Positions 1 through 64,000 of a stretch of 64,000 nt of DNA are shown here, piece after piece. Position 1 is the first letter of the stretch. Every line of letters starts with the position of its first letter. This DNA is from Odiellus spinosus (lineage: Eukaryota > Arthropoda > Arachnida > Opiliones > Phalangiidae), in contig OY987236.1 of assembly GCA_963920705.1 (NCBI GenBank), forward strand, positions 9,224,190 through 9,288,189, written 5' to 3'. The notes under the pieces were generated by a model. The model was not told the DNA's origin and searched no databases. It was given only the letters and a program-made list of their open reading frames with translations. The translations under genes were made by a program, and so were the position numbers.

Positions 1-2230
1 AGGGTTATTTCGAATCTTGTTCTCTATTCTCTGTGGTTGGACACTGTAGTGATGATTTAGTGGCTGGCGTAACTTCTGTCGGGGGCATCGCCCCTCTACC
101 CCAACCCGTCCCTTTTTTTACGTTAGTTTTTGGAAGAAACCCCCGAGATAGAGGTCAGTCTCCTCCCAAGAACTAAAGAAGAAAGAGAAGATATAGAAAA
201 ATGAGAAAAAAATAAAACCTATATCTATATATCCGAGCTATTATTAACGCTATTTATTTCGCGGTCAAAAGAGACAGTTTTGGGACCTCCGGAATTTTTT
301 ATACGGTTTATACCAAGGCCTAACTTCTACCCCATCTTTTTCTCAATCTCGCTATAGAAGTTGTTTTCTTTTAAAAAAATATAACAATGCTTTTTATTTA
401 TTTATTTTCTCTTCAGATCTTTAAAAACTTATTTATTTCTCCCCCATTTCAAGAGTAAATGAAGCCAGAAAAAATATTAAGTGGCATTTTCGTCTATCTT
501 TCCGAAAATGCTGCTCTATTTTTTGGGGTTAACGAAAAATCAATTTAACAAAAAATAATTTTTGTTACAAACGTAAGCCTAGATCAATATTTTTAAGTTT
601 CAGTCAAAACGAGCTATAGTTAATGAGATTGCGCCGTTATACCACGTGACATTATAATTGCATCTCCACTATAAAAGGATTTTTAACGAGCACTGTCAGC
701 GTGTAACTCGAATATAAATATTTATAACTCAGCATTATTTTCTAACAATGAGATATTTTCAGAAAGTATTAGAATAAATATTTTGGACAATTTACTAAAT
801 TAGCCCCTAGACAAAAGTTGAAGACTCTAATGGCGTTCGAAGGTATCTAGGATTCAAAAATAGCTAACTAACTGTCAAGCTTCATTGTCTCAATTTCGAG
901 GCGAGAGTGGGAGATGTCACAAAAGTTTCTGGGGGATAAATATACGAAAAGTCAAAAATTGAAAAGCTGCGTTATCATCACGAAACCATTAATTTATTTA
1001 CGCATATGAGGGACAAAAATGTGGAGCCCTCAAAGTGTCCGTAATAACTTCATTAACAATATTGAAAGCAATAATGGGTTGTTTTAAAGGGCAAGTGTCA
1101 TGAAAAATATCGATTTTATAAAATTACTGTCCTTTTTGAGTCCTATCTTACCAAAAATCCAAAATTGCGTACCAAACTTTTCCTTTAACAGCCCTTATAC
1201 ATACGCAAACTATTTTACTTATACTTTCCATCGAATTCACAATTGGTACACGTATACAATTTTACCAGTCCCGATTTATATCTGAATCTCCCCTTTTATT
1301 TTGCCGCGCTTTTCTAAAGACAATTAAAGTAACTCTGATAGCGCGCCATCTAGTCTCGTTGCTCCAAGCGTTCTTAACAAGCTCGCCAAATTTCGTATTG
1401 TTTCCCCATCAAAAACGAAATTGAAGTTTACAATTCTGACAAAGTAGCTAGACCTTCTATCTCTATCATTTAAATTTCTTAAGATAAAGGAAAGGAAGAA
1501 TCGCGCGCATTGAAACTTGAAATAGATTTTTATAAACGTGTTTATAGGCCTACATTCCTACAGTCGTACCTTCCCTATAGTATATATTTCCCGCCAAAAT
1601 GAAAAGGGAGAAAAGAGAGAAAAGCGCGCGAGGCTTCGGGCGGAATTATTACGCCACTTTTGTCAGAGTAATTAACTAAGAAATGCCCTCGGGAGAACCC
1701 TCTCGCAATCTCTCTCTCACTCAGTTCACTCAGTCTATTGTGCGCCACCGTTCTCTTTACCCTGATATAATGTATAATATACATATATTAAATAAATAGG
1801 AATATATATAAATATATCTTGGCGCAAAAGCGCGCGAAACTCGCGATTTGTTCGGTATTTTAGAGTGAATGAAGAGATGTATAGTGGTAAGGAGATGAAG
1901 AGGGTAAGTGGGCGCTTATGATATTCACCCCAGTTTAGCTTCGTACGAGTTGACTCGAATTATTATAGAAGAAAAATTTTGTTACTATACCCGCTCCAAT
2001 TTCTACGCCATTTAACGCAACGGGCATCGATCCGAGAGTTAATCTTTTCTTTATATACCTTTTGGCGCGAGCTCGTTATAGAAAACGATCTCCAATTCGA
2101 TAAAAGAGTTGGACAGGTGTTACGTACTCTTCTAGAGAACGCAAAGGTCAAGTTTCGTGAAAAATGAAGTTTTTAATAATCACATTCGAGAGGGTTAAAT
2201 TAACTGAGATAATTAATATTATTCAAAATT
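1..2230. other. No gene found
   Basis: Only short open frames with no recognisable product. A lone TTAAAGGGCAAGTG end lies at 1084. TATAAAAG at 671-678 with GTCAGC about 26 bases downstream looks promoter-like, but no coding exon follows. Confidence 0.6.
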
Positions 2231-2330
2231 AGCTAATAGCATGAGAAACTTGCTAGTTTTTCAAAGAATAAACTAATTTTCAAAAACTAAGAAAATAACT
2301 AATATTTAATCACCAAGAAACTAACTAACT

Positions 2331-2655
2331 TTCAATAACTAAAAAAATAATTTTCAAAAACTAAGAAACTAATTTTCAAAAACTAAGAAACTAATTTTCA
2401 AAACTAAGAAACTAATTTTCAAAAACTAAGAAACTAATTTTCAAAACTAAGAAACTAATTTTCAAAAACTAAGAAACTAATTTTCAAAAACTAAGAAACT
2501 AATTTTCAAAAACTAAGAAACTAATTTTCAAAAACTAAGAAACTAATTTTCAAAAACTAAGAAACTAATTTTCAAAAACTAAGAAACTAATTTTCAAAAA
2601 CTAAGAAACTAATTTTCAAAAACTAAGAAACTAATTTTCAAAAACTAAGAAACTG
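2331..2655 (+). repeat. Minisatellite, 21-22 base unit
   Basis: About 14 near-identical tandem copies of AACTAATTTTCAAAAACTAAG, most 22 bases, some missing one A. Diverged related sequence extends on both sides (2230-2330 and 2656-2850: TTTTCAAACT, ACTAGTTTT). Confidence 0.92.
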
Positions 2656-2996
2656 ACTATATTTTAAATACTAAGAATTTTACAGATTTTCAAACTTAAT
2701 CTTCAAAGTAAGAAACTTATCAATTTTCAAACTAAAAGAGTTTTGACAGTAAGAATTTTACTAGTTTTGAAAATAAGAATTCGACTATAGTTTAAAAAAA
2801 ATGTTTTACAAGATGTTTGACTAGTTTTAAAACCTACTAGTTTTCAAAGTACAGTTATATAAAGAAAACCAAAATATTTCTGGAGACTTGCCCTATAATG
2901 GATTCGCGAAAATATACGTAAACTGTCCCTAGATGCGAATTTCTCCAAATTGAAAAGTTAATTTTAAAATTTTAAAAGGGGAGCTAATGGGATAGC

Positions 2997-3150
2997 GCCT
3001 GCAGAAACATTTTAACTGGATGGCAATAGTGTTTTTGGAGAAGATAAATTATAGGTACGTAAGTTATAAGGTATTTTGGACTAGTTGCCTGTAGAAGTGT
3101 TTCAACTGCCGGGCCGTAATGATTCAGGAAGAGACTCCTTTCCGGCGCTA
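2997..3150 (+). repeat. Pair of two-box elements, 90-base spacing
   Basis: Units begin at 2997 and 3087. The first has a diverged box 1 but a good box 2 (AGTGTTTTTGGAGAAGATAA). The second has a near-consensus box 1 (CCTGTAGAAGTGTTTCAACT) with a shorter interior that reaches CAGG after about 41 bases. The 90-base spacing matches the 89-base spacing of the pair at 21881. Confidence 0.55.
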
Positions 3151-3468
3151 TATGAACTTCATAAACCACCTTGAATACAAATGAAACCTAACCATATAAC
3201 TAATTTGCGCAATGGCCCATTGATAACCCGTTTTAAATACTAGATTCTAAGGATATTAACAATAATTTCGGTTTTTTGTTGATTTACAATTTAGTTTTCA
3301 TATCCATAATAAACACCCAAAAATACTTAAAATAGAACGAGAAAAGAAGTATGAGATTTCGGATTCCTCCATCTCTTTCAGTATATTTTTCTCTTAGTAA
3401 CTTTAGAGAAAAACGAGGCTTAGTGAATGTTCTATACATAAAGGCGTTTGTTCGGGATTTTATGTACC

Positions 3469-4069
3469 GTAAAGGGTGAATGAAGCTTGACAACTGTTTT
3501 TCTACCAATTATTTACTGGCTAAAACACAAAAGTATCAATACCTAGCCTTCTCTGAAAATAGGTTTAACAAGGATCGATGGCAGGTTTGAATTCGAAGTC
3601 TTTACCCAATCAAGAAGGATCAGATAAGGAGAGGAAAAGTGGGGCTGCGTTGAGTTAGAGAGAGAAGAGCCAGCCTCCCACTCGGGTGGAAAGGGGGATA
3701 GGAAATTCTTGAGGTAAACTGTTGTCACGTGGTCGCTAGCTAGCGCGTCTCATAAAGGATTCGTTTTACCCACGTGACAACAATTTACCACGAAGCATCT
3801 CTACCCCCGTCTGTCCCCCGCTCTCCCAGAGTGGGAGTTTAGGCCGACGCAGGAGGAGCCGCGCCGTTCCCACTTTTCCTCTCCTTATCTGATCCTTCTT
3901 GACCCAATCATGTGAGAACCGCGAGCTTTTTATCCGACAGGAACCTTTCAAACTATAGACATATGAGAATAAGTTTTAAAGATTGGTCGAAGGTTGTTAA
4001 ACCAAACTGTCTATAGATCCTTATTAAGCCTACTTTCCGGGTAGATTATCGCGTTGCATTCTCCCTTAA
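3469..4069. mobile_element. TTAAAGGG-type element carrying a large internal foldback
   Basis: The left end is GTAAAGGGTGAATGAAG; the right end is complementary to TTAAGGGAGAATGCAACGCG. Inside, 3611-3732 and 3770-3901 are inverted copies (AAGAAGGATCAGATAAGGAG, then GGAAAAGTGGG, then GTTGTCACGTGG) with a 37-base loop. The left end has lost the perfect TTAA. Either one element with an internal palindrome or a foldback nested in a MITE. Confidence 0.7.
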
Positions 4070-6648
4070 AAGAGGAATAGCGCTACAAATATGACTAATG
4101 CGTTTGACACGACCGTAACCCTCTCAGCCACCATCCCCTTGCCATATAAGCTACTTCTCGTTCAGGTTTCTTGTTTACTCTCGTTGGACACGCCACTTTT
4201 TTCCACCCACACAAAATAAAAACAAACAGTAAAAAAAATATATACACACTATTTTTTCATGCCCTGATTATGCGCGTTTTATGGTTCGCGTTGAAACCGT
4301 GAATGTAGTGAAAAATAAGTCTTAGATTTACAGAAAAATACTGTTCGTTCATTGAAGGTGAGATGCAATAGAGTGGAAGGGTAAAGAGAAGGGGTATCCG
4401 ACCTATTACGCATTAGGGTATCGTTTACGCTCTACTTTGCGCTGAATTCCTTCCAAAAGATGCCTCTCTTCCTCATAAAGGGCAAGTATGGTGATAAAAT
4501 ATTAATCTTCGAGTAAGTTTAATTTCCATACGTTACAGAAATAATTCTTTAAATAAAACCTTTTCGATGGGAGCAGAAGCCGATGAAACACTCCTTTGAA
4601 GTCTACTTCTCTAATGTTCCATATAGCGCGCATCTCTGTATGGGTAAAATTCACGATTTTCCGAGATCGGAGGGGTCCTACTTCATGCCCCCTGTCTACG
4701 GAAAATTGAAAATTCTCTCACTCCACAAACGACGACATTTTTTTGACGAACTCCAAGGCTGCTAGAGATATTCGTTCGACAAACGCCCGCTCCGAAAATA
4801 TCTACCGTTAGGAGGCGTACGAATCGCGCTTTTTGAAACTAACCCATACAGAGAGGGGTAGACAAGACCCGGGATTAATAGACTTCAAAGGAGGGTTTCA
4901 TCGGCTTCTGATGGGAGCTATGACCACTTAAAAATACACCCTATCCACTCAAATAAAATTTGGTTTGGCCATTAACTGGCCCAGTTTTGCTGCTGAATTA
5001 CAGAAAGCCAATGCGTACTATTATTAGATCTCAATGTTGAAACTTAGAAGAGGGTTTGATTTAAAGTTCTATTAAAATGTTTAAATCTGTACCAATATTT
5101 AAATTTAATTTTGTAATATAAATTATAACCTCATTCCTTATATCATCTTTTGTGGGGTTTACAACGATTTCCAAAGATTGCCACCCCTTCATTTATCTGT
5201 ACAAATTATAGCGCTGATTAGTGGCTTTTATGTTAGGTGATCATAACACCCTTTTTTTTTTAAATCACATTGAGGCTAGTCCTTTATTAAACTCCTAACT
5301 ACATTGGTTCTTGCGTGGCGAACGGAACGTGTAGGAGAGCTTCTCTATTTCTTTTTGATACATTCGCCTGAGTTATGGCGCATAAACAAAGTATTCGTCT
5401 TTTTGGCGGGAAGCTTTGCGCTATATTAGCGAATGTACAAGTTGTATATTAGTAAAGATCGGGGTTTTGGGGCCATCCGGGGTAAGCTTTAAGCTAGTAT
5501 TTTTTTTAAAAAGAAGCGGGAGAGAGAACTAATATACAGCAACGTCGCGAGAAAGGGGGAAATTATGCCCCTTTAAATCTGGTATAAATTGGGTACTATG
5601 GTTTATTTATTTATGGGTAGATTTTTTTTAATATATGGGAAGATAATTATAACCTTTCTCTGAAATATTGAGGCTAAATATGAAGTAGTTGTTATTTCTC
5701 AGAAATAACTTTGAAATTCCTTGGTACCTTAACATATTTTGCTACTGAATTTACAATTTTGAATAGACAGTGGAATGTAACAAGTTATTTTCAAAAATAT
5801 GTTGAATCACTGGTGGGACTAGAAATTGTTTTCAATTGAAGTGTTGCTGACAATTATACCCTAAAACTGACGCTAAATCTCAAGCTAGAACTTAAATAAT
5901 TGTTTAGTTAGATGAATTTGAAATAACACTTTGATTATCGTTTGTTACTTTTAAATTATTTATAATAAATATTACTTCTATACGGATTTATTAAAGGTTC
6001 CTAACTTAAGAACTTATTTTTACTGTGCTTGAAATATTGTCTTCTTACGTACTGTTCGTTATTTTTTTTACTTTGATTTTCTTTTTCTATTCCCTCGGAC
6101 TACATTGGTCAGTTGTGTTAGGCGAAATGGGTCAGTGACGGCGATCTTTCTTAGTCGGAGACGACAATTCCTGTTGTCTTTCCGGGCGACTATTATTTGT
6201 CTTAGTTTTAACGACCCTTAATATCTTTTTGACCATTGGGAAGGAAGCAGTGTCCTAGTATAGCTTTGGTCGAGTCTTCCACCTCGACCCTCCCGTCCCT
6301 GAGGCTAATAAATGATCTTTGACCAGCAAAAGGAAGAGGCTCGCTATAGTGTATCACGATAGTCCAGCTGTATAGGCCAAGAGAAGAATCCAGCCACAGA
6401 CTATACAAGGACTACTGACCACTGAGGGGGTCATTTCACCCCTCCCCCAAGGTTTCCGTACGCTATATGTATAAGATGACTGTTTCCAAAGGGCGGGTAA
6501 AAATAAATTCAAAGAACGTACGGGGTACAAGTTTTTCAGAGAGCGCTTTTGAAATTTTCGGAAAGACTGACGAAGGCCTTGTGACGGCGAATATTTACCA
6601 TTTTTAATAATAACTCCCTAACTCCTTAATTTCCACTCGTTTCTTCCT
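4070..6648. other. No gene found
   Basis: AT-rich sequence with short open frames only. A lone ATAAAGGGCAAGTATGG near 4476 may be a decayed MITE end. No tandem array or long inverted repeat was noticed. Confidence 0.55.
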
Positions 6649-7071
6649 TTAAAGGGAGAACCTAACAACAAGGGATTTTTTTTATCGATTCCTTATCCTT
6701 TAAATATGCCTAATCCACTAGTGAAAAAAATTACGCACAAATATTAAACTAAAATTAAATTTAAAGCTTACACGGAAAATAGGCTTAGCGGGATTCTTCG
6801 CTTATAAGATTCTAGTAACCAAACGAATGCGATTGTAAGTCTCGTGGAAATCTCGCGAGAACGACGGGCTTTTGCTCATTGGTCGCTTGACCTTACACGG
6901 AGGCAATTCAGGATCTCCATGAATCCCGCTAAGCCTATTTTCGGGGTAAGTTTTCAATTTATTTCTAGTTTAATATTTGTTTTGTAAACTTTTTATGGGT
7001 GGATTAGGCTTATTTAAACGATAAGGAATAGATAAAATATCACATGTTATTAGGTTGCATTCTCCCTTTAA
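6649..7071. mobile_element. TTAAAGGG-type MITE, 423 bases
   Basis: TTAA is present at both ends. The left end reads TTAAAGGGAGAACCTAAC and the right end is complementary to TAAAGGGAGAATGCAACC. Inverted similarity continues for about 70 bases (ATTCCTTATC, TTTAAATA, GCCTAATCCAC) and recurs inside (GGCTTAGCGGGATTC against GAATCCCGCTAAGCC). The TTAA target and TTAAAGG ends resemble Kolobok/T2 MITEs; that class assignment is an inference. Confidence 0.82.
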
Positions 7072-7606
7072 TAAATTTTCAGAATAATTATAATCATTAA
7101 TAATTTCCAAAATTTTTTTGAAAGTATTTGGATTCCCTAGATTATATTCTACTCGTTTTCTCTGTAATTATTAGATTCTTACTTACAAAAACCGCTTCAT
7201 TATGGTTCACATTTTATAAAATCCCCTTCAAAAATCAAACTGAGATCCATGTACGCTCTCAATTAGTAGCGGGATACGAAAGATCAAAATTGAGGATCAA
7301 AAAGAAAAAGTATTTTAAATTCCTAATTCTCCAGAAAAATTAAATAAAACGTAGCTTAAACACTCACGCCCCAACAAATACACTTCTAAAAAAAAAGGCT
7401 CACTTCAGAAAGTCTTTCAAAAAAAAAAATAAGAAGATTACGAAATTCTAGAAGATCTTTTAAATTCGGTAAACGTAAAGTCGTCGGTAAAAGATGCGAG
7501 AAAGTCGAGATACGGGATCGAGAGGGAAGAAGATGGTTAAAAACATCCCACCCAACTCGTTATTTGAGCTTCCTCAAGCGTGACAGATCGCGGTACATAC
7601 CGCGCA

Positions 7607-8059
7607 CTAAAAGGGACAGTGAAAAGGAAAATACGATATACTCTGAAAACAAGTTGTTTTTAATCGATTTAGACTTAAAATAAACTGGGGGAAATATCTT
7701 TTTCGAGAGAGCAACGGAAAATATGCACTTCTTTCAATGAATTGATTGGGGATGCCATCTTTTTCAAATTTTACGTTCCAATGCTCTTCAGCGAGCGAAG
7801 GCAGGATAAATTAGGTTTTCAGCGAGATTCAGAGCACTTTAAGAGCGCTGCAGTAGAATTCGCTACGATATTTTATTGGCATCAGCAACTCCATTTTCTA
7901 AAGACATTTTCCAGTCTAAATTTTTTTCGAAAACGTGTTTAGGCAACTTTGATAATTATCTGTAAAACTTCACGAAATGATTGGTGGATTTTTACGCATA
8001 TTTTAACAGTAGTAAATCGATTAAATATAACTTGTTATCAGGGTCTAGTGTCCCTTTAA
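7607..8059. mobile_element. TTAAAGGG-type MITE, ~450 bases
   Basis: The left end CTAAAAGGGACAGTG and the right end, complementary to TTTAAAGGGACACTAG, share further inverted similarity: GAAAACAAGTTG and TTTAATCGATTTA on the left match GATAACAAGTTA and TTTAATCGATTTA on the right. No convincing coding sequence inside. Confidence 0.7.
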
Positions 8060-9379
8060 ATTAAATTCGGTAAACCGACTTTAAATGCATTTCGGCACGA
8101 TAAATGTCAGGTTAAAGATACAATGAACTAATAAAACTAACCAAAACATCTTGGCTATTTTTTATCTTTTTTGTATTTAATTTTAAGTCTTAAATAGTTC
8201 CGTATAAAAATATATATTTTTCAGACAAATTTCTGACGTGTACATGTTTGGTCCGGTTTAATTGAAACAAGGTCATGACCAATCAACGTATTGGAAACTT
8301 CGCAGAAAATACATGTTAAAAAAATTAAGGATGCTGAATTAAAGAAGTAATTAAAAATTAACAAGGTTTTATTTTGTTAAGTTTTAACAAGATAGAATAA
8401 TTTGTTGGATTTACTTAATGACATGATATTGGCTTAAAAAGTAAACTGAATGCTTAACAGCTCAAAGTTAATTATTTCTAAGTCAAGTAGGCGATATATT
8501 TTTTCGAATGTTTGAGTCTAGAGCTCTAGGTACTTATCTAATTAACCTGAGCTCTTGTTAGTGATTTAAAGGGTCATTCGGGCCCAATTTTGGGGTATGG
8601 AATAGGTTAAAAATAAGTCTCTCTTTCATCTTCACTTTTCCCTGAAACAGGGGTAAAGCGCGGAGGTATATCGTTTCCTACAGTTTCCACGCATTTAACA
8701 GGGCTAGTAATATTTGAAAATGGCCGCCCATGCAGGCCACTCGCATTAATTACTCAGAGAGCCCCAAGTTTTCTAATTAAGAAGTTGAACTCTCCCACGC
8801 TGCTTTCCCCTATACCTTGGATATACGTATACCCACAATTATCATCGCTATTAATAAAAGATAAGTTCTTCTTTCGTCTCCATCCTGTTTAACGTGACGT
8901 ATCACTACGCCGTATTACATTCAGCCATACAATTTTAGACTGAGATCCCCATCTTTTCTATAAACACGGGCATTTTCTCCCAGCGCGCGCGATCTCAATA
9001 GCCACTTTTTTTGGTTCCCAACCAGACTCTTCTTTCATTCCCAGAAATATGTTCGTGGAGATAAGATTAAGAGATAAAGCGTAATTAAAGGCAAGGGTTA
9101 GCCCGAAGCATTCAGGCTTAACTGTGGTAATTCTATGGTTTCGAATGTATTATCTATAGTTCGTTTCAGTTTTAGTATAGAATTCAGCGCGGAACAAGCC
9201 ACGATTCAAGCTAATTCCTCGAAGATAAGTAAACTGTTTCCACGCAATGAAAACTCGAACTGAAATCAACTTTAAACTACAGTTTGTACGGGAAGTTACA
9301 GTTAATGAATAAATGTTACTTGAGGGATGGAATAGAAGGTAAGAAGATTATCTCTCACATACTAGCACTTATAGACGTA
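8060..9379. other. No gene found
   Basis: No open frame above 60 codons and no clear repeat. A small hairpin, ATGGCCGCCCATGCAGGCCA, lies at about 8719. Confidence 0.55.
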
Positions 9380-9962
9380 TTAAAAGGGAAATCGCGTACA
9401 GTTTATACAGAGCTGTATACAAGTCGACTTAAGCCTAAGCGGTAAGGGCTTTTCATTACTTCATTCCGAGTCTACCCAACTCTCCATTATAATCAGAACC
9501 ACTCGTAGATTTCAACAAGTATAAAGCTAAGTCCCATATATCTTGAAATTAAAACCTAGTCTCACGCGAAATTATTGAAAGAAAATCTTTAACCTGAAAA
9601 TGAACACGATTTTCAATTGATATTATATTGAATCGTAACGTTTTTGAAATTATTAGACAACATATTTCCAAAAATAAATAAAGAACTGAGTGTATGGGAT
9701 CGCAGTCCAGCCTTCCTACCTCTGCTCAAAAAATACTTTCTTAAAACCAATTTAAAAATAAAAATCCATTTCAATGGGGTAATCTTTACCCAGGAGTACC
9801 TCGAGTCTGAAGGATCATGGTATACGATTTACATGGTCACAGCACGAGCGTGAAACGCGTGTAAATAGTTGTGTGCATTAGATTTAAAGAGCGTATTTAT
9901 CAGTCCAAGCAAATCGATATAAAATAACTTGTTTACACCGATATAGTTTAGTATCCCTTTAA
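9380..9962. mobile_element. TTAAAGGG-type MITE, 583 bases
   Basis: TTAA at 9380-9383 (TTAAAAGGGAAATCG) and at 9959-9962 (right end complementary to TTAAAGGGATACTAAAC). The right subterminal part matches the 8059 end (AACAAGTTATTTTATATCGA). Arms are less similar than in the 6649 copy. Confidence 0.6.
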
Positions 9963-11095
9963 CTTCACAGTATTTTTATCCTAGTTAACCGTGGTCGACA
10001 TTTTAATCCACACATTTCTTTGGAATTCAACCACCGAACACGAATTAATTCGCGTGAGACTTATGGAACAAAATTTATTACCTTATGATATTAGAGATAG
10101 AATTTTGTACGTGCTGAAATCCGGGTCTGATTCTATATAAAAATGTATATAGAGTACGCTGGCTAGCGCAGGAAGCGGCTTAAAGAGGACGCCGAAGAAT
10201 TTGACGCAAGGCTGGATACAAGAAGCTCTTCTTATTAAAACGGTTGCGACACTCGGATTATACGCTCCGCCCGTTACCCAACCCAACTCAGGGTCTCCCT
10301 CAGTTCCCCCTTAGTGTATACTCTAGTGCGTGTATGGACTTTGGGGTAAAGATGAGCGCGTTTCCTCCCTCATACCCTTTCAGAATTGCGAGAAGCGAGT
10401 GAAAGATAGTAGTAATAAAAAGAAAAACTTCCCCTACCGATGGAAAATTATATCAGGGATGAGACCAGTTAAGAAAGGAGAGGGTTTGTAAAAAATAGGT
10501 TTAGGTCTAAACCGCAGCGAGATGGTGGTTTCTAACAATTAAGCCTTTGCACCCTTTTATACTTTATAAATATAGACTGGAATGAGGGAATGTTTTGGGG
10601 ATAAACCTATAGAAGTGCGTAAGGATACTTTTAGGATGCACTAGAGGTTTTTAACTTTTTACCCTTTAGAGAAAATGGAGGGAGATGAAGGAGTGAAAAC
10701 AAATTAAAATTGACTTAAATGCTTATATAAAAGTAAGAAAAATAGTTTAAATAGTTTTAAGAAGGGTTACGGAAAGTCAATTTTACCAAAATATTTAATG
10801 GAATTTTGGGATAGAAACTGAAGCTTATTCCTCTTATCTAAAAGCTTACTAAGAACCCCCATGAACTGCAACTATATTTATTCTTTAATTATTTTAATTT
10901 TTTTATTTAAAAATTCCCTGATATATTCTGAAAAAAAAACAATTATTGATATATCCCATCAAAAATGGTCGGAATAAGGTTTGTTTTTCGAAAAAGTAAT
11001 GTTTCAGTTGCAGGTGTTCCGGTGCGGTAAATATTTTTTTAAATTGGGCCATTTTTATGAATACAATTAAAATATTATTTTATTCATTCCTTTTT
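9963..11095. other. No gene found
   Basis: One 67-codon minus-strand open frame (10083-10286) with no family resemblance. Otherwise unremarkable AT-rich sequence. Confidence 0.5.
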
Positions 11096-11114
11096 TATAT
11101 ATATATATATATTT
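11096..11114. repeat. (TA)n microsatellite
   Basis: An uninterrupted run of about nine TA units. A 17-base A run follows at about 11216. Confidence 0.9.
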
Positions 11115-11407
11115 TTACTAATTAACGGATTTGTAGGAAAGATGTCGGTTACAGCTGGCAATCTGAGTTTTAAATGGAACCTTGATTAATATACTCTTTT
11201 TGATCCGGAAGAAGTAAAAAAAAAAAAAAAAATCTAATAGAAAAGTTCGTGTTTTCATAGGAAAAGTGTAGGAAGAAACGACCTATCCAAACTAGGACCA
11301 GGTCGACCTGGCATCGCCAAACTAAACGAGACGTCGCCAATAAACTTTCAAACCTTTAAGAATCAAAACTAAAGGAATGCCACAAAAATTGACATTTAGA
11401 TTTTCCT

Positions 11408-11790
11408 GACGATTCGGTGTCAGATAATTGGGTGAATGCGACGATTCGGTGTCAGATAATTAAGTGAAAGAATATTCGGGGAATAATTGATCGACAATTG
11501 GTGAATTACTGATTTCTAAATACTTGGCGTGATTAGTAAACCTTATTGTTTCTTCAATTTTTTTAATGAGAGCTGGAAACGAAGCAACTAGAAAATACAT
11601 CTACGTCGAAGTAGACTATCGTTGGTCGTTTTGAGAAATATTGCCAATAATTTAGCTGACTAAATTGCAGTTTTTTAGTTACTAATCCATTCGATTGTCT
11701 GACAACGAGTAATCGCAGTCATCTAATCGTCTTTCACCTAAATTACCAAATTGTCTAACACCGAATTGTCGCAGTCACCCAATTGTTGCG
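11408..11790. repeat. Inverted repeat made of short direct repeats
   Basis: Two tandem copies of a ~32-base unit with GACGATTCGGTGTCAGATAA start at 11408 and 11440. Inverted relatives (CTAACACCGAATTGTCGC, then CAGTCACCCAATTG) lie at about 11690-11790. The whole could be a foldback transposon whose ends contain subrepeats. Confidence 0.6.
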
Positions 11791-12399
11791 CAGAAACCAA
11801 TTCTCGTGATTCCAAAAATATATACGGACAGACATCCGTCTCTATCATATAGGCTTACAATAATCGCTAAGGTCTGAAAAAAATAAAGAGAAAAGGTAAA
11901 AATAGGGAGTGAAAGGAAAAGAGTACGGGGAGCAGAGTGATGGAGGAAACTAGAGAACGGTATAGAAATAGAGGAAAGGTATAGGGTGCAGGCTCTTCCT
12001 GTTTGCAGTTAGGAAGGTTCATTAAGATCTTTTCGCCAACCCTAATTCGATCACAAAAGAAATGACGAGAGAAGGCTTACGGAGCGCACCCGTATACCTC
12101 TGAATGAAACTCTCATCCGTGCATCACGGCTCCACCGCCATCCACCATTTTTACCCTCTTGCAAAGAATACCTTAAAGGTATAAACTAACTTACAATTTA
12201 CGTGTTTTAATTGGAAGAATAATGATGAATTTAACATTAAAACTGGAACCATGACTTATTTTAACGAGGGGAAACTTTACAATGAATTTCTATACTTAAA
12301 ATTAAAAATATATGAAAAACAATTGGAATTTTTAAAATATATTTTGTAAAATGTTGGAAAATGCTCCAAAAAGAAAAAGTTTTTAAATTGTTGGAAAAT

Positions 12400-12605
12400 T
12401 TGAGTTAAATGTTGGGAAATGTGGGCAAAATGCGAGTAAAATGTTGCAAAATGTGAGAAAATGTTGCAAAATCTGAGTAAAATGTTGCAAAATGTGAGAA
12501 AATGTTGCAAAATGTGGGAAAATGTTGCAAAATGTGAGTAAAATGTTGCAAAATGTGAGAAAATGTTGCAAAATGTGAGAAAAATGTAGCAAAATGTGGT
12601 AAAAC
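12400..12605 (+). repeat. Minisatellite, ~20 base unit
   Basis: About ten copies of AAAATGTTGCAAAATGTGAG with single-base variants. The repeat keeps two minus-strand frames open, giving Phe/His/Cys-rich open frames of 127 and 69 codons that are best explained as repeat byproducts. Confidence 0.9.
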
Positions 12606-13190
12606 TGTGCGAAACGTTATGTAATAAAACGTTACCGTTAATTATAATTAACGCAGGCATGGCTGATGGAACAATGCTGGATTATTAATTTTTAACATTT
12701 ATTTTCAAAACTAAACTTTTCCTTTAAATAAGATAAATAGGAGAGATATTTCTGAAAAAGCGGCTTCGTTTCTTGCTAGTACATCTGACTTTTTTTTTAC
12801 AAAGAGAAAATTTTAAAAAGCTTTTTTTCAGTTTTCTTCCTATCCCCTACTTAACAATTTTCTCTTAAAACTATTAATGATGAAGTTAAAATAGCGTGAT
12901 ATGGAACTTGAGATGGGGCAACAGTAGCGATCCAAAATATATATTATAGTACCAGTATATACTTTTGTTTAAGAGGAGTTGGCCTAATGGGAAAAGCTTA
13001 ACCGCATTAATGGAAATTGTGCCAAGGACGAGCTTACAATTTAAGATCAACATCCAAGCGTCCAATTAAAATATTTCATCGTCAAGTAATTGGTTCGATC
13101 CGCCGTACTCAAATTATTATAAAAAAAAACTCAGATTTAAATCTTTCAAATCTGGATGGTGTCGAAACTAAAGTAATTTTTCCCCTTTAC

Positions 13191-13377
13191 CTAATTCAAA
13201 GCAATTAAAAGCACAATTAAAATTGTTCGTGTAGTTAAAAATTATATTTTCCTAAATTTACTGCCAAGATTTTCTGTGGTCCTGTATAAGTGTACCCTAA
13301 TTTAAAGCAATTTAAAACACATAATTAAAATTGTTCATATAGTTAAAATTAATATTTTCCTTAACTTATTGCCAGCA
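13191..13377 (+). repeat. Tandem duplication, 106-base period
   Basis: Copies start at 13191 and 13297: CTAATT(C/T)AAAGCAATT, then AATTAAAATTGTTC, TATAGTTAAAA-like sequence and TATTTTCCT, ending CTGCCA or TTGCCA. Confidence 0.75.
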
Positions 13378-13379
13378 TA

Positions 13380-16300
13380 ATTGTTCTAAAAAAATTGTTC
13401 AAAAAAAATATTCTATTAAGAGTAATAATTCTATATTTTGACAAAAGATCTATACAGCTGTCTCAAAATTTTACAATTTGGTTTTCCCAAAACGGTTAAA
13501 AACTCTCTATAGGGTGAAACGACTAAAAATAGGCCTTGGCTAAATAATTAGCATAAATTATAATGAAATTCACATACAAAATTTATCTTTTTAGGATTAA
13601 GTATATAAAAATTATGTATATAATTTAAAACTCCTCTAAATACAAAATTCAATACTATCCACGGCCCTCCCATCTCATTTCTAAATCCCATCGCAAATTA
13701 AATTCTCGAAAGCTAGTGAAGTGAAAGTAGGGTTCAGTCAGGGCTTACGACGTTTAAAATCTAGATCCTATACTCTAATAAACTTAATAAAGGACTCTTT
13801 TTGCGGGCGGCGACTCTAAATAACGAGGATTGCCATCGAAATTGAAAGGCCTAAAAGAAAAAAAGAGGATGAGATAGAAAAAATAAGGGAAAAAAAAGCC
13901 TTGTTAGTCTAATTCAAGTTTTAAAACATTCTCGTCACGTGCCCGAAGAGACATTCCTCACTTCAAAGCCAAAAGCAATTAACTTTTAAAGTTTTGAAAA
14001 ATTTTAATGAAATTATGGGATTTTTGTCTGATTATTTGTAATTAGAATTTTAGCAAATTGCGCTAATAAGGGGTGTTGTGAACGTCTAGTACACTTAAAG
14101 CAATTGCTACAAACATGTCTTATCGTTTGATATTAATTTTCTTGAATTAAATACAAAACTAATCAATTCGATTAATTTAAGTTATAAGAAAATAAATTAG
14201 TCGTTAAATTATAATCCCATGGAATATTAAAAAGGGATGAGAAAGATTTCTTAATTATTTCTCGATCCAAGTGGTTTCCAAAATTATACAAAATTTGCGT
14301 TTTTGTTTATTCTTTCTTTAAACTACAATTATTTCCACCTCTAGTCTGTCTCTTGTCAATTTTCTCTCATAAAACTATACTTAATTTTAATTTTACCATG
14401 AAATAGTTATAGGTAAATTTTAATTAGGAATTAAAATCAAAAGATAATTTAACTAGAGTTGCTTGAATTTTGCTTTCACGTGAAGAGTTTCAAAGGGCAC
14501 CCTGCATTAAACTTCTGAAATGACAGTCCAAGAGAAACTAGGATTATTTTTTTCTTTCAATTCCGCGTATTGGAGAGTAGAAGAGAAAACTAACCAGCAC
14601 GAAATGAAGTTAAATAAAAAAGGAAAAAAAGATCCAAAATTAAACTCGAAATTGGAAGCAAAAGGGGAAAGTAAAAAATAAAATAAAATGAGAAGACCAA
14701 ATTGGAATATTAATCAAAATTATTATAGAAATTCGGACGAAAAAAAAAAAATGCTTTTTTAACGAAGCTATTTTGGATTTGAATTATAGTGTTTAAAGTG
14801 AACGTGAAATGGAAACTTTTATCAGATATTTAAATTTTCATTTAAAATAGGACTAAAATTTAATTCAGGATGAATTCAGGTTTATTCATTTGATCTATTT
14901 GATATAGTTCTGTTGAAATTTTTCAATTTGGAGCATTTTTAAAAAAATTTTGTCGATCCAAATTTTTCCTTCATAAGGTAAATTTCTATAGTTTTTGTCC
15001 AAAAACATCTTGATTGAAAACGGGGCTTAAAGATTAAAGATTAGCGCGAGATAAATTTGACAAGACCCGAATCGAGTCGAAATTTGAATGTCTACTTTAA
15101 ATTATAGGCCATTTTTACCGCAATTTTGCCCACAAAATATCATTAATTTGAGATGAGTAAAAATTAAACCTAAAGGCGCGTTTTCAATCAAAATTTTTTG
15201 GGCCAAGAATCAAGCTTTTCGTTTAACCCACGTTATTTGGTTTCGCGTTGTTGAATTTATGTTGTTGGCACAGTTAATAAATTTAATATAAAAGATTTAT
15301 TAATTACTCGAATCTTAATCTCTCGTCTATTACCCAGAACGATATAAATGAAGTGTAATTCTACAATTATTCGGGATAAATTTGCAATATGGCTAATTAT
15401 GAAGCGGATTTATACGCGACGATAAATCTCACCGGATCGGAGATAGGAACAATGAATCTTAGCCTTGAACTTCATTAATCCTTATCATTTTAAAAGTAAG
15501 AATTCATTCTGATTGCGGGATGAGAAAATGAATTAAAAATAAAAGGCTTAAGTCCTATAGGTTGGATGAAGAGAGTCTTAAACCGCGGAAGCGTCTGTCC
15601 TGGAACCCTCTCTTATAATTCTAGTGACGGATCACTACCCGTTTTGGGTCTTGGAGACGTATGCTTATATATTTCGCGGATAAGCCTCGTCGTAATTGAA
15701 ATTTAACATTTGAAGACGGCGGCAAAGCAGCTCGTCATATATGTTAGATGTATACTACGTCTTAAACTTAAAGGGGAACTAAACTGAAAAAAACTAAATT
15801 AAAATTCGATTTCCGATTCTAAAAATGATTTTGCATTTTTAAATAAACTTTTGTGACTTCATAAACATTCTATTTAAATTAAATGATGTTAGTATTAGAG
15901 CTCGTTGATTGTCTGAGATTAATTATGGTCCATTAGATAAATGTATTACAAAGTAAATTATTATCGAAAGAAAGATATACTTATATAGGAAGAAAAACCA
16001 AATGATTTATGTTAAAAATATTGTGCGTAAACAGAGCTTCGGCTTGACAGACTTTTTAAATTTTTCTACACAATGATTTTAAAGTAAATTAAATGTTTTC
16101 TTCTGGTATGAGAGAGTTACAATATAAAAATATCTCCAAGGAGAAATACATATATCCTCCTTCTCAAGCTCCAAAATTACCTTACTTTTCCAAATAAATA
16201 TGAGTTTTATTTTAGACCTCTTGTATTTATTTTTATCTCCCCCCCCCCCCAAAGGAGCTAGGTAAGACCTTGTAAAGGGGGATGATGAGTTCATGCGCAG

Positions 16301-19300
16301 TGGCGGGGATGTTTCCCCCCTTTTGGAAGTGGTCAAAATAAACTCAAGAAGTCTATTGCCTGATTTACTCTAAAGAACTCTGACAGTGTTCCAGGGGGGT
16401 TTACGAATAAAGCGGGATTACTGTTTAAAATTTAAAGTTCAATATACCTTTAACTCAGATCCGAGACCTGGCTATAAGATGGGAGTACAAAAGTACACTT
16501 ATCAAATTTGCAGGAGCGATAGAGGAAGGACAGCGTGCGACCTTAAGTTCGGACATTTATATAGGCTCGTTCTACACGAGATTTGGAAAGCGTCTTTACG
16601 AGGGTAAACATTGTCATAACTAGCCGGCTCTGTTAAGGCCTAAGAGCGAGCCCTTATACCTAACATCCGTAACACACAGGGTGTTATAGTTCTTCTCTTC
16701 AATATGAGTTGACATAATAGGATAAAAGCGAGACAGATTGATACACAATGTTAAACCTCATAGGAATAAAAGTAGTCGTGTTTTCCAGGTTCAAGATACG
16801 TTAAGTCTGAAATTTAGTTTAATATTACCGTACTAGAAAGTATATCCTGCTTTGTTATTTTACATAAAAACATATAAATGGATAAAAAGTGGATTTTTTT
16901 ATGGCTCAATGATTCCAAATTCTCGAAAACATTTTGTCTGAAATGGATTTAGGCTTAGCAAGTCTAGTTGGCAACTTTGCGAATTACAGCAAAATAATAG
17001 GCGAGTCGAATTGGCTTAAGTATTTCAAAAGCTCCATTAGATTAAAATAAACTCAATTCCACTTAATAACTGTCTAATTTTCATTAGGCCGTTAGAACCG
17101 GTGTGCAATTTGTGACAATATAGAGTAGCACCCTGTACATCATAGCACGCGCTTGCGGAAACCCGTGAAAGCATGCAGCTATACGTTTCTGCATATGTAC
17201 ATGAAATTACAGTCAATCGACACTACTGTTAAAAGCAGGGGAGGCTCTATACTAAATCCCATACCTTATTATATGGTATAGTTTACAGTAATAAATGGCT
17301 CAAATATATATAGTGATAAATTACAATAACGTTTGTATTGTTAAGAATCTTTATATGGTTCATAAAAACCTGGAATACCTAGAAATATCAGGGAATTTGA
17401 ATTTTAATATCAGAGAAGCTTAAATATTTACGTACTACTTCTTAATAATAAACTTTATAGTCATTTAGTTGGAACGATCTGTATCAGCTAATTACGAAGA
17501 ATTAGTATCAGAAAAACCTTGTATAGTTTCAGAGAAATTGGTTTATCAAATTTCGCTTTAACTAACAGATGTCAAAAAACTTTCGTATTTTTAATTTTAC
17601 TATACAAATTACTTATGCTAAAATAAATAGATAAGTGTATATGGCTTAACAATCTAGAGGCAAGAAAATGGTATGTAACAGTAAGTTGATGGTCTAGTTC
17701 TTTAGCGCATAAAACACGATTTGGGGTGGAGTACTGTAACCGTTGCTTCTCCCTATAGACCGGAATTAAAATCCGTCTGGAGTCGGGGGAGACGACAATG
17801 GGATTCAATTCGTCATGCAAAATAAAGACAATATACAGAATAAAACCTGGCACTCTTTACCGTAGCTTTCAAATCGCGTGGAAATCTCGCAATAAATGCC
17901 TAAAACTTCACTGTCTCAATTTCAAAGATCAGACTATAATAGTTAGGAGGAAAAAAAAAGTAAAAAGGGGTTGGTGTCTATCTATAAAAGACGAAAAAGG
18001 GTATACCGTCGGTCTAAAAAACTCTTCGCCTACCCCCGCAAAATAATTGATCCTGGTATCGACTAAAGGGGTTGATTCTACCTCCTTCAGGCCCCTCACA
18101 TATATCCTACTTTTGTTAAAAACCTAATTGGAAAATTCAATATGGTGTTACCTTAATTCTTAAAATACGTAACTCGTCGTATACTTGGTTTTGTTTCACT
18201 TTTAACATTTTCTATTCCCTCAAATTTAAAGGGAGAGTTAATTTCTATCAATTACTGATCGATTAAATAGTCCCATAATCCACTGCTAACTTAATTGGGA
18301 TCAATGGTGAGTTTAATATCTCAAAGTTAACGCGCCTCCGGTCAACGAACAAAAGGGTGCGCTTCTTAAGCCTATTTTGAAAGGTTTTACAGTCGCAATA
18401 AAGCAAGTGATTTCCCAAAAACTAGTTAAAAAGAGAGATATCAAACCATAAACATAGTATTAATAGATCTAGATAAACTACCCTATACCTAAGTCTCGTT
18501 CAAAAAACGTCAGAAACAGAACATATTTTCAAACGCTCAAACTCCACTGTAACAAAAAAATATCACTCTGTGCTGAGTGAAATTTGTACAGTAAGTCGAG
18601 GCTTAAAAATATGGTATTCGCTCCATGGATTCCTATTAAGTCTACTTCAGGAATAAATTAAAAATGGATTTCTATCTTAATATTTGTTTGTAATGTTTTT
18701 TACATCTTTAATAAAATTAATTTATTATAGTTGTTACGGTAACATTAATACAAAAAAAAACAATTTTAATGATGCGCCCTTTTGTAACTAAGGACCCAAT
18801 GGCATCTACAAGCAATAGGGAGGAAAGGGGGGTATGATATAAGTCGAAAAACCAATAGAAAAGAGACGGGAAAAAACTCTTTCGAAACCCCCAAACATTT
18901 GCGACCCGCTGTATCCCTTTACCGAACTTTTTATTCTCATTCCATTATTGAATAACAATAGGTCCAAGAAACGCAATTAATACTTTTTATAAGAGGATTT
19001 TGAGGAAGCTTTTCTCCCCTCCCCTCTCGCCTATGAGTCTTGGAGAGGGTACTTATAATTTTTTGCAACTATACCCTCGAAGCCCCAGCCTGCATGTTAT
19101 AGATTAGGGCTTATTTGCAATCGCGTCAAATGGTTTGCTATTTTTTATCCCCACTTTTTTTTCCTCCTCTTCCCATTTTTCCGATTTCGAAACTATAAGC
19201 CATGTACCACAATAAGAGCCAAGATAGAAAATTGGATCAAATTATTGTTCGTTCGAATGGAAAATTAATTTAAATTGAATTTGGATTTTTTTTAGAAAGG

Positions 19301-20387
19301 GGGTAGAATACAATAATTATCGATAATTTGGGACGATTCAAAATCTCCAATATCTGACTGAAATTATACGATAAAGTTCAATAAATGTAAGTTATTATGA
19401 TAATTTGGTTCTTTGGCCTCGCAATTATATGTCCTAATTTAACTTTAGAATTAGAAATATTTATTTTCAATCAGATGATAGTTCAATGACGGAATTAGTA
19501 ATACTTATTTTCTATTTTATGATAATTTGACCTTGTAATTAATATTTATGGTATATAATATGATAATATATAAATGTTTGGAGTTATTTACGAAAAAATA
19601 AACCCGAGTGACTGTTAAAAAATAAGAGATAACCTCAATTAACTGCGCACTAAGTGCTGACTAACTAAACACGAACAACGCCATTAAATTCGAATTAAAC
19701 GTAAATGCGTATAAATCTGACCTTCGGTATTTCAAATATATATAAGTATATAAATGTAGTTTTTGATATATTAGCAAACTTCATCAATTCATTAAGACTG
19801 TATTAAATTTCCACTTCAAGTTGGAAGCATTCATAAAGCTAGCCTATAACCTATCTCTATGATTTGATGGCTTAGAGATAGAGGCAGTCTATCTTTAAGC
19901 TTGCTAACAACGAATTCGAGGTGGAATTGACTATATACGTGTGTGTCAATGAAAAATATTACAGAAATAGGAAAAATTAGGATCGCAATGTTTAATCACA
20001 GGGTTTTTCCGTAACCTTAGATGTTTAAAGAAAAAATGAAATTTAACTTAGGACAGCTGATATTTGTTTAAACAGACTGGGTTTAAAAATGTAATAGCGA
20101 CACGATACGTGCTCGTCACGAGACTCTCCTCCAATAAAATTCTTCGTAATTTAAGTTGGGTGTCAACTGGAATTTACTATTCTGCCGAAGCTAAAAAAAA
20201 TCCTAAACTCGAATAGACTTAGCTTTAGCTCGTATGGAAAACTCAAACTAACTCAAAGTATATGAAAAATAACCCAGAAACAACCCTAATGTAACAGGCG
20301 AGTACATTAAACAAACACACTGAGGGCTATTCGGATATTTTCCGATTTAAGGCGCAAATAATAAAGTCATTAACTAAGAAATAATAC
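13380..20387. other. Gene-free 7 kb upstream of the secreted protein gene
   Basis: The largest open frame is 93 codons and none has a recognisable product. It contains lone TTAAAGGGG (15772) and TTAAAGGGAGAG (18226) MITE ends, a C11 tract near 16231, and a reverse relative of the 38-base dispersed motif near 16745. Exons of a gene with short coding blocks could be missed here. Confidence 0.45.
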
Positions 20388-20427
20388 TGATATATAAACG
20401 ATGGTTGAACGTAGCTCATCCTCAGTT
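20388..20427 (+). promoter_or_regulatory. Core promoter: TATA box plus initiator
   Basis: A TATATAAA box lies at 20391-20398. About 33 bases downstream is TCAGTT at 20422-20427, which fits the TCAGT-type initiator known from arthropod promoters. The A at 20424 is the likely transcription start, giving a 5' leader of about 25 bases before the ATG at 20449. The spacing is close to the canonical 30-31 bases. The initiator role is inferred from motif and spacing; no transcript evidence is available here. Confidence 0.65.
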
Positions 20428-20448
20428 AATTCTAACCTTTAACTAATC

Positions 20449-21792
20449 ATGAGAACCTTCGCCGTTATCGCCGCCTTGATGGCAACTTTAGCCATCGCCC
20501 ATGGACATAGACACGGACATGGTCACCATTCTGGTGCCATGAAGATGTTGTCTCTCTTGTGCTGTAAGTATATACTGCTATTTCCACTCTTTGGTGAACT
20601 ATTTTGCTAATTTGGTAAATGAACTTTAATTTAGCCCCTGATACCTGCGTACCTCGTGATATTAAGGACGATATCTTAGCTACTTGGACTGATACTGTAC
20701 ATATAACATTATAATGATTTTTAAATCTGAATGATATCGCTAAGGCTAATTTTTGTGTTCCTGCATGAAATAGGGTAACAAAATCTGGACTCACTGTCTT
20801 ACTGCCAACGGTGGAACATGCACCTTTAAGAACATGATGGCCGTAAGTTTGATACTTTTGAAATTAAACTAACTGTTTAATTGTAGAAATTTTGATTGTT
20901 ACTTTCTCATATGGATCTCAAATTCTCACGATTAATTTACAATAGAAACCTTAATTTCGTACAATTATTTTGCCATTGGTACTCCAAATTTCCCAGGTTA
21001 ACCTCTCACAAGGACCCCATATTTCCACGATTATTTCTAAAACAAACCTCAAATTTACACGATAAATTAACAATATAAACCCTAAAATCGATTAATTGAC
21101 CTCACATACCCTAATTTCCAATTAAGGCTTACTTCTCAGATTGTCCCCCAAATTCAAACGATTAATATACCTAATTGCCAAAGTTATTTATATTCTCATA
21201 AAGCAAAATATGTTTTTGGGACCTCTCGTGTAAAATAATTAAGTATATAATATTAAAACTTTTAAATTTATATGACCCGTTTTCCAATTACAGATTGGTA
21301 TGTGCGGATATCAAAGATTGATGAATATGACTGATATTACAGTAGCCGAAGCTCGCGATACCGTCAAGAAAGTCGGATGGAAGAGTCTTGAAGTAATAAG
21401 ACACCCCAAATATTTCTCAAAAATACACAAAAAGAGGTGCATAATTAAATTTTAACACTCACCAAATTTATCAACTCTTGCAGACCTGTTGCGGAAACAC
21501 CATTACTCTTAAGATGTTGACTTGCGCCGAAGTAAGTTCATCCCAAAAAAACCTAAAAATAAATAAATGAAAAAAATTATAAATAAATTATATTTTTTTT
21601 AACTAACAGCCCCCTAAGAGTGAGCATCACGGACACCACGGTCACCATGGTCATAAACACCACGGACCTAACCACCATGAACATCGTCACCATCACGGTG
21701 AACACAGACCCACCACCGAAATCCATTACGATGGACCCATTACCGAAGAGGAAGTTAATGAGAAAATTACCATGTTCATAATTAACCATTAA
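20449..21792 (+). CDS. Secreted cysteine-rich, histidine-rich protein (six exons, 191 aa)
   Basis: Exons are 20449-20563, 20635-20696, 20774-20842, 21294-21392, 21484-21531 and 21610-21792. All introns are GT-AG; the first is phase 1 and the rest phase 0, so the frame is maintained to a TAA stop. Residues 1-17 form a signal peptide (hydrophobic, ending AIA before HG), so the product is probably secreted. The mature start is His/Gly-rich (residues 18-30). The core has eight cysteines at 38, 43, 67, 75, 86, 117, 118 and 129 (spacing C-x4-C-x23-C-x7-C-x10-C-x30-CC-x10-C), compatible with four disulfides. Exon 6 encodes a tail dense in HH, HG and EH pairs (about residues 136-162), then an acidic end. 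Metal binding (Zn, Cu or Ni) by the tail is inferred from composition only. I do not recognise the family. The second donor (GTACAT) is the weakest junction, though using it keeps the frame. No neighbouring gene helps assign a role. Confidence 0.87.
20905..21185 (+). repeat. Degenerate minisatellite in intron 3
   Basis: The long third intron (20843-21293) contains several diverged copies of a ~45-50 base unit built on an A/T-rich core such as CACGATTAATTTACAATA and CACGATAAATTAACAATATA, separated by CTCAAAT or CCCCAAAT stretches. It accounts for most of this intron's extra length; the other introns are only about 71-101 bases. Confidence 0.55.
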
Positions 21793-21834
21793 GTTAATTA
21801 AAATGTTATGATATATATGAATAGAAATATTTAA

Positions 21835-21840
21835 AATAAA
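21835..21840 (+). terminator. Poly(A) signal AATAAA of the secreted protein gene
   Basis: AATAAA lies 43 bases after the stop codon at 21790-21792, a plausible distance for cleavage near 21855-21870. The 3' UTR would be short. Confidence 0.6.
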
Positions 21841-21880
21841 ATTAATTAAAGTAAATGAAAAAAGTTGAGATTTTAAAAAC

Positions 21881-22033
21881 GCCTGCAAAAATGTTTCAAC
21901 ACTCGAACTTCGGTGCCAAAATCGAAGATATCATACAGGGGCTAGAAACTTACAGTACTTTCAACTCACCCCTGTAAAAGTGTTTTAACCGTTCATCTTC
22001 TGTGTTCATAGAAAAGATAATCTTTCAGGGGCA
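21881..22033 (+). repeat. Pair of ~62-nt conserved two-box elements downstream of the secreted protein gene
   Basis: Two units start at 21881 and 21970, 89 bases apart. Each opens with box 1 (close to CCTGTARAARTGTTTCAAC) and continues with box 2 (close to GTGTTCANRGAARAGATAA), ending in CAGGGG. In the second unit CCCCTG and following AAAG can pair with CTTT and CAGGGG to close a stem of about ten base pairs. Related units occur at 2997, 3087, 39853 and 44039. Whether it is a transposon fragment or an RNA structure cannot be decided from sequence alone. Confidence 0.6.
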
Positions 22034-22060
22034 AGAAGCCTAATAGATTTTCGACAAATA

Positions 22061-22237
22061 GAGATCGGGGTTTGGACAAAATAATCCACAACTATCAGTT
22101 AATCAGTTAATCATAAAAAAATAATCGGAAAATTATTTGCGATTACATTAGGATTTATCATAGACTTTCCTCGAAAAATTTTAAGTTATGAATAAAGATA
22201 ATATAATCAGAAATTTTCTTGTCCAAACCCCGATCTC
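22061..22237. mobile_element. 177-base MITE, family GAGATCGGGG, copy 1
   Basis: Terminal inverted repeats are GAGATCGGGGTTTGGACAA and its exact complement. Both ends are flanked by TA, the target preference of Tc1/mariner-like elements. The interior is A/T-rich and non-coding. Confidence 0.85.
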
Positions 22238-23047
22238 TATCGACAAAAATATGAAATGAAGGATATGTTTCAAATTAAAAGTTGGACTGCCTGGATTAAG
22301 TACTTTCATGAAAAGGACCACGGGAATGGAACTGAATCACGTGTCAGAACGCGACCTTAGTAATGACGTAGTCTTGCTTTAAAAAATTTCGAAGATGAGG
22401 ATTACAGGGTTTTTCTATACAATATTTAAAATCTTTGCGAAAATGCTTATCAAATTCCATTTAAACTGCGCAAGAAATCAGTTGACAGCCTTATTTATAT
22501 TATCATTTAATATTTTAAATGAAAATATCCCAAATTGAAATATTTGTGCACTGATTACATATTAATTAATGCAATTTATTAAACGTTATAGAAATAAAAG
22601 TACTTGTTGAAAACTAGCCAAACTTTCTATTTTCTAATTTGAAGGAGAAAAAAAAAAAGGGAAATTTTGAACTGTCTTTTACTCTTTTTGAAACTTTTCC
22701 CTTTATCCCCGCACATTTTTTATATTGTCATAAAAATGGGGTAAAACTAAGCGGCTCCAGTTTCCCCCAAATTACTAAACTGCTTTGTAATTAGGCATTT
22801 TTTTATTTCACCCAGGGTCCTGTCGTCCGTTCTTTTCTAATTAAAGAAAACGTGTTCGTTCAGTTGGAAGATTTAGGCTTAGTAGAAAAAAAGAAAAAGG
22901 CGCGACAAATCTATCCAGCCGGTTAAAGAGAGAGTATATGATATAGTCGGAATAAAGTGTACCTTTAAGTACGATCAAAGCTAGCTTCCTTTTTTCTTTT
23001 TCTTAGCTTTGCACGTGCTAAAAACACAAACTGAATCGAAAATTTGA

Positions 23048-23069
23048 TTTTTTTTTTTTTTTTTTTTCA
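23048..23069. repeat. Poly(T) tract
   Basis: A run of about 21 T residues ending in CAG. It resembles a polypyrimidine-AG acceptor, but no exon could be assigned downstream. Confidence 0.8.
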
Positions 23070-23392
23070 GAGCTGTATATAAAAAAATAATAAAGGCGGG
23101 AAACCCCAACACCACGCCACGTTCGAGGACGGGCGATCAAAGGTTGCTAAGGCACACCAACCTTAAGTACTTGTGGTGATGGGGAATAGAGTGGAAGGCA
23201 TGTTTTCAGGTGATTTCTAAGAACTGACTTATACCTGATTTCACTCGTTCTGAAATATGGTTCCATTCGGTCACTATGTTCACTATACTTTCAATATATA
23301 GTGAAAACAATGATGGTGCATTAAGACACAATATTTAATCTCATAAGGTAGAAATAAAATGCTTTGGGTAACGGACTACTTACAGCTCTATG

Positions 23393-23545
23393 CGTTTTAA
23401 CATTGTGTATATATCCGCCTCAGTTTTTATCATTACGTCGATCAACTCCTTTTGAAAAGACATTCAAGTAATTTTATATATTCTTGCGCATACAATTTGG
23501 CTATGAGTTTTAACATACTGTATTAGTCCGTCTCAACTTATTCTA
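23393..23545 (+). repeat. Two copies of a ~38-base dispersed motif
   Basis: TTTTAACATTGTGTATATAT followed by CCGCCTCAGTTTTT at 23396, and TTTTAACATACTGTATTAGT followed by CCGTCTCAAC about 113 bases later. Further copies are at 29789 and 33291, and a reverse-strand relative near 16741-16765. Confidence 0.5.
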
Positions 23546-24443
23546 TGGAATAATTATTCATTTCCAATTGAACTGGAGTTTTATATAAAATATATAATTA
23601 AATTATATGGCAACTATGAATTAAAAATGTATTTAAATACATCAAATGATTTATGATTTAACTCAAACACAAGTTGAAGTGTTTTTTGGTCTCGGTAATA
23701 TTTCTAAAAATTTTCAGACTTACGAAAAATCTTATATTCTTTCATGCTGAAAACTTAAAATTATACCAGAACAAGAATGAATATTGCAAAAATTATAAAT
23801 AATCTGAATTTTTAATGACCCAATCCTCCTAGTTAACTCTCCTACCCCCCAATAAATCTTTATTCCGTCACACTTCGCGAACGAACTAAACATGTATAAT
23901 ACTAAAGGCAAAGAAAAAAAAATTGCCTAGGGACGATATTTTCTTGTTAAAAGAAGACAGTTGGAAAAGAGAGGGAGATTATGGAAGCTAGGGGCTAAGA
24001 TTACCGAGAGGGCGAACCTTGAGTTAGGCCTATAAGCGAATAGGGATAAAAGCTATACGCACACACGCAAAAAAAAAGAACGCCAGTAAGATGAGCCCAT
24101 TGGGTGCGAGTTACATCCAAGATGATACGCCACCGTTGCCGCTGCTAGGTCAAAAAACGCCTGCTTAATCATTCATTAAACCAGAATGTTGTTTATAAAG
24201 TGTTGACACGAAACATTAATATGAGCGATAAGAAATTAGCTTAAGCGCCTCCCGACGCTATATAAGAAAAAAATATTCTTAGCTCCCGAGTTAAAAAGCG
24301 ATAAGACACATTTCTAGAAGGAGGAGGGAGACACAGCCACCCGGGGAAAGATGAGAAGGAGCGCTAATATGTAGAAAAAAGTCGCTGGTGTCCGCTTTAA
24401 ATAAGCGGGCTGGCCCCCACCATCGCTTAATATAAGCTTAAAC

Positions 24444-25009
24444 GTAAAGGGTGAATGAAGAATAAAATAAACCTAACACGTTTTCAAGATCAGTTGGTAA
24501 TAATTATTTTTCTTTATAAAGTTTATCATAAGGTCAACAAAATAGAAGGCCCAAAAGAGAGATAGCTTAAACGGAATTTGCTTATTTACTGACACCACGG
24601 CCAACTGAGATCGACAAAGTTGGCCATTGTGAGACGGGGTCAATAAATAAGCAGACGCAGTTTTAGTATGGTTTACGATAAAGGAGTCAAAGACACAGAC
24701 TTCAAGGTTCTTGGGGACTTCAATTCTTTCTTGATTATGTATAAATCAATCCTCCTCAACTTTTATAATTTTATAAAATACTTATTTAAGACTTATTGTT
24801 AAAACCAAAATATACTGGAAATTATTTAAAAGCTTCCCAGTTCATTATCGAACACGGCAGACAAGCTAAAAGTTAATATTTTCGATTAAATTTAATTTAT
24901 ACTTTTAAGTTTTGAGCTCGATTCGTGTAAAAAACGAGTTCTCGATTTATCTCGATCAAGTGTTATATTTTATGACAATAAAAACAACTTTATTTCATCA
25001 TCCCTTTAG
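24444..25009. mobile_element. TTAAAGGG-type MITE with internal hairpin
   Basis: The left end is GTAAAGGGTGAATGAAGAATAAA; the right end complements CTAAAGGGATGATGAAATAAA. Inside, GCTTATTTACTGACACC (24580) pairs with GGTCAATAAATAAGC (24638-24652), with an inner CCAACT/AGTTGG pair. Confidence 0.62.
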
Positions 25010-25290
25010 AGAAAACTTGGTGGTGCCGAGACAAATTTTCTAAAGCGTCTTGGGAGATTAAGAAGACGTAGTAGTAGTATGAGTAGAAGGAAGATCGGGC
25101 CAAAAAAATGTAAAAATGTCGGAGCCGATTAATTGGAAAGAAGATAAAGTAAGGCGCCCCCCCTCTTTTTTAGGCCCAGAATGCATCTAGGAAAATATTT
25201 TGAAAGAAAACTTTCACCCGCTATATTATACGCGTCTCTGATTATTCTCCACAGCCTGCTCTAAGAAGCCAAAGAAATTGTCCCAGGAAA

Positions 25291-25654
25291 TTAAAGGGAG
25301 AGTGAAAAGTAAAAAGGAATTTTTTTAATCGCGCGAAATTGAATTAATCACGCATATAACTTTATACTGCCAATAAATTATTAACCCTAGTTAACAAATT
25401 ACGAGAGTAGAGATCGGGGTTTGAACAAAATAATCCACAACTATCAGTTAATCAGTTAATCATAAAAAAATAATCGGAAAATTATTCGCGATTACATTGG
25501 ATTTATCAGAGACTTTCCTCGAAAAATTTTAAGTTATGAATAAAGATAAAATAATCAGAAATTTTCTTGTCCAAACACCGATATCTTAATAAAAATGTAG
25601 AAAGCATCGCTTTCAATATAAAATATACAACAATCTCATTCACCTTCCCTTTAA
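25291..25654. mobile_element. TTAAAGGG-type MITE hosting a second MITE
   Basis: TTAA at both ends: left TTAAAGGGAGAGTGAAAAG, right complement of TTAAAGGGAAGGTGAATGAG. Without the nested 176-base copy at 25410-25585 this element would be about 188 bases. Confidence 0.7.
25410..25585. mobile_element. 177-base MITE family, copy 2 (nested)
   Basis: The same sequence as the copy at 22061 with a few substitutions and a one-base deletion. The right end is slightly changed (CACCGATATC). The left flank is TA; the right flank is TTAA-like. It sits inside a TTAAAGGG element (25291-25654), so it inserted later. Confidence 0.85.
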
Positions 25655-27230
25655 CTCTGTACTTAGTCTACAACTATGATGTTCTGTATTATTTATTAAA
25701 AATTAAAAAAAAATACGCTTTGATGACACGTGAGTGATGCTGCGATACTTTAGGGAGAAAGCCATACGTTATCATCTAAAGATTAAAAATATTTTTGAGT
25801 AATTACAAAGAAGTTTCGCGAACATAGTCAACTAGTCTGATGATGAAGTTGTCATGAAAGTATTTTTTCCTTATTTTCCTATTGGGGGAAGAGGAGTGAC
25901 GCTAAGCCTTTTTTTTTTAATCCAAAGCATTATCAAAACACGCTGAAGCGTGAAAGGTATTCCAAAGGCAATTTATTACTGTCCTTGCACGTTTTATAGC
26001 CAGGTTGTTAAGGGTAAATCGCCCGTAATTTTTAAAAACTTTTCGTTGTTTTTTTTTGCTGGCGAAAACCATTTCCTGGTTTTTTGTATTTTTTTGGTTT
26101 TTATATTTACCGTGTAATTATGGATGGAAAGTTTTGTCCGTTATATTCTTGTGGGTCTACGTAAGGGACGCAGGTGAACAAATAACCGGTTAATTAGTTA
26201 TTGTCGGTTCATTAACGTGAGTTTGTACAATAGGGGGGACCGATATACACCGCTAGCAGACTCGATCAAATGATCAAAAACAAGAAACGACACGTCTATA
26301 GAACGACATAGCAGCTCGTCCCGCTAACATGTAAGATTAACTAAGGTTATATTGGGTCAAAAGGGGAGGGTGGTTTTACCAAGGAGGATTTATAATTGGA
26401 GGGGAAATAGAGGTATGTTGTAGATAAAATATTTCGACAGATGTTCTTGAATACTAAATAAATAATTTATGCTGAATAAAATGGCAACCATAACTTTAGA
26501 AGAATATTAAAACCTTTCGAAACGTATTTAATCTTTTTTAAACTTATTCTAAAGAGCCTATCTCGTGATATATAATTTTTCTGACATTCTGAAAACATTT
26601 TCTGATCTCATTTTTAAACTTACGTAACATTCTGACTTCTTTTTGAACTAATGAATATGATCTCATATTTTTCTTTTCCGACATTCTAATCTGATTTTTT
26701 TTACTTCCCTTACATTATGACATATTTTTTTCACTTCCATGACTTTTTGACCCCTCTAACTTTCTGGACTCGTTTTTTAACAATTATGTCTTTTCCTGGA
26801 TTCGTCGGTTTTCAATTCGCCTCCATTGTTAATCCTCCTTGGTTTATAGGGGTGCGCGTGTGTGAAAGAGAGAGGGAGCGGGGTGCAGGTTGTAAGCTTA
26901 ATAAGAGAATAAGTCTACGGGTAAATGAGTCTGTAACAACAAAAGAAAAGATGGTGGTAAAGACGTGTCCGATCAGACTGAAGCGGCCGAGGGAAAGAGA
27001 GAGAGAACCATAGAAAGGGGGAATCGGTGGAATCGGCTTTCGTCGCCCAAGTAGGACGCGCGTTAATCCGTTCCAGCCTCAGAAACAAAAGAACCACAAA
27101 AGACCCAGACGTGAGACTCGCACGGCGGACCTAAAAAGGAGGGGGGTCGAGCGAGATGGGGTAAGGAACGAACCCCAAGCAAAAAAAATCAAATCCAGGA
27201 AAGTCCGTTCGCACGGCTGCAAATATCGTT
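25655..27230. other. No gene found; purine-rich patch
   Basis: A GA-rich stretch at about 26865-27010 (AAAGAGAGAGGGAGCG and GGGAAAGAGAGAGAG) keeps a 98-codon frame open; composition bias explains it better than a gene. Confidence 0.5.
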
Positions 27231-27753
27231 TTAAAGGGGGGTGGTTAATAAAGTCGCATTTCCAGACTTTTTGAAGAAAAGAGATAAAATCTTGAAATGA
27301 GTCAGTTTTCTAATTGCCAAATTTATTTTTGAATTTGTGTCATTTCCCAATTGATATAACTAAGCATCGATTACGTGTTTCAGTTGACCGTTAGCTTTTT
27401 CGTACTAATAAAAACATTAAAAAAATTTGTTTTTGGATAAATGACGAGTTTTTAAGAAACTTCAAATATAAATGCCAAAAACATAATTTTTTTCTTGATA
27501 ACCTAGAATGCCGGGAAATTTTGATTCAAGGATAAACTCAATCCGAGAATAAAGTAATCTTTACAATTGATAGGTACGCGTCTGAACTATAGCGGGGTTT
27601 CCTAGTTAAAATCCGGGAAGTGGCCCACTCATTGGATAAATTTGAAAAAAGCAATATGTTTCTACTACCACGACAATCTTAAGCTCTACAAACTAATAGA
27701 GATATTCAGAGATTTTAAGATTTAGATATCCCAAGTCTTCATTTTCCCTTTAA
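27231..27753. mobile_element. TTAAAGGG-type element, ~520 bases
   Basis: Left TTAAAGGGGGGTGG and right complement of TTAAAGGGAAAATGAAG, both at TTAA. The interior shows no gene. Only the ends support the call. Confidence 0.5.
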
Positions 27754-28763
27754 AACGTTTAACATCCGTATAGAAATCGCGTGTTCAATTTTGTAACAAC
27801 CCCGAGACAACGATTCCCAATTTGAACTGAGCTCAGACTGATCAAGCGGTAGCGAAATAAGGTGTTTAGGGAGAGGAGTATAGGGAAAAAAACCATGCAG
27901 GGAATCCGGGAAAAGCAGTAGGAACCATGGGGCTTCGAATGTGTGTGTAGAAAAAGCGACATAACCGGGGGAAAAGAAGAGACTAACGAAGTCGACAACG
28001 ACAATCGCTCGAGCGAGAAACTTTTTTACGCTATTGCATCGTTGCGTTTTCTAACTCCTACGATGGCGTGACACCCCCAGACCTAGCCCCCAACCGTAAA
28101 GTGAATACCCAGCTAGCTACCGCTCATATCCTCCAATCCAGCTTCTAGTTTTTACCCCCAAAACTGCAAAATAGTCAAACACAACGTAATTTGATTGGGT
28201 CTCCTTTCTAAACTTTTTTTTATTTCTTTATTTTTCTAGTTATAAATACTCCGTTCACTGACTTCGGAAGTAATATAGATTTAAAGGTATAGAGGAAGAA
28301 ATAAGCCTGGTAATATTATTACCAGTATTTATTTCTCCCCTGCCTTTAGCTATGTTGCGTCTAATCAAGCGAACAGACTGTCGCGAAATAATGGGAACAT
28401 ATTTTGTATGAACAAGGCCTAATTTATATATATACATTTTTTGCGGAAGAGGAATGTGTCATTTTTTGAAAATGTAAGCTTACGTTATGCAAATTTAATT
28501 AGGCAAAAGTTGGAAAAGAAATTACTTCGTGAAACAATTATGACTAGCGAGATAAAATGAAACGATTCGCGGAATTAATTGAAAGAATTTCAGTTGATCG
28601 AATTCCATCAACTGAAAAGAAATGTTACACGTAAAGAGATACGATGAAAAGTTCAGTGTAGAAGTGTAATCGGTTATACAACCATTGCGCTGGAACTAAT
28701 CGAAACGAAACAGTCTGATTCAGTTTAATTCAATCCATTATAGTCAGTTCTTTCTATTCTATC

Positions 28764-28825
28764 TCGAGTTGGCAGCTAACGTACTTTGAGATAAAGTAAT
28801 TTATCTTTGACGCGCTGCCAACTCA
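28764..28825 (+). other. Short hairpin, microRNA-precursor-like
   Basis: GAGTTGGCAGC at 28765-28775 pairs perfectly with GCTGCCAACTC at 28814-28824. Inside, AGATAAA and TTTATCT pair around a GTAA loop, with an asymmetric internal loop between. Total about 60 bases, the size of an animal pre-miRNA. No known seed is recognised, so this is a structural candidate only. Confidence 0.3.
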
Positions 28826-28977
28826 AGTTCTGATTCAGTTCAGTTCAGCATATTCAGTTGGGCCAGTTTAAATTATAAGGTCTGAGCTTGATTTCAATTC
28901 AGAGTAATTATGGCAAAAGATGCATTAGTGAACTACAATATCCAGTCGGTTTTGTTTCGAAATTGAGGTTCATAAGG

Positions 28978-29051
28978 CTTTAAAGGTGCAGTAAACTGTT
29001 CGGTTCGTTAATTAAAACTGAACTTATAATTACTCGTAATGCCTTTGAAAA
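28978..29051 (+). repeat. ~70-base TTTAAAGGTGCA repeat, copy 1
   Basis: Begins TTTAAAGGTGCAGTAAACTG and ends TGCCTTTGAAAA, with complementary ends (AAAGGTGCA/TGCCTTT). It closely matches 29184-29250. Confidence 0.65.
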
Positions 29052-29152
29052 TAACGTTTGCGCTAAGAAAATAATTCGCTAAATTAAATAAAAGATCTAA
29101 TGATTTTGGCTAGATTATACTCAAATTAATCAAAAATTAGTCCAGCAACGGG

Positions 29153-29250
29153 ACTAAAGGTGCAATGAATTCTCATTTTGCAAGGCTAAAGGTGCAGTGA
29201 ACTGTTCGATTCGTGAATTAAAGCTTGTGATTATTCGTAATGCCTTTGAA
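29153..29250 (+). repeat. ~70-base TTTAAAGGTGCA repeat, copy 2 plus partial copy
   Basis: A partial start (CTAAAGGTGCAATGAATT) at 29154 is followed by a full unit at 29184-29250 (CTAAAGGTGCAGTGAACTG to TGCCTTTGAA). The full units at 28978 and 29184 are about 85% alike by eye. Confidence 0.62.
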
Positions 29251-31584
29251 AGTAAATCAACGGGCTCCTAATTCTGGTTATAAGTGTTTAAGTTTATCTC
29301 TAAATAACCAAAACAAAATTGCTCGGATATATAGGGTATTTGACCATTTTGTTCCCATAAAAGAAGCCAAAGTAAGATACTAAAATACTCTATAACACGG
29401 TAGAAAAATTCTTAGAAAATAGCCCAGCGAATCCTACTTCAGAGACCTATATATTATCCTTTACACTTTCAAAGATAACAGTTTGAATAATAGATAAAGC
29501 AAAGGTGTAAAAATACACAATGTTAAATGTTAAAGGAGATAAAAATAGTCTTAACAAACGTGTCTTGAAAAAGAGCATAGTATAGTATAGGGTGTTGAAT
29601 AAAAGCCAGCCAGGAATCAATTGATAAGCGAGATAAATTAAAGTCTCGGGAACAACTTTTATATCCCCCTTTTCTTTAGTTTCCTTGGCTCGAAACAAGA
29701 AGAAAACTTAGGTACCGATAGACGAACGGAGGTAGAAGAGTGGAGAGGGTGTTCGAGAGAAATTTGTAGGGAACTATTTTATACCTATTCAATTTAACAT
29801 TATGTATAAGTACGCCTCAGTTTTCGCTGGTTTGTAAAGTTATCGCGAATGGTAATTACTTTCTTAAAAGGTAGAAAAATAACCATTAGTAATATATACA
29901 AATTCCATTAAGATGTCCAATTAATATTTAAGAAATACCTAATCTTTTGAAAATTTAAACTACGTGTATTATCAAGCTCTGGTCGTTTGAATTGTAAGAG
30001 GTATACATAGAGGTACAGTAAACACAAGGTGTAATAAGTGTTTTGTAATGATTTTTCTAATCGTTCTAAGAATGTAAATGAATATACACAAGTTACATAG
30101 GAACCAGGGTAAAAGCCCGGTAAGCCGACTTTACACGGAAGTTGGAAGTTCTGGCTACAAACACCTTTCGCTGAGCCTCCGCCCGAGCCAAGAAAGAACT
30201 ATTCATCTAGATAACACGTCTTTTAGCTGTTTTCGGCTAGGAAGGAAGGACGGGAGAATAAGAGGGATGGAGCCAGAGGGAAAGGTGATGTAAAAAGGCA
30301 AAGAAAGAAAGAAAGAGTGGGAAAGATTTCGCGCCATGAAAAGGATAAGGGTTAGTTGTAGCATTACTCGGAGAAGCCATGGTTGGTAAAGCGGCATTGA
30401 AGGAATATATTAATGAAATTTTCGAAAAATCATATTTCAAAAGAAGAAGTGTCTCGTGTTATATTGGCGACTAGATTACCATATATATCGAGCTGAAATC
30501 AGTCCTAACGATGTTTAATTCGAATATGATATATTGTAAATAAGAAGAATGAAGAATAAAATTGAATGTTCATGTTGTAATTTTCATTAAAAATCACATT
30601 TCAAAAGAGGAAAGATTTCAACAAAACTACAATTTTGAAGTGTCTTGAATAAAGCTGAATACCGCATTACCCTACTATCCGAGTCGAAAAAAGGTCCAAT
30701 TATGTTTTATTTTAATTTAAGGGGAACTTTTACACGAGAAAGTATAGCTGAAATATCACTTATTTTGATTAACCCATTAAAGATAGATCAAGTATTTGAA
30801 AAGCCAAAATGGCTTCTGTCTGCACGTTTTTATATAGAAAAGCAATAAAATGATGTCACGCGTAACCAAAAGATTTCTGGTTTAAAAAAAAAGTGCAACT
30901 ATCACTTGAAACTTGTCTTCAGCAGGGTTTCACGGCATTTTTTTCGCGCGCTTTTATAGGCGCGTGAGTGGGTGGGGATGGTGGATGGTGAATCGCGCGC
31001 ATAGAATGGCGCCAAATGAGGCGAAATGGACTTTCCACGTTCTTCCCCCATTAACGAATTTATAGAGCGCGTTCTTCGCTAATGTAAGAAGAAAGTGCGC
31101 TAGAGACGAAGCCATAGAGGAAGGGAGGAAAAGGAATAGCTGAGAAGCGAAAAAACTTACTCTTACGGCAAAATTATCACCCAAAGTACCCCCTTTTCCG
31201 ATCGGGAGTATCTTGGGCTTCTTTCATCCTAAGGATGCTGGATGGAGGACGCTATTAGATGGAGGATGAGTCTGCGGGCCTTTGTCTAATTACTCATAGC
31301 TATACACCTCTTGTTTGCCTAATTTGGAACGATGTTACACGCTCAGATTCTTTAACAAATGACTAGACTCGTTCGCGAGCTAATATGTAGGAAATTGCGT
31401 TTCTACTCTCTTGTCAAGACAATAAGCTACATGGTTTTTGACTTTATTTCAGGAGAAGAAAAGGCTACAGACATAACTTGATATTAAACCTTAGCTAAAT
31501 AATAGTAAATATATATATACAAAAGTTACGCATAGCTGATGTTAATTTGAGAAGTTAAGAGTAGCTAATGAAAAGCTATGCTTT
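29251..31584. other. No gene found
   Basis: Several overlapping open frames of 64-83 codons near 29447-30440 and 30954-31184 on both strands, with no family resemblance or consistent splice structure. GGAAGGAAGGACGGG-type purine repeats lie near 30240-30320. Confidence 0.45.
29789..29830 (+). repeat. Dispersed ~38-base motif
   Basis: CAATTTAACATTATGTATAA followed by GTACGCCTCAGTTTTCG, the same motif as at 23396 and 33291. Confidence 0.5.
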
Positions 31585-31755
31585 GAAAGGGTAGCCAATA
31601 GAAAACATTCCTACGGAGGAGTATAGCCAATAGAAAGCTTTCCTATGTAGGACTAACCAATAGAAAACGTTCCTATGTAGGAAAAAAAACGATAGAAAAG
31701 TTTCCTATGTAGGAAAGAAACCCATAGAAAGTTTTCATTTCAAATAGTAAACAAT
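31585..31755 (+). repeat. Minisatellite, ~35-37 base unit
   Basis: Five copies built on CCAATAGAAAACTTTCCTAT followed by GTAGGA, diverging towards the edges. Confidence 0.75.
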
Positions 31756-33290
31756 AGGAAGGAAGCCAACAAACAAACAAACATTTAGTGCGGGTTTTCG
31801 CTAACACTTAAAAAATACTCCCTGGTGAAATTAGTTCGATGATTAACTATATTTTTTCCATGAAACTATATTTATTAAATACTAGCAATACTATTTTTAA
31901 AGATAATTTATATTAATTTTGTTACGCGTAAATGATATTTGGTCTTTAAATTATAGAATCTGGCTATCTTTATCAATAAAAAGTTTTAATATTAAATTGT
32001 GGGAGTTCCTGAACAGAAATATATAAAAATTTAAATGACTTAAAAATAAAAACTAAATAGAAACCAAAGTTTGCGACAACGATATAAAACATTGTTCCTA
32101 AATCCTTCAAAAACACCGTGAACGAAATCCAATAATTATAGAAACAGGAGAAAGGAGAGAGAAAATAAAGAGAAGGTTAAAGCTAAAATCCAATTATCAT
32201 AATTTAGACAGTCCAGGAAAAATTAAGAATATTGAATATCATTATTCGTAAATTCTCTAATCCGCTTTCTTATTTTATCTGGCAAAAATTACCCGGAAAC
32301 GTCCTATAAAGTTACAAAATATTTTTCTCATCTTTTAGAAGAGTGTCTTTTTTGTGGGTGTATCGGGTATCGGGGCGGGTAGACGAATGATGCGGGTACT
32401 CGCGGACAATTAGTCTAACCTAAAAATTTAATGAGTTTAATGAGTGCCAACCACGGGTTGACCGATCTCATTTTTCACTCTTCTCTCCTGTTAACTTACT
32501 ACCCGCGAGAAAAACTAAAACCAGTTTCAGTTTGAAATAGTGTGAAACATTTTACCACTCGACTAGCTTCGGGTAATAAGAAAAGTGGTTTTCGAGTATC
32601 GGAACGGGTACACACGCAATGCTATTTATATGTAAAATTCCTGTTTGTTTTACGAGTAAACATAATTGAACTTTAAATTATGTATTAAAATGTAGTTATT
32701 TTTAACAATGTAATTATAATCAATGTAATTATAATTTTGTGAAATAAGGGAAGCCTTCACATGTATAAAGAAAACTCCAAAAATAAATCAGTTGATTCCT
32801 ATTTCACACGCCCTTTAAGCCTAAAAACCTCTGCGAAAATATGACAGAAAAGTCGGTTCATTAGTAACATTTATTTTTTTTTGTTCCTGCCGCTTTTTAT
32901 TTTTTTATTATTTTTTTCTCAATTCCCACGCGAAATCTCAGTCGTCAGTTTGATAACAAGCGACTTTTGCCCATTAAAACGTCCAGCCAATTTAAAATAA
33001 TAACGGTAGAGTAAATTTTGGTCCTCGAAATTAGAAAGAACGCGAATAAATGTTACCGAGCGTAAGGTAGGGAGAAAAGCCGGAACCACTTTACATAATT
33101 TGGGCTTCGCAAAAGCCAAAGAAGGAATAAAGTGAAAATAAAAAAATATTTGGGGCCTAATTTGAACCCTCAATTACAGTATGGATTGACGTCTGACAAA
33201 ATATTTTAGAATTTTTAAATAACGAGAACGAGGCTAATATTTCTCAATTTTGGGCAGAAAAAGAATTTGGCAGTAACTATTTTTACCCTA

Positions 33291-33330
33291 CGAGGCTTAA
33301 ACCTTGTGTATCGCTACGCCTCAGTGTTTT
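33291..33330 (+). repeat. Dispersed ~38-base motif
   Basis: CGAGGCTTAAACCTTGTGTA followed by TCGCTACGCCTCAGTG, matching the copies at 23396 and 29789. Confidence 0.45.
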
Positions 33331-33982
33331 TCTCCTCTTAACTAAAAATATACTTGCCCTTGGTTAAAACACATCAACTAAATAAAATAAGTTTGCTTTT
33401 AATACAAATTCAATGATTCAAAGGACTCCATTACACGGAGGTTTGAAGATCGCTTTAGGGAAAGGATGATTTCCAATAAAGAGCACTTTACTCTCATGAA
33501 ACATCTACTGAACTGGTTAACGACGTTATACCAGTGATTAAGGCTTAAGAATTTAAAAGATTCGGATTCGATGACTGGTAATTGGCTCTGGCCATGACAT
33601 AATAGGAATCCAACCATAGCGTTCTTCGAACTCCAATGTAATGGAGTTTAAATATAAATTCACTAATTTCATAGTAAAAATTAACTGGAATTTACAGAAA
33701 CTAACTTTTCAACACTGAGAAACTTAACACGCACGTATTTCTTTAACGTATGCTTGCAACATCCCACTGATTCTCACTATATATAGAGTAGACCAAAAAT
33801 GTTTTCTCCATAAGCATATAGCGATCTCATTCCCAATAGGGCAATATACCTACGTATAATATACGTGTATATAAAGGGTCAGCTGGGAAATAGAAAAAGA
33901 AATATGAAAGGCTAAGAGTCCTGTAAGCGTCAGTGGTGGCATTATGTGGCTAGGGCGAGCACCTAAACAATATTATTCAGCC

Positions 33983-34026
33983 TGCAACGCGGTTGGGCTG
34001 CAGCGAGGGCCGCGCGCGAGCCCAAC
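33983..34026. repeat. GC-rich hairpin
   Basis: GTTGGGCT pairs with AGCCCAAC around a GC-rich loop containing CCGCGCGCG. It stands out in an AT-rich region. Function unknown. Confidence 0.4.
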
Positions 34027-36352
34027 TAAGATTTATAATGCGCTTCTGACACGAACCGCGCCCAGTCATTAGGGCTACACCAGAACCAAAATCTTCTCTT
34101 CTTCCAGAAAGGTAAAGTATCACGTAATAATATTTATTATATCAGGGACTTATGGACGAAAAGGGAACGTTTGAGTTCACCTTATAGGTCTGCAGCCACA
34201 ATGTCAGCGTTGACATCGGATATACTGACGAAAATGGCCTCCCCCACCCAAAAAAGATAGCGCCTACATCGAGGAAGACTGAAACTCAATACATATGATG
34301 TATCTCCCAGTGAACCTCGACTGCTACCGGAGCAGTCCAAATAAAAACCGTATTAGAAAATACTCTAAAAAGTATACAAAAGAATGTTTTTCAACGGAGT
34401 TAATTCTTATATGTTCTCCTATTCATATTGCTCTACCAGTAAACAAGCGAACATTAAGTTCCGGGAAGCAAGATTATAGTAGTTTTTGGTTGATAACAGC
34501 TTTTCTCAAAACCAGACCAAATCTGCCCAAAAATGGCCAAAAAATTTACAATTACAAAAGCGTCAGAGAAGGCAAAACTCTAATTAAAAATACTAGTAAA
34601 ATATCGGTGGTATTTTGATATTCATGGAAATAAAAATAAATATATATTCTAAAAAATTCGAGTGTTTATCTAAAAACGTGCAAGTATACATTTCGTGAGA
34701 CTTATCCTTAGGGTTAGCTGTTTTACCTTTCGCGTGTGTGTGTGCATGTGTCTGAGAAGGGAACATTATATAACAGGAGAGGTAAAGCGAGGCTGAGGGG
34801 AGAAGGGAGGTGAACAGGGCCATCCGGAGAAAGGCCCGATAGAGGCGGCATGCCACCAAATGGCCCCGCGATGGCCTATCCGCTCTTCAAAAACTAATGA
34901 CAGCGAAAGAACGGCAAATTTGTATTTATGGACAAATTGTTACATTCCCCTCTCGAATCCCAGCACCTCCTTCTCTTCCCCCTTATAGTTGACGATTGGG
35001 TGGTAGGAGGGAAGGGCAAACCAAAACGTTTAAGGAGTTGATCTATTTTAAGAAACTAACGAGACCCTTTCCTTAAGAGTTTGCGCCGAGCTTCAACGCG
35101 CTCGCTAAGAAGTTTGCCTTTTAAACCATTTTATGGATTTTTATTTTTTTTTTTCTCTCTCTTAACTTGTTCAGAAGATTAAAGAGGTGTTAAAAATTTG
35201 ACCACGCGTGAGAAACTGAGATCGAAATAGTCTTAGCAGGGTCAAGGGTCAAATTTACGAAAATATCTGCATCATCCCGTATGATTACCATTTCACGTTA
35301 AATTATAAAACAATTTTGTACAGAACGATCGATTTTGGTCAATTGTAGGAGGAGATCATATCAAGAGGGGACTTAAAATATTCCGCCTTGGAAGGGGCCT
35401 CTGAGATTTAAGTTTCTACTACTGTATACACGTGATTCGTAATAGTTTTTAATTTAAAATACTTTTCCATCGCTCTATTCCTTCCCTTAATTGATTTAGT
35501 TAAGAACTGCAGCTGACAACACAATTATCGGCGCCTTCGCAGGTAAGCAAATATCCAAAACCGTATGTTAATGGCTAAAACTGGAAGGCACCCTTTAAAA
35601 TTGCTTGTGGAAAGGCCCACGACACTAATTTTGATCAAAAGATGTGAAATTTTCAGAAACAAAAAGGTGTGTAGTTAAATTTGTATAAAATATTTCAAAT
35701 GCGCATGCGTTTCAAAGGAATTTACAATTTTAGCTCGTAGCAGGTAGAATATTAAATTTCCTTCATACAAGAATCGGGATTTGAGACCTCAAATTGATGT
35801 CACCAAATTTAAATGAATTTTCAAAACAACTCCTGTAGAACTGCGCCAATTTAGAATAAATAGTTCTATAATTAATCGATAATTATTCCATATAATTAGT
35901 GGTTTTGAAAAACCGCTACTTTAGAGGGCCCAAAATATATTTTCAATTAATGGAAAATTCGAGCCAAACACTCCCTCCTCCCTAGTCAAAAAAGGTTTAA
36001 ACTAATCAAGAATATCATACGGTTAATTTTTTTACAACAAAAGATAAAAGAATTAATGGCTATAATTAGCGTGATATAAAAAAGCTAGAGCTAGGGGACA
36101 GCTCTAGAGAAAGAGAGACTGAGAATTATTAGTTCCCAAATTTTGGGGGTCTCTTGGTCTTGGGACATAAATCATCACCTTTTTTTTAATTCAACGTGTT
36201 TGGTTCTATCTTAGAATGCGTGTTCAAGATCAGTTTGCAAAATAGAATAAGTCTAGGCGGTTTAACTTGCATTGTTAAATCTCTTAAAGAGAAAAAGCAG
36301 TTTTGAGAAACAGAGATTAAATGTGTAACAATGTAACAATCTCTTTCACGGC

Positions 36353-36609
36353 TTAAAGGGAGAATGAAGTTTGACAAGTGATTTTATAGACTCCTTACTT
36401 GTAAAAAGATTTCCAAGCAAATATTTAGATAGAAATCAATTTTAACATACCCGGAAAGTAGGCCTTGTAAAGCATACTTCCCGGGTAAGTTAATAATTAA
36501 TTTAAAATTTATTATTGGTTTAAATTATTTTTACTGATGCATTATGCCTAATTTAATGATAAGGAATTGATATAAAATCGATTGTAGTTAGGGTGCAGTC
36601 TCCCTTTAA
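36353..36609. mobile_element. TTAAAGGG-type MITE, 257 bases
   Basis: TTAA on both sides; left TTAAAGGGAGAATGAAG, right end complementary to TTAAAGGGAGACTGCACCC. The right ~70 bases are clearly the same family as the right end at 7071 (ATTCCTTATCATTAAATTAG on the minus strand). The centre holds CCCGGAAAGTAGGCC against a CTTCCCGGG hairpin. Confidence 0.78.
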
Positions 36610-36716
36610 ATAGAGCATTAAAAGAAAATAAAAAACTGATTTTATTGTATTAAAATTAATTTTAATCCGCGTTGTTTCGTTAACTACTTTAGAAATAATT
36701 TGAAATTATAAAAGTT

Positions 36717-36908
36717 TAATTCAAGGTCGATGCGAATTTGTATAAGAATTATCTCTAATTGGCGAGCTTTTTTTTCTTTTTAAACTCCGCTAAGCCTAAC
36801 TCTCGATTATTAATTCAAGGTCGATGCGAATTTGTATAAGAATTATCTCTGACTTATTGGCGAGCTTTTTTTTCTTTTTAAACTCCGCTAAGCCTAACTC
36901 TCGATTAT
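36717..36908 (+). repeat. Recent tandem duplication, 94-base period
   Basis: Copies begin at 36717 and 36811 (TAATTCAAGGTCGATGCG) and are identical apart from a short indel (CTAATTGG against CTGACTTATTGG). Each contains CCGCTAAGCCTAACTCTCGA. Confidence 0.88.
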
Positions 36909-36909
36909 T

Positions 36910-39833
36910 AATTCATATTAACTAGATGTTAGTCTCTTGTTGATTTAATTAAGTAATGAGACAGATAATATTACAATTAACCTACCCATGACGGGATTAA
37001 TTATGTCAAAAATTCGAATCGATTAAAAAGTTTTTCTTTTACAGCTTCACTTCAAAAATATATATATTTTTTCTTTTCTTAACGGAATAGGAAACGTGGT
37101 CATACGAAGCTTGTAACAAAATATATAAGTAGAGAGAAAAAGAGAGAAGGTTCGGGGTCGTTAGCGCCCCAAAGATTATTTCGGCCGATAGTTTTTGGGG
37201 CCGAGCGAGCGTCCACCGCCCGATTCTTTAACTAATTGCCAAGCGGGTCTTATTGACACTCCCTACCATGCACGCGTGATCCTATAGTCTTACATTCGCC
37301 ATCCCATCCCCCTATAACTAATGATAATTACTCCTTACGACTAGCTAGCTTTGTTATCCCTATGTACACTCCCACATATTGAGTTCACCAGCCTCGCAAC
37401 CCCTAGACTCTTAAAAGATGTTCTACGCTGATTTGTTGAAGATAATATTCAGAATCTAAACTGAAAGAAATTAAACTCTATAGCTAGCCTAATAAAAAAA
37501 ATGTTTTCAAATTATAGTTAATGATTGTTGGTTATTTTTTTGGAAATTGTGTGGTATTTTGGGAACGCAGTCTCCTAATGGTGAGTGAAGCTCTTACATC
37601 CGTTATGTCGGGGTCTACGTAGTCGTTGTTAAAAAGTCAAATAACTAAAACTAAAGAAGAAAAATTAAGTGTAACTCGCAATGAAGCCTAATTAATTACT
37701 AAGCCTTATTCCGAATTTACATAAAAGTTATTATTGAGTCTAAGTAAGACTTTATACTAAAGTTAATAAGCTTTCGAAGCCTTATTCTATCATAATATGA
37801 AACTTGTTAACCATACCTCTACCATAATATGCAACTTGATTAACTAATAAGTCAAAATTTATACCAAAAGCTCATAATCTTCATGTGAAACTATAATTTT
37901 GAACAAAACTTTAAATAAGTGAAATATTATAAACTATACACGTACAAATATCCCTAACCATAAAGAATAAAATTATTTATTGATGAAGTAAGGTGGACTC
38001 GAAAAGTATGTTGTTTCTTTGCTATTAATTAATCGGTCACATTAAATAAAATTTATATTATAAACCCTCCATAATAATAAAAGTTTAATTAATTATTCCC
38101 AAAGACGGTTTCATCATCAAAAGGTATTTAATCGTTTAATTAACGGTCCAATAACCGTAAAACTGGGGGAAAAGGGTATGGCGAAACTCATCACTGATTA
38201 GAACTGAGAAAAGCATAGTGAAAGAATGGGAAAAAAAAAAATTGGTAGGTATATAAAGAAAGGTAAGGTCCCCGTGATGTCTAACAGGGGTCCAAATGGC
38301 CCCAAAGCGAAGTTCCAAGTTAATAATTCATCACAGTCACTTAGAACCCCTCTCTCTAGTTCCCCAGGTATATTCTCAAACTTCTAATACCGTCTCTCTT
38401 TTCAGGTTATGGTTGCTCGGAGGTTTTTTGGTCTTAATGGAAGAGAGTAAATCAAACCGGCATGCCCGGGCCTCCCTAAACCGGACCAGTTCCGTAATTA
38501 CGACCGACGGAAAAAAAACCTATACCCCGTCCCTACCCTATATTCTCATCCTAGGGCACCTTTTTTACTCTCAATGTTCGCCCTTTAAAGGGAATGTGAA
38601 GAGGAAGTTCTTGTCCGTTTCATTTGCGAGAAATATTACATTAAAATACCCTCAACATCTGCTAAGCCTAACTAACAAAAATGTGTCTCTAATTATAAAT
38701 CTCATACTAGAAGAAACAAAAGTGAACCACGCGAGGCCTTCCTTAGCTTAGGCTGTAGAAATTGTACTATTTGTGTGAGCCAATCAGAGTTTCTCTCAGA
38801 CAATGGGTGACTATGGAGTATTATCCGCCAACATTTTCCCAGAGTTGCCAAAACATTCCGTCGGAATGAGTTATTAAACTGATAACAAAGTTAAATCGGT
38901 AAAATTAATATTTCAAGTTGAAAAATATATGCTTTCCCACTCTAATTCACACCCCTTCGCGTCGCCACAGTCCGGCTTTAGTTAAGCTCCACGTCATCAA
39001 TAACATTTTCTACGATGACACTAGCGCCCCAAAAGTTAAGTGTTGAAAGTCTAGGATATACACTGCCCTTTCTCAATTAACGCGGTACATTTTAGATAAG
39101 TGGACATGTCACTTCGATCTATTGCTTTTTTCCTTATTTAAGCAGATTACTTGTACTACAGTTCTCTAAGTACTGCAACTAATGTAGTTTCCCAGAACGC
39201 ATGGACACTTGTACCCTTCTTTTCCTAAGATCTTTTGTAGGATCTTGCTGTTCTCAATAGTTAAAAATGGTTTTTTCTTCAAAATTTGGGATAAGAAAGT
39301 AACGTACTAAACCATTTCTTTTTACCCTTTTCACTCTCACTTTAACAATGGAACCCTTAAGGGTGGGATATGAAGAAAGGTATGTCTTCATTAAGATCAG
39401 GTATAATTCCTGGAGAAAAGCCCTATATGTACTACGGAACTGAGTTGGTAGAAAAAAGTAGAAAGTATAGTAGGAAAAAAATGTCCAAAACCATTATATA
39501 GAATATAAGAAAGGTAGAAAACGAGCAAAGACCCGTCTTGCCCTCAATATTATTGTAGTCTATTTATATAAACGAGGAACTTTATATAAAGATCGGGAAA
39601 GATCATAAGGGTTTTCTTTATTTTTCTTATTTTTTTGTGGCGAAGGTGATCAAGCATGTCAGCAAAAATATCTATAGTCTGTCTACGCAATATGTGGGAT
39701 TATATTTGGATTCCATTATGAAATTTCAATTTTTCTATTCATTATATAGTAGTCTGAATTACATCTACAAAGTTTATTTGAGAATAATTTGATTATTACT
39801 TTATATAGGATTAGTTGGGTGATGTTTCCATCA
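36910..39833. other. No confident gene; one 151-codon open frame
   Basis: The frame at 38296-38751 (+) is the longest outside the transposon but has mixed composition, no domain I recognise, and crosses a CCCTTTAAAGGG sequence typical of MITE ends (about 38582). I treat it as chance. Confidence 0.45.
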
Positions 39834-39960
39834 AATGTATTTTGTATTGTGCCCCTGTACATGTGTTTCAACTGTCGCACTTTGGTGTTCAGGGGAAAGC
39901 TCTCATTTAGGAACGTTTCATCCAATGTATTTTGTATGGTACCCTTGTCAACAGTTGAAT
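39834..39960 (+). repeat. Two-box element inside a ~90-base direct repeat
   Basis: One clear unit begins near 39852 with CCCCTGTACATGTGTTTCAA and closes with CAGGGG at 39889-39894. The 14 bases ahead of it (ATGTATTTTGTATT) recur 90 bases later at 39924, followed by CCCTTGT, but the second box 1 is not well preserved. The 90-base periodicity again matches the other pairs. Confidence 0.45.
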
Positions 39961-40195
39961 GAGATTACGAATCTTTATTCACTTTTCACTTAGTGAAATC
40001 CCTTTGAAACATGGAGGAGCAAGTTAATTATTCACGAGAAAGTATTCTACAAAACTTCATTGTTCAAAGAAACGCTTCCATTTAGGTACTAGTACAAACA
40101 ATCTCCATAAACTTGTCCACAAACTACATTTACAAAATATCTCCCAAAAAAGTACTGTTACGCCGAATGAAGTAAACAAAAGAATCCAATGAAGT

Positions 40196-40625
40196 ACCAA
40201 GAGTCCAATAAAAAGAGGACCCAAGAACCCACTGAAGAGCTATAGTACCCAAGAACCCATTGAAGAGGTATAGTACCAAGAATCCATTGAAGATCTATAG
40301 TACCCAAGAACCCATTGAAAAGCTATAGTACCCAAGAACCCATTGAATAGCTAGTACCCAAGAACCCATTGAATAGCTGGTACCCAAGGACCCATTGTAG
40401 TGCTAGTATTCAAGAATCAATTCAAAAATCAAAAGTACCCAAGAACCCACTGAAAAGTACCCAACAACACATTGAATTACTCAAGATCCACCAATTGTAT
40501 TCCCAAGAACCCATTGAATACCCAAGAAGCCATTGAAACACCCAAGAAGCCATTGAAACACCCAAGAAGCCATTGAAACACCCAAGAAGCCATTGAAACA
40601 CCCGAGAACCCATTAAAGTGTCCAA
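40196..40625 (+). repeat. Minisatellite on CCCAAGAACCCATTGAA
   Basis: About 18 copies with unit length sliding from about 32 bases (with GAGCTATAGTA between) to 20 bases (CCCAAGAAGCCATTGAAACA). The last four are exact 20-base repeats. Open frames rich in Trp, Phe, Gln and Gly on the minus strand are repeat byproducts. Confidence 0.9.
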
Positions 40626-43301
40626 GAACTTGCGGCAAAGATATTCTAAAACCTTGATATAGATTCTCTCAAGTTTTTATTTCAAATCAATCTTAAATTA
40701 CACGGTGTACTTAGCTTGGGGATTAGCTTCACGAGACTTCAGAGTGTGCTCTATACTTTTAGGTGGTGCAGTTAAATGACAAGCGAGACTAATTTCGCCT
40801 ACAAAGTATGCAATAACCGTATAAGAGAGGCTAGTGCTGTAGCCCCATATTATTGGGCACTTCAGTTGAAGCTTGAAATCACCCTGTAATTATCCTTTAC
40901 ATATAAACCATCATTCTGATAAGTTTTTATTTAAGACAAAATAATATTTCTCTTAGGCTAAGCTAATTTTTCCTAAGAAGAAACACGTAATGTTTAGTCT
41001 CTAATCATTAGACAATCACGTCGACTACAAAACAATTCGATTAAATATTTTTGTTCCGCTTCTCTCTCCCATCGGAATTTCGGAAAAATTTAATAACCGA
41101 GGCGAATACTGAGGCGAATTCATATAAAACGTAAAACAAAAGAAAACGTGAGAAAAGTAGTACATATAATAAAATACTCTAGTACAAACTCATTCCCACT
41201 CTCTTTTCCTGTCGGAATCAGATTTAATCCGATTTCAGCGCATTAAGTAGAACGGGTTGGCAAGCGAATGGTGCGCGTTCTTCTCCTGCCAAATTAGACT
41301 ACACTTAAGAAATTTTTCCTGACAATGTAAATACGTTTAAGCCCCCGCACCCTTTACTGCCAAAGGGAAAGTCTCGTAAGTAACGACTCAAATTATGGTT
41401 CAAAAGAAAAGGCCTCATTGCGCGTGTAATATTTTTATACTTTAAATCCATTGTTAATAATAAAAAAACACAAAATTTCCGTTCAAATAGTTTTAAATTT
41501 CACGATCTTTCTCTGATCTTTGAATTAATTTATAAATTCTTTGATATTTCCTAGTAAAAGTTTAATTTTTACATTGCCTTAATTCTTCGTCAGGTATTCG
41601 AGGAATTGTAAAAAAATAATCCGTTGTTTTCGTGAAAAATTGAAATTTTAAACCACGTGACTTTTTGTAAACCCAAGATTATAAAATTCTGGTTTTCCAC
41701 TGAGAGAGGGGCTAAGAGATGATGACGTCAACTTGAAAATATATACGAGCTTTACACGAATTTTTAAATTGGTGCCATTTGGGAAATCCTCATTTCCTGT
41801 TCAGTTTATTTGTCGAATTTTCAGGGTAATTAGAACATGTAAAAAAAGATGTTTCCAGTGAAATTGGTGGACATCATCGTCTCTAAGTTAGTTTCCCAGT
41901 GACAAAACTTGATTTTAAAATAAACTTGAATAGACTTTCCCTTGAACGAACGGACAAGTTATCCACCCCCTACGATAAAAATTAGAGGCGCGGAATGCCG
42001 GAAAAGGTTGATTGTTGCCGGAGCGCTTTCAAGAGCGAAAGGAGAGACCAAGGCTTAGAATAACTAAAGGATATTAATTCAGCGACAGCTTATTGTGACA
42101 AGACGTTAAGGTAGCCAAGGGAAAGGGGAAGGGCAGAATGTGACAAAAGTCATTTTACGTTTCAACTAGATTAAAAGGCAAAGAAGTCCATCGCCCATTT
42201 TTGCCCTAATTTATATTAATACGCTTGTCTTACCGCGGTGGACTGAAAATAACGCGAATTGGAAGGGAGAGAAAAATCTACAGCTGTCAAAAAGGTGTAC
42301 ACTTGAAATGTTCGAGAACAATTTGCGTAAGAGCTAAAGTCTAGGCGTATTGATAAAGTATATTAAATCTAGTAGGGTTTAGAAGTATTGTAGCGAATAG
42401 AAGTTTAGTCCCACCCGATAATCGCTTTTATTTCCAATTAGGGTCATTAATTGGTTAGAATACAAGTTTGACAAAGACGGAATTAAAAAAAATGAAATGT
42501 CTATATAAATATAGAATGAATATTGGACATATTTCCTTTACTTTTTTCCAACTCATAACCCAAGGAAGAGCTCCATCCCTCAACGCTAAACAAAACTTTA
42601 TAAATATCCAATTACTGCTCTTCTAAAGCTAAAAGTTATTTGGTAATAACTATACTTTATTTTGAGCTTGCACCTAGAAATCAATTGGAAATAAGAGACA
42701 TTCCTTTACACCAATCCTAACCCTTTAAAAATAAAATCTCTATTTAAAATCAAAATGATGTTCCTTCCCTTTTTTCAAGCGAGGCGAGACATATATATCT
42801 CTAAAGTGCTTGGCTTTCTTTCAAATATGGTTCGTTCAAATTTCAATGATTACTACAAAAAATGTATATGGGTTGTTTATCAGTCATATTGGCACCGACC
42901 TTCCCGTATTTCTCCTTCCCTTAACATCCTTTCGTTATCTCCTCAAAATTAAATGAAGCGTACGTTTATTCCAATTTTCTCCTTTAATGGTATGTAAAAA
43001 CACCAAAACCTTTTCCAAACAACGTCATTGTAATTATCAAAATTTAGGCGCGGTGAATAAAAAACATAAAAAGTGTTTCCCGCCTCTTTCCCATCGGTCT
43101 TTACTCTTCGGGATTCTTTTGATGTAAAATGTCAGAACGTCATCCTCTTCTCTCGAGTGGAGGAAAGGTCCCACGAGAGAGAGAGAGAAAGACGAGAGCT
43201 AGCGAGGAGAAAAGTAAACGCCTCCAGTGGCAAAAGATATAAGTATATAACATAGACTTGCCACGTTAAAAGCGTATAGTTAGCTTCGAGGGATCGAGAC
43301 T
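40626..43301. other. No gene found
   Basis: AT-rich, no array or long inverted repeat seen. A short GA microsatellite, GAGAGAGAGAGAAAG, lies near 43177. Confidence 0.5.
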
Positions 43302-43468
43302 ACAAAATGGAGTGTGCCTGATGCGCAACGCGACTATCAAGAGGTTATGTTCAGGTTTCGTGAAGAGCATCTCTTAGGGTTGTCACAAAATGGAATACGC
43401 CACTATGCCAGATGTTGAAAGTGACCATCAAGAGATTATGTTCGGGATTTATGTAGAGCATCTCTGTT
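43302..43468 (+). repeat. Diverged tandem duplication, 83-base period
   Basis: Copies begin at 43302 and 43385, each with ACAAAATGGA. Each contains CTATCAAGAGGTTATGTTC or a close variant and GAGCATCTCT. It lies just outside the left transposon arm. An open frame that starts in copy two and runs into the arm is not considered a gene. Confidence 0.6.
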
Positions 43469-44038
43469 ACAAAATATTAGGAAACTTATCTGTACTCCAC
43501 GAAACGTCACCTTTTCAACGGAATTACGCGCCACTTTCGGTGCTGGCTAGCTATTTACTGAACTCGGAAATAGTTTTTTCTATTGTTTTTCAACCGCGAA
43601 ATGGTATGATTTTAGTGTTCGAGATAAATATTCTGACTTTTGTGCAAAAACAACAGCAACTCCCCATAAGAGTCTGGGTCCACGTAATGTTAAAAATTTT
43701 CGTCTCTTTTATGATAAATTCGTATTATATTATTAAAATAGGGTAGTTGGGGGATAATTTAAAGCTAAAATTCGAGCTCACAACTGTAAATTTTGGGAAT
43801 TACAACGAATGGAAGGTTTCTTCCATAATGTAAAGAATAGGAAGAATCTATGACTTCCGTGCCGGATATGAAAGCTTTCCCCCACACGAAAATCTTGAAC
43901 GGTTATTATTTTAGATTCATAATTATGTTAGGAAAATATTAGGAAAGAATTATTTTGTAACTGCCACGGGTATAGTGCTGGCGGCAAAATGAAATTCGTA
44001 TATTTTTGGTCTACTATGCCTCGAAATCCTCGAAAACG

Positions 44039-44102
44039 CCTGTAGAAGTGTTCCACTTGTCAAGCATTCATGCAGTAGGCTTTTGCTAGCTTTACAGGGG
44101 CC
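44039..44102 (+). repeat. Two-box element inside the left transposon arm
   Basis: Box 1 reads CCTGTAGAAGTGTTCCACTT and the unit ends CTTTACAGGGG. CCTGTA pairs with TACAGG and the next bases continue the stem with one bulged G. The mirror copy lies in the right arm at about 47240-47305 on the minus strand. An additional degenerate half may lie near 43959. Confidence 0.5.
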
Positions 44103-44284
44103 GTGCAAAGACTATATAGCTTACTTGAATAGTCTTTGGTGTATAAGAAACTCGAAAAATAAATAGAGAAATCATACCAATTAGAAGATACTGGAGTAGT
44201 ATCTTTAATTTTTATTTCATATTAAACAAAACACACTTGTATAAAACGGACAAATTATTCATTTAACGCTAAGGTTTTCTACGT

Positions 44285-44703
44285 TTAACGTATGTCTGGT
44301 AGTTCAAGCTCAGTGGCATCTTCACACACTACACGCAATTTTGACTGGTACCAACTGCCTCGATCTTCATGGCGACGATAACCAAGATACCAGATTACGC
44401 TGCTAACGTGAACACAAGTACCTATCGTCAAACTACCACCTTTGCAATTGCAATAACAGCCTTTAATGGCATTTGCACCTGTCCCGTTCGGTACATAACG
44501 AATTAGAGCTTGGTGAACAGCTGAGGTGGAAAATTGACCAGGCACGCGTATACGAATTAAGTCATGTTCAACTTTGGACACTTCGACGCTGAAAGAGCCG
44601 GATTTCTCTATAGTCAACGCCACATAATATTCAGCGCGTTTCGTTTTAAAGTCGCTCATTACCACCTCACGTACATCACTTTCACGAAGTACAGGGAAGT
44701 CTT
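44285..44703 (-). pseudogene. 5'-truncated inverted copy of the transposase C-terminus
   Basis: On the minus strand this matches codons 613-750 plus stop of the intact transposase, including the SWIM-type zinc motif. The protein differs by one residue (Cys where the full copy has Trp, just before CNC). The reading frame continues upstream into unrelated sequence to an ATG at 44777-44779, giving a 164-residue open frame whose first ~26 residues have no counterpart in the transposase. It lacks the whole DDE domain. It is the coding part of the left inverted arm, not an independent gene, though a SWIM-only peptide could in principle be made. Confidence 0.85.
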
Positions 44704-44808
44704 CACTAATTAAAGACGTCTTTAATATTTTTTGCCAGCCAGGTTGGCGAAAAATAATTAAACCTGTTTTTATAAACATTAAAAAAATTGTAATATCTGG
44801 TTTGAACC

Positions 44809-47061
44809 ATGATCTTAAGAACTTTCCTTATCAATAACATCAATGTGAGAGTCACTTGGAATTTGGAGATGGCTCCAAATACATGTTACGCGTGCAATCG
44901 GAAAGTTACCAATAGTACAAGTAGAGGTATAGGCACTCACGTAAAGGCTGGCTTTGCTCGTTTTCTTCGTTTTAGTAAAGGGTTATTACCACTTGTAATT
45001 AATAGCAAAACAACGAAGATTTGTTTAAAGTGCTCGGGTCTGTCACGAAAGTTTCAAACGTTCTTAAATGCTAGCAAATCGTCCTTCAGTAGTGATCATG
45101 GCTCTTCAACGTCATCGTCTTCACCACAAAAACGAAGACAAATGACGCAAGTATCTAATCCATCAACGTCAACAGTACCTGAGCCATCAACGTCCACAGT
45201 ACCTGAACCAACAAAGTCCACAGTATCTAATCCATCACCGTCACCAATACCTCAGCCATCAACGTCGCAATTACCACGAAAGCGTACATCATCAAACACT
45301 ATTGCCATAAAGCACAGTTGTGTTCGGCCCCTGCCAAAGACTTGCTTCATTTGCGGTGTTAGTACACGAACCAGGGTAAAAGCCGAAGTGAGAACAAGTA
45401 TATTTGTGGAAAGAGCCATATTTATTCATCTGGACAACCGAATGTGCTCCACGCATCTCGTTAACGGAGAGCTTCCCACCGAAATAATTGCTGGAATTCA
45501 GGTTTCCGCTAGATCAACCATTATGACTGCCACGGACATTGAGCAACTATTACAGGACCTCAGGAAATGTGTTAACGACCTACGGACGCCGAGCTTTGAC
45601 AATTTCATACAAAGTGATGAAGACTGTAAAGTATTAACTTCATTGTCCCTGCACGAGTTCCTAGAGTTGCATTCGACTATTGAGGACATTATTCGTAACA
45701 TCAGATGCTGTTCGTCGAAGACAGCTCTAGCAGTATTATTGGTGAAATTACGATTGGGTATCTCCAATAAGGTGTTTTCAACTTTATTTCATTTAACTGA
45801 AAGATCGGTATCAAACACGGTAAAAGCGGTTATTATGGCTTTATCGGAGCATTTCGTGCCACATCATTTTGGCCTGCAACACTTATCACGTGACAATCTG
45901 ATAACAAACCATCAATCTGGAGCAGCAGTAAAACTCTTTGCTAACAACAAGCCTAATTGTCTTATTACCATTGTAGATGGCACCTATATCAAGGTTGGAA
46001 GATCCAAGGACTATACCGTTCTTCACAAATCCTTCTGTGTGCACAAAGGCCAGCATATCCTCAAGCCAATGTTAATGGTAACAACTACGGGTTACATAAT
46101 AGATATAATCGGACCCTACATTGCTAATGGCCGCAATAACGACGCGCGCATTTTAAACCATTCTATCAAAAAGAGAGAAGAACTCCAGTCTTTCTTTCAA
46201 GTTGGTGACGTTGTACTGGCAGACCGCGGTTTTCGAGACTCCAACAGCGTACTGACTGAACTGGGTGTGGATTTACAAATGCCTTCGTTCTTGTCTAAAG
46301 GCGAGAAGCAAGTAAACACGCAAGAAGTTAATCGTTCCCGACAAGTAACGTACCTCAGGTGGCCGGTTGAAGTTAGGAATGGGCATTTGCAGACGGTGTA
46401 TCGTTTTTTTCAAAACCGTATACCTGTGCATATGTTACCATTAGTTCCGGAACTTCTTCAAATTGCTGCTGCGCTGTTGAACGCCTACCACCCGGAGTTA
46501 CATCTTAAAGGTTCCTGGGAAGACTCCGTCGAAAAAATGCTGGCAGTCTCTACGAAAGAAAATCCTCTTAAGGAAGTAGTTGAGCGCGATAATCTGCTTC
46601 GCAAACCGTCTAAATGGCAACGAATTGAGGATAGTGAATTTCAAGACTTCCCTGTACTTCGTGAAAGTGATGTACGTGAGGTGGTAATGAGCGACTTTAA
46701 AACGAAACGCGCTGAATATTATGTGGCGTTGACTATAGAGAAATCCGGCTCTTTCAGCGTCGAAGTGTCCAAAGTTGAACATGACTTAATTCGTATACGC
46801 GTGCCTGGTCAATTTTCCACCTCAGCTGTTCACCAAGCTCTAATTCGTTATGTACCGAACGGGACAGGTGCAAATGCCATTAAAGGCTGGTATTGCAATT
46901 GCAAAGGTGGTAGTTTGACGATAGGTACTTGTGTTCACGTTAGCAGCGTAATCTGGTATCTTGGTTATCGTCGCCATGAAGATCGAGGCAGTTGGTACCA
47001 GTCAAAATTGCGTGTAGTGTGTGAAGATGCCACTGAGCTTGAACTACCAGACATACGTTAA
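44809..47061 (+). CDS. DDE transposase, DDE_Tnp_4-like, with SWIM-type zinc motif (750 aa)
   Basis: This is the catalytic protein for moving its DNA element, acting in the nucleus. The frame is open throughout and intronless. In order: a paired CxxC motif (C26, C29, C72, C75); a Ser/Thr/Pro-rich linker (about 91-160); a second zinc-like motif (C179, C182, C213, H216); a helical helix-turn-helix-like region (about 304-345); the DDE domain (about 385-560) with D390 in VDGTYI, D445 in NNDARI, D472 in LADRGFRD and E521 in WPVEVRNGH; and a SWIM-type zinc motif C696-x-C698-x9-C708-x-H710. The D390/D472/E521 order fits the DDE_Tnp_4 group seen in cnidarian, sponge and insect genomes (family assignment from memory, not searched). 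The ATG at 44869, codon 21, just before the first zinc motif, is an equally good start. GC content is visibly higher than the surroundings. No catalytic residue is missing, so it may be active. Confidence 0.93.
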   Translation: MILRTFLINNINVRVTWNLEMAPNTCYACNRKVTNSTSRGIGTHVKAGFARFLRFSKGLLPLVINSKTTKICLKCSGLSRKFQTFLNASKSSFSSDHGSSTSSSSPQKRRQMTQVSNPSTSTVPEPSTSTVPEPTKSTVSNPSPSPIPQPSTSQLPRKRTSSNTIAIKHSCVRPLPKTCFICGVSTRTRVKAEVRTSIFVERAIFIHLDNRMCSTHLVNGELPTEIIAGIQVSARSTIMTATDIEQLLQDLRKCVNDLRTPSFDNFIQSDEDCKVLTSLSLHEFLELHSTIEDIIRNIRCCSSKTALAVLLVKLRLGISNKVFSTLFHLTERSVSNTVKAVIMALSEHFVPHHFGLQHLSRDNLITNHQSGAAVKLFANNKPNCLITIVDGTYIKVGRSKDYTVLHKSFCVHKGQHILKPMLMVTTTGYIIDIIGPYIANGRNNDARILNHSIKKREELQSFFQVGDVVLADRGFRDSNSVLTELGVDLQMPSFLSKGEKQVNTQEVNRSRQVTYLRWPVEVRNGHLQTVYRFFQNRIPVHMLPLVPELLQIAAALLNAYHPELHLKGSWEDSVEKMLAVSTKENPLKEVVERDNLLRKPSKWQRIEDSEFQDFPVLRESDVREVVMSDFKTKRAEYYVALTIEKSGSFSVEVSKVEHDLIRIRVPGQFSTSAVHQALIRYVPNGTGANAIKGWYCNCKGGSLTIGTCVHVSSVIWYLGYRRHEDRGSWYQSKLRVVCEDATELELPDIR

Positions 47062-47698
47062 ACGTAGAAAACCTTAGCGTTAAATGAATAATTTGTCCGT
47101 TTTATACAAGTGTGTTTTGTTTAATATGAAATAAAAATTAAAGATACTACTCCAGTATCTTCTAATTGGTATGATTTCTCTATTTATTTTTCGAGTTTCT
47201 TATACACCAAAGACTATTCAAGTAAGCTATATAGTCTTTGCACGGCCCCTGTAAAGCTAGCAAAAGCCTACTGCATGAATGCTTGACAAGTGGAACACTT
47301 CTACAGGCGTTTTCGAGGATTTCGAGGCATAGTAGACCAAAAATATACGAATTTCATTTTGCCGCCAGCACTATACCCGTGGCAGTTACAAAATAATTCT
47401 TTCCTAATATTTTCCTAACATAATTATGAATCTAAAATAATAACCGTTCAAGATTTTCGTGTGGGGGAAGGCTTTCATATCCGGCACGGAAGTCATAGAT
47501 TCTTCCTATTCTTTACATTATGGAAGAAACCTTCCATTCGTTGTAATTCCCAAAATTTACAGTTGTGAGCTCGAATTTTAGCTTTAAATTATCCCCCAAC
47601 TACCCTATTTTAATAATATAATACGAATTTATCATAAAAGAGACGAAAATTTTTAACATTACGTGGACCCAGACTCTTATGGGGAGTTGCTGTTGTTC
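46643..47698. repeat. Right inverted arm of the transposon
   Basis: Holds the last ~138 codons of the transposase, its stop, poly(A) signal and about 640 bases of downstream non-coding sequence. Ends GGGGAGTTGCTGTTGTT, the reverse complement of the start of the left arm. Confidence 0.85.
47130..47161 (+). terminator. Poly(A) signal followed by a perfect hairpin
   Basis: AATAAA at 47130-47135, about 70 bases after the transposase stop, is followed directly by AAGATACT-ACTCC-AGTATCTT, an eight-base-pair perfect stem with a five-base loop at 47141-47161. The poly(A) role is inferred from motif and position. The hairpin is also present, mirrored, in the left arm. Confidence 0.55.
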
Positions 47699-48710
47699 TT
47701 TTTCAGATCCCCAGACACTTTGGCTAAATTTAATATTTATTCAGTATAAACCAGCAAACAGTCTGGCTATATACTTGATCTGAACCTCCATTGGCTTCTT
47801 GATACTAAACACGAAACAGAAATATTTACTTCACAAAACGCAAGTTTTAGATTAGAGAAAGAAGAGATTGCTAAATAAAATAAACGGCACTTTGGAAAAT
47901 CAGCAAAAAATAAGCCTATATTGAAGGGTTTCTTTAAATTAACTCTAAATTAAAGGAAATGAATTGATATATGAGAATCATCCTCTCTCCTTGAAACAGC
48001 TATCAAATAATCTTGTGACTTACAATTACTTCAGTAAAACTTGCCATAACCACTAAATGGACTAGACAGGTTGGTCTCGTGGTGTACAGACATAAGCGCA
48101 CTAGTAAGAATCGAATTTCGGCCCAAAAGACGATAACAGGAGCACCCAAAAGGGGACATTGTTCGGCGGACAAGCGTTATTAAGAGGCAATTAGTGCTAG
48201 GCACGTCGACTAAGTGCTAAAATGAGTGGCGCCTCAGACCGTCCCGTCTAAAATGTCCTTTAGCAACTCTTACACCCTTCCCCCACTCGCCAATATCTAC
48301 CTGCGCTGAAAGCACCCCTGTCTAGCTTCCTTGGCAAGTTCCCTCGTGGGAGATCAACGCAACAATATCGACAATTAAGTCCCTTTTAAACGACAACCCT
48401 CCCCGAAAGAGAGCCTCCAGCCAAAATACAATTTGTTCGAATAATTTGAAACAACGACTACCCAATGCTGAAAGAGGTATATATTTCTTAAAGTAAAGGT
48501 CTCACGAAAAACTAACAATTTTTTTTAGGCCTACTAGATTATAAGAGGTATTTTAATGAGAAGTGGCAATACACGAAAAAAAAGTTACGAAGAAAATTTG
48601 AAAATAGGCAGATATATTTTTTAATTTTATTGCCATGGTGTAAAAGGTAGAAATATATTAGAATAAAATTCTAATGCATGCCAATGGGGATGTAAGCTAT
48701 AGGAGTCTGG
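47699..48710. other. No gene found downstream of the transposon
   Basis: Short open frames only. A segment near 48070-48125 (GGTTGGTCTCGTGGTGTAC) is faintly tRNA-like but lacks a complete cloverleaf. Confidence 0.45.
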
Positions 48711-48819
48711 CCTCTAGTAGGGCAACAGCGTTAGAGATCCTCAGAGCGAACGACGCGAAATACAGAAAAAAGAGTGCCCTGCTTAGAGGACCTCTAGCGC
48801 TGTTGCGCTAGTAGAGGGT
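48711..48819. repeat. Strong inverted repeat with GC-rich arms
   Basis: The left arm, CCTCTAGTAGGGCAACAGCG onward (48711-48742), is nearly complementary to 48787-48819 (CTCTAGCGCTGTTGCGCTAG). The loop is about 45 bases. It could fold into a long stem; the origin (foldback transposon or RNA hairpin) is unknown. Confidence 0.65.
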
Positions 48820-49463
48820 GAAATCTTACGATGTGTGTGTCTTTGGGCTGCTACGACTGCTCCCGGAGCACTATGAAAGTCACTGACGCAAAGAAAAAAG
48901 ATAAAAACGTTTACCTTCCAATAATTTTTACGAGACTTGCCCTTCCGGGCTACCCGAATCCCTGCCTCCTGGCTACTTTGTCCTCCCTCAACATCACTTA
49001 GTTGTCTCAAATAAGTTGAACGGACTTCTAGCCGGTCTCCCCGCTCGCGGTGGATAATTGTCCAATATTGTAATAACGTATTTAGGCAAATAGGGGTCGG
49101 GAGAATGGACTATAGGGGTATAAGACGGGGGCAATCGGTAACAGGGGCGTTCGCCCACCCTTTACTTAGCTCGCGCTAATGGGACGTATCGATGCCCGCT
49201 AGCTAGAGTTGTCCCAATGCGTGAAATATACCAAATCGCTCTTACGAAACTATACCCCAAGGAATGTTCATTTTAAAGGCGATGTTTAAATGTATATATA
49301 ACTTTAAACCACGCGAGCGTGAAATTGCGCCAGTAACTAACTTATTAATTAATTAATGATTAAAATGGGATTAAATGTTAACGTCTATACCTTGTGAAAT
49401 TAAAATTGAGTTAGTTTATTAGTCTTATTGAGGTTCATGAGCAGTTTCTTAATATATTTTAAT

Positions 49464-49812
49464 CCATATATACGTTTAACCAAGAATCCATTCAGGTTCC
49501 ATAAGAATATGGGAGGTCCGCGATTCAATAACCATCCTCCCAAATTTTGTAGCAAAAGTTCGTCTGCTTCGAATCGATTTTTCAAGTAAATCGCTCCTGA
49601 CATTATATTATTAACCCGCGCCACTAACGACCTTGACATAATATTTGGGTAATAAAAATGGAGTAGACCGAAAAAAGATCTAAGCGTACAAATGTTGCGA
49701 AAATTGCGGACGAACTTTTGTTACAAAGTTTGGGAGGATGGTACCAGAGGCTAATGCTATGCTCCCATATTCTTATGGAACCTGAATGGATTCTTGGTTT
49801 AACTATATATGG
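49464..49812. mobile_element. Foldback element, ~350 bases
   Basis: 49464-49575 and about 49700-49812 are inverted copies: CCAAGAATCCATTCAGGTTC, CATAAGAATATGGGAG, CATCCTCCCAAA and AAAAGTTCGTCTGC on the left have complements on the right. The spacer is about 125 bases. Identity looks about 85%. An open frame on the minus strand across the left arm is unlikely to be a gene. Confidence 0.75.
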
Positions 49813-50639
49813 TTTCGCTATAATGCAAACTGATATTGATATAGCAAAAATAATGCGTATTTTGATTTAAAGAGTTAGGGACCACTTCTTTTAAGTGTTT
49901 AGTTTTGTTCTTAAGATACGACGTGAAAATCGGCAATATTTGTTTCATTCCACGGACTGTATGGTGTATACTAAAGATCCGAAAGTTTAATTAACCCTCA
50001 TTAATTTTAATTTCTAGTTTTCTCGATTCTCTGTTTACGAAATCTGCTTCTTTAAAGTAATGGGTATTAAATTCGGAGCTTAAAACATCATTAAAATTCA
50101 CTACAATTTTCTCTTTAATTAGCAGCAAATTTAATTGAGGAGCTATAAATCAATCTTCATTTTCATACAGATATAAAAAGCGGGATAAAAAATTAAAAAG
50201 GGCTAGCCAATGAGTGAGCATGAAATATTTTGACTTGAGATAATTTAACATTTTTTTTTTAATAAAATATATTTTCAACTGCAGATTTTCTGCTTTTTAT
50301 TTATTTATTATTTATCCATTATTTTTTAACAAAATGAAGATAAGCTTATCGGGTTCAAATTGTTAACTCTGTTAATTACTAATTGATTAAGCTCCAAATC
50401 GATTCAAATTAACACATTTATATTCTTCATTAGCCCTTTCAACAATGAAAGTTCAAAGGCGATGATATTTATAGACGAAACAAACTATGTTAAAGAACGA
50501 TTAATTAAAATTAACTCTAGGAACTAATCTAAGAATTCATAAATATTTTAACAGATACAGAGAGACGTTCAAAGCCCTGATGAATTATTCTAATCGTGAT
50601 AGTATAGACGTCAGAGGAAAACGCAGGCAATTATTAATA

Positions 50640-51227
50640 TTAAAGGGAGATTGAAGAGGAAAAATCAAGCGTTTTTTTATTTATTCTACTATTAAAAATT
50701 AAGAATTGTTCGAGTATTAAAAAATTCGGGAAATGTCTCTGATTTGGGCAAAAAAATGGAAAAGATTACAGGCCTAGGATTACTTCTGCCTGTCGCCCTG
50801 GAAAGAAACTCACCCCCCAGGCTTTGTCTTGCCTTGCTACCCAAGGGGAAGCTCAGAAGGTGAGCCCACTTCCAGTGAAACAGGCAGGTGACAGGCAGAA
50901 GAAATCCTAGGCCTTTAAGATTTTGGCAATCAATTAAAAGGAGAATCTCTGACTAATCAAAAGATACAAGTTAAAATAATCAAGAGTGAGAATTAGCGCG
51001 ATTCAAAGAGTGTGCCGTAGCACGCGTCGTGGGGATTTTATTAAACCAAAAGCTGGGCCTCTTTTGATTTTATATACTTGGTTTTTCTTTTAATTCTACG
51101 CCAAAAGTTTCCGAATTTTTGTTTAATTCATTGACACATGAATGTTTTACTACTAAAACGTGTCTAATTTTTAGAAGCAGAATCAATAAAAAAGATCACT
51201 TCATTTTCCTGTTCACCCTCCTTTTAA
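50640..51227. mobile_element. TTAAAGGG-type element with nested foldback
   Basis: The left end TTAAAGGGAGATTGAAGAGG and right end, complementary to TTAAAAGGAGGGTGAACAGG, both lie at TTAA. The compact hairpin element at 50771-50913 lies inside. Confidence 0.6.
50771..50913. mobile_element. 143-base compact foldback (GGCCTAGGATT ends)
   Basis: 27-base arms, GGCCTAGGATTACTTCTGCC and its near-perfect complement ending AATCCTAGGCC, with an inner CTCACC/GGTGAG pair. Unusually GC-rich for the region. Could be a MITE or a structured RNA locus; no second copy was found in the window. Confidence 0.7.
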
Positions 51228-54200
51228 ATAATAAAAATAAATAATAAGTGCGTATCACTTGAAAATTAATTATATGCTTTGGAATTTTATAAATATTACG
51301 ATAGAACTTGGAATTTTAGTATATAGCTTTGATCTACAAGTTAAATAATAAATGGACTAAGTGAAATTAGATTTAATTAAAAGGGAATTATAATAAGCGA
51401 CTAATAATATTAATTTTACAGCATGGTAGAGATCAAATGGAATAAATTAATATCCCAACTTCAATTAAGCGAGTTGAATGAAACTGAAATTTAATTATTT
51501 CCATTTAAAAGATTATAAAGTTCGTGCCAGAACCCTTAATAAAGAAAAAAAAAAAATTGTGTTTTACCAGAGAATGTTCCCTGATATTTCCAAGTGAACC
51601 AAATGTTTGAAAATTCTAATTAAAACTTGTATTTAGCTGATTTAGGTCGTACTAACTTAGTGTCATTAAAGTTTATGATCAAGTGCTGGTATACTTGCTA
51701 CTTTTTTACTGATTTCCCTAATTTATGTTCTAAATTTTTAAGAGTTTCCATGATATTTCCCAGATTTTTGTCAGAATTCAAATTTCCTGGTATTTTCAGT
51801 TAAGAGTTCTGAAGAAGGTATACCCTACATTAAAAATGGGTATCTTTCTGATCCGGTGTCTGACTATTGGCCACATAGGCAATAACGTCATGTGAAACGT
51901 CAGCGAACAGAGGAAACCGGAACCAGGCACTTTGACCCGAAGACAATCTCCCTGAGCCTTAGCCCTTCTGTATTTTGTCTATGCTTAATTTATAAAAGAA
52001 TTCTAGCTAGTTAATTCTACGTTTTTCATAATTTAAAAGGAAAATACGAAACTCCCGTTTAATTTATTTTCGGAATCACCATGGGAAAAAAACGCAAGAT
52101 TTCCACAATTATTGGGGTTTAAATTAATTTATAAAGTTTGTTTGAGTTTGAATATAAGTGTAGTATAAAATCTAACCAATCAGTTGAACCCAATGGCTTC
52201 CTCCTACAAGAGTAAATATTTAGCAATATATTCTGTAGGTGTCGCTCTCTCCATTTGGCAACATTTTAAAGATACTCAATCGAATAAGCATGGTTAAAGG
52301 CTAAAATAATATGATCAAATTCCAAATATGGCCTAAAAATTGTGGAAATATTATAATTTTCATAATTTGCGTGCAGATTCTAAAAATAAATTCAAAAGTT
52401 GTTTCGTTTCTAGCTCGTAGTTTCCCTTTAAATACCGAAACAGTGGACGTCATCGTAAGCCTTGGTTTAGTAGATACTAGAAAGTCAAGAAAATAAACTC
52501 AATCCAACGTCACAAAGTAGGAACTCCTCCCATCCCTGAATAAGTAATTGAATTAGTTGATGCGGCGATATATTCGCGTGTAAATAAAAAATAAACTTTA
52601 CACTAATTAACCCAATAAAATCACAAAACTAAAATGGTGTTCTAATTAGATGAAAGCCGATTTTTTTTCGAATATATTTATAGAGCCCAAGACATCCTAA
52701 GTATTTTAATTAAACTTGAAAATGTAGAAACTGTGAACATTTTGGTGGCAGGGTAAAATGATGTTTCTATACACTTGTAATTAAGTTATAATTTTGCTTC
52801 GCGCTATAGGTACTTGTATACCGCAAAGTATAACCTATTTAACTTTTGAGCTATAGTTTCTAGGCAGCGGGTTTTGAAGCTACACTCGCGCTATAGGAGC
52901 ATTTATATCTCTACGATGTGGTTTCTTTGCATTAGAAGGAACTGATACCTTTCGCGCAAACTGCAAACCCAGGACGTATAATAAACTTTATATATAAGAA
53001 GGGGGAATATACATAGGATGGGTCCTATAAAATTGGTTAAACTTAAAATTCTAGCGAGATGAGGAGGAGAAAGGGTTGTTGAAATATCTTGGTACTAAAA
53101 TGACTTCATTAGGCCTTAGTTGTAACATCGTACGACCAACATAACTGAAATTCTCCGAAAAATATGTATATAAGCGAGTGGAAAATATGGGGGGAATTGC
53201 TCCTCTTTTATTACGTTTCAATCTTAAAGAGTGTAGAAGAGCGTGAAGGGAGTAAGAGATGAGAGGGAAGGTCTAAAAGTTAAAGTTCACCCTTTTTGGT
53301 CTACTAATTCAATTTTAGCAAAAATTATTTCCAAAAGAGAATGACCCTTATTTTGAGAGAATGGAAGCCTGAGTGTTCTACTTAAAACTCTTCATTATAA
53401 TTGAACGATAGTTCGCACTTGATATTTAAATTAGACCATAAGACATCCCCCACTAACCTCAGATCCAAAATTGGATATATAACCTGATATTTTTTGAAAA
53501 GTCGACAAATCAAAGGCATCCATAAGTTAAGCTTCCTTGAACCATGCACTTAAACATATACAGATATGATAATTAGCTTAATTATTATAAATTAATTGTA
53601 CAATATTCCGAAACTAATCAAATTTAAGGAGTTAACATTCTCTTAAATCCTTATTTTCAAGAAAATATATTTTAATCCCCAAAATTCGATAAATTTGACA
53701 AGAATTTAAGAAGTTGGAAAAATCTAAAGGGAAAGTGAAAAGTAAAAGAATCAAATCACAATTACAGGTGCCAGATCGCACGATAATGAACTATTGGCTG
53801 TATAATAGTCAGGCGATCAAAGGGATGACGTCAGTAATTATATAATTGGTTTTGTGGTAATTTTATATGGCATACCTAAATTTATTTTAAAAAGTATTTT
53901 AACGATCTCGCTGAAAATTCTACTAAAATTTTTACGACAGCGTCACTTTAACTATGTAATAATCTTATATTTAAGACTTCGCCTTTAATCACTCGAAACC
54001 TAATTCTACATTTAACAAAATTGGCGAATTATAAAGCAATTAAAATCATAATTAAATTTTTAAGTTTAAAAATTTAATTTACCAGGTAGCGCGGTACTTG
54101 AGAAAATGTAATGAGAACGAGCCCATATTGGCGATGCTAATTTTCGAGCAAGAGTCATTAGGAGACGATAACCTAATAGGTAGTATCATTCATTAAAAGC

Positions 54201-57098
54201 CAGCAGAGGCGAGCGAGGGAACAAAACCTAGAGACTATGTAGACAGAGCGAGCGAACGCTCGAGAGGGGATATGGCAAAATTTGTAATAGGCAAATTAGA
54301 TTGGGCGAAGCCATTGCCTATTAAAATATCTTAGACACGGGCCTATATAATAGCGAGACCAGGCTAGGATCCCACGCTCCATATACGCATCTACCTTATT
54401 CTTCGATAGATATTCAAATTTCCCGAATACCTATTCCAGTTAATTTGCATTTAAATATCGGAGCGCAATTATCAAAATTACTAAGCATAAATCTTAAACC
54501 CCCGGTATACTCGGGGATGCGAATAACGGCAGACGGTGTTATCTGTCAATAAAATACAATACAGAACTGTCATTACTTGAGAATTTCTCATAAAAGGGCA
54601 ACTCTCACGCCAAAAAATCATGTAAATATAAGAACATATATTTTTTTATTTTAACTGCCTGTAATAAATACTTTAATACTAGTTTAATACTAAACTACGG
54701 TGGAGTTTTTCGTTGGTTAATTTAGAAATGGATTGAAAAGGGACTATACACTATAAGATACGAAAATGCCGTCCCTGTGTGGAAGGAGTTCTAGCACCCA
54801 ATAAGCCTTTAATCTCATTAAATTTGTTCTTCAACTTTCATTATTTATTAGTCTATTTGGTTTTAATACTACCAATATTTCTTAGTGAGACTTCTCCTTT
54901 CAAATACTAACCCCCATTCCCATAAAATTCTAGCATAAATGGAAAAACTAATTGGTAATTATTTAAGCGGAAATTGATTTAAAATACCCATTTCGATACC
55001 GTAAAAAATAGTCTGGAAATAAGGGGGTTATTCAGGCCACTACAATAATACGTGCTCGCTAAGGAATTTTTATTGGGGGGCCCAAAAATCACGTGACCGT
55101 GTATAATTAGGTTAAATTAGAAAGAACCCGAGCACTTTCTCTCGTTTCGCATCGCCCCAAACTGCGATATCGCACCCTTTTCTAGAGTTAATGGGGCATT
55201 GGGGCTCTAGAATGTCCACTAGTTTACAGCCAATAGAATGAAAGGCACAGAGAAATAGTTACGTCACAAAACGCTGATCTCTTTTTCCCACCACTCTCAC
55301 TTGAGTTGGGTCTAATTCATTTGATGAGCTGTAGGTCATGCTAAAACATTTACGCGCGAAACAACTTTTATTACAAGGGTATAGTGGTTGGTGCACCCTT
55401 CTATCTTTAAGAAAATAGCCCGCGTGTTACGTAGCTCCCATTTTCCCACGCATGGTTTCAATTTATGCGTAATTAGATCCCCATATTGAATTTACTTCTG
55501 GGAAAATAGCGAGAACAAAATTGCTAAGCCTACTTAGGGCCTACACAGATTTCAGTTTTTCTAGTGGCTTAGAGATAATATAATGAAAGGCTAGGAGAAC
55601 GAAGCTGTAATGACGTCATAACAAAGTACCTCCTCTTTATCATTATATATTCCAGTAGTGTATTTTTATGAATCTTGTCCCCGCTACAGAAAACAGATAA
55701 TTTGATATTTAGGGGAATTTAACTTAAATCTTATGAATATCAATAATTAAAGGGCGTAAGAACTTATTGAAACAAATGGTATATTTTAACCGGGAAGCAT
55801 AAATTAGGCAACTTTTACCAATATAGATACGCACATGTTATTCAATTTAGCTCTTCTACGCAAATAAAATTAGCAGATGATTGCTTTAAGGTTTATACTC
55901 CCGTTATTAAAAATCAGATTATATTTATAATGACGTGAAATAAATCTCACTTTTATATGGTATCCATAGCAAAATGGTCACGATACTTATTTTCATTCTA
56001 TTATAATTTTTGTATTACTGTAATTTATTTATTTATAGTATTTATTTAATGTAATAAACGATTGTAATTACGTTTCGCGACCACCCTGGTTCTTTAGTTA
56101 AGCCTAATACATCCCTTTCGCCGTCTTTAGCCCCATTATTCTCTTCCCTGATTAAGCCCCTGACGTCAACGATATAACAAAAAAAGGGAGTTTTGCAGCT
56201 TTGCTAAGCGGAAGAAAGGATTTAGGCGTTGAGGCGGACACTAATTGCCGTATAATGTCAACCCCAGACCAACAATTACACATCGGACTTCAATCGATTA
56301 ATGGAAAACGAGAGCTAGTCCTTTTCGGCCTCTTTTTCCTCACAGCCTCATTCCTCCTTCAACCTCCTTGCCCAAAATATACGATTCGCGAGCGCGTACT
56401 TAACTCAGTGGAATATACGAGATCCGCTACCGTATAAAACGCTAACCAGCACCCCTAATTCCCCTATATTAACTGGGTACCCGCGAACACATTTTTGGCG
56501 GGAAAATTGCTGGAATTTCGGAGCCCCTAGTGCCACCTATGATCGAAATAGGGAACTAATTCCATAGATAAAAAATGCGGAGACGATATTCGCGCCCCTC
56601 CCTACCCCCACCCTTCTCACACGCGGCCTCCACCTTCGTCCTTTACCAAAATACTTCACCAAAGGTGCGTTTCAACAGAAAAAAAAGAAGCCAGTGAACT
56701 TGACACTCGAATTTTGGGAGAGAATCCACAGAGAAAACAAAACATCTAACGTAAAAACTTTTGAATCACCCGAGCTTTTGATAATCTAATTAGTATATTT
56801 TTGGTAACTAATTATGACGAAAATATCCTATCAAAATCGTATACGTCAAATAATACATTATTACAGAAGTAAAATATTTACATATGATTATTAGCACCCA
56901 ACGGGGATTAAAGACTTATTTATATATGAAGGTCAACTCGATTTTAAGGGCATATGACCAAAAATGAACCAGCGACTAATCACTGAAGAGACAGAACCGA
57001 AATAAACCCAAAAAAGGTACAATTATGGTTAAATAATGCATTTTATATTGAGGGCATATTCCCCAAATGGACCAATGACAACGCAATTTAGTTAAGAG
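51228..57098. other. Gene-free 5.9 kb
   Basis: Only two open frames above 60 codons (52311-52496 and 56201-56437), neither recognisable. A lone CTAAAGGGAAAGTGAAAAG end is at 53728. A GC-richer patch at 54200-54270 contains GAGCGAGCGAACGCTCGAG, a short palindrome. Confidence 0.45.
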
Positions 57099-57397
57099 AA
57101 CGATGGTTATAGACTATTTAGGACCTGGGGAGTTCAGAAAAAATAATAAAAAATCTCCAACCACCGGAAGTTTGAGAAAAACGTATTTGAAAATTTGAAA
57201 TTCTCATGCTAAAATCCCATAGAATGCGCAATGGGTTAGGTTGGGTTTATTTTAGGTTGGGTTGGGTTAGAATCTATGGGATTTAACATGCAAACTTCAA
57301 ATTTTGAAATGCGTTTTTCTCAAACTTCCGATGGTTGAAGATTTTTTAAGTATTTTTTCTGAACTTCTCAGGTCCTCATTAGTTCAAAACCATCGTT
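57099..57397. mobile_element. Foldback MITE with telomere-like loop
   Basis: Arms pair from AACGATGGTT (57099) and AACCATCGTT (57388-57397), through GGACCTG/CAGGTCC, AAAAAATCTCCAACCA, GTTTGAGAAAAACG and CCCATAGAAT. The loop (about 57230-57275) is GGTTAGGTTGGGTT-like repeats. No coding potential. Confidence 0.72.
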
Positions 57398-57673
57398 ATA
57401 TGGTGGGAGGTGGGTTATCGGAAACCTTGCCCCTTTGGTGGGAATTTTATATTTTTGAGAAATTTGAAAATATACTTTTATTTGAAAAAGTGAAAAAATA
57501 GGCAAATATAGGGGAAAACCTTCGGTTTATATAGAAAGGCATTGAAAATATAGGAAAAAATAGGAAATATAGGAAGTCTGGTCACCATGGAATTATTTAC
57601 ACAAAGATTTCAGAACGCGTTAATATAAAAGAGTAACAAATAACGAAGTTGTTTCATGACTCGAGTACTGATT

Positions 57674-58260
57674 ATCCTTATATCCCGTAATAATAAAGGT
57701 ATTATTTGGAGTATTTGGTTGATTTTAAGCGGGTTTTTTCTCGTTAAAAGACATTTAAACGATATAATTATAATTAACGTAACTAATTACGAGGAAAAAA
57801 CCAGGTCAGAATCAATTAAATTCTAAAAATAATACATTATCTAAGCTCAATGGGGATTTTACATGGCGAATCTGGATTTTAAATATTTTATTTTGATAAA
57901 ACTGATGAACTGATTGGTCTCAACTCGCTTTAATGGAAAAAGAACCCCGAAAGGAACCGAAATCCACCAAAAAAAGTTCCAGATTCGTAACTTTATTTTT
58001 GCTCATTTTCGAAAAAACCAAAAAAGGGAAAATGAAGTTTTGAAGTTTTCGCGGATTTCAAAAATGTCAAAAATAAAGTTTCGAATCTGGAACTTTTTTT
58101 GGTGGCTTTCGATCGCTTTTGGGGTCCTATTTCCATTAAAGCGAGATGAGACCAATCAGTTGATCAGTTTTATCAAAATAAAATATTTAAATTCCAGATT
58201 CGCCATGCAAATCCCCATAGGCGCGGATAATGTATTGTTTTAAGGATTTGACTGATTCTG
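57674..58260 (+). repeat. Left end and first core copy of the foldback element
   Basis: After the inverted end, the first core copy (about 57806-58260) is more diverged than the later units in its outer part but shares the central palindrome. Its orientation relative to the end makes the whole element roughly symmetric. Confidence 0.7.
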
Positions 58261-59868
58261 ACCTGGTTTTTTCCTCCTAATTAGTTACGTAAGTTATAAT
58301 TATATCGTTTAAATGACTTTTAACGAGAAAAAAATCGGTTAAAATCAATCAAATACTCCAAATTATACCTTATTGGCTCCCTATGGAGATTAACGTGGCG
58401 AAATATGATTTTAAAATATTTTATTTTGACAAAACCGATAAACGGATTGGTCTCAACTCGCTTTAATGGAAATAGGACCACGAAAGGAACCGAAATCCAC
58501 CAAAAAAAGTTCAAGATTCGAAACTTTATTTTTGCTCATTTTCGAAAAAACCAAAAAAGGGAAAATGAAGTTTTGAAGTTTTCGCGGATTTCAAAAATGT
58601 CAAAAATAAAGTTTCGAATCTGGAACTTTTTTTGGTGGCTTTCGATCGCTTTTGGGGTCCTATTTCCATTAAAGCGAGAGGAGACCAATCAGTTGATCAG
58701 TTTTATCAAAATAAAATATTTAAAATCCAGATTCGCTATGCAAATCCCCATAGGGCGCGGATAATGTATTGTTTTAAGGATTTGACTGATTCTGACCTGG
58801 TTTTTTCCTCCTAATTAGTTACGTAAGTTATAATTATATCGTTTAAATGACTTTTAACGAGAAAAAAATCGGTTAAAATCAATCAAATACTCCAAATTAT
58901 ACCTTATTGGCTCCCTATGGAGATTAACGTGGCGAAATATGATTTTAAAATATTTTATTTTGACAAAACCGATAAACGGATTGGTCTCAACTCGCTTTAA
59001 TGGAAATAGGACCACGAAAGGAACCGAAATCCACCAAAAAAAGTTCAAGATTCGAAACTTTATTTTTGCTCATTTTCGAAAAAACCAAAAAAGGGAAAAT
59101 GAAGTTTTGAAGTTTTCGCGGATTTCAAAAATGTCAAAAATAAAGTTTCGAATCTGGAACTTTTTTTGGTGGCTTTCGATCGCTTTTGGGGTCCTATTTC
59201 CATTAAAGCGAGAGGAGACCAATCAGTTGATCAGTTTTATCAAAATAAAATATTTAAAATCCAGATTCGCTATGCAAATCCCCATAGGGCGCGGATAATG
59301 TATTGTTTTAAGGATTTGACTGATTCTGACCTGGTTTTTTCCTCCTAATTAGTTACGTAAGTTATAATTATATCGTTTAAATGACTTTTAACGAGAAAAA
59401 AATCGGTTAAAATCAATCAAATACTCCAAATTATACCTTATTGGCCCCCTATGGAGATTAACGTGGCGAAATATGATTTTAAAATATTTTATTTTGACAA
59501 AACCGATAAACGGATTGGTCTCAACTCGCTTTAATGGAAATAGGACCACGAAAGGAACCGAAATCCACCAAAAAAAGTTCAAGATTCGAAACTTTATTTT
59601 TGCTCATTTTCGAAAAAACCAAAAAAGGGAAAATGAAGTTTTGAAGTTTTCGCGGATTTCAAAAATGTCAAAAATAAAGTTTCGAATCTGGAACTTTTTT
59701 TGGTGGCTTTCGATCGGTTTTGGGGTCCTATTTCCATTAAAGCGAGATGAGACCAATAAGTGGATCAGTTTTTTCAAAATAAAATATTTAAAATCCAGAT
59801 TCGCCATGCAAATCCCCATAGGGCGCGGATAATGTATTGTTTTGAGGATTTGACTGATTCTGACCTGG

Positions 59869-60717
59869 AGGCTATTCTCTAAAAAAATCCAAAGCATTCG
59901 AATTCGGAGAGTTCGAATCATTCGCATCGCCTTCATTCGGGTTTGGTACAAAAAAGCCTATTCTCTAACCCTTATTCGAATGGTGATTCGGATCCCTTCG
60001 AGCCCGAATCCGAATCATAGTGTACGTCATTTTTATGTGGAGAAAGTAGGAGATCGCGAGGTATTATTTCTCTCTTATTGGTCAGAATTTGGGCGGGAAG
60101 ATTTAAAAATATTTAGATTTTTAAAATAATAGTTTTGGGACATTATTCAACTCGATCAAATGTGTTTGATTTCTTGGGAAATTTAGCATTATTATATTGA
60201 TCAAATTATGAATATGCCTCTTAGTTATTTTTATTTTTTAAATTTAATGAAACTGAGAGTGTAAACTTATTTGAAATTAAGGGTTAGTATAGGAATAATG
60301 ATTCTTCATTCAATAAACGATTAAATAAAATGGTAATTTCAGACTTATGTAGTTTATATGGTTTTCATAATACCATTGGTTTAAATAACCATTTTAATTT
60401 AAATTTAGATGGCAATAAAAATACCAATCGTTGGTATTTATCTAGAATCCTTTCGTGAAATAAATTTGATACGTAATAAAACAATAATTCAGAGTAATGC
60501 TCCAAATCATAAGATTTAATATTAATTTAATTTAAATACGATCATCTAGCGTACTACACTTTTAATTATTAGATTTAATATCAATATAAAATAAATTCAA
60601 TCATCTAGCGTTAAACTTTTATGTTATTTAATTTAAAATAATGCAATCATCTACCGTTAAACTTAAAATGATTAGATTTAATTTAAAATAATACAATCAT
60701 TTAGCGAAAAGCGTATA
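59869..60717. mobile_element. ~850-base insert splitting the 534-base array
   Basis: The array is interrupted after ACCTGG at 59868 and resumes with GGTTTTTTCC at 60718. The insert opens with AGGCTATTCTCTAA, a motif repeated about 87 bases later (GCCTATTCTCTAA), then a hairpin GATTCGGA/TCCGAATC near 59974-60016. It ends in a short tandem repeat. There is no open frame of note and no clear terminal inverted repeat, so its class is unknown. Confidence 0.65.
60536..60712 (+). repeat. Minisatellite at the end of the insert
   Basis: Four diverged copies, period about 50-60 bases, each with AATCATCTAGCGTTAAACTT or a close variant (CATCTAGCGTACTACACTT, CATCTACCGTTAAACTT, CATTTAGCGAAAAG). Confidence 0.65.
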
Positions 60718-61998
60718 GGTTTTTTCCTCCTAATTAGTTACGTAAGTTATAATTATATCGTTTAAATGACTTTTAACGAGAAAAAAACCGGTTAAAATCA
60801 ATCAAATACTCCAAATTATACCTTATTGGCCCCCTATGGAGATTAACGTGGCGAAATATGATTTTAAAATATTTTATTTGACAAAAACGATAAACGGATT
60901 GGTCTCAACTCGCTTTAATGGAAATAGGACCACGAAAGGAACCGAAATCCACCAAAAAAAGTTCAAGATTCGAAACTTTATTTTTGCTCATTTTCGAAAA
61001 AACCAAAAAAGGGAAAATGAAGTTTTGAAGTTTTCGCGGATTTCAAAAATGTCAAAAATAAAGTTTCGAATCTGGAACTTTTTTTGGTGGCTTTCGATCG
61101 CTTTTGGGGTCCTATTTCCATTAAAGCGAGATGAGACCAATCAGTTGATCAATTTTATCAAAATAAAATATTTAAAATCCAGATTCGCTATGCAAATCCC
61201 CATAGGGCGCGGATAATGTATTGTTTTAAGGATTTGACTGATTCTGACCTGGTTTTTTCCTCCTAATTAGTTACGTAAGTTATAATTATATCGTTTAAAT
61301 GACTTTTAACGAGAAAAAAACCGGTTAAAATCAATCAAATACTCCAAATTATACCTTATTGGCCCCCTATGGAGATTAACGTGGCGAAATATGATTTTAA
61401 AATATTTTATTTTGACAAAACCGACAAACGGATTGGTCTCAACTCGCTTTAATGGAAATAGGACCCCGAAAGGAACCGAAATCCACCAAAAAAAGTTCCA
61501 GATTCGAAACTTTATTTTTGCTCATTTTCGAAAAAACCAAAAAAGGGTAAATGAAGTTTTGAAGTTTTCGCGGATTTCAAAAATGTCAAAAATAAAGTTT
61601 CGAATCTGGAACTTTTTTTGGTGGCTTTCGATCGCTTTTGGGGTCCTATTTCCATTAAAGCGAGATGAGACCAATCAGTTGATCAGTTTTATCAAAATAA
61701 AATATTTAAAATCCAGATTCGCCATGTGTTGTTTTGAGAATTTGACTGATTCTGACCTGGTTTTTTCCTCGTAATTAGTTACGTAAATTATAATTATATC
61801 GATTAAATCTCTTTTAACGAGAAAAAACCCGGTTAAAATCAACCAAATACTCCAAATAATACCTTTATTATTACGGGATAAGGATTATTATTATTATTAT
61901 GGTTTTATTTGAGTTTGTAAAGCCTAATTGGGCTTGTACACAAACAGCGGTAGAATTACATTGCGAAACAACAAATTGATATAATCAATACTCGAGTC

Positions 61999-63833
61999 GG
62001 CAAACTAATAATTACACTTTTTGCCAAAATTATCTTTACAGTTATTTTACAGACGGTTTCAAAGTCTGTAGAGTGAACGTGTCTTTAGACGGAATAAGAA
62101 ACGGTTGCTTTGCAAAATGATCGCAAAAAATTTCGGTTCAGATTTTGATCAAATTTGGGAGAGTTTTGGAGATTTTGGTAATTTGGATGCAAAGCTATAA
62201 ATAAAACGAAAACTATAAACTCACCCACTTTTTTACGTAGTAAAATGCGTGATATTGATGAAATAATTAATCTTTAAGTTTGTCAAATGAAATTAATCCA
62301 CAATGATTGAAGAAAACGTTCAGTAGGTCCAAAAACACATTTAAAGATGCTTTTCCAGAGAGGCGCCTTACGTCGTAGACCGTTAGAAGCCGCGGGGTGG
62401 TTGTCTATCGGAAAATTCCCGCGCGCACAAATTCAAATCAAAGACACCCAAGGCTTAGGCAGACACGCTATAACGGCTATTCAGTTTCTCCTAATTATTA
62501 ATAGATACGGATCTCCTAGCATTTATCATACCTTTCGTTTTAGCCACTGACGCGCTCATAAAATTCCGACCATTCCGACTGTAAACTAAATTAGCAGCAG
62601 TAGGGGCCTACCTACAAAAACATTACTTTCTAGAAAGGAGCAAAAAAAAAGGAAGAGCTGAAACTCCACGCGCTATCGGCTATGGCCGCCTTTTTACGAA
62701 ACGACGGCAACCGCGGCAACCTAGGTCTAACGATGATTTAGATATACAGTTCCGATTTCCGAAAAACTGACACAATTTGAAGTATTCCACAGTTGCATAT
62801 TGTTGTAATTAACTCAAATAATTGATAGAAGTGCACAAAAACAGGATTATAATTAACAAAAATCCATTACGATTACGGAACTATTGAGATAGCGTACAGG
62901 GTACTTCGCGAATATAACTGAGTGATCGTTGTGTATTGGCAGCTTGGCTACACATAATTCAACCAACCTTTGACTTTCGACCAATAAAACGCAACGGATG
63001 TTTAGGATCTCAATTCTGATTGGTGAAAAGTTTGACTTTCTTGGCTTTTGCTGCTTTGCATGATAGTATTTTCGGCTTAATGTGATTTAATCATAGGTAA
63101 TATGGTTAATTTGGAAATACTACTGTATCAGAACTTAATAAAATGATGGAAATGTAAATCCTTGGTAATCAGAGCTCTATTTCAATGACTTCTGTATTAT
63201 CCTAATTTGATTTTAAAATCCTTTTTTTTTCCAGTTTAAATAACCTTTAATCGCCTTTTATTGTTCCAGTTTCCAAACTTAAATGCTAAATACCTGTCAT
63301 AAATAAATCTGTTATTATCTGTACATCACAAACAAGCTTCTGTAAAGTTGGTTACATGTAAAAGGTACATTATCACCCACTTTCGGGCAAAGAACTTAGT
63401 CTCATAATCGTGAATTTTTGTCTCCTGCATAGTGGCGCCACCACTAAAAACCCGGAAAGAAACGCAAACTTTAGTCACATGTTCTTCTTTTTCTCTTTTT
63501 CAGTTCCCCCCTTGCAAAATTTCATTTCGTCCGTCCGTCCTCTCAAGATTTATCTTTATCCCCTATTCCATCCCCTACAGTTCTGGAAACTTTTTGTGGC
63601 TTTCCCCTCCAACAGAAGCCCACTGTAATGTTAAGCTGACGTCGATTATATTTAATACTTCAATATGCTATCCGATTTACGTCTTAGTAAATTGACAGCA
63701 TTGCAATATCCATTAGAAAGGAATTTTAGTTTGGCCTGTTTGGTCAATATATTTTGAGCTTACAATATTTATTTTCATTTACGTTTTTAAGTTAATTCTC
63801 TTATAACAAATACCACTTGCTAATACAATAATT
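61999..63833. other. No gene found
   Basis: Open frames of 67-87 codons at 62347-62550 and 63410-63695 lack recognisable domains. The latter pair overlap in a pyrimidine-rich stretch, which favours chance. Confidence 0.45.
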
Positions 63834-64000
63834 AATTAGTGTAATTATTGTACTTATTATTATTATTATTATTAATATTATTAATATCATTATTAATATT
63901 ATAATTATTCTTATTAATATATGATTAATATTATTATTCTTGATAGTACAATAATTTGTGTCCATAATGTAATTATTGAACTTATTATTATTGTTATAAT
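63834..64000. repeat. Degenerate (ATT)n microsatellite at the window end
   Basis: Imperfect ATT/TTA repeats with AATATT interruptions run to the last base, so the tract probably continues outside the window. Confidence 0.85.

Follow-up and report, generated by a model that had tools for sequence, protein, structure and literature searches.

Structure of the element

The window, meaning the whole 64,000-nucleotide stretch of DNA analyzed here, contains a transposon whose two long inverted arms carry the 3′ end of its own transposase gene. The features of the locus are as follows.

43645..43647: left host target half-site, CAA in the window copy, AAA at most family ends
43648..47698, no strand: whole element, putative Spy-type transposon, 4051 bp; family terminus GAAC...GTTC between AAA and TTT
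43648..44703, minus strand: left arm, an inverted copy of the transposase gene's 3′ end together with the 3′ non-coding end; H3-H1058; 3 mismatches against the right arm
44285..44779, minus strand: ORF of 164 aa running leftward from the centre, sharing its reading frame with the C-terminal transposase fragment in the left arm
44704..44708, no strand: CACTA, the five-base sequence of the deletion junction, followed by 9 bases from the left-half side of the palindrome centre
44709..44726, no strand: palindrome-centre remnant ATTAAAGAC^GTCTTTAAT, axis 44717/44718; the same centre as in full palindromes
44809..47061, plus strand: gene for the transposase (750 aa), which could also start in frame at 44869
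46643..47698, plus strand: right arm, holding the final 138 codons with their stop, the AATAAA at 47130 and the 3′ terminus
47699..47701: right host target half-site, TTT

The inverted repeat extends over 1058 nt (43646-44703 versus 46643-47700), its copies separated by 1939 nt. Because target analysis assigned the two outermost bases at each edge to the host AAA/TTT, the element proper spans 43648-47698 and its arms measure 1056 bp, with mismatches at 43648/47698, 43876/47470 and 44456/46890. The right arm takes in the final 419 bases of the ORF, stop codon included (138 codons, the stop and two bases), and 105 bases separate the left arm from the first ATG. A sequence-only reading of the locus had described both this 105-base distance and near-identical arms of about 1 kb holding the last ~138 codons of a DDE_Tnp_4-type transposase gene; both descriptions were borne out. 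Its left boundary, 43649, was off by one, as the left end of the window copy begins with A where the family has G.

The transposase matched DDE_Tnp_4 (PF13359; E 2.6e-19) over residues 389-558 and HTH_Tnp_4 over residues 307-349, the latter with a score below the family cut-off. Motif inspection yielded D390, D472 and E521, which we take to be candidate catalytic residues, and a CxC...CxH motif at residues 696-710 that is presumably SWIM-like. Sequence searches with E up to 0.1 recovered no relatives of solved structure, viral contigs gave 5 pattern matches and 0 relatives, and a tRNA scan and Rfam at gathering thresholds gave no matches. The leftward ORF was present in 9 of 10 window-type loci, and leftward ORFs fused to the centre occurred in several deletion classes. 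A truncated C-terminal protein acting as a conserved regulator was nevertheless rejected, for two of the three reading frames out of the centre are open and contain an ATG; random deletion would likely yield such an ORF, which is thus not clearly above chance.

Palindromic copies across the genome

The family terminus occurred 463 times in forward and 463 times in reverse orientation. Of the first 100 listed of 806 exact ends, the set that this count took in, 84 formed inverted pairs 2.3-8.9 kb apart. Matching ends number in the hundreds outside the window, so the family has spread, and recovery of the same arms genome-wide rules out a chance origin of the inverted repeat in the window. The fullest copies were near-perfect palindromes of ~5.96 kb, in which two transposase genes lie head to head with no spacer; one full palindrome spans C1:25505863-25511823. 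Each repeat of ~2.98 kb holds a complete gene, so that a full copy has both genes and lacks a separate 5′ end. Head-to-head complete ORFs were located at three places (contigs C1, C84 and C15, those on C15 carrying stops), with no terminus between them. Full palindromes aligned up to H2992 and window-type copies up to H2997. A perfect 30-bp palindromic centre was present at 83 genomic places; in the centres read, the halves joined directly or through short extra centre sequence, and one copy (C18:4766086) had its axis at the hairpin GCCAACCTGGCTGGC. A composite formed by independent head-to-head insertions of two elements, moving as one unit, would also present two genes in opposing orientation, but the centres read show neither terminus nor target remnant, and we give this origin almost no credence.

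Of 50 loci sampled from the window subfamily, 44 had two readable halves, and these were inverted in every case; the sample comprised best matches rather than random loci, and one pair (C202/C178) is probably a single insertion counted twice. A deletion class, H1926, was common to 9 of the 50. The exact 29-base deletion junction of the window copy occurred 23 times in the genome, with some occurrences on paired small contigs, perhaps haplotypes. A sibling with different flanks on contig C7 differed from the window copy at 2 of 4051 bases. These recurrences bear out the earlier suggestion of a long-TIR derivative able to move, in that the form is mobile now or was until very recently. The same reading proposed that the ordinary 5′ end had been replaced in this copy. 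With the whole gene in both halves of the fullest copies, the window copy reads instead as an internal-deletion derivative of a palindromic parent that lost ~1.9 kb of the left half.

Insertion target

AAA bordered 66 of 69 ends, with GAA at 2 and CAA at 1. One empty site was recovered (n = 1), an uninterrupted unit in the neighboring satellite, without duplication. Nineteen complete elements were scored for target duplication at four offsets and for lengths of 1-11, with mismatched pairs as the comparison. No element (0/19) had a boundary flank duplication of at least 3 bp, 2 of 19 shared 2 bp at the boundary versus 2.56 expected, and 2 of 19 shared flank bases at offset 3, length 4, versus 0.11 expected. 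An ordinary target duplication is thus not supported across these elements. For the window copy, a 640-base query of two elements' joined flanks found no empty site in the 40 candidates that were scored out of 256; in these, the window flanks matched only their own place, with no match across either join. Of what the sequence-only reading proposed to seek, many copies with recurrent boundaries were found, but no flanking duplication of 3 bp or longer was present at the boundary in the 19 elements, and the sole empty site was that in the satellite.

Palindromic reads are a known long-read artefact, and arms that differ at just three sites would fit foldback reads joined into a false inverted repeat. 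However, mirrored ends occur at many loci with different flanks in assembled contigs, variants specific to one half recur between loci, and the same target motif borders nearly all ends. Together with the abundance of the terminus, the repeated junction and the near-identical copy on another contig, these results make an assembly or sequencing artefact, as initially raised, exceedingly improbable.

Sister subfamily and age of the palindrome

A sister subfamily (B) differed from the window subfamily (A) at 161 of 2864 positions (5.6%), with a dN/dS of 0.16 that rests on one B copy, itself with two stops. Within the young subfamily, counts of N, S and stop changes among single-element and shared variants equaled the neutral expectation, giving no sign of purifying selection. 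A sister-subfamily probe scored 29 of 33 loci as inverted and 4 as single halves (68 of 69 rows were scored; omission of one 45-base C282 row left the locus class unaffected). Of the 29, 28 had two B-type halves, one had two A-type halves, and none were mixed. Sister-subfamily loci proper had inverted halves in 28 of 32 scored and single halves in 4. The B centre is related to the A centre, and the hairpin lies beside the axis in both.

Because the sister subfamily has inverted halves and a related centre, the palindromic architecture is probably older than both the recent burst and the 5.6% subfamily split. A recent origin, previously read from low divergence, thus applies to the burst, whereas the palindrome itself seems older.

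The inner edge was read in two of the four single halves: one had lost its partner just past the centre, the second diverged at about H2884, and no terminus was found in the ~2 kb beyond. The remaining two lie at C275:842255 and C282:538170. With two of four inspected, an ordinary 5′ end may exist in this family. These single halves could signify that this genome ordinarily carries a single-gene Spy element and that the window copy is a late foldback duplication of the 3′ third; published Spy elements mostly have one gene and shorter TIRs (PMC11304231). Full palindromes exist, however, halves were inverted at every readable locus of the window-subfamily sample, and the inspected single halves gave no terminus in those ~2 kb. 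A single-gene norm is therefore quite unlikely, and the one-off foldback duplication suggested at first does not stand.

Probable homogenization between halves

Among 67 two-carrier variants, 11 lay in both halves of one element. Such private variants point to inter-arm homogenization in some elements. Arm differences averaged 4.9 within elements versus 3.5 between elements, in a sample biased to near-consensus arms; as the within-element value is not the lower, homogenization is at most intermittent. Arm identity nonetheless partly reflects it, which weakens low arm divergence as the age signal it had been taken for.

Alternatively, fold-back priming at the hairpin near the centre might rebuild palindromes time and again from single halves, in place of gene conversion. 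The axis of C18:4766086 and the position of the hairpin in both subfamilies accord with this, and private variants in both halves are compatible with either route. Yet the H1926 class, which re-formation would erase, includes elements (C6:16079699, C1:2739418) that carry 3 of the 11 private shared variants, and 2 more lie in one-sided deletion forms, each found once. Re-formation from one half could be a partial source of the common private variants; as a replacement for gene conversion, we regard it as doubtful.

Model and significance

We favor, with considerable confidence, a Spy-type transposon with a ~5.96-kb palindromic parent and two identical 3′ ends, from which gap repair would generate deletions, the window copy being one such deletion form. 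In the parent, two complete transposase genes point outward from a common central region of ~180 bp, and both element ends are the same 3′ end; the transposase may thus pair two identical 3′ ends. Cut-and-paste movement is presumed from family membership. Excision would be followed by gap repair templated by another copy, during which premature stops and template switches between halves could produce internal deletions that retain both ends; the same repair may also overwrite one half with sequence from its partner. The window copy would have arisen in this way. Having kept one whole gene and both ends, it would have stayed potentially autonomous and may have spread as a separate lineage. We give even weight to a broader proposal, that an autonomous lineage without a 5′ end uses its 3′ end twice, bears the entire gene in each arm of a ~6-kb palindrome, has stayed palindromic over millions of years through copying during excision and gap repair, and spawns mobile single-gene forms by internal deletion.

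Perfect multi-kilobase palindromes are usually unstable. Here, a successful transposon is built as a palindrome of several kilobases. The family suggests that a Spy-type transposase can work with two identical 3′ ends. Full palindromes, deletion forms and two subfamilies constitute a natural series in which arm deletion, homogeneity and mobilization can be measured. Our results also caution that coding sequence inside long inverted repeats is not necessarily an assembly error.

Comparison with known transposons

Foldback-type elements such as FB have very long inverted arms and structural plasticity, their arms being mostly non-coding. The window family shares long arms and plasticity with Tetris and Tm1, but its arms are the transposase gene itself. 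Tc6 of C. elegans is a palindromic, non-autonomous element that is not known to carry a transposase gene; there too, the palindrome makes up nearly all of the element.

By comparison with published descriptions, the window family appears to be of Spy type, in the PHIS superfamily. The Spy hallmark is a target of AAA and TTT that is not duplicated on insertion (PMC11304231, PMC4482050), and this was seen here at nearly all ends, the empty site and the 19 elements described above. The family also shares with Spy a DDE transposase of PHIS type, about 700 aa long and bearing DDE_Tnp_4 (750 aa and PF13359 here), recent invertebrate bursts and long TIRs. PMC11304231 gives TIRs of 5-691 bp and mostly one ORF, or one or two in its discussion, and describes the 467-bp TIR of cgSpy from Colletes gigas as compatible with activity. 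The window family lies outside this descriptive, non-defining range of one ORF between such TIRs. Its arms measure 1056 bp in the window copy; in full copies, which have two ORFs and lack a separate 5′ end, the repeats extend to ~2.98 kb. It is best viewed as a structural variant of Spy. Searches of open PMC texts listed no palindromic or two-gene Spy elements. TIRs of up to 1042 bp are given for PIF/Harbinger, of the same superfamily, in PMC4482050, which also lists target duplications TWA, AT, ANT or TNA for PIF/Harbinger, ISL2EU, Pangu and NuwaII. The window family does not fit these groups: at the boundary 0 of 19 elements shared 3 bp, and the empty site had no duplication.

The nearest precedent for coding sequence within repeats is Galileo of Drosophila willistoni, a P-superfamily element whose TIRs take in the end of the transposase ORF, by 69 bp in a nearly complete copy and by at least 545 bp in copy 147 (PMC4168063). 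Both families have long, dynamic TIRs incorporating the ORF end and a series of defective copies. The DDE_Tnp_4 transposase and the absence of duplication separate the window family from Galileo and the P superfamily, with their P-type transposase and 7-8 bp target duplications. No functional Galileo copy was found in that study, and only part of the Galileo gene lies in its repeats, whereas full copies of the window family hold the complete gene there.

Structure of the window copy

The sequence-only reading proposed a transposon with long inverted arms that take in the 3' end of its own transposase gene, and both claims were borne out. The arms differ at three positions and stand 1939 nt apart; an arm takes in the stop codon with the 138 codons before it, as well as AATAAA at 47130. 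In a Pfam search, the ORF matches DDE_Tnp_4 (PF13359) with an E value of 2.6e-19, only just reaches the DDE_Tnp_1 cut-off and has a further match, to HTH_Tnp_4, that scores under that family's cut-off.

43646-44703: left inverted arm, 1058 nt
44809-47061: transposase ORF
45126-45275: imperfect 24-bp tandem repeats, coding for a Pro/Ser/Thr-rich segment in the N-terminal part of the transposase
46643-47700: right inverted arm, 1058 nt

Positions along one half of the element (H) are counted inward from H1 (window 47700) through the first base of the ATG (H2892) to H2997 (window 44704). The window copy is made up of H3-H1058, the five bases CACTA, nine bases of the centre (its left side) and a complete right half. 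Its junction pattern occurs at 23 genomic places, including pairs of small contigs that are possible haplotypes. A copy on contig C7 differs from it at 2 of 4051 bases yet has unlike flanks, so the window-type deletion form was itself probably mobile recently. The feature is real and well supported, a structural form that is new within a type of transposon already described.

Other repeats were seen in the window. Those at 58324-61774, the first three spaced at 534 bp, each carry an open frame of 146-154 codons and are absent from the tandem repeat scan, which covered periods up to 500. Tandem arrays lie as follows.

2270-2654: unit of 22 bases
12417-12604: units of 20/41/61 bases
36716-36915: unit of 98 bases
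40219-40454: units of 28/55/83 bases

Family size and palindromic architecture

The 443-Mb assembly (286 contigs) contains many relatives. The best 40 of 1138 candidates from an arm search all match across the full 1058 bases; the best 60 of 2108 from a protein search are all full length at 98-100% identity, 41 without an internal stop. Other DDE_Tnp_4 elements are also plentiful genome-wide: scoring covered the best 150 of 1357 candidates, and all matches listed pass the Pfam cut-off. Counts of the exact 29-base terminus are 398 forward and 408 reverse; a 27-base version with up to 3 mismatches gives 463 in each orientation. Among the first 100 exact ends listed, 84 form 42 inverted pairs 2290-8907 bp long (median 4416); 16 have no partner at exact stringency, one of which gains a partner when up to 3 mismatches are allowed. 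Two others of the 16 (L061 and L062) were read individually.

Sixty loci from the arm and protein searches, the best-scoring copies rather than a random sample, were merged to 50 places. Two of the copies, C202:356844 and C178:58334 (contig:position), have flanks 99.9% identical and are therefore probably a single insertion seen twice. All 44 loci readable on both sides have inverted halves; at the remaining 6 the fetched stretch stops inside a half, and at 3 of these, among the matches listed, a palindromic centre lies within about 20 bases of its expected place. At C1:25505003, H1-2992 is present on both strands, the halves meet at the centre, and both ORFs encode 750 aa. Three further copies are full or nearly full palindromes: C84:247541, whose second half is partly covered and whose second ORF is full length without a stop; C18:4766086, with one ORF whole and the other shortened; and C15:2397297, with both ORFs interrupted. 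The centre at C1:25505003 contains AAAAATATTAAAGACGTCTTTAATATTTTT, itself a perfect palindrome, found at 83 genomic places.

Deletion forms lacking part of one half include the H1058 type, to which the window copy belongs (10 of 50 loci), the H1926 type (9 of 50) and others; a few have losses in both halves. At their junctions, the aligned blocks either share 1-7 bases or stand 0-97 bases apart, and the intervening bases are not all foreign. The window copy is a derivative, and of the two the palindromic parent is of greater interest. At C7:10102284, C8:4455039 and C11:12783530, the 30-bp palindromic centre is amplified in tandem, with two or three copies set 47 bp apart.

Single halves were also found. 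L068 (C1:11380603) has the centre, but nothing of the element remains more than a few bases past it. L062 departs from the family at about H2884, and no terminus was found in the rest of its 5-kb locus. Minus-strand ORFs adjoin this old half copy (L062:3135-4824); one of these resembles, in our reading, a protein-primed DNA polymerase B such as Polinton-like elements carry.

Insertion target

Flanking duplications, suggested earlier as a check, are not supported: none of 19 complete elements has 3 bp or more of flank in common at the boundary. At one inner offset, 4 flank bases are alike in 2 of the 19, where 0.11 would be expected. Immediately outside the terminal GAAC, 66 of 69 ends have AAA as the adjoining triplet, two have GAA and one has CAA. 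The C15 copy sits in a tandem satellite whose adjoining unit carries uninterrupted CAGATAAATTTCGAT, the filled site reading CAGATAAA[element]TTTCGAT. This pattern of AAA/TTT flanks without duplication is Spy behaviour as described in excerpts of PMC4482050 and PMC11304231.

Exchange between halves and age of the palindrome

Sixty-seven variants have exactly two carrier halves in the sample. In 11, these are both halves of one element, where we estimate about 0.7 under random carriers. Six of the 11 belong to the nearly full palindromes on C15, C84 and C18, and three to elements of the H1926 class (C6:16079699, C1:2739418); the remaining two are in other elements with a deletion on one side. 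Sibling elements have left-arm variants in common that are absent from their own right arms. Nor, in this biased sample, do arms differ less within elements (mean 4.9) than between them (mean 3.5). Half-to-half exchange thus appears real, though not constant. In a block at H35-H120, four window-type copies (C14:17838776, C1:23959323, C16:4393797, C2:20685930) match a sister subfamily, B, at 7-8 sites, and do so in just one of their arms; we take this as a sign of exchange between B and the window copy's subfamily, A.

Subfamily B was recovered with L062, which is 93% identical to the window family. Of the best 33 of 752 candidate places scored, 32 are B (97-100% to L062) and one is A. Inverted halves occur at 29 (28 both B-like, one both A-like, none mixed) and single halves at 4; the B loci are partly alike in structure and may include duplicates. 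Among the inverted B loci the inner edge was read at six, and it was read at one single half as well. On at least one side, each of these carries a homologue of the A centre region, with GCCAACCTGGCTGGC or a close variant at its end. In L063 and L064 the palindrome runs on through the axis, and the other edges read are cut on one side. Given these inverted halves and the shared centre homologue, the palindrome is best read as predating the A/B split. The bases at the axis itself are unlike those of A, and the two palindromes could instead have folded independently at the same hairpin, a possible second reading. L061, a small foldback of greater age, combines H1-568 with inverted H307-1 at 91-93% identity.

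Comparison of A with L062 finds 161 differences in 2864 sites; dS is 0.138, dN 0.022 and their ratio 0.16 (0.11 in arm-encoded codons), so the transposase was probably under selection during subfamily divergence. The L062 coding sequence has two stops, and changes within A are compatible with neutrality. With usual insect rates, this dS would suggest that a palindrome predating the split has been kept over millions of years.

Mechanism and precedents

The structure, the insertion target, the series of copy forms and the variants common to both halves are direct observations, and from them a mechanism is proposed. The two identical 3' ends may be acted on as a pair, with transcription running outward from a centre common to both halves; template switching during gap repair could yield both the deletions and the homogenisation. 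No Spy-type element in the form of a complete two-gene palindrome with intact genes came up among the results listed for the open PMC texts searched. The Spy transposons described in PMC11304231 number 182; their TIRs span 5-691 bp, most are flanked by AAA and TTT, and they have one ORF, or one or two according to its discussion. PIF/Harbinger, of the same superfamily as Spy, has TIRs up to 1042 bp (PMC4482050). A similar repair argument is made for defective Galileo copies in PMC4168063. Galileo TIRs have likewise absorbed part of the transposase ORF, from 69 bp up to 545 bp or more, a precedent that makes arms reaching into the gene less novel.
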